40,119 nucleotides of DNA. Source: Methanosaeta sp. PtaB.Bin039. Lineage in GTDB: Archaea; Halobacteriota; Methanosarcinia; Methanotrichales; Methanotrichaceae. Position 1 is the first letter of the stretch. Every line of letters begins with the position of its first letter. Positions 1-40,119 of this stretch are shown here, piece after piece. The notes under the pieces were generated by a model. The model was not told the origin of the DNA. It did no database searches and saw nothing but the letters and a program-made list of their open reading frames with translations. Location of the stretch: contig MVQI01000062.1 of NCBI GenBank assembly GCA_002067795.1, forward strand, positions 1 through 40,119, in the 5' to 3' direction. The translations under genes and the position numbers were made by a program.

Positions 1-90
1 CTTTGTATCTGTTTCAAGCGTCTTTATTCTTCTCAATAGCTCTTCCTTTGTCATATGCCTTTGAATTGCTATTTGTTCAGGCCGAGGCAT
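1..90 (-). CDS. IS630-like transposase, N-terminal fragment (runs off the window)
   Basis: An open frame starts at an ATG at 90 and runs leftward out of the window, giving 30 residues that begin MPRPEQIAIQRHMTKEELL and continue with RRIKTLETDTK. The basic helix followed by a K/E-L-E-x-D-T-K stretch resembles the start of IS630-type transposases common in methanogens, where it precedes a helix-turn-helix. Only the first 30 codons are visible, so no catalytic DDE residue can be checked. The truncated integrase at 129-395 lies immediately upstream in the same orientation, which suggests the element inserted into or next to that gene. A small unrelated DNA-binding protein is the alternative. Confidence 0.45.
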   Translation of the reverse strand, partial: MPRPEQIAIQRHMTKEELLRRIKTLETDTK

Positions 91-128
91 GCAATGATAA
101 ACAATTTCTTAAGTAATAAATGTTTGGT

Positions 129-395
129 TCAGACTATAATCAGGTTCTTGACTATAATTGAACTGCCTGATAACTTCTTATCCTGCAGCACTTGGAAACT
201 ATCAAAGTCCTCTGCCTGCGGTTCATCGCTTTGTGCGAATTCCAGAAACTTACCTACTCGAAAGACATACGAGGATATGGTGGATTTCCGCAGGCCGTTG
301 CCTTCCAGAAACCGACCATAACGACTTAATGCGGGTTTGAAGTCCTGAGTCCTCACTTCCCTGTCCCAGTTCACATCCAAACGCTTCCTTGTCAT
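129..395 (-). pseudogene. Truncated tyrosine recombinase/integrase (N-terminal SAM-like domain only)
   Basis: The 88-residue product contains a stretch near residues 24-77 (RYGRFLEGNGLRKSTISSYV, then FRVGKFLEFAQ) that resembles the N-terminal core-binding domain of archaeal XerC/D-like integrases. The catalytic domain with the R-H-R-Y residues is missing. Similarity seems to stop after the S-G-S-S-I motif (about position 158), and about ten unrelated codons lead to a stop. The start of an IS630-like transposase follows, so disruption by an insertion sequence is the simplest explanation. The gene lies 94 bases beyond the 3' end of tRNA-Leu in the same orientation, the usual layout of elements integrated at a tRNA gene. 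Homology is judged by eye. Confidence 0.55.
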
Positions 396-489
396 CCTGC
401 ATCATCCTTGAAGCAGAGCGAGAAAAAGAATCCAGTCTCCCACCGAAGAATTATGCGGAAGTTAAAGACCTAAAACCGATACGTGTAGG

Positions 490-574
490 TGCGGGGGATG
501 GGATTCGAACCCACGAACGTCTGCACGACTGGACCCTGAATCCAGCGCCTTTGACCTGGCTTGGCAACCCCCGC
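490..574 (-). tRNA. tRNA-Leu (anticodon CAG)
   Basis: The minus strand folds as a class II tRNA: a 7-bp acceptor stem (GCGGGGG with CCCCCGC), a D-arm closed by GCC/GGC, an anticodon stem CTGGA/TCCAG around the loop TTCAGGG (anticodon CAG), a long variable arm and a T-arm with the loop TTCGAAT. The discriminator base is A at 490 and CCA is not encoded. The long variable arm and the CAG anticodon fit leucine. No intron is needed. An integrase remnant lies just beyond its 3' end, so the 3' half may have been an attachment site. Confidence 0.95.
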
Positions 575-600
575 ACAGGCAGCTTTCTGACATGCATTAG

Positions 601-610
601 TCATATTTAA
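601..610 (-). promoter_or_regulatory. TATA box of tRNA-Leu
   Basis: The minus strand reads TTAAATATGA about 30 bases upstream of the mature tRNA 5' end at 574, the expected spacing for an archaeal TATA box. It lies in otherwise GC-rich DNA. Confidence 0.5.
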
Positions 611-1011
611 CTCTAATCCCCGGAGCGGGGCTGGGAGGCGACGCCAGCATCTCAATTTTCTGGCTTGGGCTCAGGAACTGTCATGAAAAGCGCCCATCTG
701 ACACTCCTGCACCCGCGACGTCTTGGTTGTCGAACACTCCGTAGCATCCCGAACCGCAGGAGGCAACAATCGATCGTCCGTAAGCTCATATGTGTGTTTT
801 TTGGAGCGCCGTCAGGTCGAGATGGGAGAATGAGACTGCGGGCATGGGCCGGCGCCGGCAAGACGGTCACCTGCCAGGGCACGGTCCACCGGATATGTCA
901 GGCTAGCTGCAGGGGAGTGCCGTGCCTTGCGCGGCCACCAAGAAACCAGTTCTGGAAAGCCGCCCCATGGCAGCAGCGTTATGGCACCAGTAAGTACTCA
1001 ATTCTTCTGGG
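611..1011. other. Intergenic stretch without a recognised gene
   Basis: Open frames here (for example 652-882 minus and 665-1015 plus) have arginine- and proline-rich, low-quality translations and no convincing ribosome binding site. No hairpin with a T-run is seen downstream of the gene ending at 1012. Confidence 0.5.
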
Positions 1012-1623
1012 CTAGTCTTTGGGAAGTATAAACGAGCAGTCGATCCAGGGATCGGTCAGGTCATAGCCCAGGAACTCCGCAGTCACCTCATCAGAATCGG
1101 AGAGGCTCCATCGGCTTATCCCGTCTGAACCAGAGAGCTGGACCACATGCGATCCGGGCGGAAGATGCACCAAGGCGTGGACCTGGCCGAACTGCCCGGA
1201 AGACTCCAGGCGCAGTGCTTGTCGGTCGCCATCCTTCTGCTCAAGCATACTTCCCAGGGCATAGATCTGCCCGCTGTCGCTCTCGTACTCATGCTCGACG
1301 CCGCCGGGCAGATTGAGGCTGTCGGCAGACGGCAGATATCCGGTGACCAGAACGTTTCCATCTTCCTCTGCCACATATGCGTCAAGGACCATGGTGGCAC
1401 CCAGGACAGAATCGGCGGCTTTTGCCCCGTCCGCCTGTGCCTGAGCAGGCGCCTCCGAGATCAGCAGAAAGGATGACCATAGCATCAGCAATATCACCGC
1501 AAACCAGAACATCTCACCATCCTTCCGGTCTTCTGCTCCTCTCTTCGTTCCAACCGCCTCTTCCTTTGGATTTTGCCTGCAGATGCATCTGCTCAGGGCG
1601 TCGATCCAATGCCAGATCTTCAT
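1012..1623 (-). CDS. Single-pass membrane protein whose ectodomain is related to that of the nearby wHTH regulator
   Basis: The 203-residue product has a charged N-terminus of about 37 residues, one hydrophobic segment (about 39-58) and an outside domain of about 145 residues. The start at 1623 is chosen because an AGGAGGT motif lies four bases upstream; an internal ATG at 1512 would instead give a signal-peptide-like start. Residues about 81-201 align by eye with residues 38-157 of the regulator at 2724-3932. Shared features are T-G-Y, an aspartate/tyrosine-rich turn, G-Q-(I/L)-Y-A-L, a later G-D, a L-P turn, S-x-S-D and G-Y-x-x-x-x-P near the end. It has no DNA-binding domain. It starts 9 bases after the stop of the lipoprotein gene, so the two are probably co-transcribed. 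Function is unknown; it could share a ligand with the regulator or modulate it. Confidence 0.7.
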   Translation of the reverse strand: MKIWHWIDALSRCICRQNPKEEAVGTKRGAEDRKDGEMFWFAVILLMLWSSFLLISEAPAQAQADGAKAADSVLGATMVLDAYVAEEDGNVLVTGYLPSADSLNLPGGVEHEYESDSGQIYALGSMLEQKDGDRQALRLESSGQFGQVHALVHLPPGSHVVQLSGSDGISRWSLSDSDEVTAEFLGYDLTDPWIDCSFILPKD

Positions 1624-1632
1624 GCAGACCTC

Positions 1633-2340
1633 CTAGGTCGTATTCTGGTACTGGCCCGGCCCACCGGAATGGGGCTGCATCTGATGCAATCCCTCCAAAA
1701 GCAGGCTGAACTCTCCGAGATACTGGCCTTCGGTCATGATCAGGACACCCTGAGAAACCACCTGCTCACCCTCAGATATATTGACGATCAGATGCCCGAC
1801 CACCGCATCACCAGACTGCTCCGACCTGGATAGCGGCCCAGCCAGATCCGCCTCGAGAGTGGAGTTGTTCCCGTCTTTGGGCTTCACCTGGATGTTTAGC
1901 AGCCTATAGGCGCTTTCACCCATTAAGAGAACACCGCGATAGGATGCTGAGGCTTCCTCCATCCTTATCAGTTCCCGTATCTCTCCGAGGGTCTTATTGG
2001 AAGAGAGAAGCTCCCGCACACCGGTCACAGCAACTGGCCTGGCTTTCTCCACATGCAGACGAACTGCCACGGCCAGGTCATCCTGAATGGCGAATCCGTC
2101 CAGACCCCGGAACGATACCAGGGCTTTGCCGTCTCCAGGACCGCCGAAGAACCTGCCCTGCATCATGGCTCCGCACATCTTTCCCGGACAGAGGCCATGC
2201 ACCCCTGCCAGATCCAATCCAGGCTCCCCTTGCCAGCCGTCGACGCTTGCGGTCCTTCCCTCATCCGGGCTGCATGATACAACGCCCGACAAGAGAAGCG
2301 CCACCACCACTCCTGCCCATAAGACCCCTATTCTGGACAT
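1633..2340 (-). CDS. Predicted secreted lipoprotein, function unknown
   Basis: Start chosen at the ATG at 2340 because AAGGAGTG stands six bases upstream; a start at 2367 is also open. The 235-residue product begins with a hydrophobic signal segment ending G-V-V-S-C, a lipobox-like site, followed by an acidic, polar mature N-terminus. The mature part has a short C-P-G-K-M-C motif followed by a glycine-rich stretch, a mixed alpha/beta body and a glycine/glutamine-rich C-terminus. I do not recognise a family. It is followed after 9 bases by the ectodomain-only membrane protein and preceded by a palindrome-rich gap, so it may be the first gene of a two-gene unit. An extracytoplasmic binding or sensing role is only inferred from context. 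Confidence 0.65.
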   Translation of the reverse strand: MSRIGVLWAGVVVALLLSGVVSCSPDEGRTASVDGWQGEPGLDLAGVHGLCPGKMCGAMMQGRFFGGPGDGKALVSFRGLDGFAIQDDLAVAVRLHVEKARPVAVTGVRELLSSNKTLGEIRELIRMEEASASYRGVLLMGESAYRLLNIQVKPKDGNNSTLEADLAGPLSRSEQSGDAVVGHLIVNISEGEQVVSQGVLIMTEGQYLGEFSLLLEGLHQMQPHSGGPGQYQNTT

Positions 2341-2723
2341 AATGCACTCCTTCCTCATGTGTTTCATCGATCAGAATGAATAGATTTCTCCCGGAGAAGG
2401 CCGCGATTCCCCACATCCCACCCAGGGAGAAATCTCCTGAGCCACAACCGCCTAATAGTTTACCCTGACGTTTCCCCTACCCGCCTCGAAGCCAAAGACA
2501 GCGAAATCCTCCCGGCCTTGCAGTCTTTTTAAAGAGTGCGGCTCTTGCCGGACCATTCGAAATGTCCGATCCGATCCAGGGCGAACTTGGCCAGTCCCCG
2601 GAATTAGGGAGGAATCCGCCCTCTCTGATACCAATCCTGGACATGAACGATAGAAATATGTTGGACCGAACGTACCCGCGAATTGATGGACGAACCCACC
2701 GATCCGGGATACCAGTAGCCGCT
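2341..2723. other. Intergenic region between regulator and lipoprotein genes
   Basis: This gap of 383 bases has no convincing gene; the minus-strand frame 2452-2817 overlaps the regulator and has a low-quality translation. It contains the palindrome cluster listed separately at 2383-2437, close to the lipoprotein start, and a short T-run near 2524-2530. Promoter elements for the lipoprotein gene are not clear. Confidence 0.4.
2383..2437. promoter_or_regulatory. Operator-like palindrome cluster (TTCTCC/GGAGAA half sites)
   Basis: Two nested symmetries are visible. GATTTCTCCC (2383-2392) is the exact reverse complement of GGGAGAAATC (2425-2434). Each arm is also part of a local palindrome: TTCTCC-C-GGAGAA at 2386-2398 and GGAGA-AA-TCTCC at 2426-2437. 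The cluster lies 43 to 97 bases upstream of the lipoprotein start (2340, minus strand) and downstream of the membrane wHTH regulator. It could be a binding site for a dimeric regulator or an RNA hairpin in the leader. Confidence 0.4.
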
Positions 2724-3932
2724 TTAGGAACGTTCCGTTTCCGAATCCTGCCTTCCTGATTGTTCCGTTCCGGATAGGAACCACGACGACAGCTCTATGA
2801 CGTTGGTGCGTCCCCATTCCTTCTTGGTGACCAGTTTACGCCGCTCAAGAGAGATCACGATTCCGGTCAGGGACGACTTTGGGATCTGAGTCTCGTAGCG
2901 TATATCCGCCTGGGTCATACGCCCTCCGTGCTCCAGAAGCGCAGTCATCACAGCCCTCTCCCTTGCGGTCAGGGTGTTCAGGACAGCGGCCATCTCGCTG
3001 GTGATCGGCACCTTTCCGATGGCCCTGGCAGTCAGGATCTCGGCCTCGATTCTGCCCCGCATCTGGTCTGCTCCAGCATCTTTCTGGTCGATTGCCACGG
3101 ACTCATCCGGACCAGCCGGTTCAGACCCTCCTAGATCCTCCAAATCGGCCTTGGCACTGTGCTGTGGCCCAACATCGCTTATCTGGACATCTGCAGAAAC
3201 CACGGAGTCCTCTGGGGGTTCAGCCTGCTCTTCGTTAGGGGGTGAGAGGGCATCAGGATGACTCGTCTCACGCTGGTCCTGGATGGAGAGGACGGTCCTT
3301 GGCTCGTTGCTATTGTCGATCCTGGTCTCTGCCAACCGCCTTCGCCAGACGAACAATGCCGCTCCCACCAGAAGGGCTGCGATCAACGATGATGGAATCA
3401 GGTAGCTATCGAATGCAGATGGGACTGGCGGCGCTGTCGCAGGCCCGGCCGGCTCAATAGGCTGCCTCCATTCCAGAAGCACGCTTGGCTTGTCCACTCC
3501 ATAGCCTTCAACATCCACCAGGAGAGAATCGCTGGTAGAAGAGACGCTGTACTCCAGGCCTGAGGAGAGGTTGATGCCCCGCACCTTTGCATCAGCCGGC
3601 AGGAACAGAGCAGCATGATACCCCTGATACGATCCCTCTGCAGCCAGATTAAGGCTCCAGTTGTCGCCTGACTTGGAGGTGAGCGAGTTTGTCAGAGCAT
3701 AGAGCTGACCGGTCTGGTTGTCGTAATCGTATTGAGATCCGAGGAGAAACGGCAGCAATGAAGGATCCTCCACATATCCGGTGGCCAGGGCCCGACCTAT
3801 CGGATCCAGGTAGATGTTCAGGACAAGAGAAGTCCCGTCCTGGATTTCTCCTGGCGAGGGATCGGCGCTCTGAGCAAAAGGCCCCAGAACCAGCAAGCCG
3901 ATCAGAACAATTCCCAGAGGATTGGATCTCAA
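2724..3932 (-). CDS. Membrane-anchored winged-helix transcription regulator with N-terminal ectodomain
   Basis: The 402-residue product has an N-terminal signal or anchor (about 6-22), an outside beta-rich domain (about 30-160), a proline linker, one transmembrane segment (about 178-196) ending W-R-R-R, an acidic disordered linker (about 205-300) and a C-terminal winged helix (about 315-387). The last part (LTARERAVMTALLEHGG, then a T-Q-A-D-I helix and S-S-L-T) matches archaeal membrane wHTH proteins of the DUF7345/DUF7343 type as I recall them. It should carry an external signal directly to DNA or be released by proteolysis. The start is a TTG at 3932, with GGAGGAGGGG upstream inside the end of nadE, only four bases after the nadE stop. 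The ectodomain is shared with the protein at 1012-1623. Confidence 0.75.
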   Translation of the reverse strand: MRSNPLGIVLIGLLVLGPFAQSADPSPGEIQDGTSLVLNIYLDPIGRALATGYVEDPSLLPFLLGSQYDYDNQTGQLYALTNSLTSKSGDNWSLNLAAEGSYQGYHAALFLPADAKVRGINLSSGLEYSVSSTSDSLLVDVEGYGVDKPSVLLEWRQPIEPAGPATAPPVPSAFDSYLIPSSLIAALLVGAALFVWRRRLAETRIDNSNEPRTVLSIQDQRETSHPDALSPPNEEQAEPPEDSVVSADVQISDVGPQHSAKADLEDLGGSEPAGPDESVAIDQKDAGADQMRGRIEAEILTARAIGKVPITSEMAAVLNTLTARERAVMTALLEHGGRMTQADIRYETQIPKSSLTGIVISLERRKLVTKKEWGRTNVIELSSWFLSGTEQSGRQDSETERS

Positions 3933-3936
3933 GGAC

Positions 3937-5580
3937 TCATCCCCTCCTCCAGGCGACGGGCATACGCCAACCGCTTCCGAATGCCCGGTCGGTCACCTTG
4001 ATGCCAGGCGCAGCCTGACGCCTCTTGAATTCTGCCGCCTTGACCAGACCAAGAACACGGCTCACCATCTCCCGGTCAAATCCGGCTTTTGCTATCTCTT
4101 CCTCGGTCTGCCGCCCGACAAGATGTCTCTCCAGTATCTCGTCCAGGATCGTGTAAGGAGGCAGGCTGTCCTGGTCGGTCTGCCCAAATCGGAGCTCTGC
4201 AGATGGAGCCTTCTCCAGTATCGCCTCCGGGATAACCGGTCGGCCGGAGCGGGCGTTGAGCCATCGAGCAATCTGGTAGACCATTGTCTTTGGCACATCC
4301 GATATGACAGCAAGCCCGCCTGACATATCCCCGTATATGGTGCAGTAGCCGACAGACAGCTCCGATTTATTTCCTGTTGTGAGCAGGATCAGCCCGAACT
4401 TGTTGGACAATGCCATCAGAAGGTTTCCCCTGATACGGGCCTGGATATTCTCCTCGGTCACATCCTTTGGGCGGCTGGCAAAAGCCGGGTTCAATCCCTG
4501 GTCGAAAGCTTCCATGATATCGGTTATTGGAATTGTCATGGTCCGGATCCCGAGCGACCTTGCCAGCTCAAGCGAATCCACAATCGAGCCCTGGCTTGAG
4601 AACGGGGACGGCATGAGTACGCCAAGCACGTTCTCCGGTCCAAGGGCCTCTGTCGCCACCGCGGCTGTCACTGACGAGTCAACTCCACCCGAAAGGCCCA
4701 GAAGCACACCACGAAATCCGCATTTCCGGACATAGTCCCTCGTGCCAAGGACCAGCGCCCTCCATATCTCCGACTGAGGGGAGAAGTCGTCTTGCGCAAT
4801 TTTGCCAGTAGTTGCAGTCAGGTCCGCCACTGCCACATCCTCCGCAAATGCCGCTGCCCTGGCGATCAGGCTTCCCGATGCCGAGAGCGCACAGGATCGG
4901 CCGTCGAATACCAGATCGTCGTTTCCTCCCACCTGGTTGACGTAGACCACGGCAACGCCATGCTTCTGGGCAATAGATCCGAGCATTGCCTCCCGATGAA
5001 GCTGCTTTCCCACGGTGAAGGGTGAGGCTGACATGTTGATTATAACCTCTGCTCCCTCCCGGACCAAAGACTCGATGGGATCGACATGGTAACGGCGTCT
5101 CTGCCAGAAGTCCCGGTCGTTCCATATGTCCTCGCAGATCGAGACACCCAGGGTCAGTCCGCCGAGCCGGAGGACCTGGGACTGACCAGAAGGCTCGAAG
5201 TAGCGGTCCTCGTCAAAGACATCGTATGTGGGCAGAAGCGTCTTTCGAAAGACCTGCTGGATGGCCCCGTCATTTAGCAGAACCGCGGAGTTGAAGAGGG
5301 GACGCCCCTCCGGCTCCAAATTGGCCTCAGCCATCCCTACAAGCACAGGCGGCCCGCCTTTGATCCGCCCTGCAAGCGAAATGGCCTCTTCCCGGCACCG
5401 GCGAATCAGATCCGGGTCCATCAGCAGGTCCCTGGCCGGATATCCCAGCAGGGCCATCTCTGGAGTTACCCCCAGATCGGCTCCTGCATCTGCTGCCCTG
5501 CCCGCAGCCTCTGCTATCAGCGAGGCATTCCCATGCAGGTCACCCACGGTCGGATTGATCTGAAGAAGTGCGATCTTCAT
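3937..5580 (-). CDS. nadE: Glutamine-dependent NAD+ synthetase
   Basis: The 547-residue enzyme amidates nicotinic acid adenine dinucleotide to NAD+ using ATP and glutamine. Residues 1 to about 260 form a nitrilase-type glutaminase with the catalytic triad E41 (T-P-E-M), K113 (F-R-K-T-L-L-P) and C149 (S-I-C-E-D). The C-terminal half is the synthetase with the ATP pyrophosphatase P-loop SGGVDSS at 297-303. The ATG at 5580 is preferred over a TTG three codons upstream because it begins MKIALLQINPTVGD, as in the family. Many archaea have only the short ammonia-dependent form, so the two-domain type is notable. The membrane wHTH regulator begins four bases after its stop, implying one transcript. 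Confidence 0.95.
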   Translation of the reverse strand: MKIALLQINPTVGDLHGNASLIAEAAGRAADAGADLGVTPEMALLGYPARDLLMDPDLIRRCREEAISLAGRIKGGPPVLVGMAEANLEPEGRPLFNSAVLLNDGAIQQVFRKTLLPTYDVFDEDRYFEPSGQSQVLRLGGLTLGVSICEDIWNDRDFWQRRRYHVDPIESLVREGAEVIINMSASPFTVGKQLHREAMLGSIAQKHGVAVVYVNQVGGNDDLVFDGRSCALSASGSLIARAAAFAEDVAVADLTATTGKIAQDDFSPQSEIWRALVLGTRDYVRKCGFRGVLLGLSGGVDSSVTAAVATEALGPENVLGVLMPSPFSSQGSIVDSLELARSLGIRTMTIPITDIMEAFDQGLNPAFASRPKDVTEENIQARIRGNLLMALSNKFGLILLTTGNKSELSVGYCTIYGDMSGGLAVISDVPKTMVYQIARWLNARSGRPVIPEAILEKAPSAELRFGQTDQDSLPPYTILDEILERHLVGRQTEEEIAKAGFDREMVSRVLGLVKAAEFKRRQAAPGIKVTDRAFGSGWRMPVAWRRG

Positions 5581-5610
5581 GCTGCCCAAGCAATCTAAAG
5601 CCCGGCACAG

Positions 5611-5622
5611 GATTTAAGCTCT
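5611..5622 (-). promoter_or_regulatory. Probable nadE promoter (TATA box)
   Basis: The minus strand reads AGAGCTTAAATC with a purine-rich BRE-like stretch before it, about 35 bases upstream of the nadE ATG at 5580. This predicts a short leader of about ten bases. The T-run of the ftr terminator lies directly beside it. Confidence 0.45.
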
Positions 5623-5628
5623 TTTCCT

Positions 5629-5659
5629 AAAAAAAAGTCACCGCCAGACATTGGCTGGC
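5629..5659 (-). terminator. Terminator of ftr
   Basis: On the minus strand, 9 bases after the ftr stop, GCCAG and CTGGC (5655-5659 and 5643-5647) form a hairpin with a 7-base loop. A run of eight T follows (5636-5629). The T-run alone would be a typical archaeal termination signal. Confidence 0.6.
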
Positions 5660-5668
5660 TTTCGCATC

Positions 5669-6559
5669 TCACTCGAGGATCTTGTGCAGGTGGAAGTGAT
5701 GGGGCCCAAGCTTTCCCTCGAAGTTCGCGGCGGTGATCTTCAGGACGCCAGGAACCCGGCATGCAGCCTTGATCCCGGCCCGCATCGAATCCTCGATAGC
5801 CTCACGGCTCACGCCATTGACCACGATCTCGTAGCCGGCAGTGACCTCTTCTGGCAAGACGCACACCCCGTCTTCCCGCAGAGACGGGCAGAACGCGGCG
5901 TTCGTGGAGGCTTTCAGGAACTTGTACTTGCTGCCCACTTTTGAGCCGCTGGCAACAACGCCTCCGGGAAATGGCGTGATCGTGCCCTTCTTGCGGCGGA
6001 TCTCATCCACAGCCGCCTCTGCTGCGGTAAGGGCGGCCGCCTGGTTCTGGGCCAGTATGTAGAAGTTGCCTCCTGCAATCCCATCCACCGCGCCAAGGGT
6101 CTGCTCGGTATAGAAGTCCCCCTCCATGATGGGTATCTTGCAGAGCTGCCGGCCGTATCGCTCCAGGTCGCACTGGTAGCCGTCAGCGAAGTAGCTCAGC
6201 TTCTTTCCTGTATCAAACTGCTTCTCGGCGCCAGGCAGGCCGTTGAACACCGCTGTGGTAGGGGCGGTAAGCACGCACTGCCCGATGCGGGCCAGCAGCG
6301 ATGCCTCCAGATTCTTCCACCCCATATTGCATATCATGATATAGACGCCGGGGCGTCCGTCAGGCGTCTCTTCAGCCGGAACTATGCACTCAATGCCCGC
6401 TTCTGCCGGGCACATTATAACCGACGTCCCAAATCCGGTGGCCTCCCTGGCCGCCTCCACGGCCCAGCGCTCGGTGATCGCCGTTATCAGAACCCGGGAT
6501 ACCTTGATTGGGAAGGCCTCAGCAAAGGTATCATCTATCTTTACGCCGTTGATCTCCAT
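5669..6559 (-). CDS. ftr: Formylmethanofuran:tetrahydromethanopterin formyltransferase
   Basis: The 296-residue cytoplasmic enzyme transfers the formyl group between methanofuran and tetrahydromethanopterin (or the sarcinapterin form), the second step of CO2 reduction and, in reverse, of methyl oxidation. Length and sequence match the family throughout: an N-terminal MEINGVKIDDTFAEAFPIK, a central L-T-A-P-T-T-A-V-F-N stretch, a F-P-G-G-V-V-A-S-G-S-K-V-G loop and a C-terminal G-P-H-H-F-H-L motif. A GAGGTGA motif six bases before the ATG fixes the start. It has its own promoter near 6690 and a terminator at 5629-5659, so it is probably monocistronic although it follows purO. Confidence 0.97.
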   Translation of the reverse strand: MEINGVKIDDTFAEAFPIKVSRVLITAITERWAVEAAREATGFGTSVIMCPAEAGIECIVPAEETPDGRPGVYIMICNMGWKNLEASLLARIGQCVLTAPTTAVFNGLPGAEKQFDTGKKLSYFADGYQCDLERYGRQLCKIPIMEGDFYTEQTLGAVDGIAGGNFYILAQNQAAALTAAEAAVDEIRRKKGTITPFPGGVVASGSKVGSKYKFLKASTNAAFCPSLREDGVCVLPEEVTAGYEIVVNGVSREAIEDSMRAGIKAACRVPGVLKITAANFEGKLGPHHFHLHKILE

Positions 6560-6689
6560 CTATACTCACCTCTCCCTTAAAAGTCCTTGTCGATCGATCT
6601 TCTCCTGTTCATCATCAACAGGTAACGTCACTTTCCAGTCCACCCAGTGGATCCGACGTCTTTGCCCTGACCATTTAGCTAATGATGAA

Positions 6690-6702
6690 GAAATATATTT
6701 GG
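6690..6702 (-). promoter_or_regulatory. Probable ftr promoter (TATA box)
   Basis: The minus strand reads CCCAAATATATTT in the 213-base gap between purO and ftr. A start site about 25 bases downstream would give a leader of roughly 110 bases. No other good TATA box is seen in the gap. Confidence 0.45.
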
Positions 6703-6772
6703 GCCGAACGCCGGGCAGCTGCCAGAACCCCATCCGTCCCAGCGTGCGGAAAAAGCGACACATGAGACAATT

Positions 6773-7372
6773 TCATGCAGGGTTATACACGGCTGTCAAG
6801 AAACCTCGCTCGTCCTGCCTGGCAGCCGCCGCGCAGACAGGCCGCTCGAATGGCAGCCCGTACGCAGCCCTTGCGATGGCCACGGCGTCGGTGCCCTCCA
6901 TGTCAACCGGATCAAACTCCGTCTTTTCGTAGGTGGCAACCATCAGGGCGTCTCCATCAGCCAGGCTGAACGATCGCACGCGTATCTCATCATGAGCCGA
7001 GATGCCCATGATGGCCTGCCCTCCTTTGACCACGGCGGCGATTCTGGGCGTCTTCAGCTCATCCCGCTCGTATCCATAGGCGGTCAGGCTCAGTGCCATT
7101 GCGTCCAGCGGCCGGGACCCGTCGGCCAGGCGGTCGGCGATCATATCGGTATGATCCCCATTGGAGACCACTGCCGCATCCTCAAGCACGCGGATGCAGG
7201 CGTAAGAGATGTAGGGATTTTTGGCCAGGTCTGCCGGATCCACAGGAGAGACCATGACGCCACCGGGGATCGGGGAAGCCCTGCGGTTGGGGAAGGACCG
7301 GGATGAGACCCGGTAACCCACCCAATCCCGTTCGCAACAGCGCCCGGCCATCACTATCCTGCCCACGTACAT
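6773..7372 (-). CDS. purO: Archaeal IMP cyclohydrolase
   Basis: PurO closes the ring of FAICAR to give IMP, the last step of archaeal purine synthesis, and belongs to the Ntn-hydrolase fold. The 199-residue product shows the family start MYVGRIV, the R-V-S-S-R-S-F-P-N-R motif, K-N-P-Y-I-S-Y, V-S-N-G-D-H-T-D and T-P-R-I-A-A-V. The start at 7372 is preferred over 7399 because GGGAGGT precedes it by four bases and the family begins here. It follows porB after 45 bases in the same direction, so it is probably the last gene of the por transcript. No metabolic link to pyruvate synthase is obvious. Confidence 0.9.
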   Translation of the reverse strand: MYVGRIVMAGRCCERDWVGYRVSSRSFPNRRASPIPGGVMVSPVDPADLAKNPYISYACIRVLEDAAVVSNGDHTDMIADRLADGSRPLDAMALSLTAYGYERDELKTPRIAAVVKGGQAIMGISAHDEIRVRSFSLADGDALMVATYEKTEFDPVDMEGTDAVAIARAAYGLPFERPVCAAAARQDERGFLTAVYNPA

Positions 7373-7417
7373 GATACCTCCCGTCCTCCTCGCCGCCACA
7401 TCATATCTTGTGCCTTA

Positions 7418-8293
7418 TCAGTCAACCAGGCCGAACTTCTTCACGTTTGCATCGGCTATGGCCTGAATCTTTCTGATCAGCTCTGCACCGTCAGGGCTCT
7501 TGAACAGATGCCGGTAGCGGCCCTGAACCTTAAGATACTCCTCCACCGGCTTCTTCGACCTGATCTTCTTGACAGAAGCCAGCTCGCCGTTTATGTACTC
7601 GTACAGGGGCCACAGGCAGGTCTCCACAGATAGTCTGGAGAGCTCCACCGTGTTCCCAGCCTCGAAATTCCAGCCTGTGATACAAGGGGCATTCACCTGC
7701 AGGTAGGCCGGTCCGGGAGTGGCGATAGCCTTCTTGACCTTATTTCTCAGGTCCACCGGATAAGCCACTGAGGCGGTGGCCACATATGGAACCTTATGGG
7801 CAACGGCGATGGCAGGCATATCCTTCTTCGGCCTGGGATTTCCAAAGCTGGCTTTCCCAGAAGGGGTGGTGCTGGTGCTGGTGCCATATGGCGTGGAGCT
7901 GGATCGCTGAACACCCGTATTCATGTAAGCCTCGTTGTCGTAGCAGATGTACTTGACATTGTGGCCACGGTCGAACATCCCGGAGATGCAGCCCATGCCG
8001 ATATCGAGCGTGCTCCCGTCGCCTCCGATGACCAGTATGTTGATGTCGGTCTTGCCGAACCGCTTCAAGGCCACCTCTATGCCTGAAGCCACCGCAGAGG
8101 CGTTCTCGAATAGGGAGTGGACCCATGGCACCATCCAGGCAGACTCCGGATATGGGGTGGATACCACCTCCAGGCAGCCGGTGGGTGAAGCGACAACGGT
8201 GTTTGGTCCGGCGGCATCGAGGATCAGCTTGACCGTGGTGGGCATGGCGCAGCCAGCACAGGCCCGGTGCCCCGGAGCGAAAAGATTTTGCAT
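7418..8293 (-). CDS. porB: Pyruvate synthase (pyruvate:ferredoxin oxidoreductase) beta subunit
   Basis: The beta subunit holds thiamine diphosphate and one [4Fe-4S] cluster in the enzyme that makes pyruvate from acetyl-CoA, CO2 and reduced ferredoxin. The 291-residue product shows the cluster cysteines C12, C15, C40 and C204, the TPP-binding G-D-G at 91-93 and the Y-D-N-E-A-Y-M-N-T-G motif near 118-127. An AGGAGGT seven bases upstream points to the ATG at 8293 rather than the TTG at 8299. It is the fourth por gene, 12 bases after porA. Confidence 0.93.
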   Translation of the reverse strand: MQNLFAPGHRACAGCAMPTTVKLILDAAGPNTVVASPTGCLEVVSTPYPESAWMVPWVHSLFENASAVASGIEVALKRFGKTDINILVIGGDGSTLDIGMGCISGMFDRGHNVKYICYDNEAYMNTGVQRSSSTPYGTSTSTTPSGKASFGNPRPKKDMPAIAVAHKVPYVATASVAYPVDLRNKVKKAIATPGPAYLQVNAPCITGWNFEAGNTVELSRLSVETCLWPLYEYINGELASVKKIRSKKPVEEYLKVQGRYRHLFKSPDGAELIRKIQAIADANVKKFGLVD

Positions 8294-8305
8294 TGTCAAA
8301 ACCTC

Positions 8306-9484
8306 CTAAAGCAGCTCCTTCTTCAGATCCAGGAACTGGTAATCCGACTCTGCGACCCCGTCCTTGGCCCGGCTGGAGATCTCTACCATCTTCCTGATAT
8401 CGGTGACGGTGATGTCCCTGCCGCCAAGTCCAGCTGTGAATCCAAGGACCGGCATCCTCAGCTTGCTGTTGTAAAGCGCCGCTTTGAGGTCGGTGAGAAG
8501 GGCAGACTGGTTTCCAACCGTGGTATCCTTCTCGATGACCGCTATCACAGAGGCATCTTTCAGAGCTTTCTGCAGTGCCTCTGCTGGGAATGGCCGGTAG
8601 CTTCTGATCTTGGTCAAACCGACCTTGATTCCTTCGGCTCGCATCGAGTCGATGCAGTCCCGAATTGTGCCTATGACCGATCCCATGGTGACTATCATGA
8701 TCTCGGCATCCTCTGCATGATAGGTGTCGATCAGGCCGCCGTAGTATCGGCCAAAGATCTTCTGGAAATCAAGTGCAGCATCCACGATCTTCTGCTTTGC
8801 CCTGATCTGGGCATCCCACTGCATATAGCGATACTCAGTGAACTTGCTGGGATCGACGAAGGCCCCGAATGTCTTGGGATTGGCCGTGTCCAGAACTACG
8901 GCGGGGCGGTAGGGCGGAAGGTAGCTGTCCACTTTATCCTGCTCAAGAAGATAGACCGGCTCGTAAACGTGGGTGAGGATAAATCCGTCCATGCAGACCA
9001 TTACGGGCAGCAGTATGTCAGGATCCTCAGCGATCTTGTAAGCCTGGGGAGTCATGTCGACGGCTTCCTGCACGTTCTCGGCGTAGAGCTGAATCCACCC
9101 TGAGTCGCGAGCGCCCACGCTGTCCTGCTGATCGTTCCAGATGTTCAGAGGTGCGCCCAATGCCCTGTTGGCCACCGTCATAACCAGCGGCAGCCGCAGG
9201 CCTGAGGAGTTATAAAGCACCTCCCACATCAGGGCCAGCCCCTGGCTTGTGGTGGATGAGTAGCAGCGAGCGCCCACCACAGATGCGCCAACAAGGGATG
9301 AGAGGGCAGAGAACTCCGAATCCACGGTCAAAAACTCAGTATTGAGCTTTCCATCAGCCACCAGTTGTGACAGGTGCTCTACAATATGGGTCTGGGGGGT
9401 GATGGGGTAGGCGGAGATCACGTCTGGCCGGCAACACATCACCGCGTGAGCCACGGCATGTGACCCTTCAATGACCTTCATCAT
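8306..9484 (-). CDS. porA: Pyruvate synthase alpha subunit
   Basis: The 392-residue alpha subunit forms the pyrimidine-binding side of the TPP site and the transketolase C-like domain. Visible family features are Y-P-I-T-P-Q-T near residues 26-32, the T-V-D-S-E-F-S-A stretch, the S-S-T-T-S-Q-G-L motif, and the later T-M-G-S-V and E-K-D-T-T-V-G-N regions. The start is one of two successive ATG codons directly after the porD TAG, with GGAG just upstream. The substrate is taken as pyruvate from the four-gene set and sequence type; related 2-oxoacid enzymes differ subtly. Confidence 0.92.
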   Translation of the reverse strand: MMKVIEGSHAVAHAVMCCRPDVISAYPITPQTHIVEHLSQLVADGKLNTEFLTVDSEFSALSSLVGASVVGARCYSSTTSQGLALMWEVLYNSSGLRLPLVMTVANRALGAPLNIWNDQQDSVGARDSGWIQLYAENVQEAVDMTPQAYKIAEDPDILLPVMVCMDGFILTHVYEPVYLLEQDKVDSYLPPYRPAVVLDTANPKTFGAFVDPSKFTEYRYMQWDAQIRAKQKIVDAALDFQKIFGRYYGGLIDTYHAEDAEIMIVTMGSVIGTIRDCIDSMRAEGIKVGLTKIRSYRPFPAEALQKALKDASVIAVIEKDTTVGNQSALLTDLKAALYNSKLRMPVLGFTAGLGGRDITVTDIRKMVEISSRAKDGVAESDYQFLDLKKELL

Positions 9485-9742
9485 CTATTTCTCCTCCAGG
9501 ATCATGGTTATGGCTTTTCGCGGGCATTCATGAGAACAGATTCCGCAGCCTTTGCAGTAGTCCAGGTCAGGCACGAAAAGCCCTTCGACCTGATGAATGC
9601 AGGCCTCCGGACAGTATATCTCGCAGAGGCTGCACTTGATGCACTTTTTATGGTCAACAACTGGCGCGAAGGTGCGCCAAGCGCCAGTCTTGGTAACCAT
9701 GGTGCTGCCGGGCTCCACCACGGCTCCTATGGTCAGCTTCAT
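9485..9742 (-). CDS. porD: Pyruvate synthase delta subunit (2[4Fe-4S] ferredoxin)
   Basis: This 85-residue ferredoxin-like subunit passes electrons between the TPP centre and external ferredoxin. Two classical cluster motifs are visible, [12 protein letters not shown] and [12 protein letters not shown], each C-x2-C-x2-C-x3-C-P. The N-terminal 33 residues form the usual delta-subunit arm. Its ATG overlaps the end of porG by four bases (ATGA), which suggests translational coupling. Confidence 0.95.
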
Positions 9743-10278
9743 TTGCTCACCCTCTCAAAAGCGGTCTTTATGGCCAGCAGGTTCTTGTTGGCCAGCTCTC
9801 CCGAGAACTTTGTCATCAGAGCTTTGTTCAGCGACTCCAGCTTGATCTCGCCGGTTGAGCCGCAAAAGGCGCCCAGCATAGTTGTGTTCACGATGGGACG
9901 GCCGAGAGTCTCCATGGCGATCTTTGTGGCGTCTATGGCCACCACCTCGGCCTTGGTATTCAGATTCAGGGCCGAAGGTTGCCGATCTGTGTTGATTATG
10001 ATCTTTCCGGTCCCTTTGAGTCCGCTGGCCACGTCCACGACGTCCAGAAGGGTTACGTCCTGGACCACCACGTAGTCCGGCTCATATATCTGACTCCTTA
10101 TCCGTATCGGATCGTCCGCGATCCTGGCGAACGCCATTACTGGCGCACCCCTGCGTTCCACGCCGAAAGCCGGAAACGCCTGGGAATACCGCCCATCCTC
10201 GTAGGCCGCGATGGCAATCATCTCGGCAGCCGTTACGGCACCCTGTCCGCCCCGGCCATGAAACCGTATCTCCTTCAC
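9739..10278 (-). CDS. porG: Pyruvate synthase gamma subunit
   Basis: The 179-residue gamma subunit carries the CoA-interacting domain of archaeal 2-oxoacid:ferredoxin oxidoreductases. The family motif [13 protein letters not shown] occupies residues 6-18, followed by [14 protein letters not shown]. The start is a GTG at 10278, with AGGAGG nine bases upstream. It is the first gene of the order gamma-delta-alpha-beta. The gene is also called porC in some archaea. Confidence 0.93.
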
Positions 10279-10312
10279 CGGCAGAGACCTCCTCGCCCGC
10301 GAAAGCCGCGAC

Positions 10313-10324
10313 GGGATATAGCTT
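10313..10324 (-). promoter_or_regulatory. Probable por operon promoter (TATA box)
   Basis: The minus strand reads AAGCTATATCCC about 38 bases upstream of the GTG start of porG, in the 180-base divergent gap to the gene at 10459. The predicted start site is close to the AGGAGG ribosome binding site, so the leader would be short. Confidence 0.4.
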
Positions 10325-10458
10325 TTTCGGAGAGGCGTCTATCGACATCTGCTGGGGGATTGGGTTTATGAACCAGGAGACAGCTTCACATATGGGCTGG
10401 GGAATATGGTACTCTCAGATCGGGGTGGAGGATAGAAAGCTTTAAATGAGGGCGGGAG

Positions 10459-11193
10459 ATGGGAGACGAACCCAAGTCAGAGACCCTTGAAAGCGGTCTA
10501 GAGGCTCGAAAAGAGATGAAGACAAACGAAGAACTCCTCTTCGTCGTCAAGAACGCTCAGGCCAGCCTGCCTGAGGGAATGAACCATCGAATAAACGACA
10601 TCCTGGCATTCGTAGAGGGAATGGCCCCCTTCCTTGAGAAGGATACTGTAGTGACCATGAAGTGCAGGACCTGTGACCATTATTCCTCCTGCTTCTTTCC
10701 CCTTGAGAACGACTTCGGGGTGGTGGACCGGCATGCCTATTGTCATCAAAAGAAGATGCCAATTCACCATCTGACCCTTCTGGCCGTGGCCAAATGTCTT
10801 AATCACTCCATGGAGGGACAGACAGAGGCCCAAAATCTGGCCATCTCCCTTGCCGAGATCGATCTGAAGCCGGCCCTGAAGGACCGCAAGCATTACGACA
10901 GACAGACATTCGCCAACTTCCCGGTGGAACTGGACCTGCGAAAGGAAGGTGAGCGGCTGGTTCTTCAGGTAGGGCATCGCGCTGGGGACGAGTTCGTGAA
11001 TGGGGACATACGGATGACCGTTCTCAGGAGATCGGACCCATCCTTTGGCTCCTCTACTCCGCGGGTGGACCCGCCGGGCTTGGCCCTGGCAGTGGAGGGA
11101 CCAAAGACCTCTTTGCGCCAGCTGGGACTTGAGGATGTCCTGGAGAAGTCAGCTCGTGAGAGGGGATTTGCCCTGAACTATATTGAGAGTTGA
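10459..11193 (+). CDS. Conserved-looking protein of unknown function with a cysteine/histidine cluster
   Basis: The 244-residue soluble product has a charged N-terminus, a central cluster (C-R-T-C-D-H-Y-S-S-C-F, then a Y-C-H and H-H about 20 residues later, near residues 69-103) that could bind zinc or an iron-sulfur cluster, and a beta-rich C-terminal half. I do not recognise the family. The start is uncertain: ATG 10459 follows GGGCGGGAG directly, while a second ATG at 10516 begins MKTNEELLF. A TTTAAA box lies at 10441-10446, close enough that the transcript might begin near the first ATG, favouring the second start or a leaderless message. It is divergent from the por operon. Confidence 0.6.
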   Translation: MGDEPKSETLESGLEARKEMKTNEELLFVVKNAQASLPEGMNHRINDILAFVEGMAPFLEKDTVVTMKCRTCDHYSSCFFPLENDFGVVDRHAYCHQKKMPIHHLTLLAVAKCLNHSMEGQTEAQNLAISLAEIDLKPALKDRKHYDRQTFANFPVELDLRKEGERLVLQVGHRAGDEFVNGDIRMTVLRRSDPSFGSSTPRVDPPGLALAVEGPKTSLRQLGLEDVLEKSARERGFALNYIES

Positions 11194-11387
11194 GGCAGGC
11201 AGGGCATTGAAATGAGGGCTTGACGGCTGCTGCAATGCTCCTCGGGGTCGCTGCTTACCGATAACGGCCATTTCGATCGTACGATTCTTCTTAAAAAAAG
11301 GTTTTGCAGGGGGAGGTCGGGGTCTGAGGTGTGGTCCTTCACAGATAGATATATGTGATATGGCCAGGCAAAAGGGGACAGTTGTAG
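11194..11387. other. Intergenic region with a probable promoter for the downstream unit
   Basis: No gene is recognised between the stop at 11193 and the small frame at 11388. A TATA-like GATATATG at 11348-11355 could drive the small ORF and the PIN-ATPase gene, with transcription from about 11378. No T-run terminator for the upstream gene is seen. Confidence 0.35.
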
Positions 11388-11636
11388 ATTTCAGCCCTCC
11401 TCGGTATCTGGGACGGGGGAAAGATAGATGGCGAGCGTATCCAAAAGAAGTCAGCATGCGAAGAAGATATTGGCTTAGCTTCCCTAAAAGGAGAATCTGA
11501 GAAGAGCAGCATTTACGGGGAGATCGGATACCAGGTGATTTTGGCAGGCGGCGGCAGGCTGATCGTAGACCTGCCGCCTGATGACATGCCGAAGGAGATC
11601 CCGGTCTACCCCATAGTTGTGAAGGATGTTTCTTGA
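11388..11636 (+). CDS. Possible small ORF or gene remnant coupled to the PIN-ATPase gene (start not identified)
   Basis: A frame is open from 11388 to a TGA at 11634-11636. Its last third looks protein-like: a V-I-L-A-G-G-G-R-L-I-V-D-L strand pair, then P-P-D-D-M-P-K-E-I-P and V-Y-P-I-V-V-K. The frame has no ATG, GTG or TTG before the GTG at 11535, which would give only 33 residues. The TGA ends one base before the ATG of the PIN-ATPase gene, and that ATG lacks its own clear ribosome binding site, so translational coupling is plausible. Alternatives are a frameshifted larger gene, a short peptide starting at 11535 or chance. Confidence 0.3.
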   Translation: MSALLGIWDGGKIDGERIQKKSACEEDIGLASLKGESEKSSIYGEIGYQVILAGGGRLIVDLPPDDMPKEIPVYPIVVKDVS

Positions 11637-11637
11637 G

Positions 11638-13449
11638 ATGGTGCAATATCTAGTGCCTGATACCAGCGTGGTCATCGACGGCCGGGTCTCTGCCCGGGTC
11701 AAGACCGGCGGATTGTCCGGCAAGAGGGTAGTGGTCCCGGAGGCTGTTGTGGCCGAGCTGGAGGCCCAGGCCAACCACGGCCGGGAGACCGGGATAAAGG
11801 GTCTGGAAGAGCTGCGAAGGCTCTCAGAGCTGGCCAAGGCCGGCAAGATCGAGCTGGAGTATGTGGGGACAAGGCCTGACCTTGACCAGATCAAGCTGGC
11901 TGGAGGAGGAGAGATAGATGCCATGATACGGGACGTTGCCCTGGAACTGGGCGCCTCCTTCCTGACCAGCGACTCCATACAGTACAGGGTAGCCCAGGCT
12001 ATGGGCCTGGATGTGGAATACGTGAGGCCGCAAAGGGACGAGGTCAAGAGCATCAGCCTTGAGAAGTACTTCACGGCCGATACCCTCTCGATTCATCTGA
12101 AAGAGGGCGCGGTCCCCATGGCCAAGCGAGGCAAAGTTGGAGATTTCTCGCTGGTAAAGCTGGACGACAAGCCCATGCGCGAGAGGGAGCTGCGCGAGAT
12201 GTCCAGGGAGATCTACGAGCGGGTTAAGGCCGATCCAGAAGGCTACATCGAGATGGAGAAGAACGGGGCAGCCATAATCCAGCTGGGACCTGTGAGGATA
12301 GCAATCGCCAAGCCACCGTTCTCCGACGGCCTGGAGATCACTGCTGTGCGGCCGGTTGCCAGGGTGGGGCTGGACACGTACCGGCACGCTGACGTCTTGA
12401 AGTCCAGGCTTCAGGAAGGTCAGAGGGGAATTCTGATCGCAGGTCCCCCCGGATCTGGAAAGTCCACCTTTGCCGCCGGAGTGGCTGAGTTCCTTCTCAA
12501 ATGCAGCCGTGTCGTCAAGACCCTGGAGTCGCCGCGCGATCTGCAGGTTCCAAACGAGATCACCCAGTATGCGCCATTAGAGGGGTCGATGGAGGCCTCG
12601 GCCGAGATCCTCCTGCTGGTCCGGCCGGATTATACTATCTACGACGAGGTAAGAAAGACAAAGGACTTCCTCGTCTTCGCCGACATGCGCCTGGCAGGCG
12701 TCGGCATGATCGGCGTCGTGCACGCAAACAAGCCGATCGACGCGCTGCAGCGTCTCTTGGGCCGGGTCGAGCTTGGTATGATACCACAGGTGGTCGACAC
12801 CGTCGTCTTCATCGAGAAGGGGGAGGTGACCAAGCTCATGGAAGTAGAGTTCGTGGTCAAGGTCCCCGATGGTATGGTGGAGGCTGACCTCGCCCGTCCG
12901 GTGATCGTGGTCAGGGATTTCGAGACCAGGGCTGTCGAGTACGAGATGTACACCTATGGCGACCAGATAGTGGTCATGGCTGTCTCCAAGGCTCCGAAGA
13001 AGCCGATATGGAAGCTGGCCTCCAGGGAGATCGAGAAGGAGCTGGCCCAGCATGTCAAGGGCCCATTTGAGGTGGAGATGCTTACCGACTCCAGCATGGT
13101 CGTAACCGTCCCGGAGAAGGAGGCGGCCCGGGTGATAGGCAAGTCGGGACGGAATATCGAACAGATCGAGAGAACGCTTGGAATGCGCATAGATGTGCGC
13201 ACGAGGGACATACCCCAGATCATCGTGCCTCGTGTGGAGGAAACCACGCGCCATCTGGTGCTCTGGGTTGGGGAGGGGGCTGGGGAGAGCGCCGAGGTCT
13301 TCATAGGCGGCGACCTGGTCTTCACCGCCACGATAGGCAGGCGTGGTGACATCCGCATGGCCAAGTCAACCGAGATGTCCAAGCAGATCCTCAGACGACT
13401 GAAAAAGGGCGACCGGCTTGAGGTCAGGCTCATAGCCCCTGCGGAGTGA
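11638..13449 (+). CDS. PIN domain-ATPase-KH domain protein (PINA/COG1855 type)
   Basis: The 603-residue archaeal protein combines an N-terminal PIN nuclease domain (V-P-D-T-S-V-V-I-D-G-R at the start supplies acidic active-site residues), a PilT/RecA-like ATPase with Walker A GPPGSGKS at 269-276, and a KH-type RNA-binding domain with V-I-G-K-S-G near 499-504. Relatives form hexameric ATPases; the Sulfolobus PINA has been linked to Holliday-junction processing, but a role in RNA metabolism is equally suggested by the KH domain. ATG 11638 is chosen because it begins MVQYLVPDTS; ATG 11626 is also open. A strong hairpin terminator follows at 13455. Confidence 0.9.
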   Translation: MVQYLVPDTSVVIDGRVSARVKTGGLSGKRVVVPEAVVAELEAQANHGRETGIKGLEELRRLSELAKAGKIELEYVGTRPDLDQIKLAGGGEIDAMIRDVALELGASFLTSDSIQYRVAQAMGLDVEYVRPQRDEVKSISLEKYFTADTLSIHLKEGAVPMAKRGKVGDFSLVKLDDKPMRERELREMSREIYERVKADPEGYIEMEKNGAAIIQLGPVRIAIAKPPFSDGLEITAVRPVARVGLDTYRHADVLKSRLQEGQRGILIAGPPGSGKSTFAAGVAEFLLKCSRVVKTLESPRDLQVPNEITQYAPLEGSMEASAEILLLVRPDYTIYDEVRKTKDFLVFADMRLAGVGMIGVVHANKPIDALQRLLGRVELGMIPQVVDTVVFIEKGEVTKLMEVEFVVKVPDGMVEADLARPVIVVRDFETRAVEYEMYTYGDQIVVMAVSKAPKKPIWKLASREIEKELAQHVKGPFEVEMLTDSSMVVTVPEKEAARVIGKSGRNIEQIERTLGMRIDVRTRDIPQIIVPRVEETTRHLVLWVGEGAGESAEVFIGGDLVFTATIGRRGDIRMAKSTEMSKQILRRLKKGDRLEVRLIAPAE

Positions 13450-13454
13450 TCGGG

Positions 13455-13479
13455 AAATACCCGGGAGCCCGGGTATTTT
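13455..13479 (+). terminator. Hairpin terminator after the PIN-ATPase gene
   Basis: AAATACCCGGG at 13455-13465 and CCCGGGTATTT at 13468-13478 are exact reverse complements around two bases, and the right arm ends in TTTT. A second T-run (six T) stands at 13529-13534. Both precede the convergent DUF63 gene. Confidence 0.65.
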
Positions 13480-13555
13480 ACCGTATCAACTATTCTTACC
13501 GGATTTCGCCTCCAGGGCAGGCGGCTCCTTTTTTAAGGCCTCGTTACATGACAGG

Positions 13556-14365
13556 TCAGATGCCAAGTGCCATTCTCAGGCTATTTCTGACCGCTGGAGC
13601 CAGCCCGAGCACCAGGAGCGCCAGGCTCAGCAGAGCTAGGAGGTCGCGGTCCTCCGGAGGGTGGCGGTCGAGCAGGTACAGGACTGGCAGCAGCACAGCC
13701 AGCTTGAGGGGATACATCACTGCTGCCGTACCCGCCGACTCTATCAGCATCGTGGGGACAACGTGCTTCTCCACGTATCCCAGGAAGTCAACTCCCAGAA
13801 ACGTGGAGCTGGCATCCAGCATGTGGGCGGAAAGTATTGCAAGGCTCAAGCGGTCCTCGAGGAAACTCCAGCGTCTGCCCACTGACCAGCGCACTATGAG
13901 GGTTAGCCCTCCGCCAAGAATTAGCACCAGCGGCAAAATCCACGGTCGGATCACGCCCAAAGGCAGTAGCAGGCCCAGGTTGAGCACGGTCCAGGTTGCG
14001 CCAGTGGCAATGTAGAGTCGCCGATCTCCCAGGAGGCGCAGGCTGATTGCAAGGCAGAGGACGGCTATCAGGGCTACCAGGAAGTAGACCAGCGGCGTGA
14101 TCAAGAGATAGCTCAATGGAGGCGCCACCAATGAGGCATCCTCCACCACCCTCAAGGACGATCCGGCCAGGATGAAAGGGATGGTGTCCAATATAAATGG
14201 GCCGTCCAGGTGAAGACCGGTTCTCTGAAAGGCCCTGGCCAAAAAGAGTAGCGATACGCCCAGAAGAACCGCCCAGGTGAGCGTGTTGACCGGATTGTAG
14301 CCACTATCCTGGACAATTGGCCCGATGTAGTATCTCCAGAGCAGATCCTGCAGCTCAGGGATCAT
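13556..14365 (-). CDS. DUF63 family integral membrane protein
   Basis: The 269-residue product is almost entirely hydrophobic, with about seven or eight transmembrane segments, and matches archaeal DUF63 proteins in length and in the motifs Y-N-P-V-N-T-L-T-W near residue 25, the R-V-V-E-D-A stretch near 72 and the H-M-L-D-A-S-S-T-F region near 180. No function is established for the family. GGAGGG lies six bases before the ATG. It is convergent with the PIN-ATPase gene and divergent from psmB. Confidence 0.85.
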   Translation of the reverse strand: MIPELQDLLWRYYIGPIVQDSGYNPVNTLTWAVLLGVSLLFLARAFQRTGLHLDGPFILDTIPFILAGSSLRVVEDASLVAPPLSYLLITPLVYFLVALIAVLCLAISLRLLGDRRLYIATGATWTVLNLGLLLPLGVIRPWILPLVLILGGGLTLIVRWSVGRRWSFLEDRLSLAILSAHMLDASSTFLGVDFLGYVEKHVVPTMLIESAGTAAVMYPLKLAVLLPVLYLLDRHPPEDRDLLALLSLALLVLGLAPAVRNSLRMALGI

Positions 14366-14544
14366 CCTAGCCCTCCGCCGGCTGGACAGTCGGGGAGACG
14401 AACGAAGGGCGACGGCCTGGAACTGACGTGCATACGATATTATCCTTAGGCCATGGAGGATATCTCACTGGCGCTTCCTGCGCTCTGATCGTTGCCTCTT
14501 TGGCCTGCTGATCCAGGATATAATCGCTTGGCAGGAGGCAAATA
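14366..14544. other. Divergent intergenic region upstream of psmB
   Basis: With the adjoining promoter this is a 249-base gap. Apart from the psmB promoter at 14545 I see no gene and no clear TATA box for the DUF63 gene. Confidence 0.35.
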
Positions 14545-14560
14545 CGGAAAGTATATATAT
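14545..14560 (+). promoter_or_regulatory. psmB promoter (BRE and TATA box)
   Basis: CGGAAAGTATATATAT is a purine BRE followed by a strong TATA box. A start site about 25 bases downstream gives a leader of roughly 30 bases, consistent with the GAGGT ribosome binding site before the ATG at 14615. Confidence 0.7.
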
Positions 14561-14614
14561 GGACTGGGGAGAAGTGGGTGCAACAGTTTTTTGCTTTTAG
14601 TTCGAGGTATATAG

Positions 14615-15238
14615 ATGGTCGAGGCGTTCAAAGGTACAACTACGGTAGGGATAGTCTGTGATGGGGGTGTGGTACTGGCATCTGAGAGCCGGGCCACCAT
14701 GGGCAATTTTATCGCCAGCAGGACGGCAAGGAAGATCTATCAGATCGATGACCTGGTAGGCCTCACCACGGCTGGCGTGGTTGGGGATGCTCAGTCCCTG
14801 GTTAGGATGATCCAGGCCGAGGCCAGGCTGTACCGAATGCAAAAGGGTGAGCCCTTGACCATGAAAGCCATCACATCTTTATTATCCAATGTTCTCTCTG
14901 CCCGCCGTTATTATCCGTACCTTGTACAGCTGGTTGTGGGCGGAGTGGACAAACAGGGACCAAGCATCTACTCGCTGGACGCCCTTGGCGGCCAGATAGA
15001 GGAGCACGATACGGTCTCTACCGGTTCCGGCTCTCCCATAGCTTATGGCGTGCTTGAGGCACTTTATAAGCCAGGCCTCAACTTAAAGGAGGGATCGGTC
15101 CTGGGGGTAAGGGCGATAGCTAATGCCATGAAGAGGGATTCTGCTTCTGGAAATGCCATCGCTCTGGTCAGGATCACGAAGGACGGATATGAGGAGGTCT
15201 CTGCCCAAGAGGTAGCGGAGATACAGAGCTCATTCTAA
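14615..15238 (+). CDS. psmB: Proteasome beta subunit
   Basis: The 207-residue precursor of the catalytic 20S proteasome subunit has a seven-residue propeptide (MVEAFKG) before the nucleophile T8 in G-T-T-T-V-G. Mature residue 17 is glutamate (S-E-S-R-A-T) where aspartate is common, the active-site lysine lies in T-A-R-K-I-Y-Q-I, and the M-K-R-D-S-A-S-G-N motif near the end carries the remaining catalytic aspartate and serine. GAGGT lies six bases before the ATG. The next gene is aCPSF1, a pairing seen in other euryarchaea. Confidence 0.96.
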
Positions 15239-15240
15239 TC

Positions 15241-15247
15241 TTTTTTT
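15241..15247 (+). terminator. T7 tract between psmB and aCPSF1
   Basis: Seven consecutive T stand three bases after the psmB stop (15236-15238) and 12 bases before the aCPSF1 start. Archaeal transcription ends at such U-rich tracts, helped by aCPSF1 itself, so this is a plausible partial terminator for psmB. There is no hairpin. Confidence 0.45.
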
Positions 15248-15259
15248 GGATGTGTTCTT

Positions 15260-17167
15260 TTGTCAGTTGAGGAAGTTCTTTTCGAGCTCAAACGTAAAGT
15301 TCAGAGCAAGCTGCCCCCCGAGATCAACGTCACTGGTCTGGAGTTCGAGGGCCCTGAGCTGGTCATCTACACCGATGATCCCAAGCGACTGGCCGATGAT
15401 GCGGAGATCATCCGCTCGCTGGCCAAGGACCTGAGAAAGCGGGTAGTGGTGAGGCCCGACCTGAAGGTGCTTATGGACCCGGAGGGGGCCATCAAGAGGA
15501 TCCAGGAGGTCGTCCCAAAGGAAGCGGTCCTGACCGATTACTACTTCGACGGAGAGACCGGCGAGGTGGTGATCGAGGCGGAGAAGCCGGGTCTGGTCAT
15601 AGGCCGCCATGGTGCCACTCTGCGAGAGATCACCAAGCTGATCGGCTGGACCCCAAAGGTGGTTAGGACTCCTCCGGTGCGGTCGTCCACCATCGCCAAC
15701 ATCAAGGATTACCTCCGCTCGGTGCAGACCGAGCGAAAGAACATCCTGAGGACAATTGGCAGGAAGATCCACCGCGATGTGGCCTCAAAAGACCAATGGG
15801 TCCGCATATCCACGCTGGGCGGATGTCGAGAGGTGGGCCGCAGCTGCATGCTTCTCTCCACGCCTGAGTCACGCATCATCATCGACTGCGGCATAAATGT
15901 GGGCTCGGACGACAGCGCAACCCCATTTCTTTACGTTCCTGAAGTCTATCCGTTGAATCAGATCGATGCAGTTGTGCTCACCCATGCCCATCTCGACCAT
16001 GCTGGGCTTGTGCCGATGCTGTACAAGTACGGTTACGATGGCCCCATCTACTGCACGCCGCCTACCCGCGACCTGTTCGTGCTGCTGCAGCTGGACTACA
16101 TAGAGGTGGCAGGACGGGAAGGCAAGAGGCTTCCCTACGACTCGGCAATGATCCGGGAGGCTCTCAAGCATACAATCACCCTGAATTACGGCGATGTCAC
16201 CGATATTGCGCCTGATACCAAGCTCACGATGCACAACGCCGGCCACATACTGGGCTCCTCGATAGCCCATTTCCACGTGGGCGACGGTCTGTACAACGTG
16301 GCTTTTACAGGCGACTTCAAGTTCGAGCGTACCAGGCTATTCGATCCGGCAGTCAGCACTTTCCCAAGGCTTGAGACCCTGGTTGTCGAGGCCACCTACG
16401 GAGGTGCCAACAGCATCCAGCCGTCACGCAAGGATGCGGAGGCTCATCTGCTCAAGGTTGTAAGAGATACCATAAAGCGAGGTGGAAAGGTGGTCGTCCC
16501 GGCCTTCGCCGTGGGGAGAAGCCAGGAGGTCATGGTTGCCCTTGAGGAGGCCATCCGCAAGAAGACCCTGGAGGAGATCCCGGTCTATCTGGACGGCATG
16601 ATATACGAGGCAACCGCCATTCACACGACGTATCCTGAGTACCTTAACAATGAGCTTCGAGACCTGATATTCCACAGGGGGATCAACCCGTTCCTGTCCG
16701 AATGCTTCGTCCAGGTGGAGTCGCCAAAGCAGCGGGCCGAGATAATAGATGGCGATCCATGCGTCGTCTTGGCCACAAGCGGCATGCTCAACGGTGGCCC
16801 GATCATGGAGTACCTCAAGGGGCTGGGCCCGGGCGAGAAGAACACCCTTGTTATAGTGGGCTACCAGGCTGAAGGAACCCTCGGGCGGCGTATCCAGAAA
16901 GGCTGGAAGGAGATTCCGATGTCGGTGGAGGGCAAGACGCAGACCGTCAAGATGAACATGGAAGTGACTACTGTTGACGGCTTCTCCGGCCACTCAGACA
17001 GAAACCAGCTGATGGAGTTCGTGCGCAGGCTGTATCCAAAGCCTGGCCGGGTTCTCACCAATCATGGTGACGAGGCGAACTGTCTGGACCTGGCCAGCTC
17101 CCTGTATAAGCGGTATCGCATACCCACTATGGCTCCTATGAACCTGGAGACGGTCCGCCTGATCTGA
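15260..17167 (+). CDS. aCPSF1/FttA: KH, metallo-beta-lactamase and beta-CASP ribonuclease, transcription termination factor
   Basis: The 635-residue archaeal homologue of eukaryotic CPSF73 cleaves RNA 3' ends at U-rich sites and terminates transcription. Two KH-like domains (about 1-145, with V-I-G-R-H-G-A-T near 113) precede a metallo-beta-lactamase fold with the zinc motif H242-x-H244-x-D246-H247 (T-H-A-H-L-D-H). Further ligand motifs are [15 protein letters not shown] and, at the end, G-F-S-G-H-S-D and N-H-G-D-E. The start is a TTG at 15260, giving M-S-V-E-E-V-L as in homologues. The ribosome binding site is weak (GGATGTG 11 bases upstream). Confidence 0.95.
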
Positions 17168-17195
17168 TGGGGTGGACCTCCGACGTCATGAAAAA

Positions 17196-17206
17196 GAATT
17201 TAATGG
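17196..17206 (+). promoter_or_regulatory. Possible promoter of the regulator pair
   Basis: GAATTTAATGG, a weak TATA box preceded by five A, lies about 38 bases before the GTG start at 17241. Confidence 0.35.
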
Positions 17207-17240
17207 ATTTGCACTAAGTGATGATGGAGCGAGGTAGTTT

Positions 17241-17753
17241 GTGAACGGTAAGAGGACTCGGATCATCAACGATCCATCAGATCTGGTTCCATTGCTCCAG
17301 GCTTTCGGCTCGGAAGTTCATAAGAAGGTGTTTGACGAGCTGTGCAAGGACTGGCGCACCGAGGCCGAGCTGGCAGAGCTGATCGGAGATGACCAGATGG
17401 TCAGCCGGTCGGTGGACATGCTCAGGAAGAGCGGTCTGGTGGAGACCAAGTGGAGGGTGCCACAGCCAGGCCAGAGCCCCGAGAAGGAGTATCATTCCAC
17501 CTACTCCAGGGTGCAGGCCAACTTCTGGGCCACCATGGAGGATCTGAGCGAGCTTATCCGGCTCACATTCATGTCGGAAGAAGATCTGCGCGGGATCACC
17601 GCAAGCCTTCGAAAGCAGGTCGAGGCTGGAAATACCTCACTCTCCAACCTCTCCCGAGAGCTGGGGCTCAGCCAGGTCTTCATCCGTGGGGTTGCCAAGA
17701 GAGCTCATGGGCTCAACGTCCGGGGCCAGAGGGTGGAGCTCTCAGAGGACTGA
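17241..17753 (+). CDS. ArsR-like winged-helix transcription regulator
   Basis: The 170-residue protein has a winged helix near residues 18-85 (F-G-S-E-V-H-K-K-V-F-D-E-L, then A-E-L-A-E-L-I-G and a S-V-D-M-L-R-K-S-G-L-V-E recognition region). A helical C-terminal half ends in a second HTH-like stretch (L-S-R-E-L-G-L-S-Q-V-F). No metal-binding cysteine pair is seen. The start is a GTG with GAGGT five bases upstream. The next regulator starts four bases after its stop, so the two are probably made together. The regulated genes are unknown. Confidence 0.75.
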   Translation: MNGKRTRIINDPSDLVPLLQAFGSEVHKKVFDELCKDWRTEAELAELIGDDQMVSRSVDMLRKSGLVETKWRVPQPGQSPEKEYHSTYSRVQANFWATMEDLSELIRLTFMSEEDLRGITASLRKQVEAGNTSLSNLSRELGLSQVFIRGVAKRAHGLNVRGQRVELSED

Positions 17754-17757
17754 TAAG

Positions 17758-18546
17758 ATGGTCAACGTATTGCAATCCAAGAGGGACAGCTCCAGATTCC
17801 AGATACTGGTGGAGATCGCAGCCCATCAGCCCAACCTGCGCCAAAAAGAGGTGGCTGATCGCCTCGGAGTCACGCCCCAGGCCATATCCGAGTATATCAA
17901 GGAGCTGGTGGCAGACGGGCTTGTGACCACCGACGGTCGGATGCGGTACCGCATAACAAAGGAAGGGGTGGAATGGCTGCTGGAGAGCGCAGCCGAGCTG
18001 AAGCGTTACGCCCGCGTGGTTATGGAGGAGATAATCAGCCACGTATCAGTCTGGGCTGCCATCGCCAGGACCCGGGTGCGAGAGGGCGAGAGGGTGTCCC
18101 TGATCATGGAGATGGGACTTCTATACGCGCTTCCTCTGGACACTCGCATAGAGGCCAGCGGCATAGCTATAAGCGATGCCGGGCCTGGAGAAGATCTTGG
18201 CGTATCCGACCTGCGAGGGCTGATCAGCCTCGATGAGGGAAAGGTCACAGTCTGCAAGGTTCCAAGGGTTCAGCTGGGGGGCACCAGATCAGTCGATCTT
18301 GCTGCCCTATCCGGGCTTTTGCGAGAAGGCATAATGGTTGGAGCGCTGGGCCTGGAAGGGCTAGTTGCCCTGCGAAAGGCGGGACGGGAGCCGGATATAC
18401 TCTTCGGCGCCAAGGAGGCGGCGGTGGAAGCTGCATTTCACGGGCTGTCCACCCTGGTGGTCAGCGTGGACGAACAGGTCCCAGGCTTGCTGAACCGGCT
18501 GGAGTCGGAAGGGCTCAAGTACGAGCTTATAGACCTGTCCAAATGA
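17758..18546 (+). CDS. COG1497-type winged-helix transcription regulator with C-terminal ligand-binding-like domain
   Basis: The 262-residue protein has an N-terminal MarR-like winged helix (about 10-70; R-Q-K-E-V-A-D-R-L-G-V-T-P-Q-A-I-S-E-Y-I is the recognition helix) and a larger alpha/beta domain (about 95-262). The latter has glycine-rich turns, such as A-G-P-G-E-D-L-G and a L-G-G-T-R-S segment, and resembles a small-molecule binding module. The ATG at 17758 is chosen over an upstream frame opening at 17686 because GAGG lies upstream and the family starts MVNVLQSKR-like. Its effector is not known. Confidence 0.75.
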   Translation: MVNVLQSKRDSSRFQILVEIAAHQPNLRQKEVADRLGVTPQAISEYIKELVADGLVTTDGRMRYRITKEGVEWLLESAAELKRYARVVMEEIISHVSVWAAIARTRVREGERVSLIMEMGLLYALPLDTRIEASGIAISDAGPGEDLGVSDLRGLISLDEGKVTVCKVPRVQLGGTRSVDLAALSGLLREGIMVGALGLEGLVALRKAGREPDILFGAKEAAVEAAFHGLSTLVVSVDEQVPGLLNRLESEGLKYELIDLSK

Positions 18547-18611
18547 TTCTGGTCGGAGCAGTCCAGCAGGCAAAGCTGTTGCATAGCTATTTCAGGAGCG
18601 TCTTTTAGATC

Positions 18612-21044
18612 ATGAACCTTCATATCCTGGCCCAAGCGGAGCGGGCCCGGGTGCTTCTGATGCCTATCAAGGACGACCGTGTGCTCTTCGAGAGCTACCT
18701 GCGTCTGAAGGATACACCACAGGGACCTCGGCCGTTCAAGTTCCTGATAAAGAAGGAGACTGAGAGGTACCTGCCACCAGAAGATGCCATAAGGATGCTG
18801 CGAAAAGCCCGGGGGATATTCATCGTCCCAGGAGAATCCCCCCAGGAGAGCCGATTTTTGCAGATGTTGTCCGATTACCAGCTGGCCAGCCGGCCCATAG
18901 AGGTCTGTTCCCACTGCCTGGGCGAAAAAAAGCTCACCCTGATCGACAAAGGGGCTGTCAGCTACAAAGGCACAGCCATCTGCGAGCCATGTGCTCTGGC
19001 AGAGCTTAACCGTGAGGCGGAGTTCCGGTCGCTTGGTCGGGCCGCTAAGAATCATTTGGCCAGGCTGTTGCGCAGGCGCAGGAACCTGGATGAGGTGCTG
19101 GCTCTTCTGACACTGCAGCGCATCGATCCAGAGCTGACGCGTTTTGATGTCATGACGGCGAGCCGGGAAGAGGCGGGACTGGGTGTGGAAGACCTGGACC
19201 TGCCGCCGCCGCTCCTCGGCTTTCTCCAAAAACGCTTGACGCGCCTGCTTCCGGTACAGGCCAAGGCTGTGGAGCAGGGGCTGCTCGAAGGCAAGAGCCA
19301 GCTGGTGGTCTCCGCCACTGCTACAGGAAAGAGCCTTGTGGGGGAGATGGCTGGACTTAAGAACCTGCTAGAAGAAAAGGGGAGGCTGCTTTTCTTAGTT
19401 CCGCTTGTGGCCCTTGCCAACCAGAAGTTCGACCAGCTCTCAGCTTATTCTTGTCTGGGCTTCTCATCGGCAATCAGGGTGGGGGTCAGCCGGATCAAGC
19501 TAGGCAACATGAAGCGGCTGCCCCGCGATCTGAACTCGGACATTATCGTCGGCACCTACGAGGGCATAGACCAGGCGATCCGTGCCGGGCAGAGTCTTGG
19601 GCAGGTGGGAACGGTAGTCATAGACGAGGTTCATATGCTGGAGGACAAGGACAGAGGCCATCGCCTCGCCGGCATGATATCCAGGCTGCGCTTCGTCGCT
19701 CCTTCTGCCCAGTTCATCTACCTATCTGCGACGGTAGGAAATCCTGCCTCGCTGGCCAGAGATCTCGAAGCTGAGCTGATAGAGTACGAGGTCAGGCCGG
19801 TTCCCATCGAGCGGCATTTGATATTCACTAGCGGAACGGAGAAGAGACAGCTAATCCGGCAGCTGGTGAAAAGCGCAGCCCAAAACCGCTCCTCAACCGG
19901 TTACAAGGGGCAAAGCATAGTTTTCACAAACTCGCGCCAGAACTGCTTCTCGATAGCTCAGTCCATAAACGGAGCTGCGCCATACCATGCCGGGCTGCAG
20001 TACCACGAGCGCAAGAGGATAGAGGATCTGTTTGCCCAGGGCAGGATAGACGTCGTGGTGACTACCTCCGCCCTGGCAGCCGGGGTTGACTTCCCGGCCT
20101 CCCATGTGATCTTCGAGTCGCTTGCTATGGGAATCGAGTGGCTGACCGTCCATGAGTTCAACCAGATGCTTGGCCGGGCCGGCCGCCCAGGTTACCACGA
20201 CCGGGGCCTTGTTTATCTCCTGCCGGAACCTGGCCGTCGCTATGGCGGTGGGGCGGAGTCTGAGGACGAGGTGGCTCTTCGGCTGCTTCACGGCCAGATG
20301 GAGGACGTATCTCCGAATTATCAGGAAGAACAGCAGCTTGAGCAGGTGCTTGCCAATGCCTGCACGGCCAGGTCCCGTGACGACCTGGAGATGCTGCACA
20401 GCAGGACCATCGGGCTGGACGACCTGGACCGTTCCCTGTCCACGCTGGCAGGTGCCGGGCTGGTCAGGGGAATCGAGCCCACCAGGCTGGGCCGGGCGGC
20501 AGCCGCACACTTCTTAAGTCCTGTCCAGGTGGGGGTTATAGGAGATGGGCTGAGATGCGGCCTCAATCCTCTGGAGATCGCAGTCGAGCTGGAGACGTTT
20601 CAGGCCCTTTTTCTCAAGGCTGCAGACCGGATATCCGTCGCCCTGCACACCAGGATATCCCAGCGGGTGCTCCATGGTTCCTTCTACGACCTCATCAATA
20701 GCCCTGAGCTGCGTACCCTTGAGAACAAGATTCAGCAGCAGTGCCTGGACTTTGCCAGGGACTTCATGCGCTGCACATGCAGGGAGAACCCGTACTGCGG
20801 GTGCGTGGAGAAGCGGGTCAGCGAGCGGATACTGGAGCTGCGCATGGAGGGCAAGTCGCCGCAGGAGATAATCCGGGAGTTCAGCGACCGCTACGGCATC
20901 TATGCCTATCAGGGAGACCTGATAAACTACCTGGATCAGGCTGTGCGATACCTCGAAGCGGTTGAGGCCGTAGCCAGGGTAACGCGACAGGAAGGTCCGG
21001 CCCTGGTGGCTGCCAGGGCAAGAGAGCTGGTTGAAGGGGATTGA
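18612..21044 (+). CDS. Archaeal superfamily II DEAD/DEAH-box helicase with zinc-binding domains (COG1202 type)
   Basis: The 810-residue protein has an N-terminal DUF5814-like region with a zinc ribbon (C99-x2-C102 and C124-x2-C127), then a two-RecA helicase core. Core motifs are SATATGKS at 234-241 (motif I), DEVH at 338-341 (II), S-A-T-V-G-N (III), and later T-T-S-A-L-A-A-G-V-D-F and Q-M-L-G-R-A-G-R-P-G (V and VI), as in Ski2/Hel308-type enzymes. A helical C-terminal part holds a second cluster, C721-x-C723-x5-C729-x-C731. Cysteine-rich ends suggest nucleic-acid binding. Its substrate is not established. A ribosome binding site AGGAG lies further upstream than usual. Confidence 0.88.
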   Translation: MNLHILAQAERARVLLMPIKDDRVLFESYLRLKDTPQGPRPFKFLIKKETERYLPPEDAIRMLRKARGIFIVPGESPQESRFLQMLSDYQLASRPIEVCSHCLGEKKLTLIDKGAVSYKGTAICEPCALAELNREAEFRSLGRAAKNHLARLLRRRRNLDEVLALLTLQRIDPELTRFDVMTASREEAGLGVEDLDLPPPLLGFLQKRLTRLLPVQAKAVEQGLLEGKSQLVVSATATGKSLVGEMAGLKNLLEEKGRLLFLVPLVALANQKFDQLSAYSCLGFSSAIRVGVSRIKLGNMKRLPRDLNSDIIVGTYEGIDQAIRAGQSLGQVGTVVIDEVHMLEDKDRGHRLAGMISRLRFVAPSAQFIYLSATVGNPASLARDLEAELIEYEVRPVPIERHLIFTSGTEKRQLIRQLVKSAAQNRSSTGYKGQSIVFTNSRQNCFSIAQSINGAAPYHAGLQYHERKRIEDLFAQGRIDVVVTTSALAAGVDFPASHVIFESLAMGIEWLTVHEFNQMLGRAGRPGYHDRGLVYLLPEPGRRYGGGAESEDEVALRLLHGQMEDVSPNYQEEQQLEQVLANACTARSRDDLEMLHSRTIGLDDLDRSLSTLAGAGLVRGIEPTRLGRAAAAHFLSPVQVGVIGDGLRCGLNPLEIAVELETFQALFLKAADRISVALHTRISQRVLHGSFYDLINSPELRTLENKIQQQCLDFARDFMRCTCRENPYCGCVEKRVSERILELRMEGKSPQEIIREFSDRYGIYAYQGDLINYLDQAVRYLEAVEAVARVTRQEGPALVAARARELVEGD

Positions 21045-21147
21045 ATCCCGGCTGCACGGCGCGTTTTCTTGGGTTCGAGGCAAAAGACCCACGTCCCCAG
21101 GGCTAACGACTTGCTCGCAGCTGCTTGGAAGTTCGTACCCAATCAGC

Positions 21148-22005
21148 TTACCGCCACTTTATCTTGTCGCCCTTGAGCTTGATTATATCGTTCTTCTCAA
21201 GGATTCTGGCGATCTCGGCAGCCATGCCGCTGGCATCGATTGAGATCACGTCCTGGCCGTTTTTGATCTCCAACTGGCAGAGGCTTTCGAACTCCTCCAT
21301 GTCCATTCGGAGCGGCGCTTCCCGATCCATGAGGTCCATGAGCAGCATCCCCAGCAGGCGCAGGCTCAGATACTCGTCGGGGTATCTCTCCATGAACTCA
21401 GGAGCCATGGTATCGGAAACTGTGGTTGAGAACTCGTCAACGAATATGTCGAATACCTTCTGCATGCAGAAGGAGTGGAGATGTCTGGCCTGCTCAGGAG
21501 GCGTCTCGAATCGAGAGAGATCGGCCCGGATCAGCAATATTGGATCGTCCATTGACTGGCCAGGATCGCCCATATGTATGCCGTTCATATCCATGACAGC
21601 CTGGGCAAACTCCAGCGAATAAGTCGCCTCGATGAACGCATCCTGCAGCTCTTCTCGTCTGGTCTCGTCCAGGTTGGTGTCTTCATCCCCCTCGTCTTTG
21701 GCCAGATCGGACAGGGCGGTTTTCATTTCCGGCCAGGATGGTATGATCCGGCCAAGGTAGGCATTTCTGAACTCCTCGCCGGACAGCCCCTGCTGGAGGG
21801 CTTCACGCAAAGCCTCCAAATATCGCTCGTACTGATCGAAGTCCTCCACCAGTCCCCTGAGCTGGCTGGCACGGCCTTCAAGGGCCTCATACTCCTCACG
21901 TATGGGGACGAAGGATGGCCTGATCTCCGCCTTGATGCCTGCCTTTTTCAGCTGCTGCACAATCCAGGATGCTTCATCCCCGTCATACTCGCCCAGCTTG
22001 AACAT
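21148..22005 (-). CDS. Unknown acidic, helical cytoplasmic protein
   Basis: The 285-residue product is strongly acidic and mostly helical, with no signal peptide or membrane segment. An N-terminal L-G-E-Y-D-G-D-E-A-S-W-I-V-Q-Q-L-K-K-A-G-I stretch reads like an alpha/beta motif that senses or binds a short peptide or nucleotide, followed by a likely coiled coil (about 35-80). I do not recognise a family. It is convergent with the helicase. There is no clear ribosome binding site before the ATG, and a TATA-like box lies about 30 bases upstream, which fits a leaderless or short-leader transcript. Confidence 0.65.
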   Translation of the reverse strand: MFKLGEYDGDEASWIVQQLKKAGIKAEIRPSFVPIREEYEALEGRASQLRGLVEDFDQYERYLEALREALQQGLSGEEFRNAYLGRIIPSWPEMKTALSDLAKDEGDEDTNLDETRREELQDAFIEATYSLEFAQAVMDMNGIHMGDPGQSMDDPILLIRADLSRFETPPEQARHLHSFCMQKVFDIFVDEFSTTVSDTMAPEFMERYPDEYLSLRLLGMLLMDLMDREAPLRMDMEEFESLCQLEIKNGQDVISIDASGMAAEIARILEKNDIIKLKGDKIKWR

Positions 22006-22027
22006 GGTGCTTGGATTAAAGCGGATA

Positions 22028-22039
22028 TGCTTAATAACC
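22028..22039 (-). promoter_or_regulatory. Possible promoter of the unknown gene ending at 21148
   Basis: The minus strand reads GGTTATTAAGCA about 28 bases before the ATG at 22005, the spacing expected for leaderless transcription. Confidence 0.35.
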
Positions 22040-22128
22040 TGATGCCAAGAGGTTCATGAACCAACCGAATCCTTCCGTATCGTAATCCAGATATTAAATA
22101 AACTTTTTTGATCCATAATCAAGTAAAC

Positions 22129-22138
22129 TTTATATACT
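22129..22138 (+). promoter_or_regulatory. cbiM promoter (TATA box), probably leaderless
   Basis: TTTATATACT lies 29 bases (centre to ATG) before the cbiM start at 22162, so transcription should begin at or next to the start codon. No metal or cobalamin riboswitch fits in this short distance. Confidence 0.6.
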
Positions 22139-22161
22139 TGCGCCTGCCACCAGCAAGCTGC

Positions 22162-22857
22162 ATGCATATCATGGAAGGATTTCTGCCTCATCCCTGGTGG
22201 GAGATCTGGTTCCTGGCCTCAGCCCCTTTCGTCATCTACGGGGTGTCCAGGATCAACCAGATGACCAGGGAGAGGCGAGAGGCGCTTCCACTCCTGGCAG
22301 TGGCTGGGGCTTTTGTCTTCGTCCTCTCTTCGCTCAAGCTGCCCTCAGTGACCGGAAGCTGCTCTCATCCGACCGGAACCGGGATCGGCGCCATTCTCTT
22401 CGGCACCTGGATCACCTCGGTGCTGGCTGCCATCGTGCTGATCTATCAGGCTGTCTTCCTGGCCCACGGCGGCCTCTCCACCCTTGGAGCCAACGTGTTC
22501 TCGATGGGCGTCGCAGGTCCGGCAGCAGCCTATCTGATTTACAGGGCATCTTCCAGGGCGGGGCTTAACTTCTACCTGGGCGTCTTTGCCGCCACTGCGG
22601 TGGCCGACATGATCACTTATCTTGTGACTGCCATGCAGCTGGCACTGGCCTTCCCCTCCTCAAGCGGCAGCGTTCTTGAATCGTTCTGGGCATTCTCAGC
22701 CGTCTTCTCCCTGACTCAGTTGCCTTTGGCCCTGCTGGAAGGGGTGGTTGCAGCACTCATGTTCAAGTATATACTTCAGCTGCGAGGCGACGTGCTTTTG
22801 CGCTTAAATGTCTTATCTGAGAGCGCACTTGGCAGGCTTCGGGAGGGATTGTCCTGA
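22162..22857 (+). CDS. cbiM: Cobalt/nickel ECF transporter, substrate-binding membrane component CbiM
   Basis: CbiM is the metal-selective S-component of the CbiMNQO importer. The start at 22162 gives the signature N-terminus MHIMEGFLPHPWW, whose amino-terminal His residue contributes to the metal site; the frame opens further upstream at 22108 but that would bury the signature. The 231-residue product has about six or seven transmembrane segments and the conserved P-S-V-T-G-S-C-S-H-P-T-G-T-G motif, plus L-A-H-G-G-L-S-T-L-G-A-N. Cobalt and nickel versions cannot be separated from sequence alone. cbiN overlaps its stop. Confidence 0.92.
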   Translation: MHIMEGFLPHPWWEIWFLASAPFVIYGVSRINQMTRERREALPLLAVAGAFVFVLSSLKLPSVTGSCSHPTGTGIGAILFGTWITSVLAAIVLIYQAVFLAHGGLSTLGANVFSMGVAGPAAAYLIYRASSRAGLNFYLGVFAATAVADMITYLVTAMQLALAFPSSSGSVLESFWAFSAVFSLTQLPLALLEGVVAALMFKYILQLRGDVLLRLNVLSESALGRLREGLS

Positions 22858-23141
22858 GGGGCGAACTGCTGGCAGCTCTGGCCTTAGTAGTCTTCTTCCT
22901 GGCCTTTTTGGCTGTCAACCAGACCGGAGAGCATTCCTGGGAAGGTGCAGACGGCCAGGCAGAGGACGTGATATCCGACCTCACCAACGGCACCTATCAG
23001 CCCTGGATAGGCTCCATATGGGAGCCGCCCAGCGGAGAGGTGGAGACCCTGTTCTTCAGCATTCAGGCAGCGGTAGGCGGCCTGATCATAGGTTATTTCC
23101 TGGGTTATTACCGGAGAGGCCGCCTGGAGGGAGCGTCCTGA
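22854..23141 (+). CDS. cbiN: Cobalt transport protein CbiN (apparent CTG start)
   Basis: CbiN is the small accessory membrane subunit of the transporter. The 95-residue product has two transmembrane segments (about 5-20 and 73-90) around an outside loop with the family signature G-A-D-G-Q-A-E-D-V-I. The frame has no ATG, GTG or TTG after its preceding stop until 22908, which would delete the first transmembrane helix. CTG at 22854, overlapping the cbiM stop, sits six bases after GGGAGGG, an ideal ribosome binding site distance. I take CTG as the start; ATT at 22848 or a sequencing error are alternatives. Confidence 0.8.
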   Translation: MRGELLAALALVVFFLAFLAVNQTGEHSWEGADGQAEDVISDLTNGTYQPWIGSIWEPPSGEVETLFFSIQAAVGGLIIGYFLGYYRRGRLEGAS

Positions 23142-23191
23142 TACCGATATCTCTAGGCATCTGAGAAGAAGCTGCAGAGAGTCCAGGGGCC

Positions 23192-24001
23192 GTGAAGAAT
23201 CTGGTTGGGGAGGCAGGTCAATTGCACGACATGCTGGAGATGTATGCCTACAGCGGCAGGCTTTCTGAGGTCAGCGCCAGCCTGAAGCTGCTGGTGGTCC
23301 TGGGTTCAGTCCTGATCTGCGTATCCTCTCCCGGCCCTCTGGCGCCCATGCTGATAGGCATCACCCTGGCAGGATCTGTGGTGGCCTGGTCCAGGGTGCC
23401 AGCAGGCGTATTCATCAGGATCCTCCTGATACCGCTCTCCTTTGCTCTTCTCAGCGCAATCGTGGTGATGCTGATGGGCGGCACTGGGGAGACGCTCTTC
23501 TCTTTCTCCCTGGCCGGTCATGGTGTGGCGGTCCGCAAAGGAGGAGCTGATCTGGGCCTCTTGTTGCTGTCGAGGACGTTTGGGGGAACATGCTCCATGT
23601 TGTTCCTGGCACTTACCACCCCCATGATGGAGGTCTTCTCAATCCTTGCGGCATGCAAGATGCCACAGGGTCTGGTAGAGCTCTCGATGCTGATCTACCG
23701 CTATATCTTCGTGCTGCTGGAGGAGGCTTCACTGATTCACAGCGCCCAGAATATGCGGCTTGGGTATGCCGGCCTGGCTGGAGCCATAAGGTCTTTCTCC
23801 ATTCTTGGCTCGGTCCTATTCCTGCGTTCCTGGGAGAAGGGCGAGGCGCTTATTACCACCATGGACGCTCGGTGCTACAGCGGCCGCCTCGCCCTGGCCA
23901 CGACTATGCCGATCTCAGGGCCGGGCCTCGCCGCTGCTCTTGCCTACCTGCTGGTCATGGCATCAGTGGCCTGGCTGGGCAGGGACGTGACTCTGATCTG
24001 A
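23192..24001 (+). CDS. cbiQ: ECF transporter transmembrane component CbiQ
   Basis: CbiQ couples the ATPase to the substrate-binding parts. The 269-residue membrane protein shows about six helices and the coupling motifs near the C-terminus, including S-A-Q-N-M-R-L-G-Y and the M-D-A-R-C-Y-S-G motif typical of CbiQ. The start is a GTG at 23192 with AGGGG a few bases upstream. It follows cbiN after 50 bases and precedes cbiO by seven. Confidence 0.9.
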   Translation: MKNLVGEAGQLHDMLEMYAYSGRLSEVSASLKLLVVLGSVLICVSSPGPLAPMLIGITLAGSVVAWSRVPAGVFIRILLIPLSFALLSAIVVMLMGGTGETLFSFSLAGHGVAVRKGGADLGLLLLSRTFGGTCSMLFLALTTPMMEVFSILAACKMPQGLVELSMLIYRYIFVLLEEASLIHSAQNMRLGYAGLAGAIRSFSILGSVLFLRSWEKGEALITTMDARCYSGRLALATTMPISGPGLAAALAYLLVMASVAWLGRDVTLI

Positions 24002-24008
24002 AAAGGAG

Positions 24009-25217
24009 TTGGGCCCAACGACCGACATACTGAGTGCGAAAGATCTGGTGTTCTCATACAGCGACGGCCACCAGGCGCTTCGTGGGGTCACGGTGGCCCT
24101 GGATGAGGGGAGCAAAGTTGCCCTGGTTGGCCCTAACGGTGCCGGCAAGTCGACGCTCATGCTCATGTTCAACGCCATACTGCGCCCGACCACAGGAAGC
24201 GTGCTGTTCCGGCAAAAGGCGATCTCATACAGCCAATCCTCGGTCCGTGAGATCCGAAAGCATGTGGGTATGGTGCTTCAGAATCCCGACGACCAGATCT
24301 TCGCTCCCACCGTTTATCAGGACGTGGCCTTCGGGCCGATCAACCTGGGCTATCCCCAGGAGAAGGTGGACCGCTATGTGGGGTATGCATTGAGCTATGT
24401 GGGGCTTTCAGGGTACGAGAAGCGCCCCCCACATCACCTTAGTGGCGGAGAGAAGAAGCGCGTCGCACTGGCGGGAGTGCTTGCGATGGAGCCAGATGTG
24501 CTGGTCTTAGATGAGCCGACAAGCAATCTGGACCCTGCAAGCGCTGAGGAGATAATGGAGATGCTGGATGAGCTGAACCTCTACGGCAAGACCGTGATAA
24601 TAGCCACCCATGACGTGGAGCTCGCTTACCGCTGGGCAGACCAGGTTGTGTTGATGGATAGCGGAATGGTTCTCAGGCAGGGGCCTCCGGAGGATGTATT
24701 CTCGGAGACCAGGATTCTGCGGAGAGCCAGAATGAAGCTGCCGGTGGTTGTGGAGCTCTACAGGGAGATGGCTGCCCGCGGGCTAATAGAGCGGACCGAT
24801 TCGCCTCCCAAGTCGGTCCTTGCCCTGCTCGATATGATGGACAGGCAGGCCAGGGCAGACGGGCGCCAGCGATCTTTGGCGCGGCCTGGAAAGATCTTCG
24901 TCTGCGACCTCGAAAAAGCAGACGCCGGTTCCATCCGGGACCTGCTATCCTTTGGCCAGGCCAGCTACATCGGGGCCATGGGGACCAGAGCCAAGCTGAT
25001 GGCTCAGGACGAGCAGCTGGACCTGGACTTTTCGTATGGCGTGATCGATAAATGCATCCTAAAGGCCATCGCCGGCAAGACATCCCTCATCATAACCTCC
25101 GGCGGCATGGTGGAGCGGGCCATCACAAGGATAAGGGAATACAGCGCAGAGTCCGGGGTCCGGATCGAGGCTGAAGAGCTGAATAACAGACCTCCCGTGG
25201 GTGGCGTTAAGGATTGA
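24009..25217 (+). CDS. cbiO: ECF transporter ATPase CbiO with an unusual C-terminal extension
   Basis: The ABC ATPase energises cobalt/nickel uptake. Numbering from the TTG at 24009 shows Walker A GPNGAGKS at 41-48, the Q-loop glutamine at 91, LSGGE at 144-148, Walker B V-L-V-L-D-E at 164-169 and switch H201. Typical CbiO proteins end near residue 280, but this one continues to 402. The extra part (about 290-402) looks like an alpha/beta domain with I-F-V-C-D-L, a glycine-rich S-Y-I-G-A-M-G-T-R and an I-I-T-S-G-G-M loop. I do not recognise it; a regulatory or nucleotide/metal-binding role is a guess. The start is uncertain: TTG abuts AAAAGGAG, while ACG at 24018, nine bases after it, would give the usual M-T-D-I-L. 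Confidence 0.9.
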   Translation: MGPTTDILSAKDLVFSYSDGHQALRGVTVALDEGSKVALVGPNGAGKSTLMLMFNAILRPTTGSVLFRQKAISYSQSSVREIRKHVGMVLQNPDDQIFAPTVYQDVAFGPINLGYPQEKVDRYVGYALSYVGLSGYEKRPPHHLSGGEKKRVALAGVLAMEPDVLVLDEPTSNLDPASAEEIMEMLDELNLYGKTVIIATHDVELAYRWADQVVLMDSGMVLRQGPPEDVFSETRILRRARMKLPVVVELYREMAARGLIERTDSPPKSVLALLDMMDRQARADGRQRSLARPGKIFVCDLEKADAGSIRDLLSFGQASYIGAMGTRAKLMAQDEQLDLDFSYGVIDKCILKAIAGKTSLIITSGGMVERAITRIREYSAESGVRIEAEELNNRPPVGGVKD

Positions 25218-25279
25218 GCGGGTAGGGGAGTGGGGGTTAGAAAAAAGGATGAGTTTACCCGCTCACGAATCTACCTTTT
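25216..25279 (+). terminator. Terminator of the cbi operon
   Basis: GAGCGGGTA at 25216-25224, overlapping the cbiO stop, pairs exactly with TACCCGCTC at 25256-25264. A TTTT tract at 25276-25279 follows. The loop is long (31 bases). Confidence 0.4.
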
Positions 25280-25436
25280 GTTGATCATATAAATAGTTTT
25301 CCAGACTGGCGAGAGGAAAGGCTCCACCACTATCGATTAATCTTTTGACCACAATTGGATTGTGCTGGCCAGATCAGCCACCTATTGGCAAACAGCAGGG
25401 CTTTGGTTAAGGCAAACATGATGTCATCGATTTCTG
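25280..25436. other. Gap between cbiO and larB
   Basis: Part of a 261-base convergent gap. A TATA-like ATCATATAAATAG occurs at about 25284-25296 with no gene behind it. A short untranslated RNA is possible but unsupported. Confidence 0.25.
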
Positions 25437-25462
25437 ATAAAACCATCGGAAGAGGGCTTCCG
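25437..25462 (-). terminator. Probable larB terminator
   Basis: On the minus strand, CGGAAG (25462-25457) and CTTCCG (25452-25447) form a six-pair hairpin with a four-base loop. A short TTTT tract (25442-25438 region) follows. It stands 17 bases past the larB stop. Confidence 0.4.
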
Positions 25463-25478
25463 GTCCGATTCGCATTGA

Positions 25479-26255
25479 TCATCTCCGGCGCTCCCAGGCC
25501 CGCTGAAGTGCGATCTTTCCGGCGAAGGCCCCGGCTACGAAGCCGGCATCGATGTTAACCACTGCCAGGACCGAGCAGGACTGAAGCATGCTTAAAAGAG
25601 CCGCCTGGCCCTTCCCTCCTGCGCCATACCCGGTCGAGACTGGAAGGCCTATTACCGGTGCATCGACAAGCCCCGCCACCACTGCAGGAAGCGTGCCCTC
25701 TCTGCCTGCAGCCACCACCAGGGCGTCCATCGACCTCATCCGCTCCAGGGTGGGAAACAGGCGGTGAATTCCTGCCACACCGACATCGTAATCACAGGTT
25801 ATGCGGCAACCCATCTCCTCTGCTGTTATCCTGGCCTCCTCTGCCACAGGGATGTCGGCTGTACCGGCAGACAGCACCCCGACCCGCCCCCCCAAGTCCT
25901 TCCACTCTCCACGGCGGAGCAGGGCGATACGGGCCTGCTCGCTCCAACTGAAGCTGGCCCCTTCGGGCACGCTGGCGCATCTCAAGGCCTCCAGCTGAGG
26001 CTGGGATACCCTGGTTATGATCACCGAACCGGCGGCATTCAGGTGAGCCAGGGCGATCTCGACCAGGCCCTCAGCTGTCTTTCCCTCGGCAAGCACCGCT
26101 TCAGGGACACCGATCCTGTCAGCCCGCCACGGATCGATCTTGGCGATCTCGCCCACCTGGTTATAGCTGAGCATCCGGACCTGCCTGACCGCCTCCTCGA
26201 CAGAGATCTCCTGGCAGGAGAGCTTCTTCAACAGATCTCGCAGAGGGGTATTCAT
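25479..26255 (-). CDS. larB: LarB, pyridinium-3,5-biscarboxylic acid mononucleotide synthase
   Basis: LarB carboxylates and hydrolyses nicotinic acid adenine dinucleotide, the first step towards the nickel-pincer nucleotide cofactor. The 258-residue product has a short N-terminal helical part and a PurE-like domain with G-V-L-S-A-G-T-A-D-I-P-V-A-E-E-A (about 127-142), C-D-Y-D-V-G-V-A-G-I-H-R and V-A-A-G-R-E-G-T-L-P-A-V-V-A-G-L, all diagnostic. No larC or larE is present in the window. There is no ribosome binding site, and the TATA box lies about 32 bases upstream, so the message is probably leaderless. Confidence 0.92.
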   Translation of the reverse strand: MNTPLRDLLKKLSCQEISVEEAVRQVRMLSYNQVGEIAKIDPWRADRIGVPEAVLAEGKTAEGLVEIALAHLNAAGSVIITRVSQPQLEALRCASVPEGASFSWSEQARIALLRRGEWKDLGGRVGVLSAGTADIPVAEEARITAEEMGCRITCDYDVGVAGIHRLFPTLERMRSMDALVVAAGREGTLPAVVAGLVDAPVIGLPVSTGYGAGGKGQAALLSMLQSCSVLAVVNIDAGFVAGAFAGKIALQRAWERRR

Positions 26256-26320
26256 GACCGGTGGTTAAGGATTGCTGGGCATAAAGGTTTATCTTTCAGC
26301 CTCTGCCTCTCAGCTATTAT
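26256..26320. promoter_or_regulatory. Compact divergent promoter for larB and the EndoQ gene
   Basis: The 65-base gap holds overlapping AT-rich boxes. CTTTATGC on the minus strand (about 26283-26290) lies roughly 32 bases from the larB ATG, and GTTTATCTTT on the plus strand (about 26288-26297) lies roughly 30 bases from the ATG at 26321. Both spacings fit leaderless transcripts, and the two boxes cannot easily be occupied at once. Confidence 0.45.
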
Positions 26321-27598
26321 ATGAGGATCAACCTTGACCTGCATATCCATTCCCGGTTCTCCGCAGCCACATCCGAGCGCATGGACCTGCCGATGATCGC
26401 GGTTGAGGCTGCAAAGAAAGGGGTGGAGCTGGTCGGTACTGGTGACTGTTTCCATCCGCGCTGGCAGGAGGAGATAGGAAGGCTGGCCGAGGAGGATGGA
26501 GTATTTCGGCTTTCCGAGGGCCGGCTTTTTAGGTCCTCCTTCGTGCTCTCCGGCGAGGTTGAGGACTGCAATAAGGTCCACCACCTGATACTTGTCCCCG
26601 ATATGGCCAAGGCCCAGGAGCTCTCGGCGATCTTCGCCGCCCATTCAGCCAACCTCCACTCTGAAGGCCGGCCTGCGCTGCAGATGGAGGGGCCAGCCAT
26701 AGCAGACGCCGCTCGGGAAGCGGGCTGTCTGATTGGGCCATCTCACGCCTTCACCCCGTGGACAGGCGTCTTCGCCCACCACCGGACATTGAGAGAGGCT
26801 TATGGCGGCGGCGCCTCTTCCATTGACTTCCTGGAGCTTGGACTATCTGCAGATTCCGATTATGCCGACCGCATATCTGAGCTTCACCCGTTGACTTTCC
26901 TGACCAACTCCGATGCTCATTCCCCGTGGTCGAACAAGCTTGGCCGGGAGTTCAACCAGATGGAGATGGAGGAGATAAGCTTCCCCGAACTGGCCATGGC
27001 TATCCGCCGGCACCGGGGACGCCGCCCAACGCTCAACGTGGGATTTTATCCTGAGGAGGGAAAGTACAACCGCACAGCCTGCACCCGGTGTTACCAGCAG
27101 TACTCCCGCCAGGAGATGGAGGATCGACTGGGGCGGTGCCGCTGCGGTGGGCTGATCAAGATGGGTGTTCGGGACCGGGTGGATATGCTGGCCGATCTGC
27201 CTCAGGTCGTCCACCCAGCCCACCGCCCCCCATACCTGCATCTCATACCGCTTGTTGAGATCGTTGCCATGGCTCTGGGGCATAAGAACGTCAATACGGC
27301 TGGGGTTGCGCGGGTATGCAGCCAGATGATAGGCAGCAATACTGAGATCGAGGTCCTCTTAAAATCCGACCTTTCCAGCCTAAATGCAGAGCCACGGGTT
27401 CTGCAGGCTCTTCGTGCCTTCAGACAAGGGACGGTGATCGTCAGACCTGGTGGGGGAGGACGATACGGCCAGGTGAGCCTGCCGGATACGGCAGAAGGCC
27501 GGATCGATGAGCTCGATACGGGCTCGAAGCCGATTCCTTGCGGAGTAGAGGAGCCCACTAATCGCAGCCGGCTCCAGAGGTCTCTGCTGGACTATTGA
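26321..27598 (+). CDS. endoQ: Endonuclease Q (PHP-domain DNA repair nuclease)
   Basis: EndoQ cuts DNA on the 5' side of deaminated bases (uracil, hypoxanthine, xanthine) and abasic sites. The 425-residue product has an N-terminal PHP domain with metal ligands in D-L-H8-I-H10-S, G-T-G-D42-C-F-H45-P, the G-P-S-H-A-F motif and N-S-D-A-H-S. A zinc finger (C254-x2-C257 and C273-x-C275) follows, then a C-terminal domain with an H-P-A-H-R-P-P-Y segment. The layout matches archaeal EndoQ/TIGR00375 proteins. The ATG is probably the first base or so of a leaderless message. Confidence 0.88.
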   Translation: MRINLDLHIHSRFSAATSERMDLPMIAVEAAKKGVELVGTGDCFHPRWQEEIGRLAEEDGVFRLSEGRLFRSSFVLSGEVEDCNKVHHLILVPDMAKAQELSAIFAAHSANLHSEGRPALQMEGPAIADAAREAGCLIGPSHAFTPWTGVFAHHRTLREAYGGGASSIDFLELGLSADSDYADRISELHPLTFLTNSDAHSPWSNKLGREFNQMEMEEISFPELAMAIRRHRGRRPTLNVGFYPEEGKYNRTACTRCYQQYSRQEMEDRLGRCRCGGLIKMGVRDRVDMLADLPQVVHPAHRPPYLHLIPLVEIVAMALGHKNVNTAGVARVCSQMIGSNTEIEVLLKSDLSSLNAEPRVLQALRAFRQGTVIVRPGGGGRYGQVSLPDTAEGRIDELDTGSKPIPCGVEEPTNRSRLQRSLLDY

Positions 27599-27601
27599 GG
27601 C

Positions 27602-27685
27602 TGCATCCTCGAGGTCGTTGATGTCAGGACTGTCTGAACGCCTGTGAGGATGCAACCCCTCTGCAGACTTGAGTCTTGCCTTTTT
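27602..27685 (+). terminator. Inverted repeat and T-run after the EndoQ gene
   Basis: TGCATCCTC (27602-27610) and GAGGATGCA (27646-27654) are exact reverse complements 35 bases apart, and five T follow at 27681-27685. The structure lies between convergent genes. Confidence 0.4.
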
Positions 27686-27705
27686 CACTGGCGATCACGC
27701 CGTCA

Positions 27706-30700
27706 CTAGACCGGCGTGCAGTCCGGGCATGCGTAGTCAGGCGTCGGCTCTGAGCGTCCGCAGGCTGAGCAGGGCACCCAATCAGGGGCCTGCAGCGAGG
27801 CAGGGCAGGCCAGGCCGAAGCAGGTGGGCGGATGCCACCCGGATCTGGATGAGGCCACTCTCCCTGTGCCGCCCACCTCAACTCTCGCTACCAGGTCGGC
27901 AGAGGCTGCGTCTGGCCCATCCACCGAGTACACCTCAAGGTGGGCGCTGTTGGCATATATCCCGTCTCCGGGAGCACTTGACAGGTACTCGATCACCCTG
28001 GTCTCACCTGGCTGCAGGTCCACGATGGTCCAGGCAACTTCAGATCCGTGCTGATACGACGGATCGACGGTGGAGCTGACCAGGCTCATTCCGTCAGGCA
28101 GATGATCCTGGATGAAGGCAACCATCGTGTAGTCCTCCCGGTTTGTCAGGCTTATGCGGTAGAGCACCATCGTTGTATTGTTCAACACATTGGCAGTCTT
28201 GCGGGCGTCAAGCTGGGGCGGGCAGCAGGTCAGCCAGCTCAGCTGCACTGCTGAGAAGTTGCTGGCAACCGTCTGGCCGTCTTCGTGAGTCCCAGTTGCG
28301 AGCACCCGGTTGACCAGGTTGTCCTCCTCATCGGTGATGTTCAGTCGCAGCCGTATCTCGACGGCTTCTCCCACTCCCAGGTTTCGCAGCGTCCAGTTGG
28401 CCTGGCCATCCTGGAGCGCGGAAGGCCTGATGGAGGAGTCCACGAACTCAGTTCCAGGCGGGAAGAGGTCCATTACCTGCACAGGTGCGAAGTCCACGTT
28501 TCCGTCGTTCTCAACGAGTATTCTGTAATCTGCCAGGGTGCTACTCGACAGGTCCACATGCACATCTTTTTGGATGTACAGGTGAGGCTGATCATATCTG
28601 GCCACCCCGGTGAACCGGATCTGCCTTTCAATCTCGTACTCGCCCACATATCGATCGTAGGCAACTGCATCCATGCCGGAATGGTTGCGGGCCCTATCAG
28701 ACTTCACCGCCTTGAAGTCTGCCGTTCCTTTGAAGCTGGCCTTCGTGCTCATCTCGTTGAGACCAGGTGCTTTGGTCTCCTTCTGCAGTCTGTCCAGGTA
28801 GTGGAACTCCTCGCCGATATAAGTGCCACCAAAACTGCCGGACCCGGACGGGTTGCTTTTGGACCACATTCCTTCGCTCCATCTGCCGGAGGCGTTAACC
28901 CAGCGGCTCTCGGTGAGCTGATAGCTGGAACGATCATGGGCCAGCTCGATATCCTTGGCAATGTAGCTGGTGCTGGTATCTATCAGCTCTTCCACCTGGT
29001 ATGATCCGCTGCCCGATTCATGGGTACGCTGACTCTCGCCAACGCGCTGATCCACTGAGACCAATCCCTGACCTGATATCGAGCGGTTGGCTACCACGCT
29101 CTCCCCAATGGCGTCCATCTGACGATACACCCGGAAGCTGCCAAGATAATCCTCCCTTGATTCGAGGACAGGCTCTGCCTCCCATCTGGACTTATTGGTG
29201 AGATTTTCCTTGAGCTTCATGGCCCCGAAGTGGGCCATGCCCTCGAAATCAGAATCCACAAGGAGTGTGGTCCCGTTTTCGTCCATCAGCAGGCTGCTCT
29301 CCCGATCGATCCGATTGGAGTAGGTGTACTCCTCGTTGGTGCTGGCTGCCAATCCCAGGTTTTGCGTTCGCTGCTTCTCGATCCATTTGGTGGAGTAGCT
29401 CAGGGATCGATTCTTGGGCAGGTCGAACGATGTGGGATGATAGGTGGCTGATAGGCTCTTGTTCCAGCTTATCGAGCTGTTCTTATTGCGGTAGCTGATC
29501 TGGTCCGAAGAGTCGTAAGAGCCGCTTCCGTGCTCTCTTACGCTGGCGCATGTGGACGGCGGACCCACCTGGACATCTACCTTGGCCGGATTGGCCGATA
29601 CGCTGTCGTACAGGACCCAGGCTGTGCCCTCCTGGCGGTACAGGAAGGCCTGATTGATCAGTATGACCGGCTTGGTGCACAGGTCGTTGTTGACGTTTAC
29701 GAAGCCCTCACCCTGCACGCTCTGATCCATGAGAAATGTGGTGTTGCCGATGATCTCAGCCACCTGGACCAGGATCTCGATCTTCACCGTCTTGTCCTGT
29801 CCAAGAGAGATCACCCAGATATTATCTCCCTGGGTGGGCTGGGGCGAAGCTGATACGAAAGCCACGCCCCGTGGATACTGGTCCACGATCTTGTACGTGC
29901 CGCTTTGTGTGGCATGGAAGGTGATGGTGTAAGTCACCAGGTCGCCAGGGCCAACCACCCTTGGGGTGGCGGTCTTGGTAAAGAGCCCTTCTGCCAGAAG
30001 CAGAGTCGCCTCGTCCTCATCGGTGACTGCGTCGCCTCCCTGCAACGGGAAGCCCACAACGGTGGCAAGATTGACCAGAGGGCTTTTGTCCTCCTGCCGC
30101 ACCAGGTACGGGATCTCGAAGGCCTTCTCCTCGCCCACGTCCAGGTCGAAGGGATCCAGCTCCAGGTCCAGCATGGTGTCCGAGACGATGATATCAACCA
30201 GTGGAACGTTTCCGGTGTTGCGAACGGCGATCCGGTAGGCGACCTCTTCGCCAGGTCTGGCGGACTCTGGCGTTACCGTCTTGTCTATGGAGATGCCGGG
30301 TAAGGGCACCAGGCCCACCTCTACGGTGGCAGAGGCCGAGCCCTCCACCGGCAGACCGTCAGGATTGGTCCCAGTGGCTTTGACCCGGTTCTCCAGGTAT
30401 CTGGACGGGACCAGCAGACCAGGAGTCTTGCGGTACTGCTGGCTGAGAAGCTCACCTGCAATGTCAAGGACCTGCACCAGGGTGTCTCCAGTCTGGTAGT
30501 CTCTGATAGTCAGTGTCTTCTGACCGGCCGCCGGCATATCGTAGTCTATTCGCAGGGACTGCCTTGTGGACTGAGAGGTGTAGAGGTCAGACCTCCCAGC
30601 TGGCCCGTATAGGGAGAGGAGCTGATCACCCTGCGAGGTTCGGGAGAACTCAGACCTGATCAGCGTCTCGTTCTGGTCTAAAATCTCCAATAGCTGCTGG

Positions 30701-33700
30701 CCGTCGGTCATATTGGTGTAGCTGCAGACGGATAAGTTGCCGCCAGCCGCGCTGGGCAGCTCCTGGCACAGGCCGCCGCTTCGGTTAAAGCTGTCCCGCT
30801 CTGCAATCATCCGCTCCAGTCGGAGCTCAAGGACCGTGCGGTTTCTCAGGAGGGCCTGTATGATCTCTTCGCCTGCCAGAGGCTCACCATCAGCTGGCCC
30901 CGAGTCGGTCATCACATGCAACCGGGGCTCTTGCTGGATACGCTCCGGTTCTGCGGACATTGTGTTGAGCGCCAGCTGCAAAGACTCGTCCACCCTGGCA
31001 GAAACGTGGATCACAACAGGGCTGTCGTGCGGCGACAGGCTATCGATCGTCCAGGTGATTGTCTGGCCTGAGATATCCCGGCTGCCCGAGAAGTCATCGC
31101 TCTGATAGATCAAGCCAAGAGGCAGCGTATCCTCCACCACCAGCGGTGAGAGGATCGCTTCGCCGTTATTGGATACGGTTATGGTGAATGTGACTGTATC
31201 TCCGGGATAGGCCACGGTGGGTGAAGCCTCCTTGGTCACGTCGATCGATGCGATCTGAGGCTCCTCCTGCTCCACAATTATCTCGGTGGTAGCCGTACTG
31301 CAGTCAGTTGCATCCGGATCAGCATCCGCGTGGGTCAAGCAGGCGGTATTGGATAAGGCCTCTATCTCCAGATCTTTGATGCTGTATGGGACCTTCACCG
31401 TGATGGTCAGGACAGGTGGCGAAGCTTCTCTCGCCAGATCGCCTATTCTCCAGGAGATCGTTCGGCTATTCGAGTCGTAGCTGAATGTTCCAACCGATGC
31501 GTCTGCCGTATCGTAATCCACGCCGTTTGGCAGGGTATCGGTGACCACTACATCATGGGCATCGGATGGGCCGCTGTTTGTTACTGTCACGGTATATGTC
31601 AATTGAGTTTCGGAATTTACCGGGATTATAACCGGATCTGGGGAGTCGGTCTTTTCCAGATCCACATCCGCAATGCATGGATCGATGTTTATCAGTATTT
31701 CGTCGCTGACCTCCTCAACGCAGGCAATTGCCGGAATGGCGCTCAGCGTCAGGATGACTGAGCCTGAAGCGAGATCTCCGGCTCCCGGGTAGTATGTGGT
31801 GCTTGATGATCCAGGGTTCTGGAAGGATCCGTCGCCGCGAGTCGTCCATGTCGGGGTGGACTGGTCGGAGGCTGTCCCGGCCAGCTGTACCGGGCTGTCG
31901 GAGCATACGGTCTGGTCGGGTCCGGCAGAGACCCAGACGGCTTCATTGGCGTTGTTCACGGTGACCTTCTGGTCGCAGCTTGTCTGATGGCCGGAGCTGT
32001 CGGTCACGGTCCAGGTGATCGTTGTGGTTCCAATCGGGTACGGATCGTTCAATGCCTGGCCATCGCTGCGGACTCCCTGAACCGATCCTATTTTGCAGTT
32101 GTCGTCTGCAGTCGGTTCGGTCACGGTCGCCTGCGCATTGCAAACGCCTTCATCGGTATTAATCTCGATGTCTTCCGGACATGTAAGCGCAGGGTCCTCG
32201 TCGTCTGTGACGGTGACATCGAACGAGCAGCTGACCGAGTTTCCAGCGTTATCGGTGGCAGTGTACGTGACTGTAGTCGTCCCTACAGGAAACGTCTCTG
32301 CTGGCTCGTGGTCTGATGATAGCTCAACCTCCCCGCAGTTGTCAGTGGCTGCAGGCGGTGTCCAGGTAACCGTTGCACTGCACGTTCCTTCAGCCGCGGT
32401 CTGTGTGATATCGTCCGGACATGTCAGCGACGGGTCCTCGTCGTCTGTGACGGTGACGTCAAACGAGCAGCTGACCGAGTTTCCAGCGTTATCGGTGGCA
32501 GTGTACGTGACTGTAGTCGTCCCTACAGGGAACGTCTCTCCTGGCTGGTGATCTGATGAAAGCTCAACCTCCCCGCAGTTGTCAGTGGCTGCAGGCGGTG
32601 TCCAGGTAACCGTTGCACTGCATGTTCCCTCGTCTGCGGTCTGTGTGATATCGTCCGGACATGTAAATGCAGGGTCCTCGTCGTCTGTGACGGTGACATC
32701 AAACGAGCAGCTGACCGAGTTTCCAGCGTCATCGGTGGCAGTGTACGTGACTGTAGTCGTCCCTACCGGAAACGTCTCTCCTGGCTCGTGGTCTGATGAT
32801 AGATCAACCTCCCCGCAGTTGTCAGTGGCTGCAGGCGGTGTCCATGTGACAATCGCACCGCATGTTCCCTCGTCTGCGGTCTGTGTGATATCGTCCGGAC
32901 ATGTCAGCGACGGATTCTCGTCGTCTGTGACGGTGACATCAAACGAGCAGCTGACCGAGTTTCCAGCGTTATCGGTGGCAGTGTACGTGACCGTGGTCGT
33001 CCCTACAGGAAACGTCTCTCCTGGCTCGTGGTCTGATGATAGATCAACCTCCCCGCAGTTGTCAGTGGCTGCAGGCGGTGTCCATGTGACAATCGCACCG
33101 CAAATCCCTGCATTGTTGATCTGAGATATATCAGTTGGACAGCCGGTGATCACAGGAAGGGCATCGTCCCTCACCGGCACGGTTGCGGTTGCAGTGCTGC
33201 TCACCTGATCCGGATAATCGGCCGAACACACATGCCCGGATGCCGTAACTGTATTGGTGACAGGTGAGCAGACATCTATTACAGTAAAGGTACCAGAGTA
33301 TAACCAGGTCTCGCCTGATTGCAGGATCCCGTCGCCATTGTCCCCAGCCGGACCCGAAAGCGTTAGCAGTGTGTCAGTCACAGATAATCCAAACAGCGGG
33401 ATCTGTCCCGGATTTGTGACAGCAACCTGATAAGTTATCACATCATTGAGACTGGCAGGAGAATCTGTTGTATATGGCTCCTGATAGGTCTTGGTAACCG
33501 CTATCTGAGCGCCCGACGGCCTTGTTGGAACGCTATAGCTGGCAGTCACAGGGGTTAAGGAGAAACCTGTAGCTCCTCCACCGGGATAATACTTGGCATT
33601 GGCAGTTGCCGTATTCTTGATCTCCAGGCACACGTCCTGCGGGCGGACCGCGTAGCTGCCAGTATAGGTCCACACCTCACCAACTTCCAGGACTCCAGAT

Positions 33701-34407
33701 GTCCCCGAATCACCCGTGGGTCCTGATAGAGAGCCCAGCAATGGATCGCTGACGGATATGCTCTTGAGAGGCACGTTTCCAGTATTGGTCAGCTTGATCT
33801 GATAATTTATGGTGTCGCCGATGGTGGCCGGATTGCCGGGCCCGTAATTTGTGGAGGTCTTGGTCAGAGACATCTGGGGTCGGTCGATTGGAACATCGTA
33901 GTTCTTGCTGCACTTGGAGTTCTGGTAGTAATCGTTGCAGCCCATGCCAGCGGTATCCGGGCATGTGGTCGTTGGCGTGGTATCCCAGGCCAGAAGATTG
34001 AGGTATACGCTCAATGGCTGGCAGCTCCATGTGAACTGATGGATCGGGATGTAATTATGTCCAGGAAGCACATAACCGGAATAGTAGAGGCTGGTTGGAA
34101 CCTTCTGCTTCACAGTAGTGGATGAGCCGCCGCTTGTGATGGTGGCCCAGAGATAAAGACAATATCTGTTGGTCCCTGTGTTATCCCACACATCCGCCCA
34201 GAGATAGACCGTCGTTGGCGAAGAACAGGCTATACTGTTTATTGGAGTTCCGCTGGCATCCCCAAGCCAAGCCCTTTGAAGCGTGGTATCGCTGGCGACG
34301 CACCCGTATCCGCAATCAGGAAAAGTTTCGCCGGGCTTGCCTGCGGAAGAGATTGTGAATATCAGGGTCAAGAAGATCAAGAGCGTTATGCAGAAGCTTA
34401 TTCGCAT
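27706..34407 (-). CDS. Giant secreted DUF11/HYR surface protein (2233 residues)
   Basis: A signal peptide (about 1-22) is followed by a cysteine-containing N-terminal domain (about 23-175), two DUF11-like beta domains (about 177-415), four near-identical HYR domains (423-742) and a divergent fifth HYR (743 to about 825). Then come an Ig-like segment and more DUF11-type domains (each with D-T-L-P or D-T-M-L and a T-I-T-V or R-N-T-G-N-V-P-L strand). A duplicated serine/tyrosine-rich region (about 1620-1985, each copy starting G-S-G-S-Y) precedes two last DUF11-like domains. The C-terminus lacks a transmembrane anchor but has seven cysteines in the last 40 residues. GGAGGG lies seven bases before the ATG. 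A cell-surface or sheath adhesin role is inferred. Confidence 0.85.
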   Translation of the reverse strand: MRISFCITLLIFLTLIFTISSAGKPGETFPDCGYGCVASDTTLQRAWLGDASGTPINSIACSSPTTVYLWADVWDNTGTNRYCLYLWATITSGGSSTTVKQKVPTSLYYSGYVLPGHNYIPIHQFTWSCQPLSVYLNLLAWDTTPTTTCPDTAGMGCNDYYQNSKCSKNYDVPIDRPQMSLTKTSTNYGPGNPATIGDTINYQIKLTNTGNVPLKSISVSDPLLGSLSGPTGDSGTSGVLEVGEVWTYTGSYAVRPQDVCLEIKNTATANAKYYPGGGATGFSLTPVTASYSVPTRPSGAQIAVTKTYQEPYTTDSPASLNDVITYQVAVTNPGQIPLFGLSVTDTLLTLSGPAGDNGDGILQSGETWLYSGTFTVIDVCSPVTNTVTASGHVCSADYPDQVSSTATATVPVRDDALPVITGCPTDISQINNAGICGAIVTWTPPAATDNCGEVDLSSDHEPGETFPVGTTTVTYTATDNAGNSVSCSFDVTVTDDENPSLTCPDDITQTADEGTCGAIVTWTPPAATDNCGEVDLSSDHEPGETFPVGTTTVTYTATDDAGNSVSCSFDVTVTDDEDPAFTCPDDITQTADEGTCSATVTWTPPAATDNCGEVELSSDHQPGETFPVGTTTVTYTATDNAGNSVSCSFDVTVTDDEDPSLTCPDDITQTAAEGTCSATVTWTPPAATDNCGEVELSSDHEPAETFPVGTTTVTYTATDNAGNSVSCSFDVTVTDDEDPALTCPEDIEINTDEGVCNAQATVTEPTADDNCKIGSVQGVRSDGQALNDPYPIGTTTITWTVTDSSGHQTSCDQKVTVNNANEAVWVSAGPDQTVCSDSPVQLAGTASDQSTPTWTTRGDGSFQNPGSSSTTYYPGAGDLASGSVILTLSAIPAIACVEEVSDEILINIDPCIADVDLEKTDSPDPVIIPVNSETQLTYTVTVTNSGPSDAHDVVVTDTLPNGVDYDTADASVGTFSYDSNSRTISWRIGDLAREASPPVLTITVKVPYSIKDLEIEALSNTACLTHADADPDATDCSTATTEIIVEQEEPQIASIDVTKEASPTVAYPGDTVTFTITVSNNGEAILSPLVVEDTLPLGLIYQSDDFSGSRDISGQTITWTIDSLSPHDSPVVIHVSARVDESLQLALNTMSAEPERIQQEPRLHVMTDSGPADGEPLAGEEIIQALLRNRTVLELRLERMIAERDSFNRSGGLCQELPSAAGGNLSVCSYTNMTDGQQLLEILDQNETLIRSEFSRTSQGDQLLSLYGPAGRSDLYTSQSTRQSLRIDYDMPAAGQKTLTIRDYQTGDTLVQVLDIAGELLSQQYRKTPGLLVPSRYLENRVKATGTNPDGLPVEGSASATVEVGLVPLPGISIDKTVTPESARPGEEVAYRIAVRNTGNVPLVDIIVSDTMLDLELDPFDLDVGEEKAFEIPYLVRQEDKSPLVNLATVVGFPLQGGDAVTDEDEATLLLAEGLFTKTATPRVVGPGDLVTYTITFHATQSGTYKIVDQYPRGVAFVSASPQPTQGDNIWVISLGQDKTVKIEILVQVAEIIGNTTFLMDQSVQGEGFVNVNNDLCTKPVILINQAFLYRQEGTAWVLYDSVSANPAKVDVQVGPPSTCASVREHGSGSYDSSDQISYRNKNSSISWNKSLSATYHPTSFDLPKNRSLSYSTKWIEKQRTQNLGLAASTNEEYTYSNRIDRESSLLMDENGTTLLVDSDFEGMAHFGAMKLKENLTNKSRWEAEPVLESREDYLGSFRVYRQMDAIGESVVANRSISGQGLVSVDQRVGESQRTHESGSGSYQVEELIDTSTSYIAKDIELAHDRSSYQLTESRWVNASGRWSEGMWSKSNPSGSGSFGGTYIGEEFHYLDRLQKETKAPGLNEMSTKASFKGTADFKAVKSDRARNHSGMDAVAYDRYVGEYEIERQIRFTGVARYDQPHLYIQKDVHVDLSSSTLADYRILVENDGNVDFAPVQVMDLFPPGTEFVDSSIRPSALQDGQANWTLRNLGVGEAVEIRLRLNITDEEDNLVNRVLATGTHEDGQTVASNFSAVQLSWLTCCPPQLDARKTANVLNNTTMVLYRISLTNREDYTMVAFIQDHLPDGMSLVSSTVDPSYQHGSEVAWTIVDLQPGETRVIEYLSSAPGDGIYANSAHLEVYSVDGPDAASADLVARVEVGGTGRVASSRSGWHPPTCFGLACPASLQAPDWVPCSACGRSEPTPDYACPDCTPV
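32182..33141 (-). repeat. Four tandem 240-bp repeats encoding HYR domains
   Basis: The DNA repeats with an exact period of 240 bases: equivalent positions fall at 33141, 32901, 32661 and 32421 on the minus strand. Each unit encodes 80 residues starting C-P-(D/T)-D-I and containing four cysteines, a T-W-T-P-P-A-A-T-D-N-C-G-E-V motif and F-P-V-G-T-T-T-V-T-Y. Units differ at only a few positions, while the fifth HYR unit (starting at 32181) is clearly diverged at both DNA and protein level. Confidence 0.95.
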
Positions 34408-34616
34408 GGTCGGACCCTCCGGGAAATATGTGAGGTGGTTGAGCTATATCGCATTTCGCCGCGGAACGCATTCAAAGTAAATTTATTTATTAAATTTTGA
34501 GAATGTATCGACTTATAAATTTCATCAATAGTCGTATAATTGACCATAAATTTTAAATTATTTGGATTGATTATCACTACCACCCTCTGCATGCCACTTG
34601 ACTCGATATAGTTCAT
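34398..34616 (-). CDS. Possible 72-residue leader ORF overlapping the start of the giant surface protein gene
   Basis: The frame begins at an ATG at 34616, with AAGGT seven bases upstream, and a TATA box stands about 45 bases further up. Its TAA (34398-34400) lies just inside the giant gene, whose ATG is at 34405-34407, so the two overlap by ten bases. The translation (a V-V-V-I-I-N-P-N-N-L-K-F-M-V strand-like stretch and an amphipathic helix) matches no family I know, and the DNA is AT-rich. It could be a real small protein that couples translation, or a chance frame in a long leader. Confidence 0.3.
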   Translation of the reverse strand: MNYIESSGMQRVVVIINPNNLKFMVNYTTIDEIYKSIHSQNLINKFTLNAFRGEMRYSSTTSHISRRVRPCE

Positions 34617-34656
34617 GAATTCAACCTTGTGAATTAATTATTGGTGTAATCTCTAC

Positions 34657-34668
34657 GATATATAGATT
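34657..34668 (-). promoter_or_regulatory. Probable promoter (TATA box) of the leader ORF and giant surface protein gene
   Basis: The minus strand reads ATCTATATATCG, preceded by a purine-rich AAAAGAA. Transcription would begin near 34636, about 20 bases before the leader ORF and 230 before the giant gene. A second AT-rich candidate for the giant gene alone lies near 34480-34490. Confidence 0.45.
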
Positions 34669-34852
34669 TCTTTTGCGAAGCAATTCTTATAAAAACATGA
34701 ATCCAGCGACCATTTATTGGTGAAATGAACTTCTAAAATAGACTCCTGATAATGTGACTATGCCACAGGTTATAATCAATATATGTAGTCAGTTGGCGAT
34801 GCTGTCAATCTTGCAGCGACCATCGAATAGGAGAGCCCGGTGAACTCTCAAA
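34669..34852. other. AT-rich divergent intergenic DNA upstream of nnr
   Basis: Part of the 479-base gap between the giant gene and nnr. I see several TATA-like stretches (for example CAATATATG near 34778) but no gene and no RNA fold I can name. Confidence 0.3.
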
Positions 34853-34864
34853 TCCCTTATAAAA
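34853..34864 (+). promoter_or_regulatory. nnr promoter (TATA box), probably leaderless
   Basis: TCCCTTATAAAA places the TATA box about 27 bases before the ATG at 34887. The nearest GGAGG is 14 bases from the ATG, too far for a usual ribosome binding site, which also points to a leaderless message. Confidence 0.55.
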
Positions 34865-34886
34865 CTGGGAGGACTACTAGTTCCAC

Positions 34887-36296
34887 ATGATCTCTATCTC
34901 TCCAGAGGAGATGAATGCCCTGGACACCAACTGTGCTCACTTCGGCCTCTCCCCGCTACAGCTGATGGAAAATGCCGGGGCAGCCCTGGCCAGGGAAGCC
35001 CGTGCAATGGCAAAAGGAAGTAGCATAGCAATTGTTGCCGGCCGCGGCAATAACGGCGGCGATGCCTTCGTGGCCGCAAGACACCTATCCGACCACCGGA
35101 TCACGGTATTTCTTGTAGGCAGAGCCAAAGAGATAACCACGCCAGAGGCCAGGGCAAACTGGAATATATTGCAAAATCTGAGATTCGATCTGCGCGAAGT
35201 TAGCGACGCCTCACAGATGAACCTGACAGATTACTGCCTGATCTTAGATGCCCTGATGGGAACGGGAGTGCGGGGCGAGGTGCGTGGACTTGAGAAGCAG
35301 GCCATAGAAGCCATAAACTCCTGCCGCCGGCCAGTTCTTGCAGTGGACGTACCCAGCGGCCTGGGCACCTCGACTGCTGTCAAGCCCAGGCGGACGCTGA
35401 CATTCCACCGTCCTAAAGCCGGAATGGGCGCAGAGTATCAGGTGGCAGATATCGGTATACCAAAGCAGGCAGAGTTCTTCGCAGGTCCGGGCGACCTGCG
35501 CCTTGTGGGGTCCCGCAGGCCGGACAGCCACAAAGGCGATAGCGGCAGGGTGCTGGTGATCGGTGGTGGTCCATACAGGGGCGCGCCTGCGCTGGCCGGT
35601 CTTGCCGCTCTGCGCGCTGGGGCCGATATAGCCACCGTGGCGGCTCCGCAGGATGCGGCAGAGACAATAGCTGGATTTTCGCCCAATCTTATCGTCCGCC
35701 CTCTGAAAGGGGAATGTCTGAATCCCGGCCACCTGGAGGTCATTAAGGGTCTGATCGATCAACATGACGTTGTGGTCATAGGTATGGGGCTTGGCAGGGC
35801 GCCGGAGACGCTGCAGGCTCTCAAGGATATTCTTCCATTGTGCCAGAAGGCAGTCGTTGATGCCGACGCGCTGCAGCCCGGCCTTCCCCTGAGGGGAATA
35901 GTGACCCCACACGCGGGGGAGTTTCGCCGGATCAGCGGGATGGATCTGCCCCCAGGAGATGGTCGCAGCGAGGTGGTTCGGCTCTATGCCAAGGAGGCCG
36001 GGGTGGTCGTTCTGCTAAAGGGACAGGTGGACATAATCTCCGATGGTTCCGCAGTCCGGGGCAATCTGACAGGCAATCCCGGAATGACGGTTGGAGGAAC
36101 CGGCGATGTCTTGGCCGGGGTGGCTGCAGCTCTTTACTCAATCGCCCCTCCGCTTAGGGCTGCTGTGGCGGCCGCTTACCTAAACGGCCTGGCCGGAGAC
36201 CTCGCCTTTTCCGAGAAGGGATACGGGCTTTTGGCAACTGACGTGATAGAGCATCTTCCTCAGGCAGTGGGCCAGGCATGGGGGAAAAGGACTTGA
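34887..36296 (+). CDS. nnr: Bifunctional NAD(P)H-hydrate repair enzyme (epimerase and dehydratase)
   Basis: Nnr repairs hydrated NAD(P)H: the N-terminal epimerase (about 1-205) interconverts R and S forms, and the C-terminal dehydratase (about 215-465) removes water at the cost of ADP or ATP. Visible motifs are G-R-G-N-N-G-G-D at 52-59, D-A-L-M-G-T-G, V-D-V-P-S-G, then K-G-D-S-G-R-V-L-V-I-G-G-G, T-P-H-A-G-E-F and G-G-T-G-D-V-L-A-G from 403. The 469-residue length is normal for the fused form. moaC overlaps its last 19 bases. Confidence 0.95.
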   Translation: MISISPEEMNALDTNCAHFGLSPLQLMENAGAALAREARAMAKGSSIAIVAGRGNNGGDAFVAARHLSDHRITVFLVGRAKEITTPEARANWNILQNLRFDLREVSDASQMNLTDYCLILDALMGTGVRGEVRGLEKQAIEAINSCRRPVLAVDVPSGLGTSTAVKPRRTLTFHRPKAGMGAEYQVADIGIPKQAEFFAGPGDLRLVGSRRPDSHKGDSGRVLVIGGGPYRGAPALAGLAALRAGADIATVAAPQDAAETIAGFSPNLIVRPLKGECLNPGHLEVIKGLIDQHDVVVIGMGLGRAPETLQALKDILPLCQKAVVDADALQPGLPLRGIVTPHAGEFRRISGMDLPPGDGRSEVVRLYAKEAGVVVLLKGQVDIISDGSAVRGNLTGNPGMTVGGTGDVLAGVAAALYSIAPPLRAAVAAAYLNGLAGDLAFSEKGYGLLATDVIEHLPQAVGQAWGKRT

Positions 36297-36751
36297 CCCG
36301 GATAAGCGACGCCTCAGGAATGGTTGATGTGACAGACAAGCCGGATATGCGAAGAATCGCATGCGCACGAGGCGCCATACTGCTGAGTCCGTCCACCATC
36401 CAGGCAGTCCGCCAGCTCGACGTGCAGAAGGGCGATGTCCTGAGCACGGCCAGGGTGGCAGCCCTTCTGGCAGTAAAGGATACTGGCCGCAGCATCCCTA
36501 TGTGCCATCCCATACCTGTAACCGCTGTGGAGGTTGACTTCGAACTGGATCTGGATAGCATATCATCTGAAGTGAAAGTGACCTCTGTGGGAAAGACCGG
36601 TGTTGAGATGGAGGCGCTGTGTGGGGTCACTGCAGCACTTCTTACGATATGGGACATGGTCAAGTCGCTCGAGAAGGACCCTAGCGGTAATTACCCGAAT
36701 ACCAGGATTATCGATGTAAGGGTGGTTGAGAAGCTGAAGCTGGCCATTTGA
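36278..36751 (+). CDS. moaC: Cyclic pyranopterin monophosphate synthase MoaC
   Basis: MoaC converts 3',8-cyclo-7,8-dihydro-GTP to cyclic pyranopterin monophosphate, the second half of the first step of molybdenum/tungsten cofactor synthesis. Formylmethanofuran dehydrogenase, the partner upstream of Ftr, needs such a pterin cofactor. The 157-residue product shows M-V-D-V-T, K51-G-D-V-L-S-T-A-R, K67-D-T-G-R, I-P-M-C-H77-P-I-P, G-V-E-M-E-A-L and a W-D126-M-V-K129 catalytic region. The ATG overlaps nnr by 19 bases without a clear ribosome binding site, so coupling is likely. Confidence 0.95.
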   Translation: MGEKDLTRISDASGMVDVTDKPDMRRIACARGAILLSPSTIQAVRQLDVQKGDVLSTARVAALLAVKDTGRSIPMCHPIPVTAVEVDFELDLDSISSEVKVTSVGKTGVEMEALCGVTAALLTIWDMVKSLEKDPSGNYPNTRIIDVRVVEKLKLAI

Positions 36752-37578
36752 GCTTATCCATGTGAGGAATTCTGTCATCACATATTTGGTCAGATCGACC
36801 AGTGAATGTTCCGCTTGAAATCAGCTCTGCCTGGCTATCAGGAGATCTAACGTGCGCAAAAGAGGGACTGCTGAAAAATGGGCAGTGTGGGGACTGGGCG
36901 GCGAGGGATGTGATCTGATGTCGAAGGGAGAGGATCAAGCGATCGGTGCGCGTCATTTTCAATGGCATTTGCCCCGTCGCTTTCCTGGACCTGGGCCCCG
37001 GTTTTCTGGTCTGAGCTGCCCGACTGGTGGCGATGAAGGGCTCAGCCGATCCAAGAACGATCGGGATAGGCCACGTTTCTCAAGTCCAGCCTGCCTGTCA
37101 GAACCTGGGGGGGCGGCTTTTCCGGCGATCTGCTAAACTGAAGAATTTTTTTGTGCAGTATTGGCGAACGAGATCTAATCGAAATGATATTAAATATTAT
37201 TATCTTAATTTTGTATTAATATTGTGGATACATTTATGTCTATCTCAGGACGGCAGCATTCACCTGAGCCGGCGTTGAAATCAGTATCAATATAGGTCTT
37301 GGATTTCCGAGAACAATTTCAAGCACCGATCTCAATAGAAAGTATCATAGGTATTTCATCTCAAATCAAGTAAATAATCTTAATATGTTGTCTCAAAAGC
37401 ATATTAGCATTAAATTCAATCTGAATTAAAAGATAGATTGATTTATTAAATATAGTAAAATTTGCAAATATAAAACATAATTGGTAAAATACTCAATTTT
37501 TGAATATATATTATTGAAAATATTACTTATTTAGTTAAATATTATACCAGCTGTTTGTAGAAAACTGTACCAAAAAAT
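36752..37578. other. Long intergenic region with a sharp change in base composition
   Basis: The first part (36752 to about 37140) is GC-rich; its frames have proline/arginine-rich translations and no ribosome binding site, so I call no gene. It may hold a degraded gene or an RNA, but I cannot name one. From about 37145 to 37578 the DNA becomes very AT-rich, with many T- and A-runs. No repeat array, tRNA or origin motif is recognised. Confidence 0.4.
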
Positions 37579-37586
37579 CTATATGG
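37579..37586 (+). promoter_or_regulatory. Possible promoter of the metalloprotease gene
   Basis: CTATATGG, preceded by CAAAAAAT, lies about 55 bases before the ATG at 37638. Transcription would begin near 37610, leaving room for the ribosome binding site TTAGGTG. Confidence 0.4.
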
Positions 37587-37637
37587 AGTTTGGAGACATT
37601 TGATGAACAAAGACAAAAATCGTTAGGTGTAATTATC

Positions 37638-39059
37638 ATGAATCACGTGATGAGGATTTGCCTGATTGCATCGGTTATGGTCATGGTATGCAGCCTGTCC
37701 TGCAGCGCCATAAAATCGTCCTTTGGAGTGGATAATCAGGAAGGTTCCGCATCTGCTACCCATCGGTTTTCCATCAGCTCGGCGGGAGTCGTTGATGGGG
37801 ACATATCTCTGAGCAGCATGGGCGTCTCAAGCCGGCTGTCGGTGGATGGGGACGGTGAGGTCTTCGCCTCTGAGTCTGTATCCGGAAGCGGAGAAGGTGG
37901 ACTTCATGTCCTCGGATCAGGCGTCCAGGGCAGTGGCCAGACCAGATTATACAGCAGCAGCTGGGCCACGGCAGGGGCCTCCGGGTCCAGCTCTCAGATA
38001 TCAGGAGCCGGAAACGTGGTGTCGTTCTCCCAGGGGACTGGGCCATGTGGCGAGTCAGGCCAGAGGGCCACGGTATACGGTGGAGTCCTATCCTCTCAAA
38101 GCTCAATGGAGAACGGGGATGAGCTGTTGGCCTCGCGGAGTATGCAGATGAGCGGGGAGGCTGTGGAATTGGAGGCCATCACATCTTCGGATGGCAGCAC
38201 CAGGCTTGTATCAGGCGGCGTTGACGGCGGTGCGTCCCTGAGCCTCGATACCCGCAGCCTGGTCGCTCCAGGAGGCGGCATGACGGTCAGGGCTGCTGTG
38301 GACGGGCTGGATGTGCTGGATGAATACCTGGGAGATCCAGGTTCGGAGGACATGGCGGTCACGGCCAGCGGCCTGTTGCTGGGTGGAGAGGGTCTTGGCT
38401 CGTACAGGATGTCTGCGCTCAACCTGAAGTCTCCGTATTCAGCACGCAGGCCTGTGAAATCCTCTACCCAGTACCTGGGCGGATCATCAAGTTCGTACAT
38501 CTTGACAGGATGGCGTTTCAATACCTTAAATCCCCAGATCAGGATGAGGCTGATAAATAACCGTTACCTGGCTGCGGAAGGCCTGAATGCAGATCAGGTC
38601 AGAGGGGCAATAACCAGGGCGGCCGAGACCTGGGACGCTGCCAGCAGACAGAACCTCTTTGCCGACTCAAGCATGGTCGGATTCGATGCCACGAGGGTAT
38701 CCGGAAACTATGACGGCGTCAATGCCATCGGATGGGCTGCCTTCCCATACACATCCAAATCGGTACTGGCTAGCGCCAAGACGTGGTACTCCCTCTCCAA
38801 GGTGGGCGGCTACTATACAGTGAGGGAGTTCGATATAAAGTTCAACAACTATCACTCCTGGTCCACCAGCGGTGCCAGTGGAAGGATAGATGTGGAGTCA
38901 GTAGTTCTGCACGAGCTGGGGCACCCCCTCGGTCTGGGTGACATCTACAACAGCGCGCTTTACAGGAGGGACCCGTCCCAGGTGATGAACAGCTATTCCG
39001 GAATCAAGAGAACGCTTGGAAATGGCGACAGGTCTGCCTTGCTAAAGCTGTACGGGTAA
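37638..39059 (+). CDS. Secreted matrixin-like zinc metalloprotease
   Basis: The 473-residue product has a signal peptide (about 1-24, ending S-L-S-C-S-A), a long serine/glycine-rich beta-structured region (about 30-290) and a C-terminal metzincin protease domain (about 293-473). The zinc motif is H425-E-L-G-H429-x5-D435, an HExxHxxGxxD variant, followed by a Met-turn in Q-V-M-N-S-Y. The domain begins G-W-R-F-N and contains a W-D helix as in matrixins. ATG 37638 is preferred over TTG 37590 because AGGTG lies eight bases upstream. It would act outside the cell, perhaps on surface proteins; its substrate is unknown. Confidence 0.85.
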   Translation: MNHVMRICLIASVMVMVCSLSCSAIKSSFGVDNQEGSASATHRFSISSAGVVDGDISLSSMGVSSRLSVDGDGEVFASESVSGSGEGGLHVLGSGVQGSGQTRLYSSSWATAGASGSSSQISGAGNVVSFSQGTGPCGESGQRATVYGGVLSSQSSMENGDELLASRSMQMSGEAVELEAITSSDGSTRLVSGGVDGGASLSLDTRSLVAPGGGMTVRAAVDGLDVLDEYLGDPGSEDMAVTASGLLLGGEGLGSYRMSALNLKSPYSARRPVKSSTQYLGGSSSSYILTGWRFNTLNPQIRMRLINNRYLAAEGLNADQVRGAITRAAETWDAASRQNLFADSSMVGFDATRVSGNYDGVNAIGWAAFPYTSKSVLASAKTWYSLSKVGGYYTVREFDIKFNNYHSWSTSGASGRIDVESVVLHELGHPLGLGDIYNSALYRRDPSQVMNSYSGIKRTLGNGDRSALLKLYG

Positions 39060-39063
39060 GACT

Positions 39064-39121
39064 GGCTGCGGAGCTTGGTATGTCGGCGGGTATTTCCGAA
39101 ATATCCCCGCAGCCATTTTTT
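39064..39121 (+). terminator. Hairpin terminator of the metalloprotease gene
   Basis: GGCTGCGG (39064-39071) pairs with CCGCAGCC (39107-39114), enclosing an inner hairpin of GGGTATTT and AAATATCCC. Six T follow (39116-39121). Confidence 0.65.
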
Positions 39122-39292
39122 AAATATTGGACTTCCTTCGCGCACTCATTTCAATTAAATTTCATTCGTTTTAATCCCTGACTTTCCTTGAAATGATGGC
39201 AACATATCGAGAAATACGATTGATAATACCCATGTAATGATAAAGCGCCGGATTTCATATTGCTGCTAGGCTGATCAATGATATGAGAAAGA

Positions 39293-39300
39293 TTTATAAT
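39293..39300 (+). promoter_or_regulatory. TATA box of the small winged-helix gene
   Basis: TTTATAAT, preceded by GAGAAAGA, lies about 38 bases before the ATG at 39334. The predicted leader is about 12 bases. The gap from 39122 to 39292 shows nothing else. Confidence 0.55.
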
Positions 39301-39333
39301 GTCAAATTGCTATTATTTTAGAATGTTGATTGG

Positions 39334-39603
39334 ATGAAACAAAAACGTAGCAAAGAAGCAATTTGTGCCGAGATACTGGAGATATGCCGGGACGGAATGG
39401 TCAAGACCAGGATAGTCTACGGCTCAAACACTAACTTCAGGTCATGCGAGAAGTATATGGAGCAGCTCATTCGGGCGGGGCTTATCCAGGAAGAGCACCT
39501 CGACTCCCAGAAGATTTATCGTACCACCAACAAAGGCAGGGATGCTCTGGCCTGCTATAACGCCCTTGTAGAGATGGTTTCTCCGGGCGGATCTCCCAGG
39601 TGA
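39334..39603 (+). CDS. Small archaeal winged-helix protein (HTH_45-like)
   Basis: The 89-residue product is essentially one winged-helix domain. Helices include A-I-C-A-E-I-L-E-I-C and K-T-R-I-V-Y-G-S-N-T-N-F-R, a recognition helix near E-K-Y-M-E-Q-L-I-R-A-G-L-I, and a wing ending in Y-R-T-T-N-K-G-R-D-A-L, then a short C-terminal helix. This pattern is that of archaeal HTH_45 (PF14947) proteins. No ribosome binding site is obvious. Targets are unknown; it stands alone between long gaps. Confidence 0.8.
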   Translation: MKQKRSKEAICAEILEICRDGMVKTRIVYGSNTNFRSCEKYMEQLIRAGLIQEEHLDSQKIYRTTNKGRDALACYNALVEMVSPGGSPR

Positions 39604-40119
39604 ATCCCTGAGGACATCCGAAAGTTTATTATATCATAACCTCTCTACAGGTTATTCAGACCAGCAACTGGCTATGATAAACCCGACGTCCCTCCGTTCT
39701 GGGCATAGCTGGCGTTCTGGCAGCTTACTGGCCCCGCCGTTGTGATAACGGCGGGTCCCATTCTCTTAAGGTCTTCGCAATTTGGTTTCGGCAAACTATC
39801 GGCGCAGTCATATCCGCTGGCCGTAGAGGCCCGAAATGAGCGCCTACCTTCGACCCGCTGCAAAAAGGCCGGCTCCAAGTCTTCTTTAAAGCCCGCTTTC
39901 CTTCTGACTTCATCGCAAGAGATATCATGCGGCCCATATGGCTAAGGTGTCTGCTGCGAAAAAAAGGAGCTATCAAGAGAACGGATGTATCCAGGCCGTA
40001 AAACCACGACATGAAGGCTTGAAGCCAGAGGCCCTTTAAATCCTAGGGTGCAGGCGGCTCTCCCTGTGATGGGGCCTCTTGCTTTTCTGTGCCATGTCTC
40101 TCATTTCGGTCTTTGGAGA
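39604..40119. other. Terminal intergenic region with a hairpin, no recognised gene
   Basis: The region runs to the window end. It contains a TATA-like TTATTATATC near 39630-39640 and the perfect hairpin at 39733-39755. The minus-strand frames (39672-39878, 39725-40012) and plus frame 39742-39945 have no ribosome binding site and unconvincing translations. A structured RNA starting near 39660 is possible but unsupported. Confidence 0.35.
39733..39755. repeat. Perfect 9-bp inverted repeat (hairpin)
   Basis: CCCGCCGTT (39733-39741) and AACGGCGGG (39747-39755) flank the loop GTGAT. There is no T-run after it on either side, so it is not a typical intrinsic terminator. Confidence 0.7.

Follow-up and report, generated by a model that had tools for sequence, protein, structure and literature searches.

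A conserved archaeal gene cassette and candidate promoter element that look like cell-surface control in methane-making and methane-eating archaea

A three-gene cassette and an accompanying promoter-like element look like an undescribed form of cell-surface control in methane-making and methane-eating archaea. The DNA that we analyzed (the window) spans an entire contig of 40 kb, G000:C62, from a Methanotrichaceae genome bin. In our reading, the cassette consists of a one-component regulator tethered to the membrane, a secreted co-component and a feedback paralogue, with a predicted envelope regulon; we give this reading about an even chance. It builds on homology, conserved gene order, co-occurrence, a conserved element and the intergenic place of that element before genes for exported proteins. 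A preliminary description of this DNA had proposed a possible undescribed cassette, in which a membrane wHTH regulator is joined by an ectodomain-only paralogue and a lipoprotein. The cassette is indeed conserved and, in the open-licence literature, undescribed, and it is larger and older than was then held. Searches of open-licence papers with DUF7343, COG2512 and the motif returned nothing relevant; the parts are of known kinds, and we found no description of their combination in these papers. Surface sensing and regulation are hardly known in these archaea, which are uncultured or grow slowly and account for much of the methane that is produced or consumed worldwide.

All three open reading frames were confirmed on the minus strand, at the same coordinates as before (Table 1). 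The upstream gene nadE stands beside the regulator in 24 of 39 Methanotrichaceae loci and is probably outside the system. Rfam returned nothing near the cassette except one tRNA.

Table 1. Features of the cassette and its surroundings in the window
Feature	Position	Strand	Basis or remark
Regulator, membrane-anchored one-component, 402 aa, TTG start	2724..3932	-	Signal/anchor, ectodomain, one TM helix, ~110-aa hydrophilic tether, C-terminal wHTH
Regulator ectodomain, residues 33-160, without Pfam family	3453..3836	-	Pfam, BLASTP, family profile
Regulator transmembrane segment, residues 178-196	3345..3401	-	Hydropathy
Regulator wHTH, DUF7343 (PF24034), residues 323-381, MarR/IclR-like	2790..2966	-	Pfam
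Candidate promoter/operator element GTTCGGTCCAACATATTTCTATCGTTC	2645..2671	-	Direct GTTC repeats 23 bp apart around a TATA-like stretch; between regulator and middle gene
Middle gene, 244 aa, secreted protein, lipobox-like Cys in the window species	1633..2367	-	Partner of the regulator by co-occurrence
Conserved domain of the middle protein	1690..2100	-	AlphaFold: 8 strands with 2 helices inserted; suspected calycin/lipocalin-like barrel
AGGAGGT ribosome-binding site of the ectodomain-only gene	1628..1634	-	Overlaps the end of the middle gene
Ectodomain-only paralogue, 203 aa	1012..1623	-	N-terminal extension, one hydrophobic segment (1456-1512), ectodomain; without second TM, without wHTH
Ectodomain of the paralogue, residues 77-200, homologous to that of the regulator	1024..1395	-	BLASTP, profile, model (pLDDT 90, pTM 0.83)
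nadE (NAD+ synthetase), upstream neighbour, 4 bp before the regulator	3937..5589	-	Function by our own reading of the sequence

Hydropathy analysis revealed two hydrophobic segments in the regulator, starting at residues 5 and 178, and the same two-segment pattern in examples of the regulator from ANME-1 and Methanoperedens. The wHTH matched the Pfam family DUF7343 with E = 1.6e-13 (50.7 bits versus a gathering threshold of 27.6), and this family was matched by 12 of the 12 regulators tested. Because it joins a predicted DNA-binding domain and at least one transmembrane segment in one protein, the regulator is by its predicted anatomy a transmembrane transcription regulator (TTR); its control of transcription from the membrane is a prediction.

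Are the regulator and the 203-residue protein related in their outer domains? BLASTP aligned the two domains with 31% identity over 120 aa (E = 4e-15). Used as a query against the whole of its own genome, the regulator recovered the short protein at E = 6e-13. The short protein matched the ectodomain family profile, which was built with the window protein included, at E = 2.9e-36. The shared motif order described earlier for both ectodomains equals that of the family consensus (GxALVTGY, SxYxY, GQLYAL, GD, LP, SNDSL, GYDVxDP). Judged by these comparisons, the two ectodomains are homologous, well beyond chance. The observation that one copy alone carries a DNA-binding tail also stood, with DUF7343 in the regulator and no wHTH in the 203-residue protein. 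Within the regulator's own genome, a third and weak match to it (C53:38059) was rejected as merely a similarity of transmembrane segments to a MacB-operon protein.

As for a common fold of the two ectodomains, both are members of a single sequence family and the short one yielded a confident all-beta model of 11 strands (AlphaFold2, 94 sequences; Table 1), so that the proposal is borne out on the side of sequence and, on the side of structure, for the short one, the only one modelled. The best structural match of this model in the PDB was ribophorin I/Ost1 (6ezn_A; E = 3.8e-4, TM 0.59 over the query), which is too weak for a function to be named from it. Neither Pfam nor NCBIfam held a family for the short protein, even at E = 1, and comparison of the ectodomain with the PDB by sequence gave no usable match.

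We then surveyed the distribution of these genes. Of 50 Methanotrichaceae genomes, all matched the ectodomain profile and 46 matched that of the middle protein. The expectation that the genes are kept together was confirmed by a neighbourhood survey over three lineages: in the 50 genomes, 42 of 55 regulator copies were followed on their own strand by the middle gene, 22 of 23 ectodomain-only copies lay directly behind a middle gene, and adjacency of regulator and partner gene was also found in most ANME-1 and Methanoperedens loci. In a scan of named GTDB genomes, which yielded 73 loci, regulator and middle gene stood together in Methanotrichaceae, Methanophagales (ANME-1) and Methanoperedens (ANME-2d), and in ANME-1 the two are often 85 bp apart. 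In a sample of 247 genomes spread over the phylum, the regulator was present in 31, each of which also had the middle gene. The middle protein was present in 34 (the extra three all came from the family of ANME-1, and one of these matched marginally), and the 213 genomes without the middle gene were also without the regulator. Sampled Methanosarcinaceae-like families in this set had neither protein, nor did the system turn up in Methanosarcina. An exception is G006, which has the regulator and lacks both the middle gene and the element. The invariant pair is the regulator and the middle secreted protein, and not the regulator and the paralogue that the preliminary description had taken as the basic pair, as the paralogue occurs in 23 of the 50 Methanotrichaceae genomes. 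That the similarity is due to chance, or to faulty annotation in a high-GC genome, has next to no probability; it is refuted by BLASTP, by the family profiles and by the neighbourhood and co-occurrence counts, and after testing nothing spoke in its favour.

The surroundings of the pair vary. Most Methanothrix encode, between the regulator and the middle gene, a further secreted protein of ~20-aa repeats (NMTLxEIxxLRxxK), a gene that is missing from the window cassette. Methanoperedens loci carry a MacB-type ABC transporter before or after the cassette.

The middle protein of the window has an N-terminal hydrophobic segment by hydropathy and a lipobox-like Cys (VVSC, residue 32), which agrees with its earlier designation as a lipoprotein. 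The designation does not extend to the family: a lipobox-like match was found in 3 of 68 members, and one of these three lies outside any signal peptide. We therefore rejected the idea of a general lipoprotein and regard the family as secreted or membrane-anchored. Pfam and NCBIfam held no family for the middle protein, even at E = 1, and a sequence comparison with the PDB gave one weak match over a short stretch (8vd6) and nothing more. In the AlphaFold model, the conserved part of ~140 aa forms eight strands, with two helices between strands 2 and 3. The structures listed by Foldseek were fHbp barrels, nitrobindin, nitrophorin, GID4 and Cap15, all of them barrel folds, with weak scores (best E = 0.018, TM 0.34-0.37). 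The model suggests that the middle protein may well be a calycin-like barrel.

By comparing the stretches behind regulator stop codons, we found a candidate element that was absent from the preliminary description and is new here. It has the form GTTC-N15-TATCGTTC, with two GTTC 23 bp apart and a TATA-like run within the 15 bases; a further GTTC often directly precedes it. In ANME-1, Methanoperedens and Methanothrix alike, the element closely follows the stop codon of the regulator gene, and the 23-bp spacing of the repeats is kept. The window holds one exact copy, compared to an average of 0.12 in shuffled windows with one mismatch allowed. Pattern searches returned ~127 matches in the 50 Methanotrichaceae genomes versus ~17 for the reversed pattern, in genomes that are related and not independent, and 4 versus 0 in the window's own genome. 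A TATA-like spacer was present in 71 of 101 distinct Methanotrichaceae matches, in 20 of 25 from ANME-1 and in 3 of 53 from families of the phylum sample without the regulator. A spacer model trained on ANME-1 alone separated Methanotrichaceae matches from matches in genomes without the regulator (median 4.0 versus -6.5, p = 7e-16). In fetched loci outside the window cassette, 2 of 42 promoter-like sites fell inside open reading frames of at least 200 aa, as opposed to 57% of random positions (p = 5e-13). All of these counts and p-values need care, for the relatedness of the genomes already mentioned. In Methanocrinis / M. harundinacea, the element is absent from the cassette itself and a copy is kept at another locus, and in one Methanothrix genus it mostly carries one mismatch.

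The genome G007 bears on the link between regulator and element. Frameshifts and stops interrupt both its regulator and its middle gene, beside an intact nadE, and a pattern search of the genome found no promoter-like element left. G007 is a natural knock-out in which the regulator and the element were lost together; assembly errors remain possible. Could the element instead be the promoter class of another factor, placed behind the regulator only because the next gene belongs to that class? Any factor of the same distribution could bind it, and in Methanocrinis it stands before copies of the repeat-protein and middle-protein genes elsewhere, not behind the regulator gene. Against this explanation, the phyletic distribution of the element is that of the regulator, and G007 lost both; we consider it improbable and treat the element, on the strength of these sequence comparisons, as a candidate operator with a candidate regulon.

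Which genes stand behind the element? In the window's own genome, it precedes genes for an ABC ATPase, a COG1361-like protein and a MacB/FtsX permease on contig C53, and for a 108-aa membrane protein on contig C60, where a gene for an 84-aa protein with a signal peptide and two [4Fe-4S] motifs follows 920 bp on. (The COG1361-like protein was assigned by our own reading, without a Pfam match. A gene for an S-layer protein, Pfam S-layer E = 1e-191, adjoins the C53 site.) In relatives, the genes led by the element encode NMTL-repeat proteins, homologues of the middle protein, ABC ATPases, exported ferredoxins, Met- and Cys-rich repeats (MMGxDGKxxxCGC) and PEGA-like secreted proteins. Judged by eye, ~45 of 48 sites precede a gene for an exported, membrane or ABC-transport protein. 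The ANME-1 regulon seemingly consists of little more than the middle gene. From the Met/Cys-rich products and the ferredoxins behind the element, our guess is that the signal is soft-metal or redox stress at the envelope.

Since other middle-family copies and repeat proteins occur elsewhere under the same element (e.g., G003:C129 and G008:C18), the middle and ectodomain-only proteins might be mere outputs of the regulon, structural or protective proteins of the surface with no part in sensing. Such outputs would sit poorly with the strict co-occurrence and adjacency of middle gene and regulator in three lineages, including ANME-1 with its seemingly near-single-gene regulon, and a copy of the sensor domain behind an output gene would be needless. 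We regard this explanation as rather unlikely and keep to a middle protein that would act together with the regulator.

The 203-residue protein has a single N-terminal hydrophobic segment by hydropathy, followed by the outer domain. A spurious start was considered, since most other copies are 148-186 aa long; the AGGAGGT ribosome-binding site just before the ATG at 1623 speaks against it. Because 37 residues precede the hydrophobic segment, the window protein may be membrane-anchored and not cleaved. In the scan of named GTDB genomes, the ectodomain-only gene was restricted to Methanotrichaceae. It forms a pair with the middle gene that is kept also on contigs apart from the regulator, and it is tied to the middle gene, not to the regulator. 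On the ectodomain tree, the ectodomain-only copies group separately from the regulators; 1-2 changes suffice, versus 19.5 expected with shuffled labels, which rules out repeated recent duplication. They sit on long branches, and that of the window's copy is very long, so the number of origins is unsure. The copy is a later duplication within Methanotrichaceae, probably a single one, and the tree fits one or two old origins. The long branches, and the absence of the copy from about half of the Methanotrichaceae genomes, would also suit a protein with a function of its own, such as a ligand carrier or a surface adhesin, linked to the system by co-expression only. We think this doubtful, given that the middle gene precedes the copy in all cases but one and does so on contigs apart from the regulator as well.

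In the reading that we prefer, the outer beta domain of the regulator would sense the state of the pseudoperiplasm or envelope, alone or via the secreted middle protein, which would touch the ectodomain as a co-component or feedback partner; the signal may be an envelope stress of metal or redox kind. The wHTH on its flexible tether would bind the GTTC repeats around the TATA box and would control a small set of genes for exported proteins, namely the middle protein, MacB-type ABC transporters, exported [4Fe-4S] ferredoxins and secreted repeat proteins. Within Methanotrichaceae, a second copy of the sensor domain would have arisen by duplication, would have lost the tether and the DNA-binding part, and would now lie in one transcription unit behind the middle gene. 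Its product would most likely be a feedback competitor, as it would be produced along with the active regulon and should bind the partner or ligand of the regulator without having an output part. Feedback is the most economical role for it as far as sequence can suggest one, and a heterodimer, ligand sharing or a decoy are further options. More tentatively, and with less than even confidence, the whole may be a three-part archaeal signalling module, in which a tethered regulator, a secreted barrel partner and a threshold-setting sensor-only copy act through a lineage-wide predicted operator. This operator would flank the TATA box of genes for surface, efflux and exported redox proteins, and the module would serve both aceticlastic methanogens and the methane-oxidising ANME-1 and ANME-2d. 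As regulator, candidate operator and candidate regulon are given together, the proposal is directly testable with a small DNA fragment and the soluble wHTH domain.

How does the cassette compare with known systems? In systems of the CpxA/CpxP type, a secreted member of the regulon feeds back on the sensor. An exported regulon product may do so here too; unlike CpxA/CpxP, the cassette has no kinase or response regulator, and its feedback is one that we infer. The wHTH of the regulator is a member of DUF7343 (PF24034), a Pfam family that covers the wHTH alone and not the ectodomain, the partner or the operator. To our knowledge, no linked secreted partner or ectodomain paralogue has been described for ArnR and ArnR1 of Sulfolobus acidocaldarius. 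These two are archaeal membrane-bound one-component regulators, as the cassette regulator appears to be, and their known targets are archaellum and pilus genes (PMC6396743).

TTRs are widespread in bacteria and archaea with few characterised, and several bacterial ones form co-component systems with an adjacent outer partner that is often lipocalin-like, according to a survey (PMC10269533). Like them, the regulator has a DNA-binding domain and a transmembrane segment in one single-pass protein with an outer sensor part; unlike those in the parts of the survey consulted, it combines an outer domain without a Pfam family, a secreted partner, a predicted operator and, in one family, a sensor-only paralogue (PMC10269533). 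The likeness to ToxR/ToxS, VtrA/VtrC and TcpP/TcpH lies in a membrane-tethered regulator beside an outer partner, and many such partners have lipocalin-like domains, where we predict eight strands and possibly a barrel (PMC10269533). The cassette differs from these three in being archaeal, in the C-terminal place of its wHTH and in a partner family without detected sequence relation to theirs; its complex is a predicted one. In ToxR, the wHTH is at the N-terminus. The regulator and the middle protein would fit the working principle of co-component systems by analogy, as a putative pair of this kind. If this is true, archaea would have their own equivalent of bacterial co-component systems, and here the sensor domain, without the rest of the regulator, would have been duplicated and retained next to the partner.

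The genome of Methanosaeta sp. PtaB.Bin039 carries a second full-length regulator of the membrane-anchored wHTH (DUF7343) family (G000:C49:5143-6375, locus L090; 39% identical). Neither the middle gene, which encodes a secreted protein, nor the ectodomain-only gene accompanies it, and an imperfect copy of the GTTC element, the candidate promoter/operator, lies ∼1 kb upstream. At locus L081 (G015:C1:2942000-2958000), three family regulators stand in a row, each without a middle gene. In some ANME-1 genomes (loci L149, L150, and L151), two regulators with a one-base overlap are followed by a single middle gene. In genome G007 (L207; G007:C86), nadE, the regulator's upstream neighbor, is intact and the adjoining regulator and middle gene are both broken, a state that we read as natural loss of the regulator/middle-gene system.

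Two types of secreted repeat protein were also encountered. The Methanothrix proteins are built from a unit of ∼20 residues (NMTLxEIxxLRxxKxxEL), and every repeat contains an N-glycosylation sequon. The Met- and Cys-rich proteins repeat MMGQDGKQxxCGCEKS and have no Pfam family.

At the end of the window contig, beside the tRNA gene, an open reading frame (129-395) resembles the N terminus of a tyrosine recombinase; together (129-574), the two possibly mark the edge of an integrated element.

Features of the window and of related loci
Feature	Location	Strand	Basis or setting
tRNA gene	window 490-574	-	Rfam
2233-aa secreted surface protein, HYR-like and DUF11-like repeats	window 27706-34407		by eye
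Secreted protein with zinc-protease motif HELGHPLGL	window 37590-39059		by eye
NMTL-type secreted repeat proteins	L110:9381-10088; L104:3315-4166; others		Methanothrix, between regulator and middle gene
Secreted repeat proteins rich in Met and Cys	L206:418-1080; L186 near 3603; L184	- (L186)	behind GTTC element
Exported two-cluster ferredoxin gene	G000:C60, L167:4159-4413	-	behind GTTC element copy
Small 3-helix membrane protein gene	G000:C60, L167:4858-5184	-	behind GTTC element copy

The ferredoxin and 3-helix protein genes of L167 lie within a duplicated stretch, each with its own copy of the element. Export of a ferredoxin is unusual, and this one may have a bearing on extracellular electron transfer.
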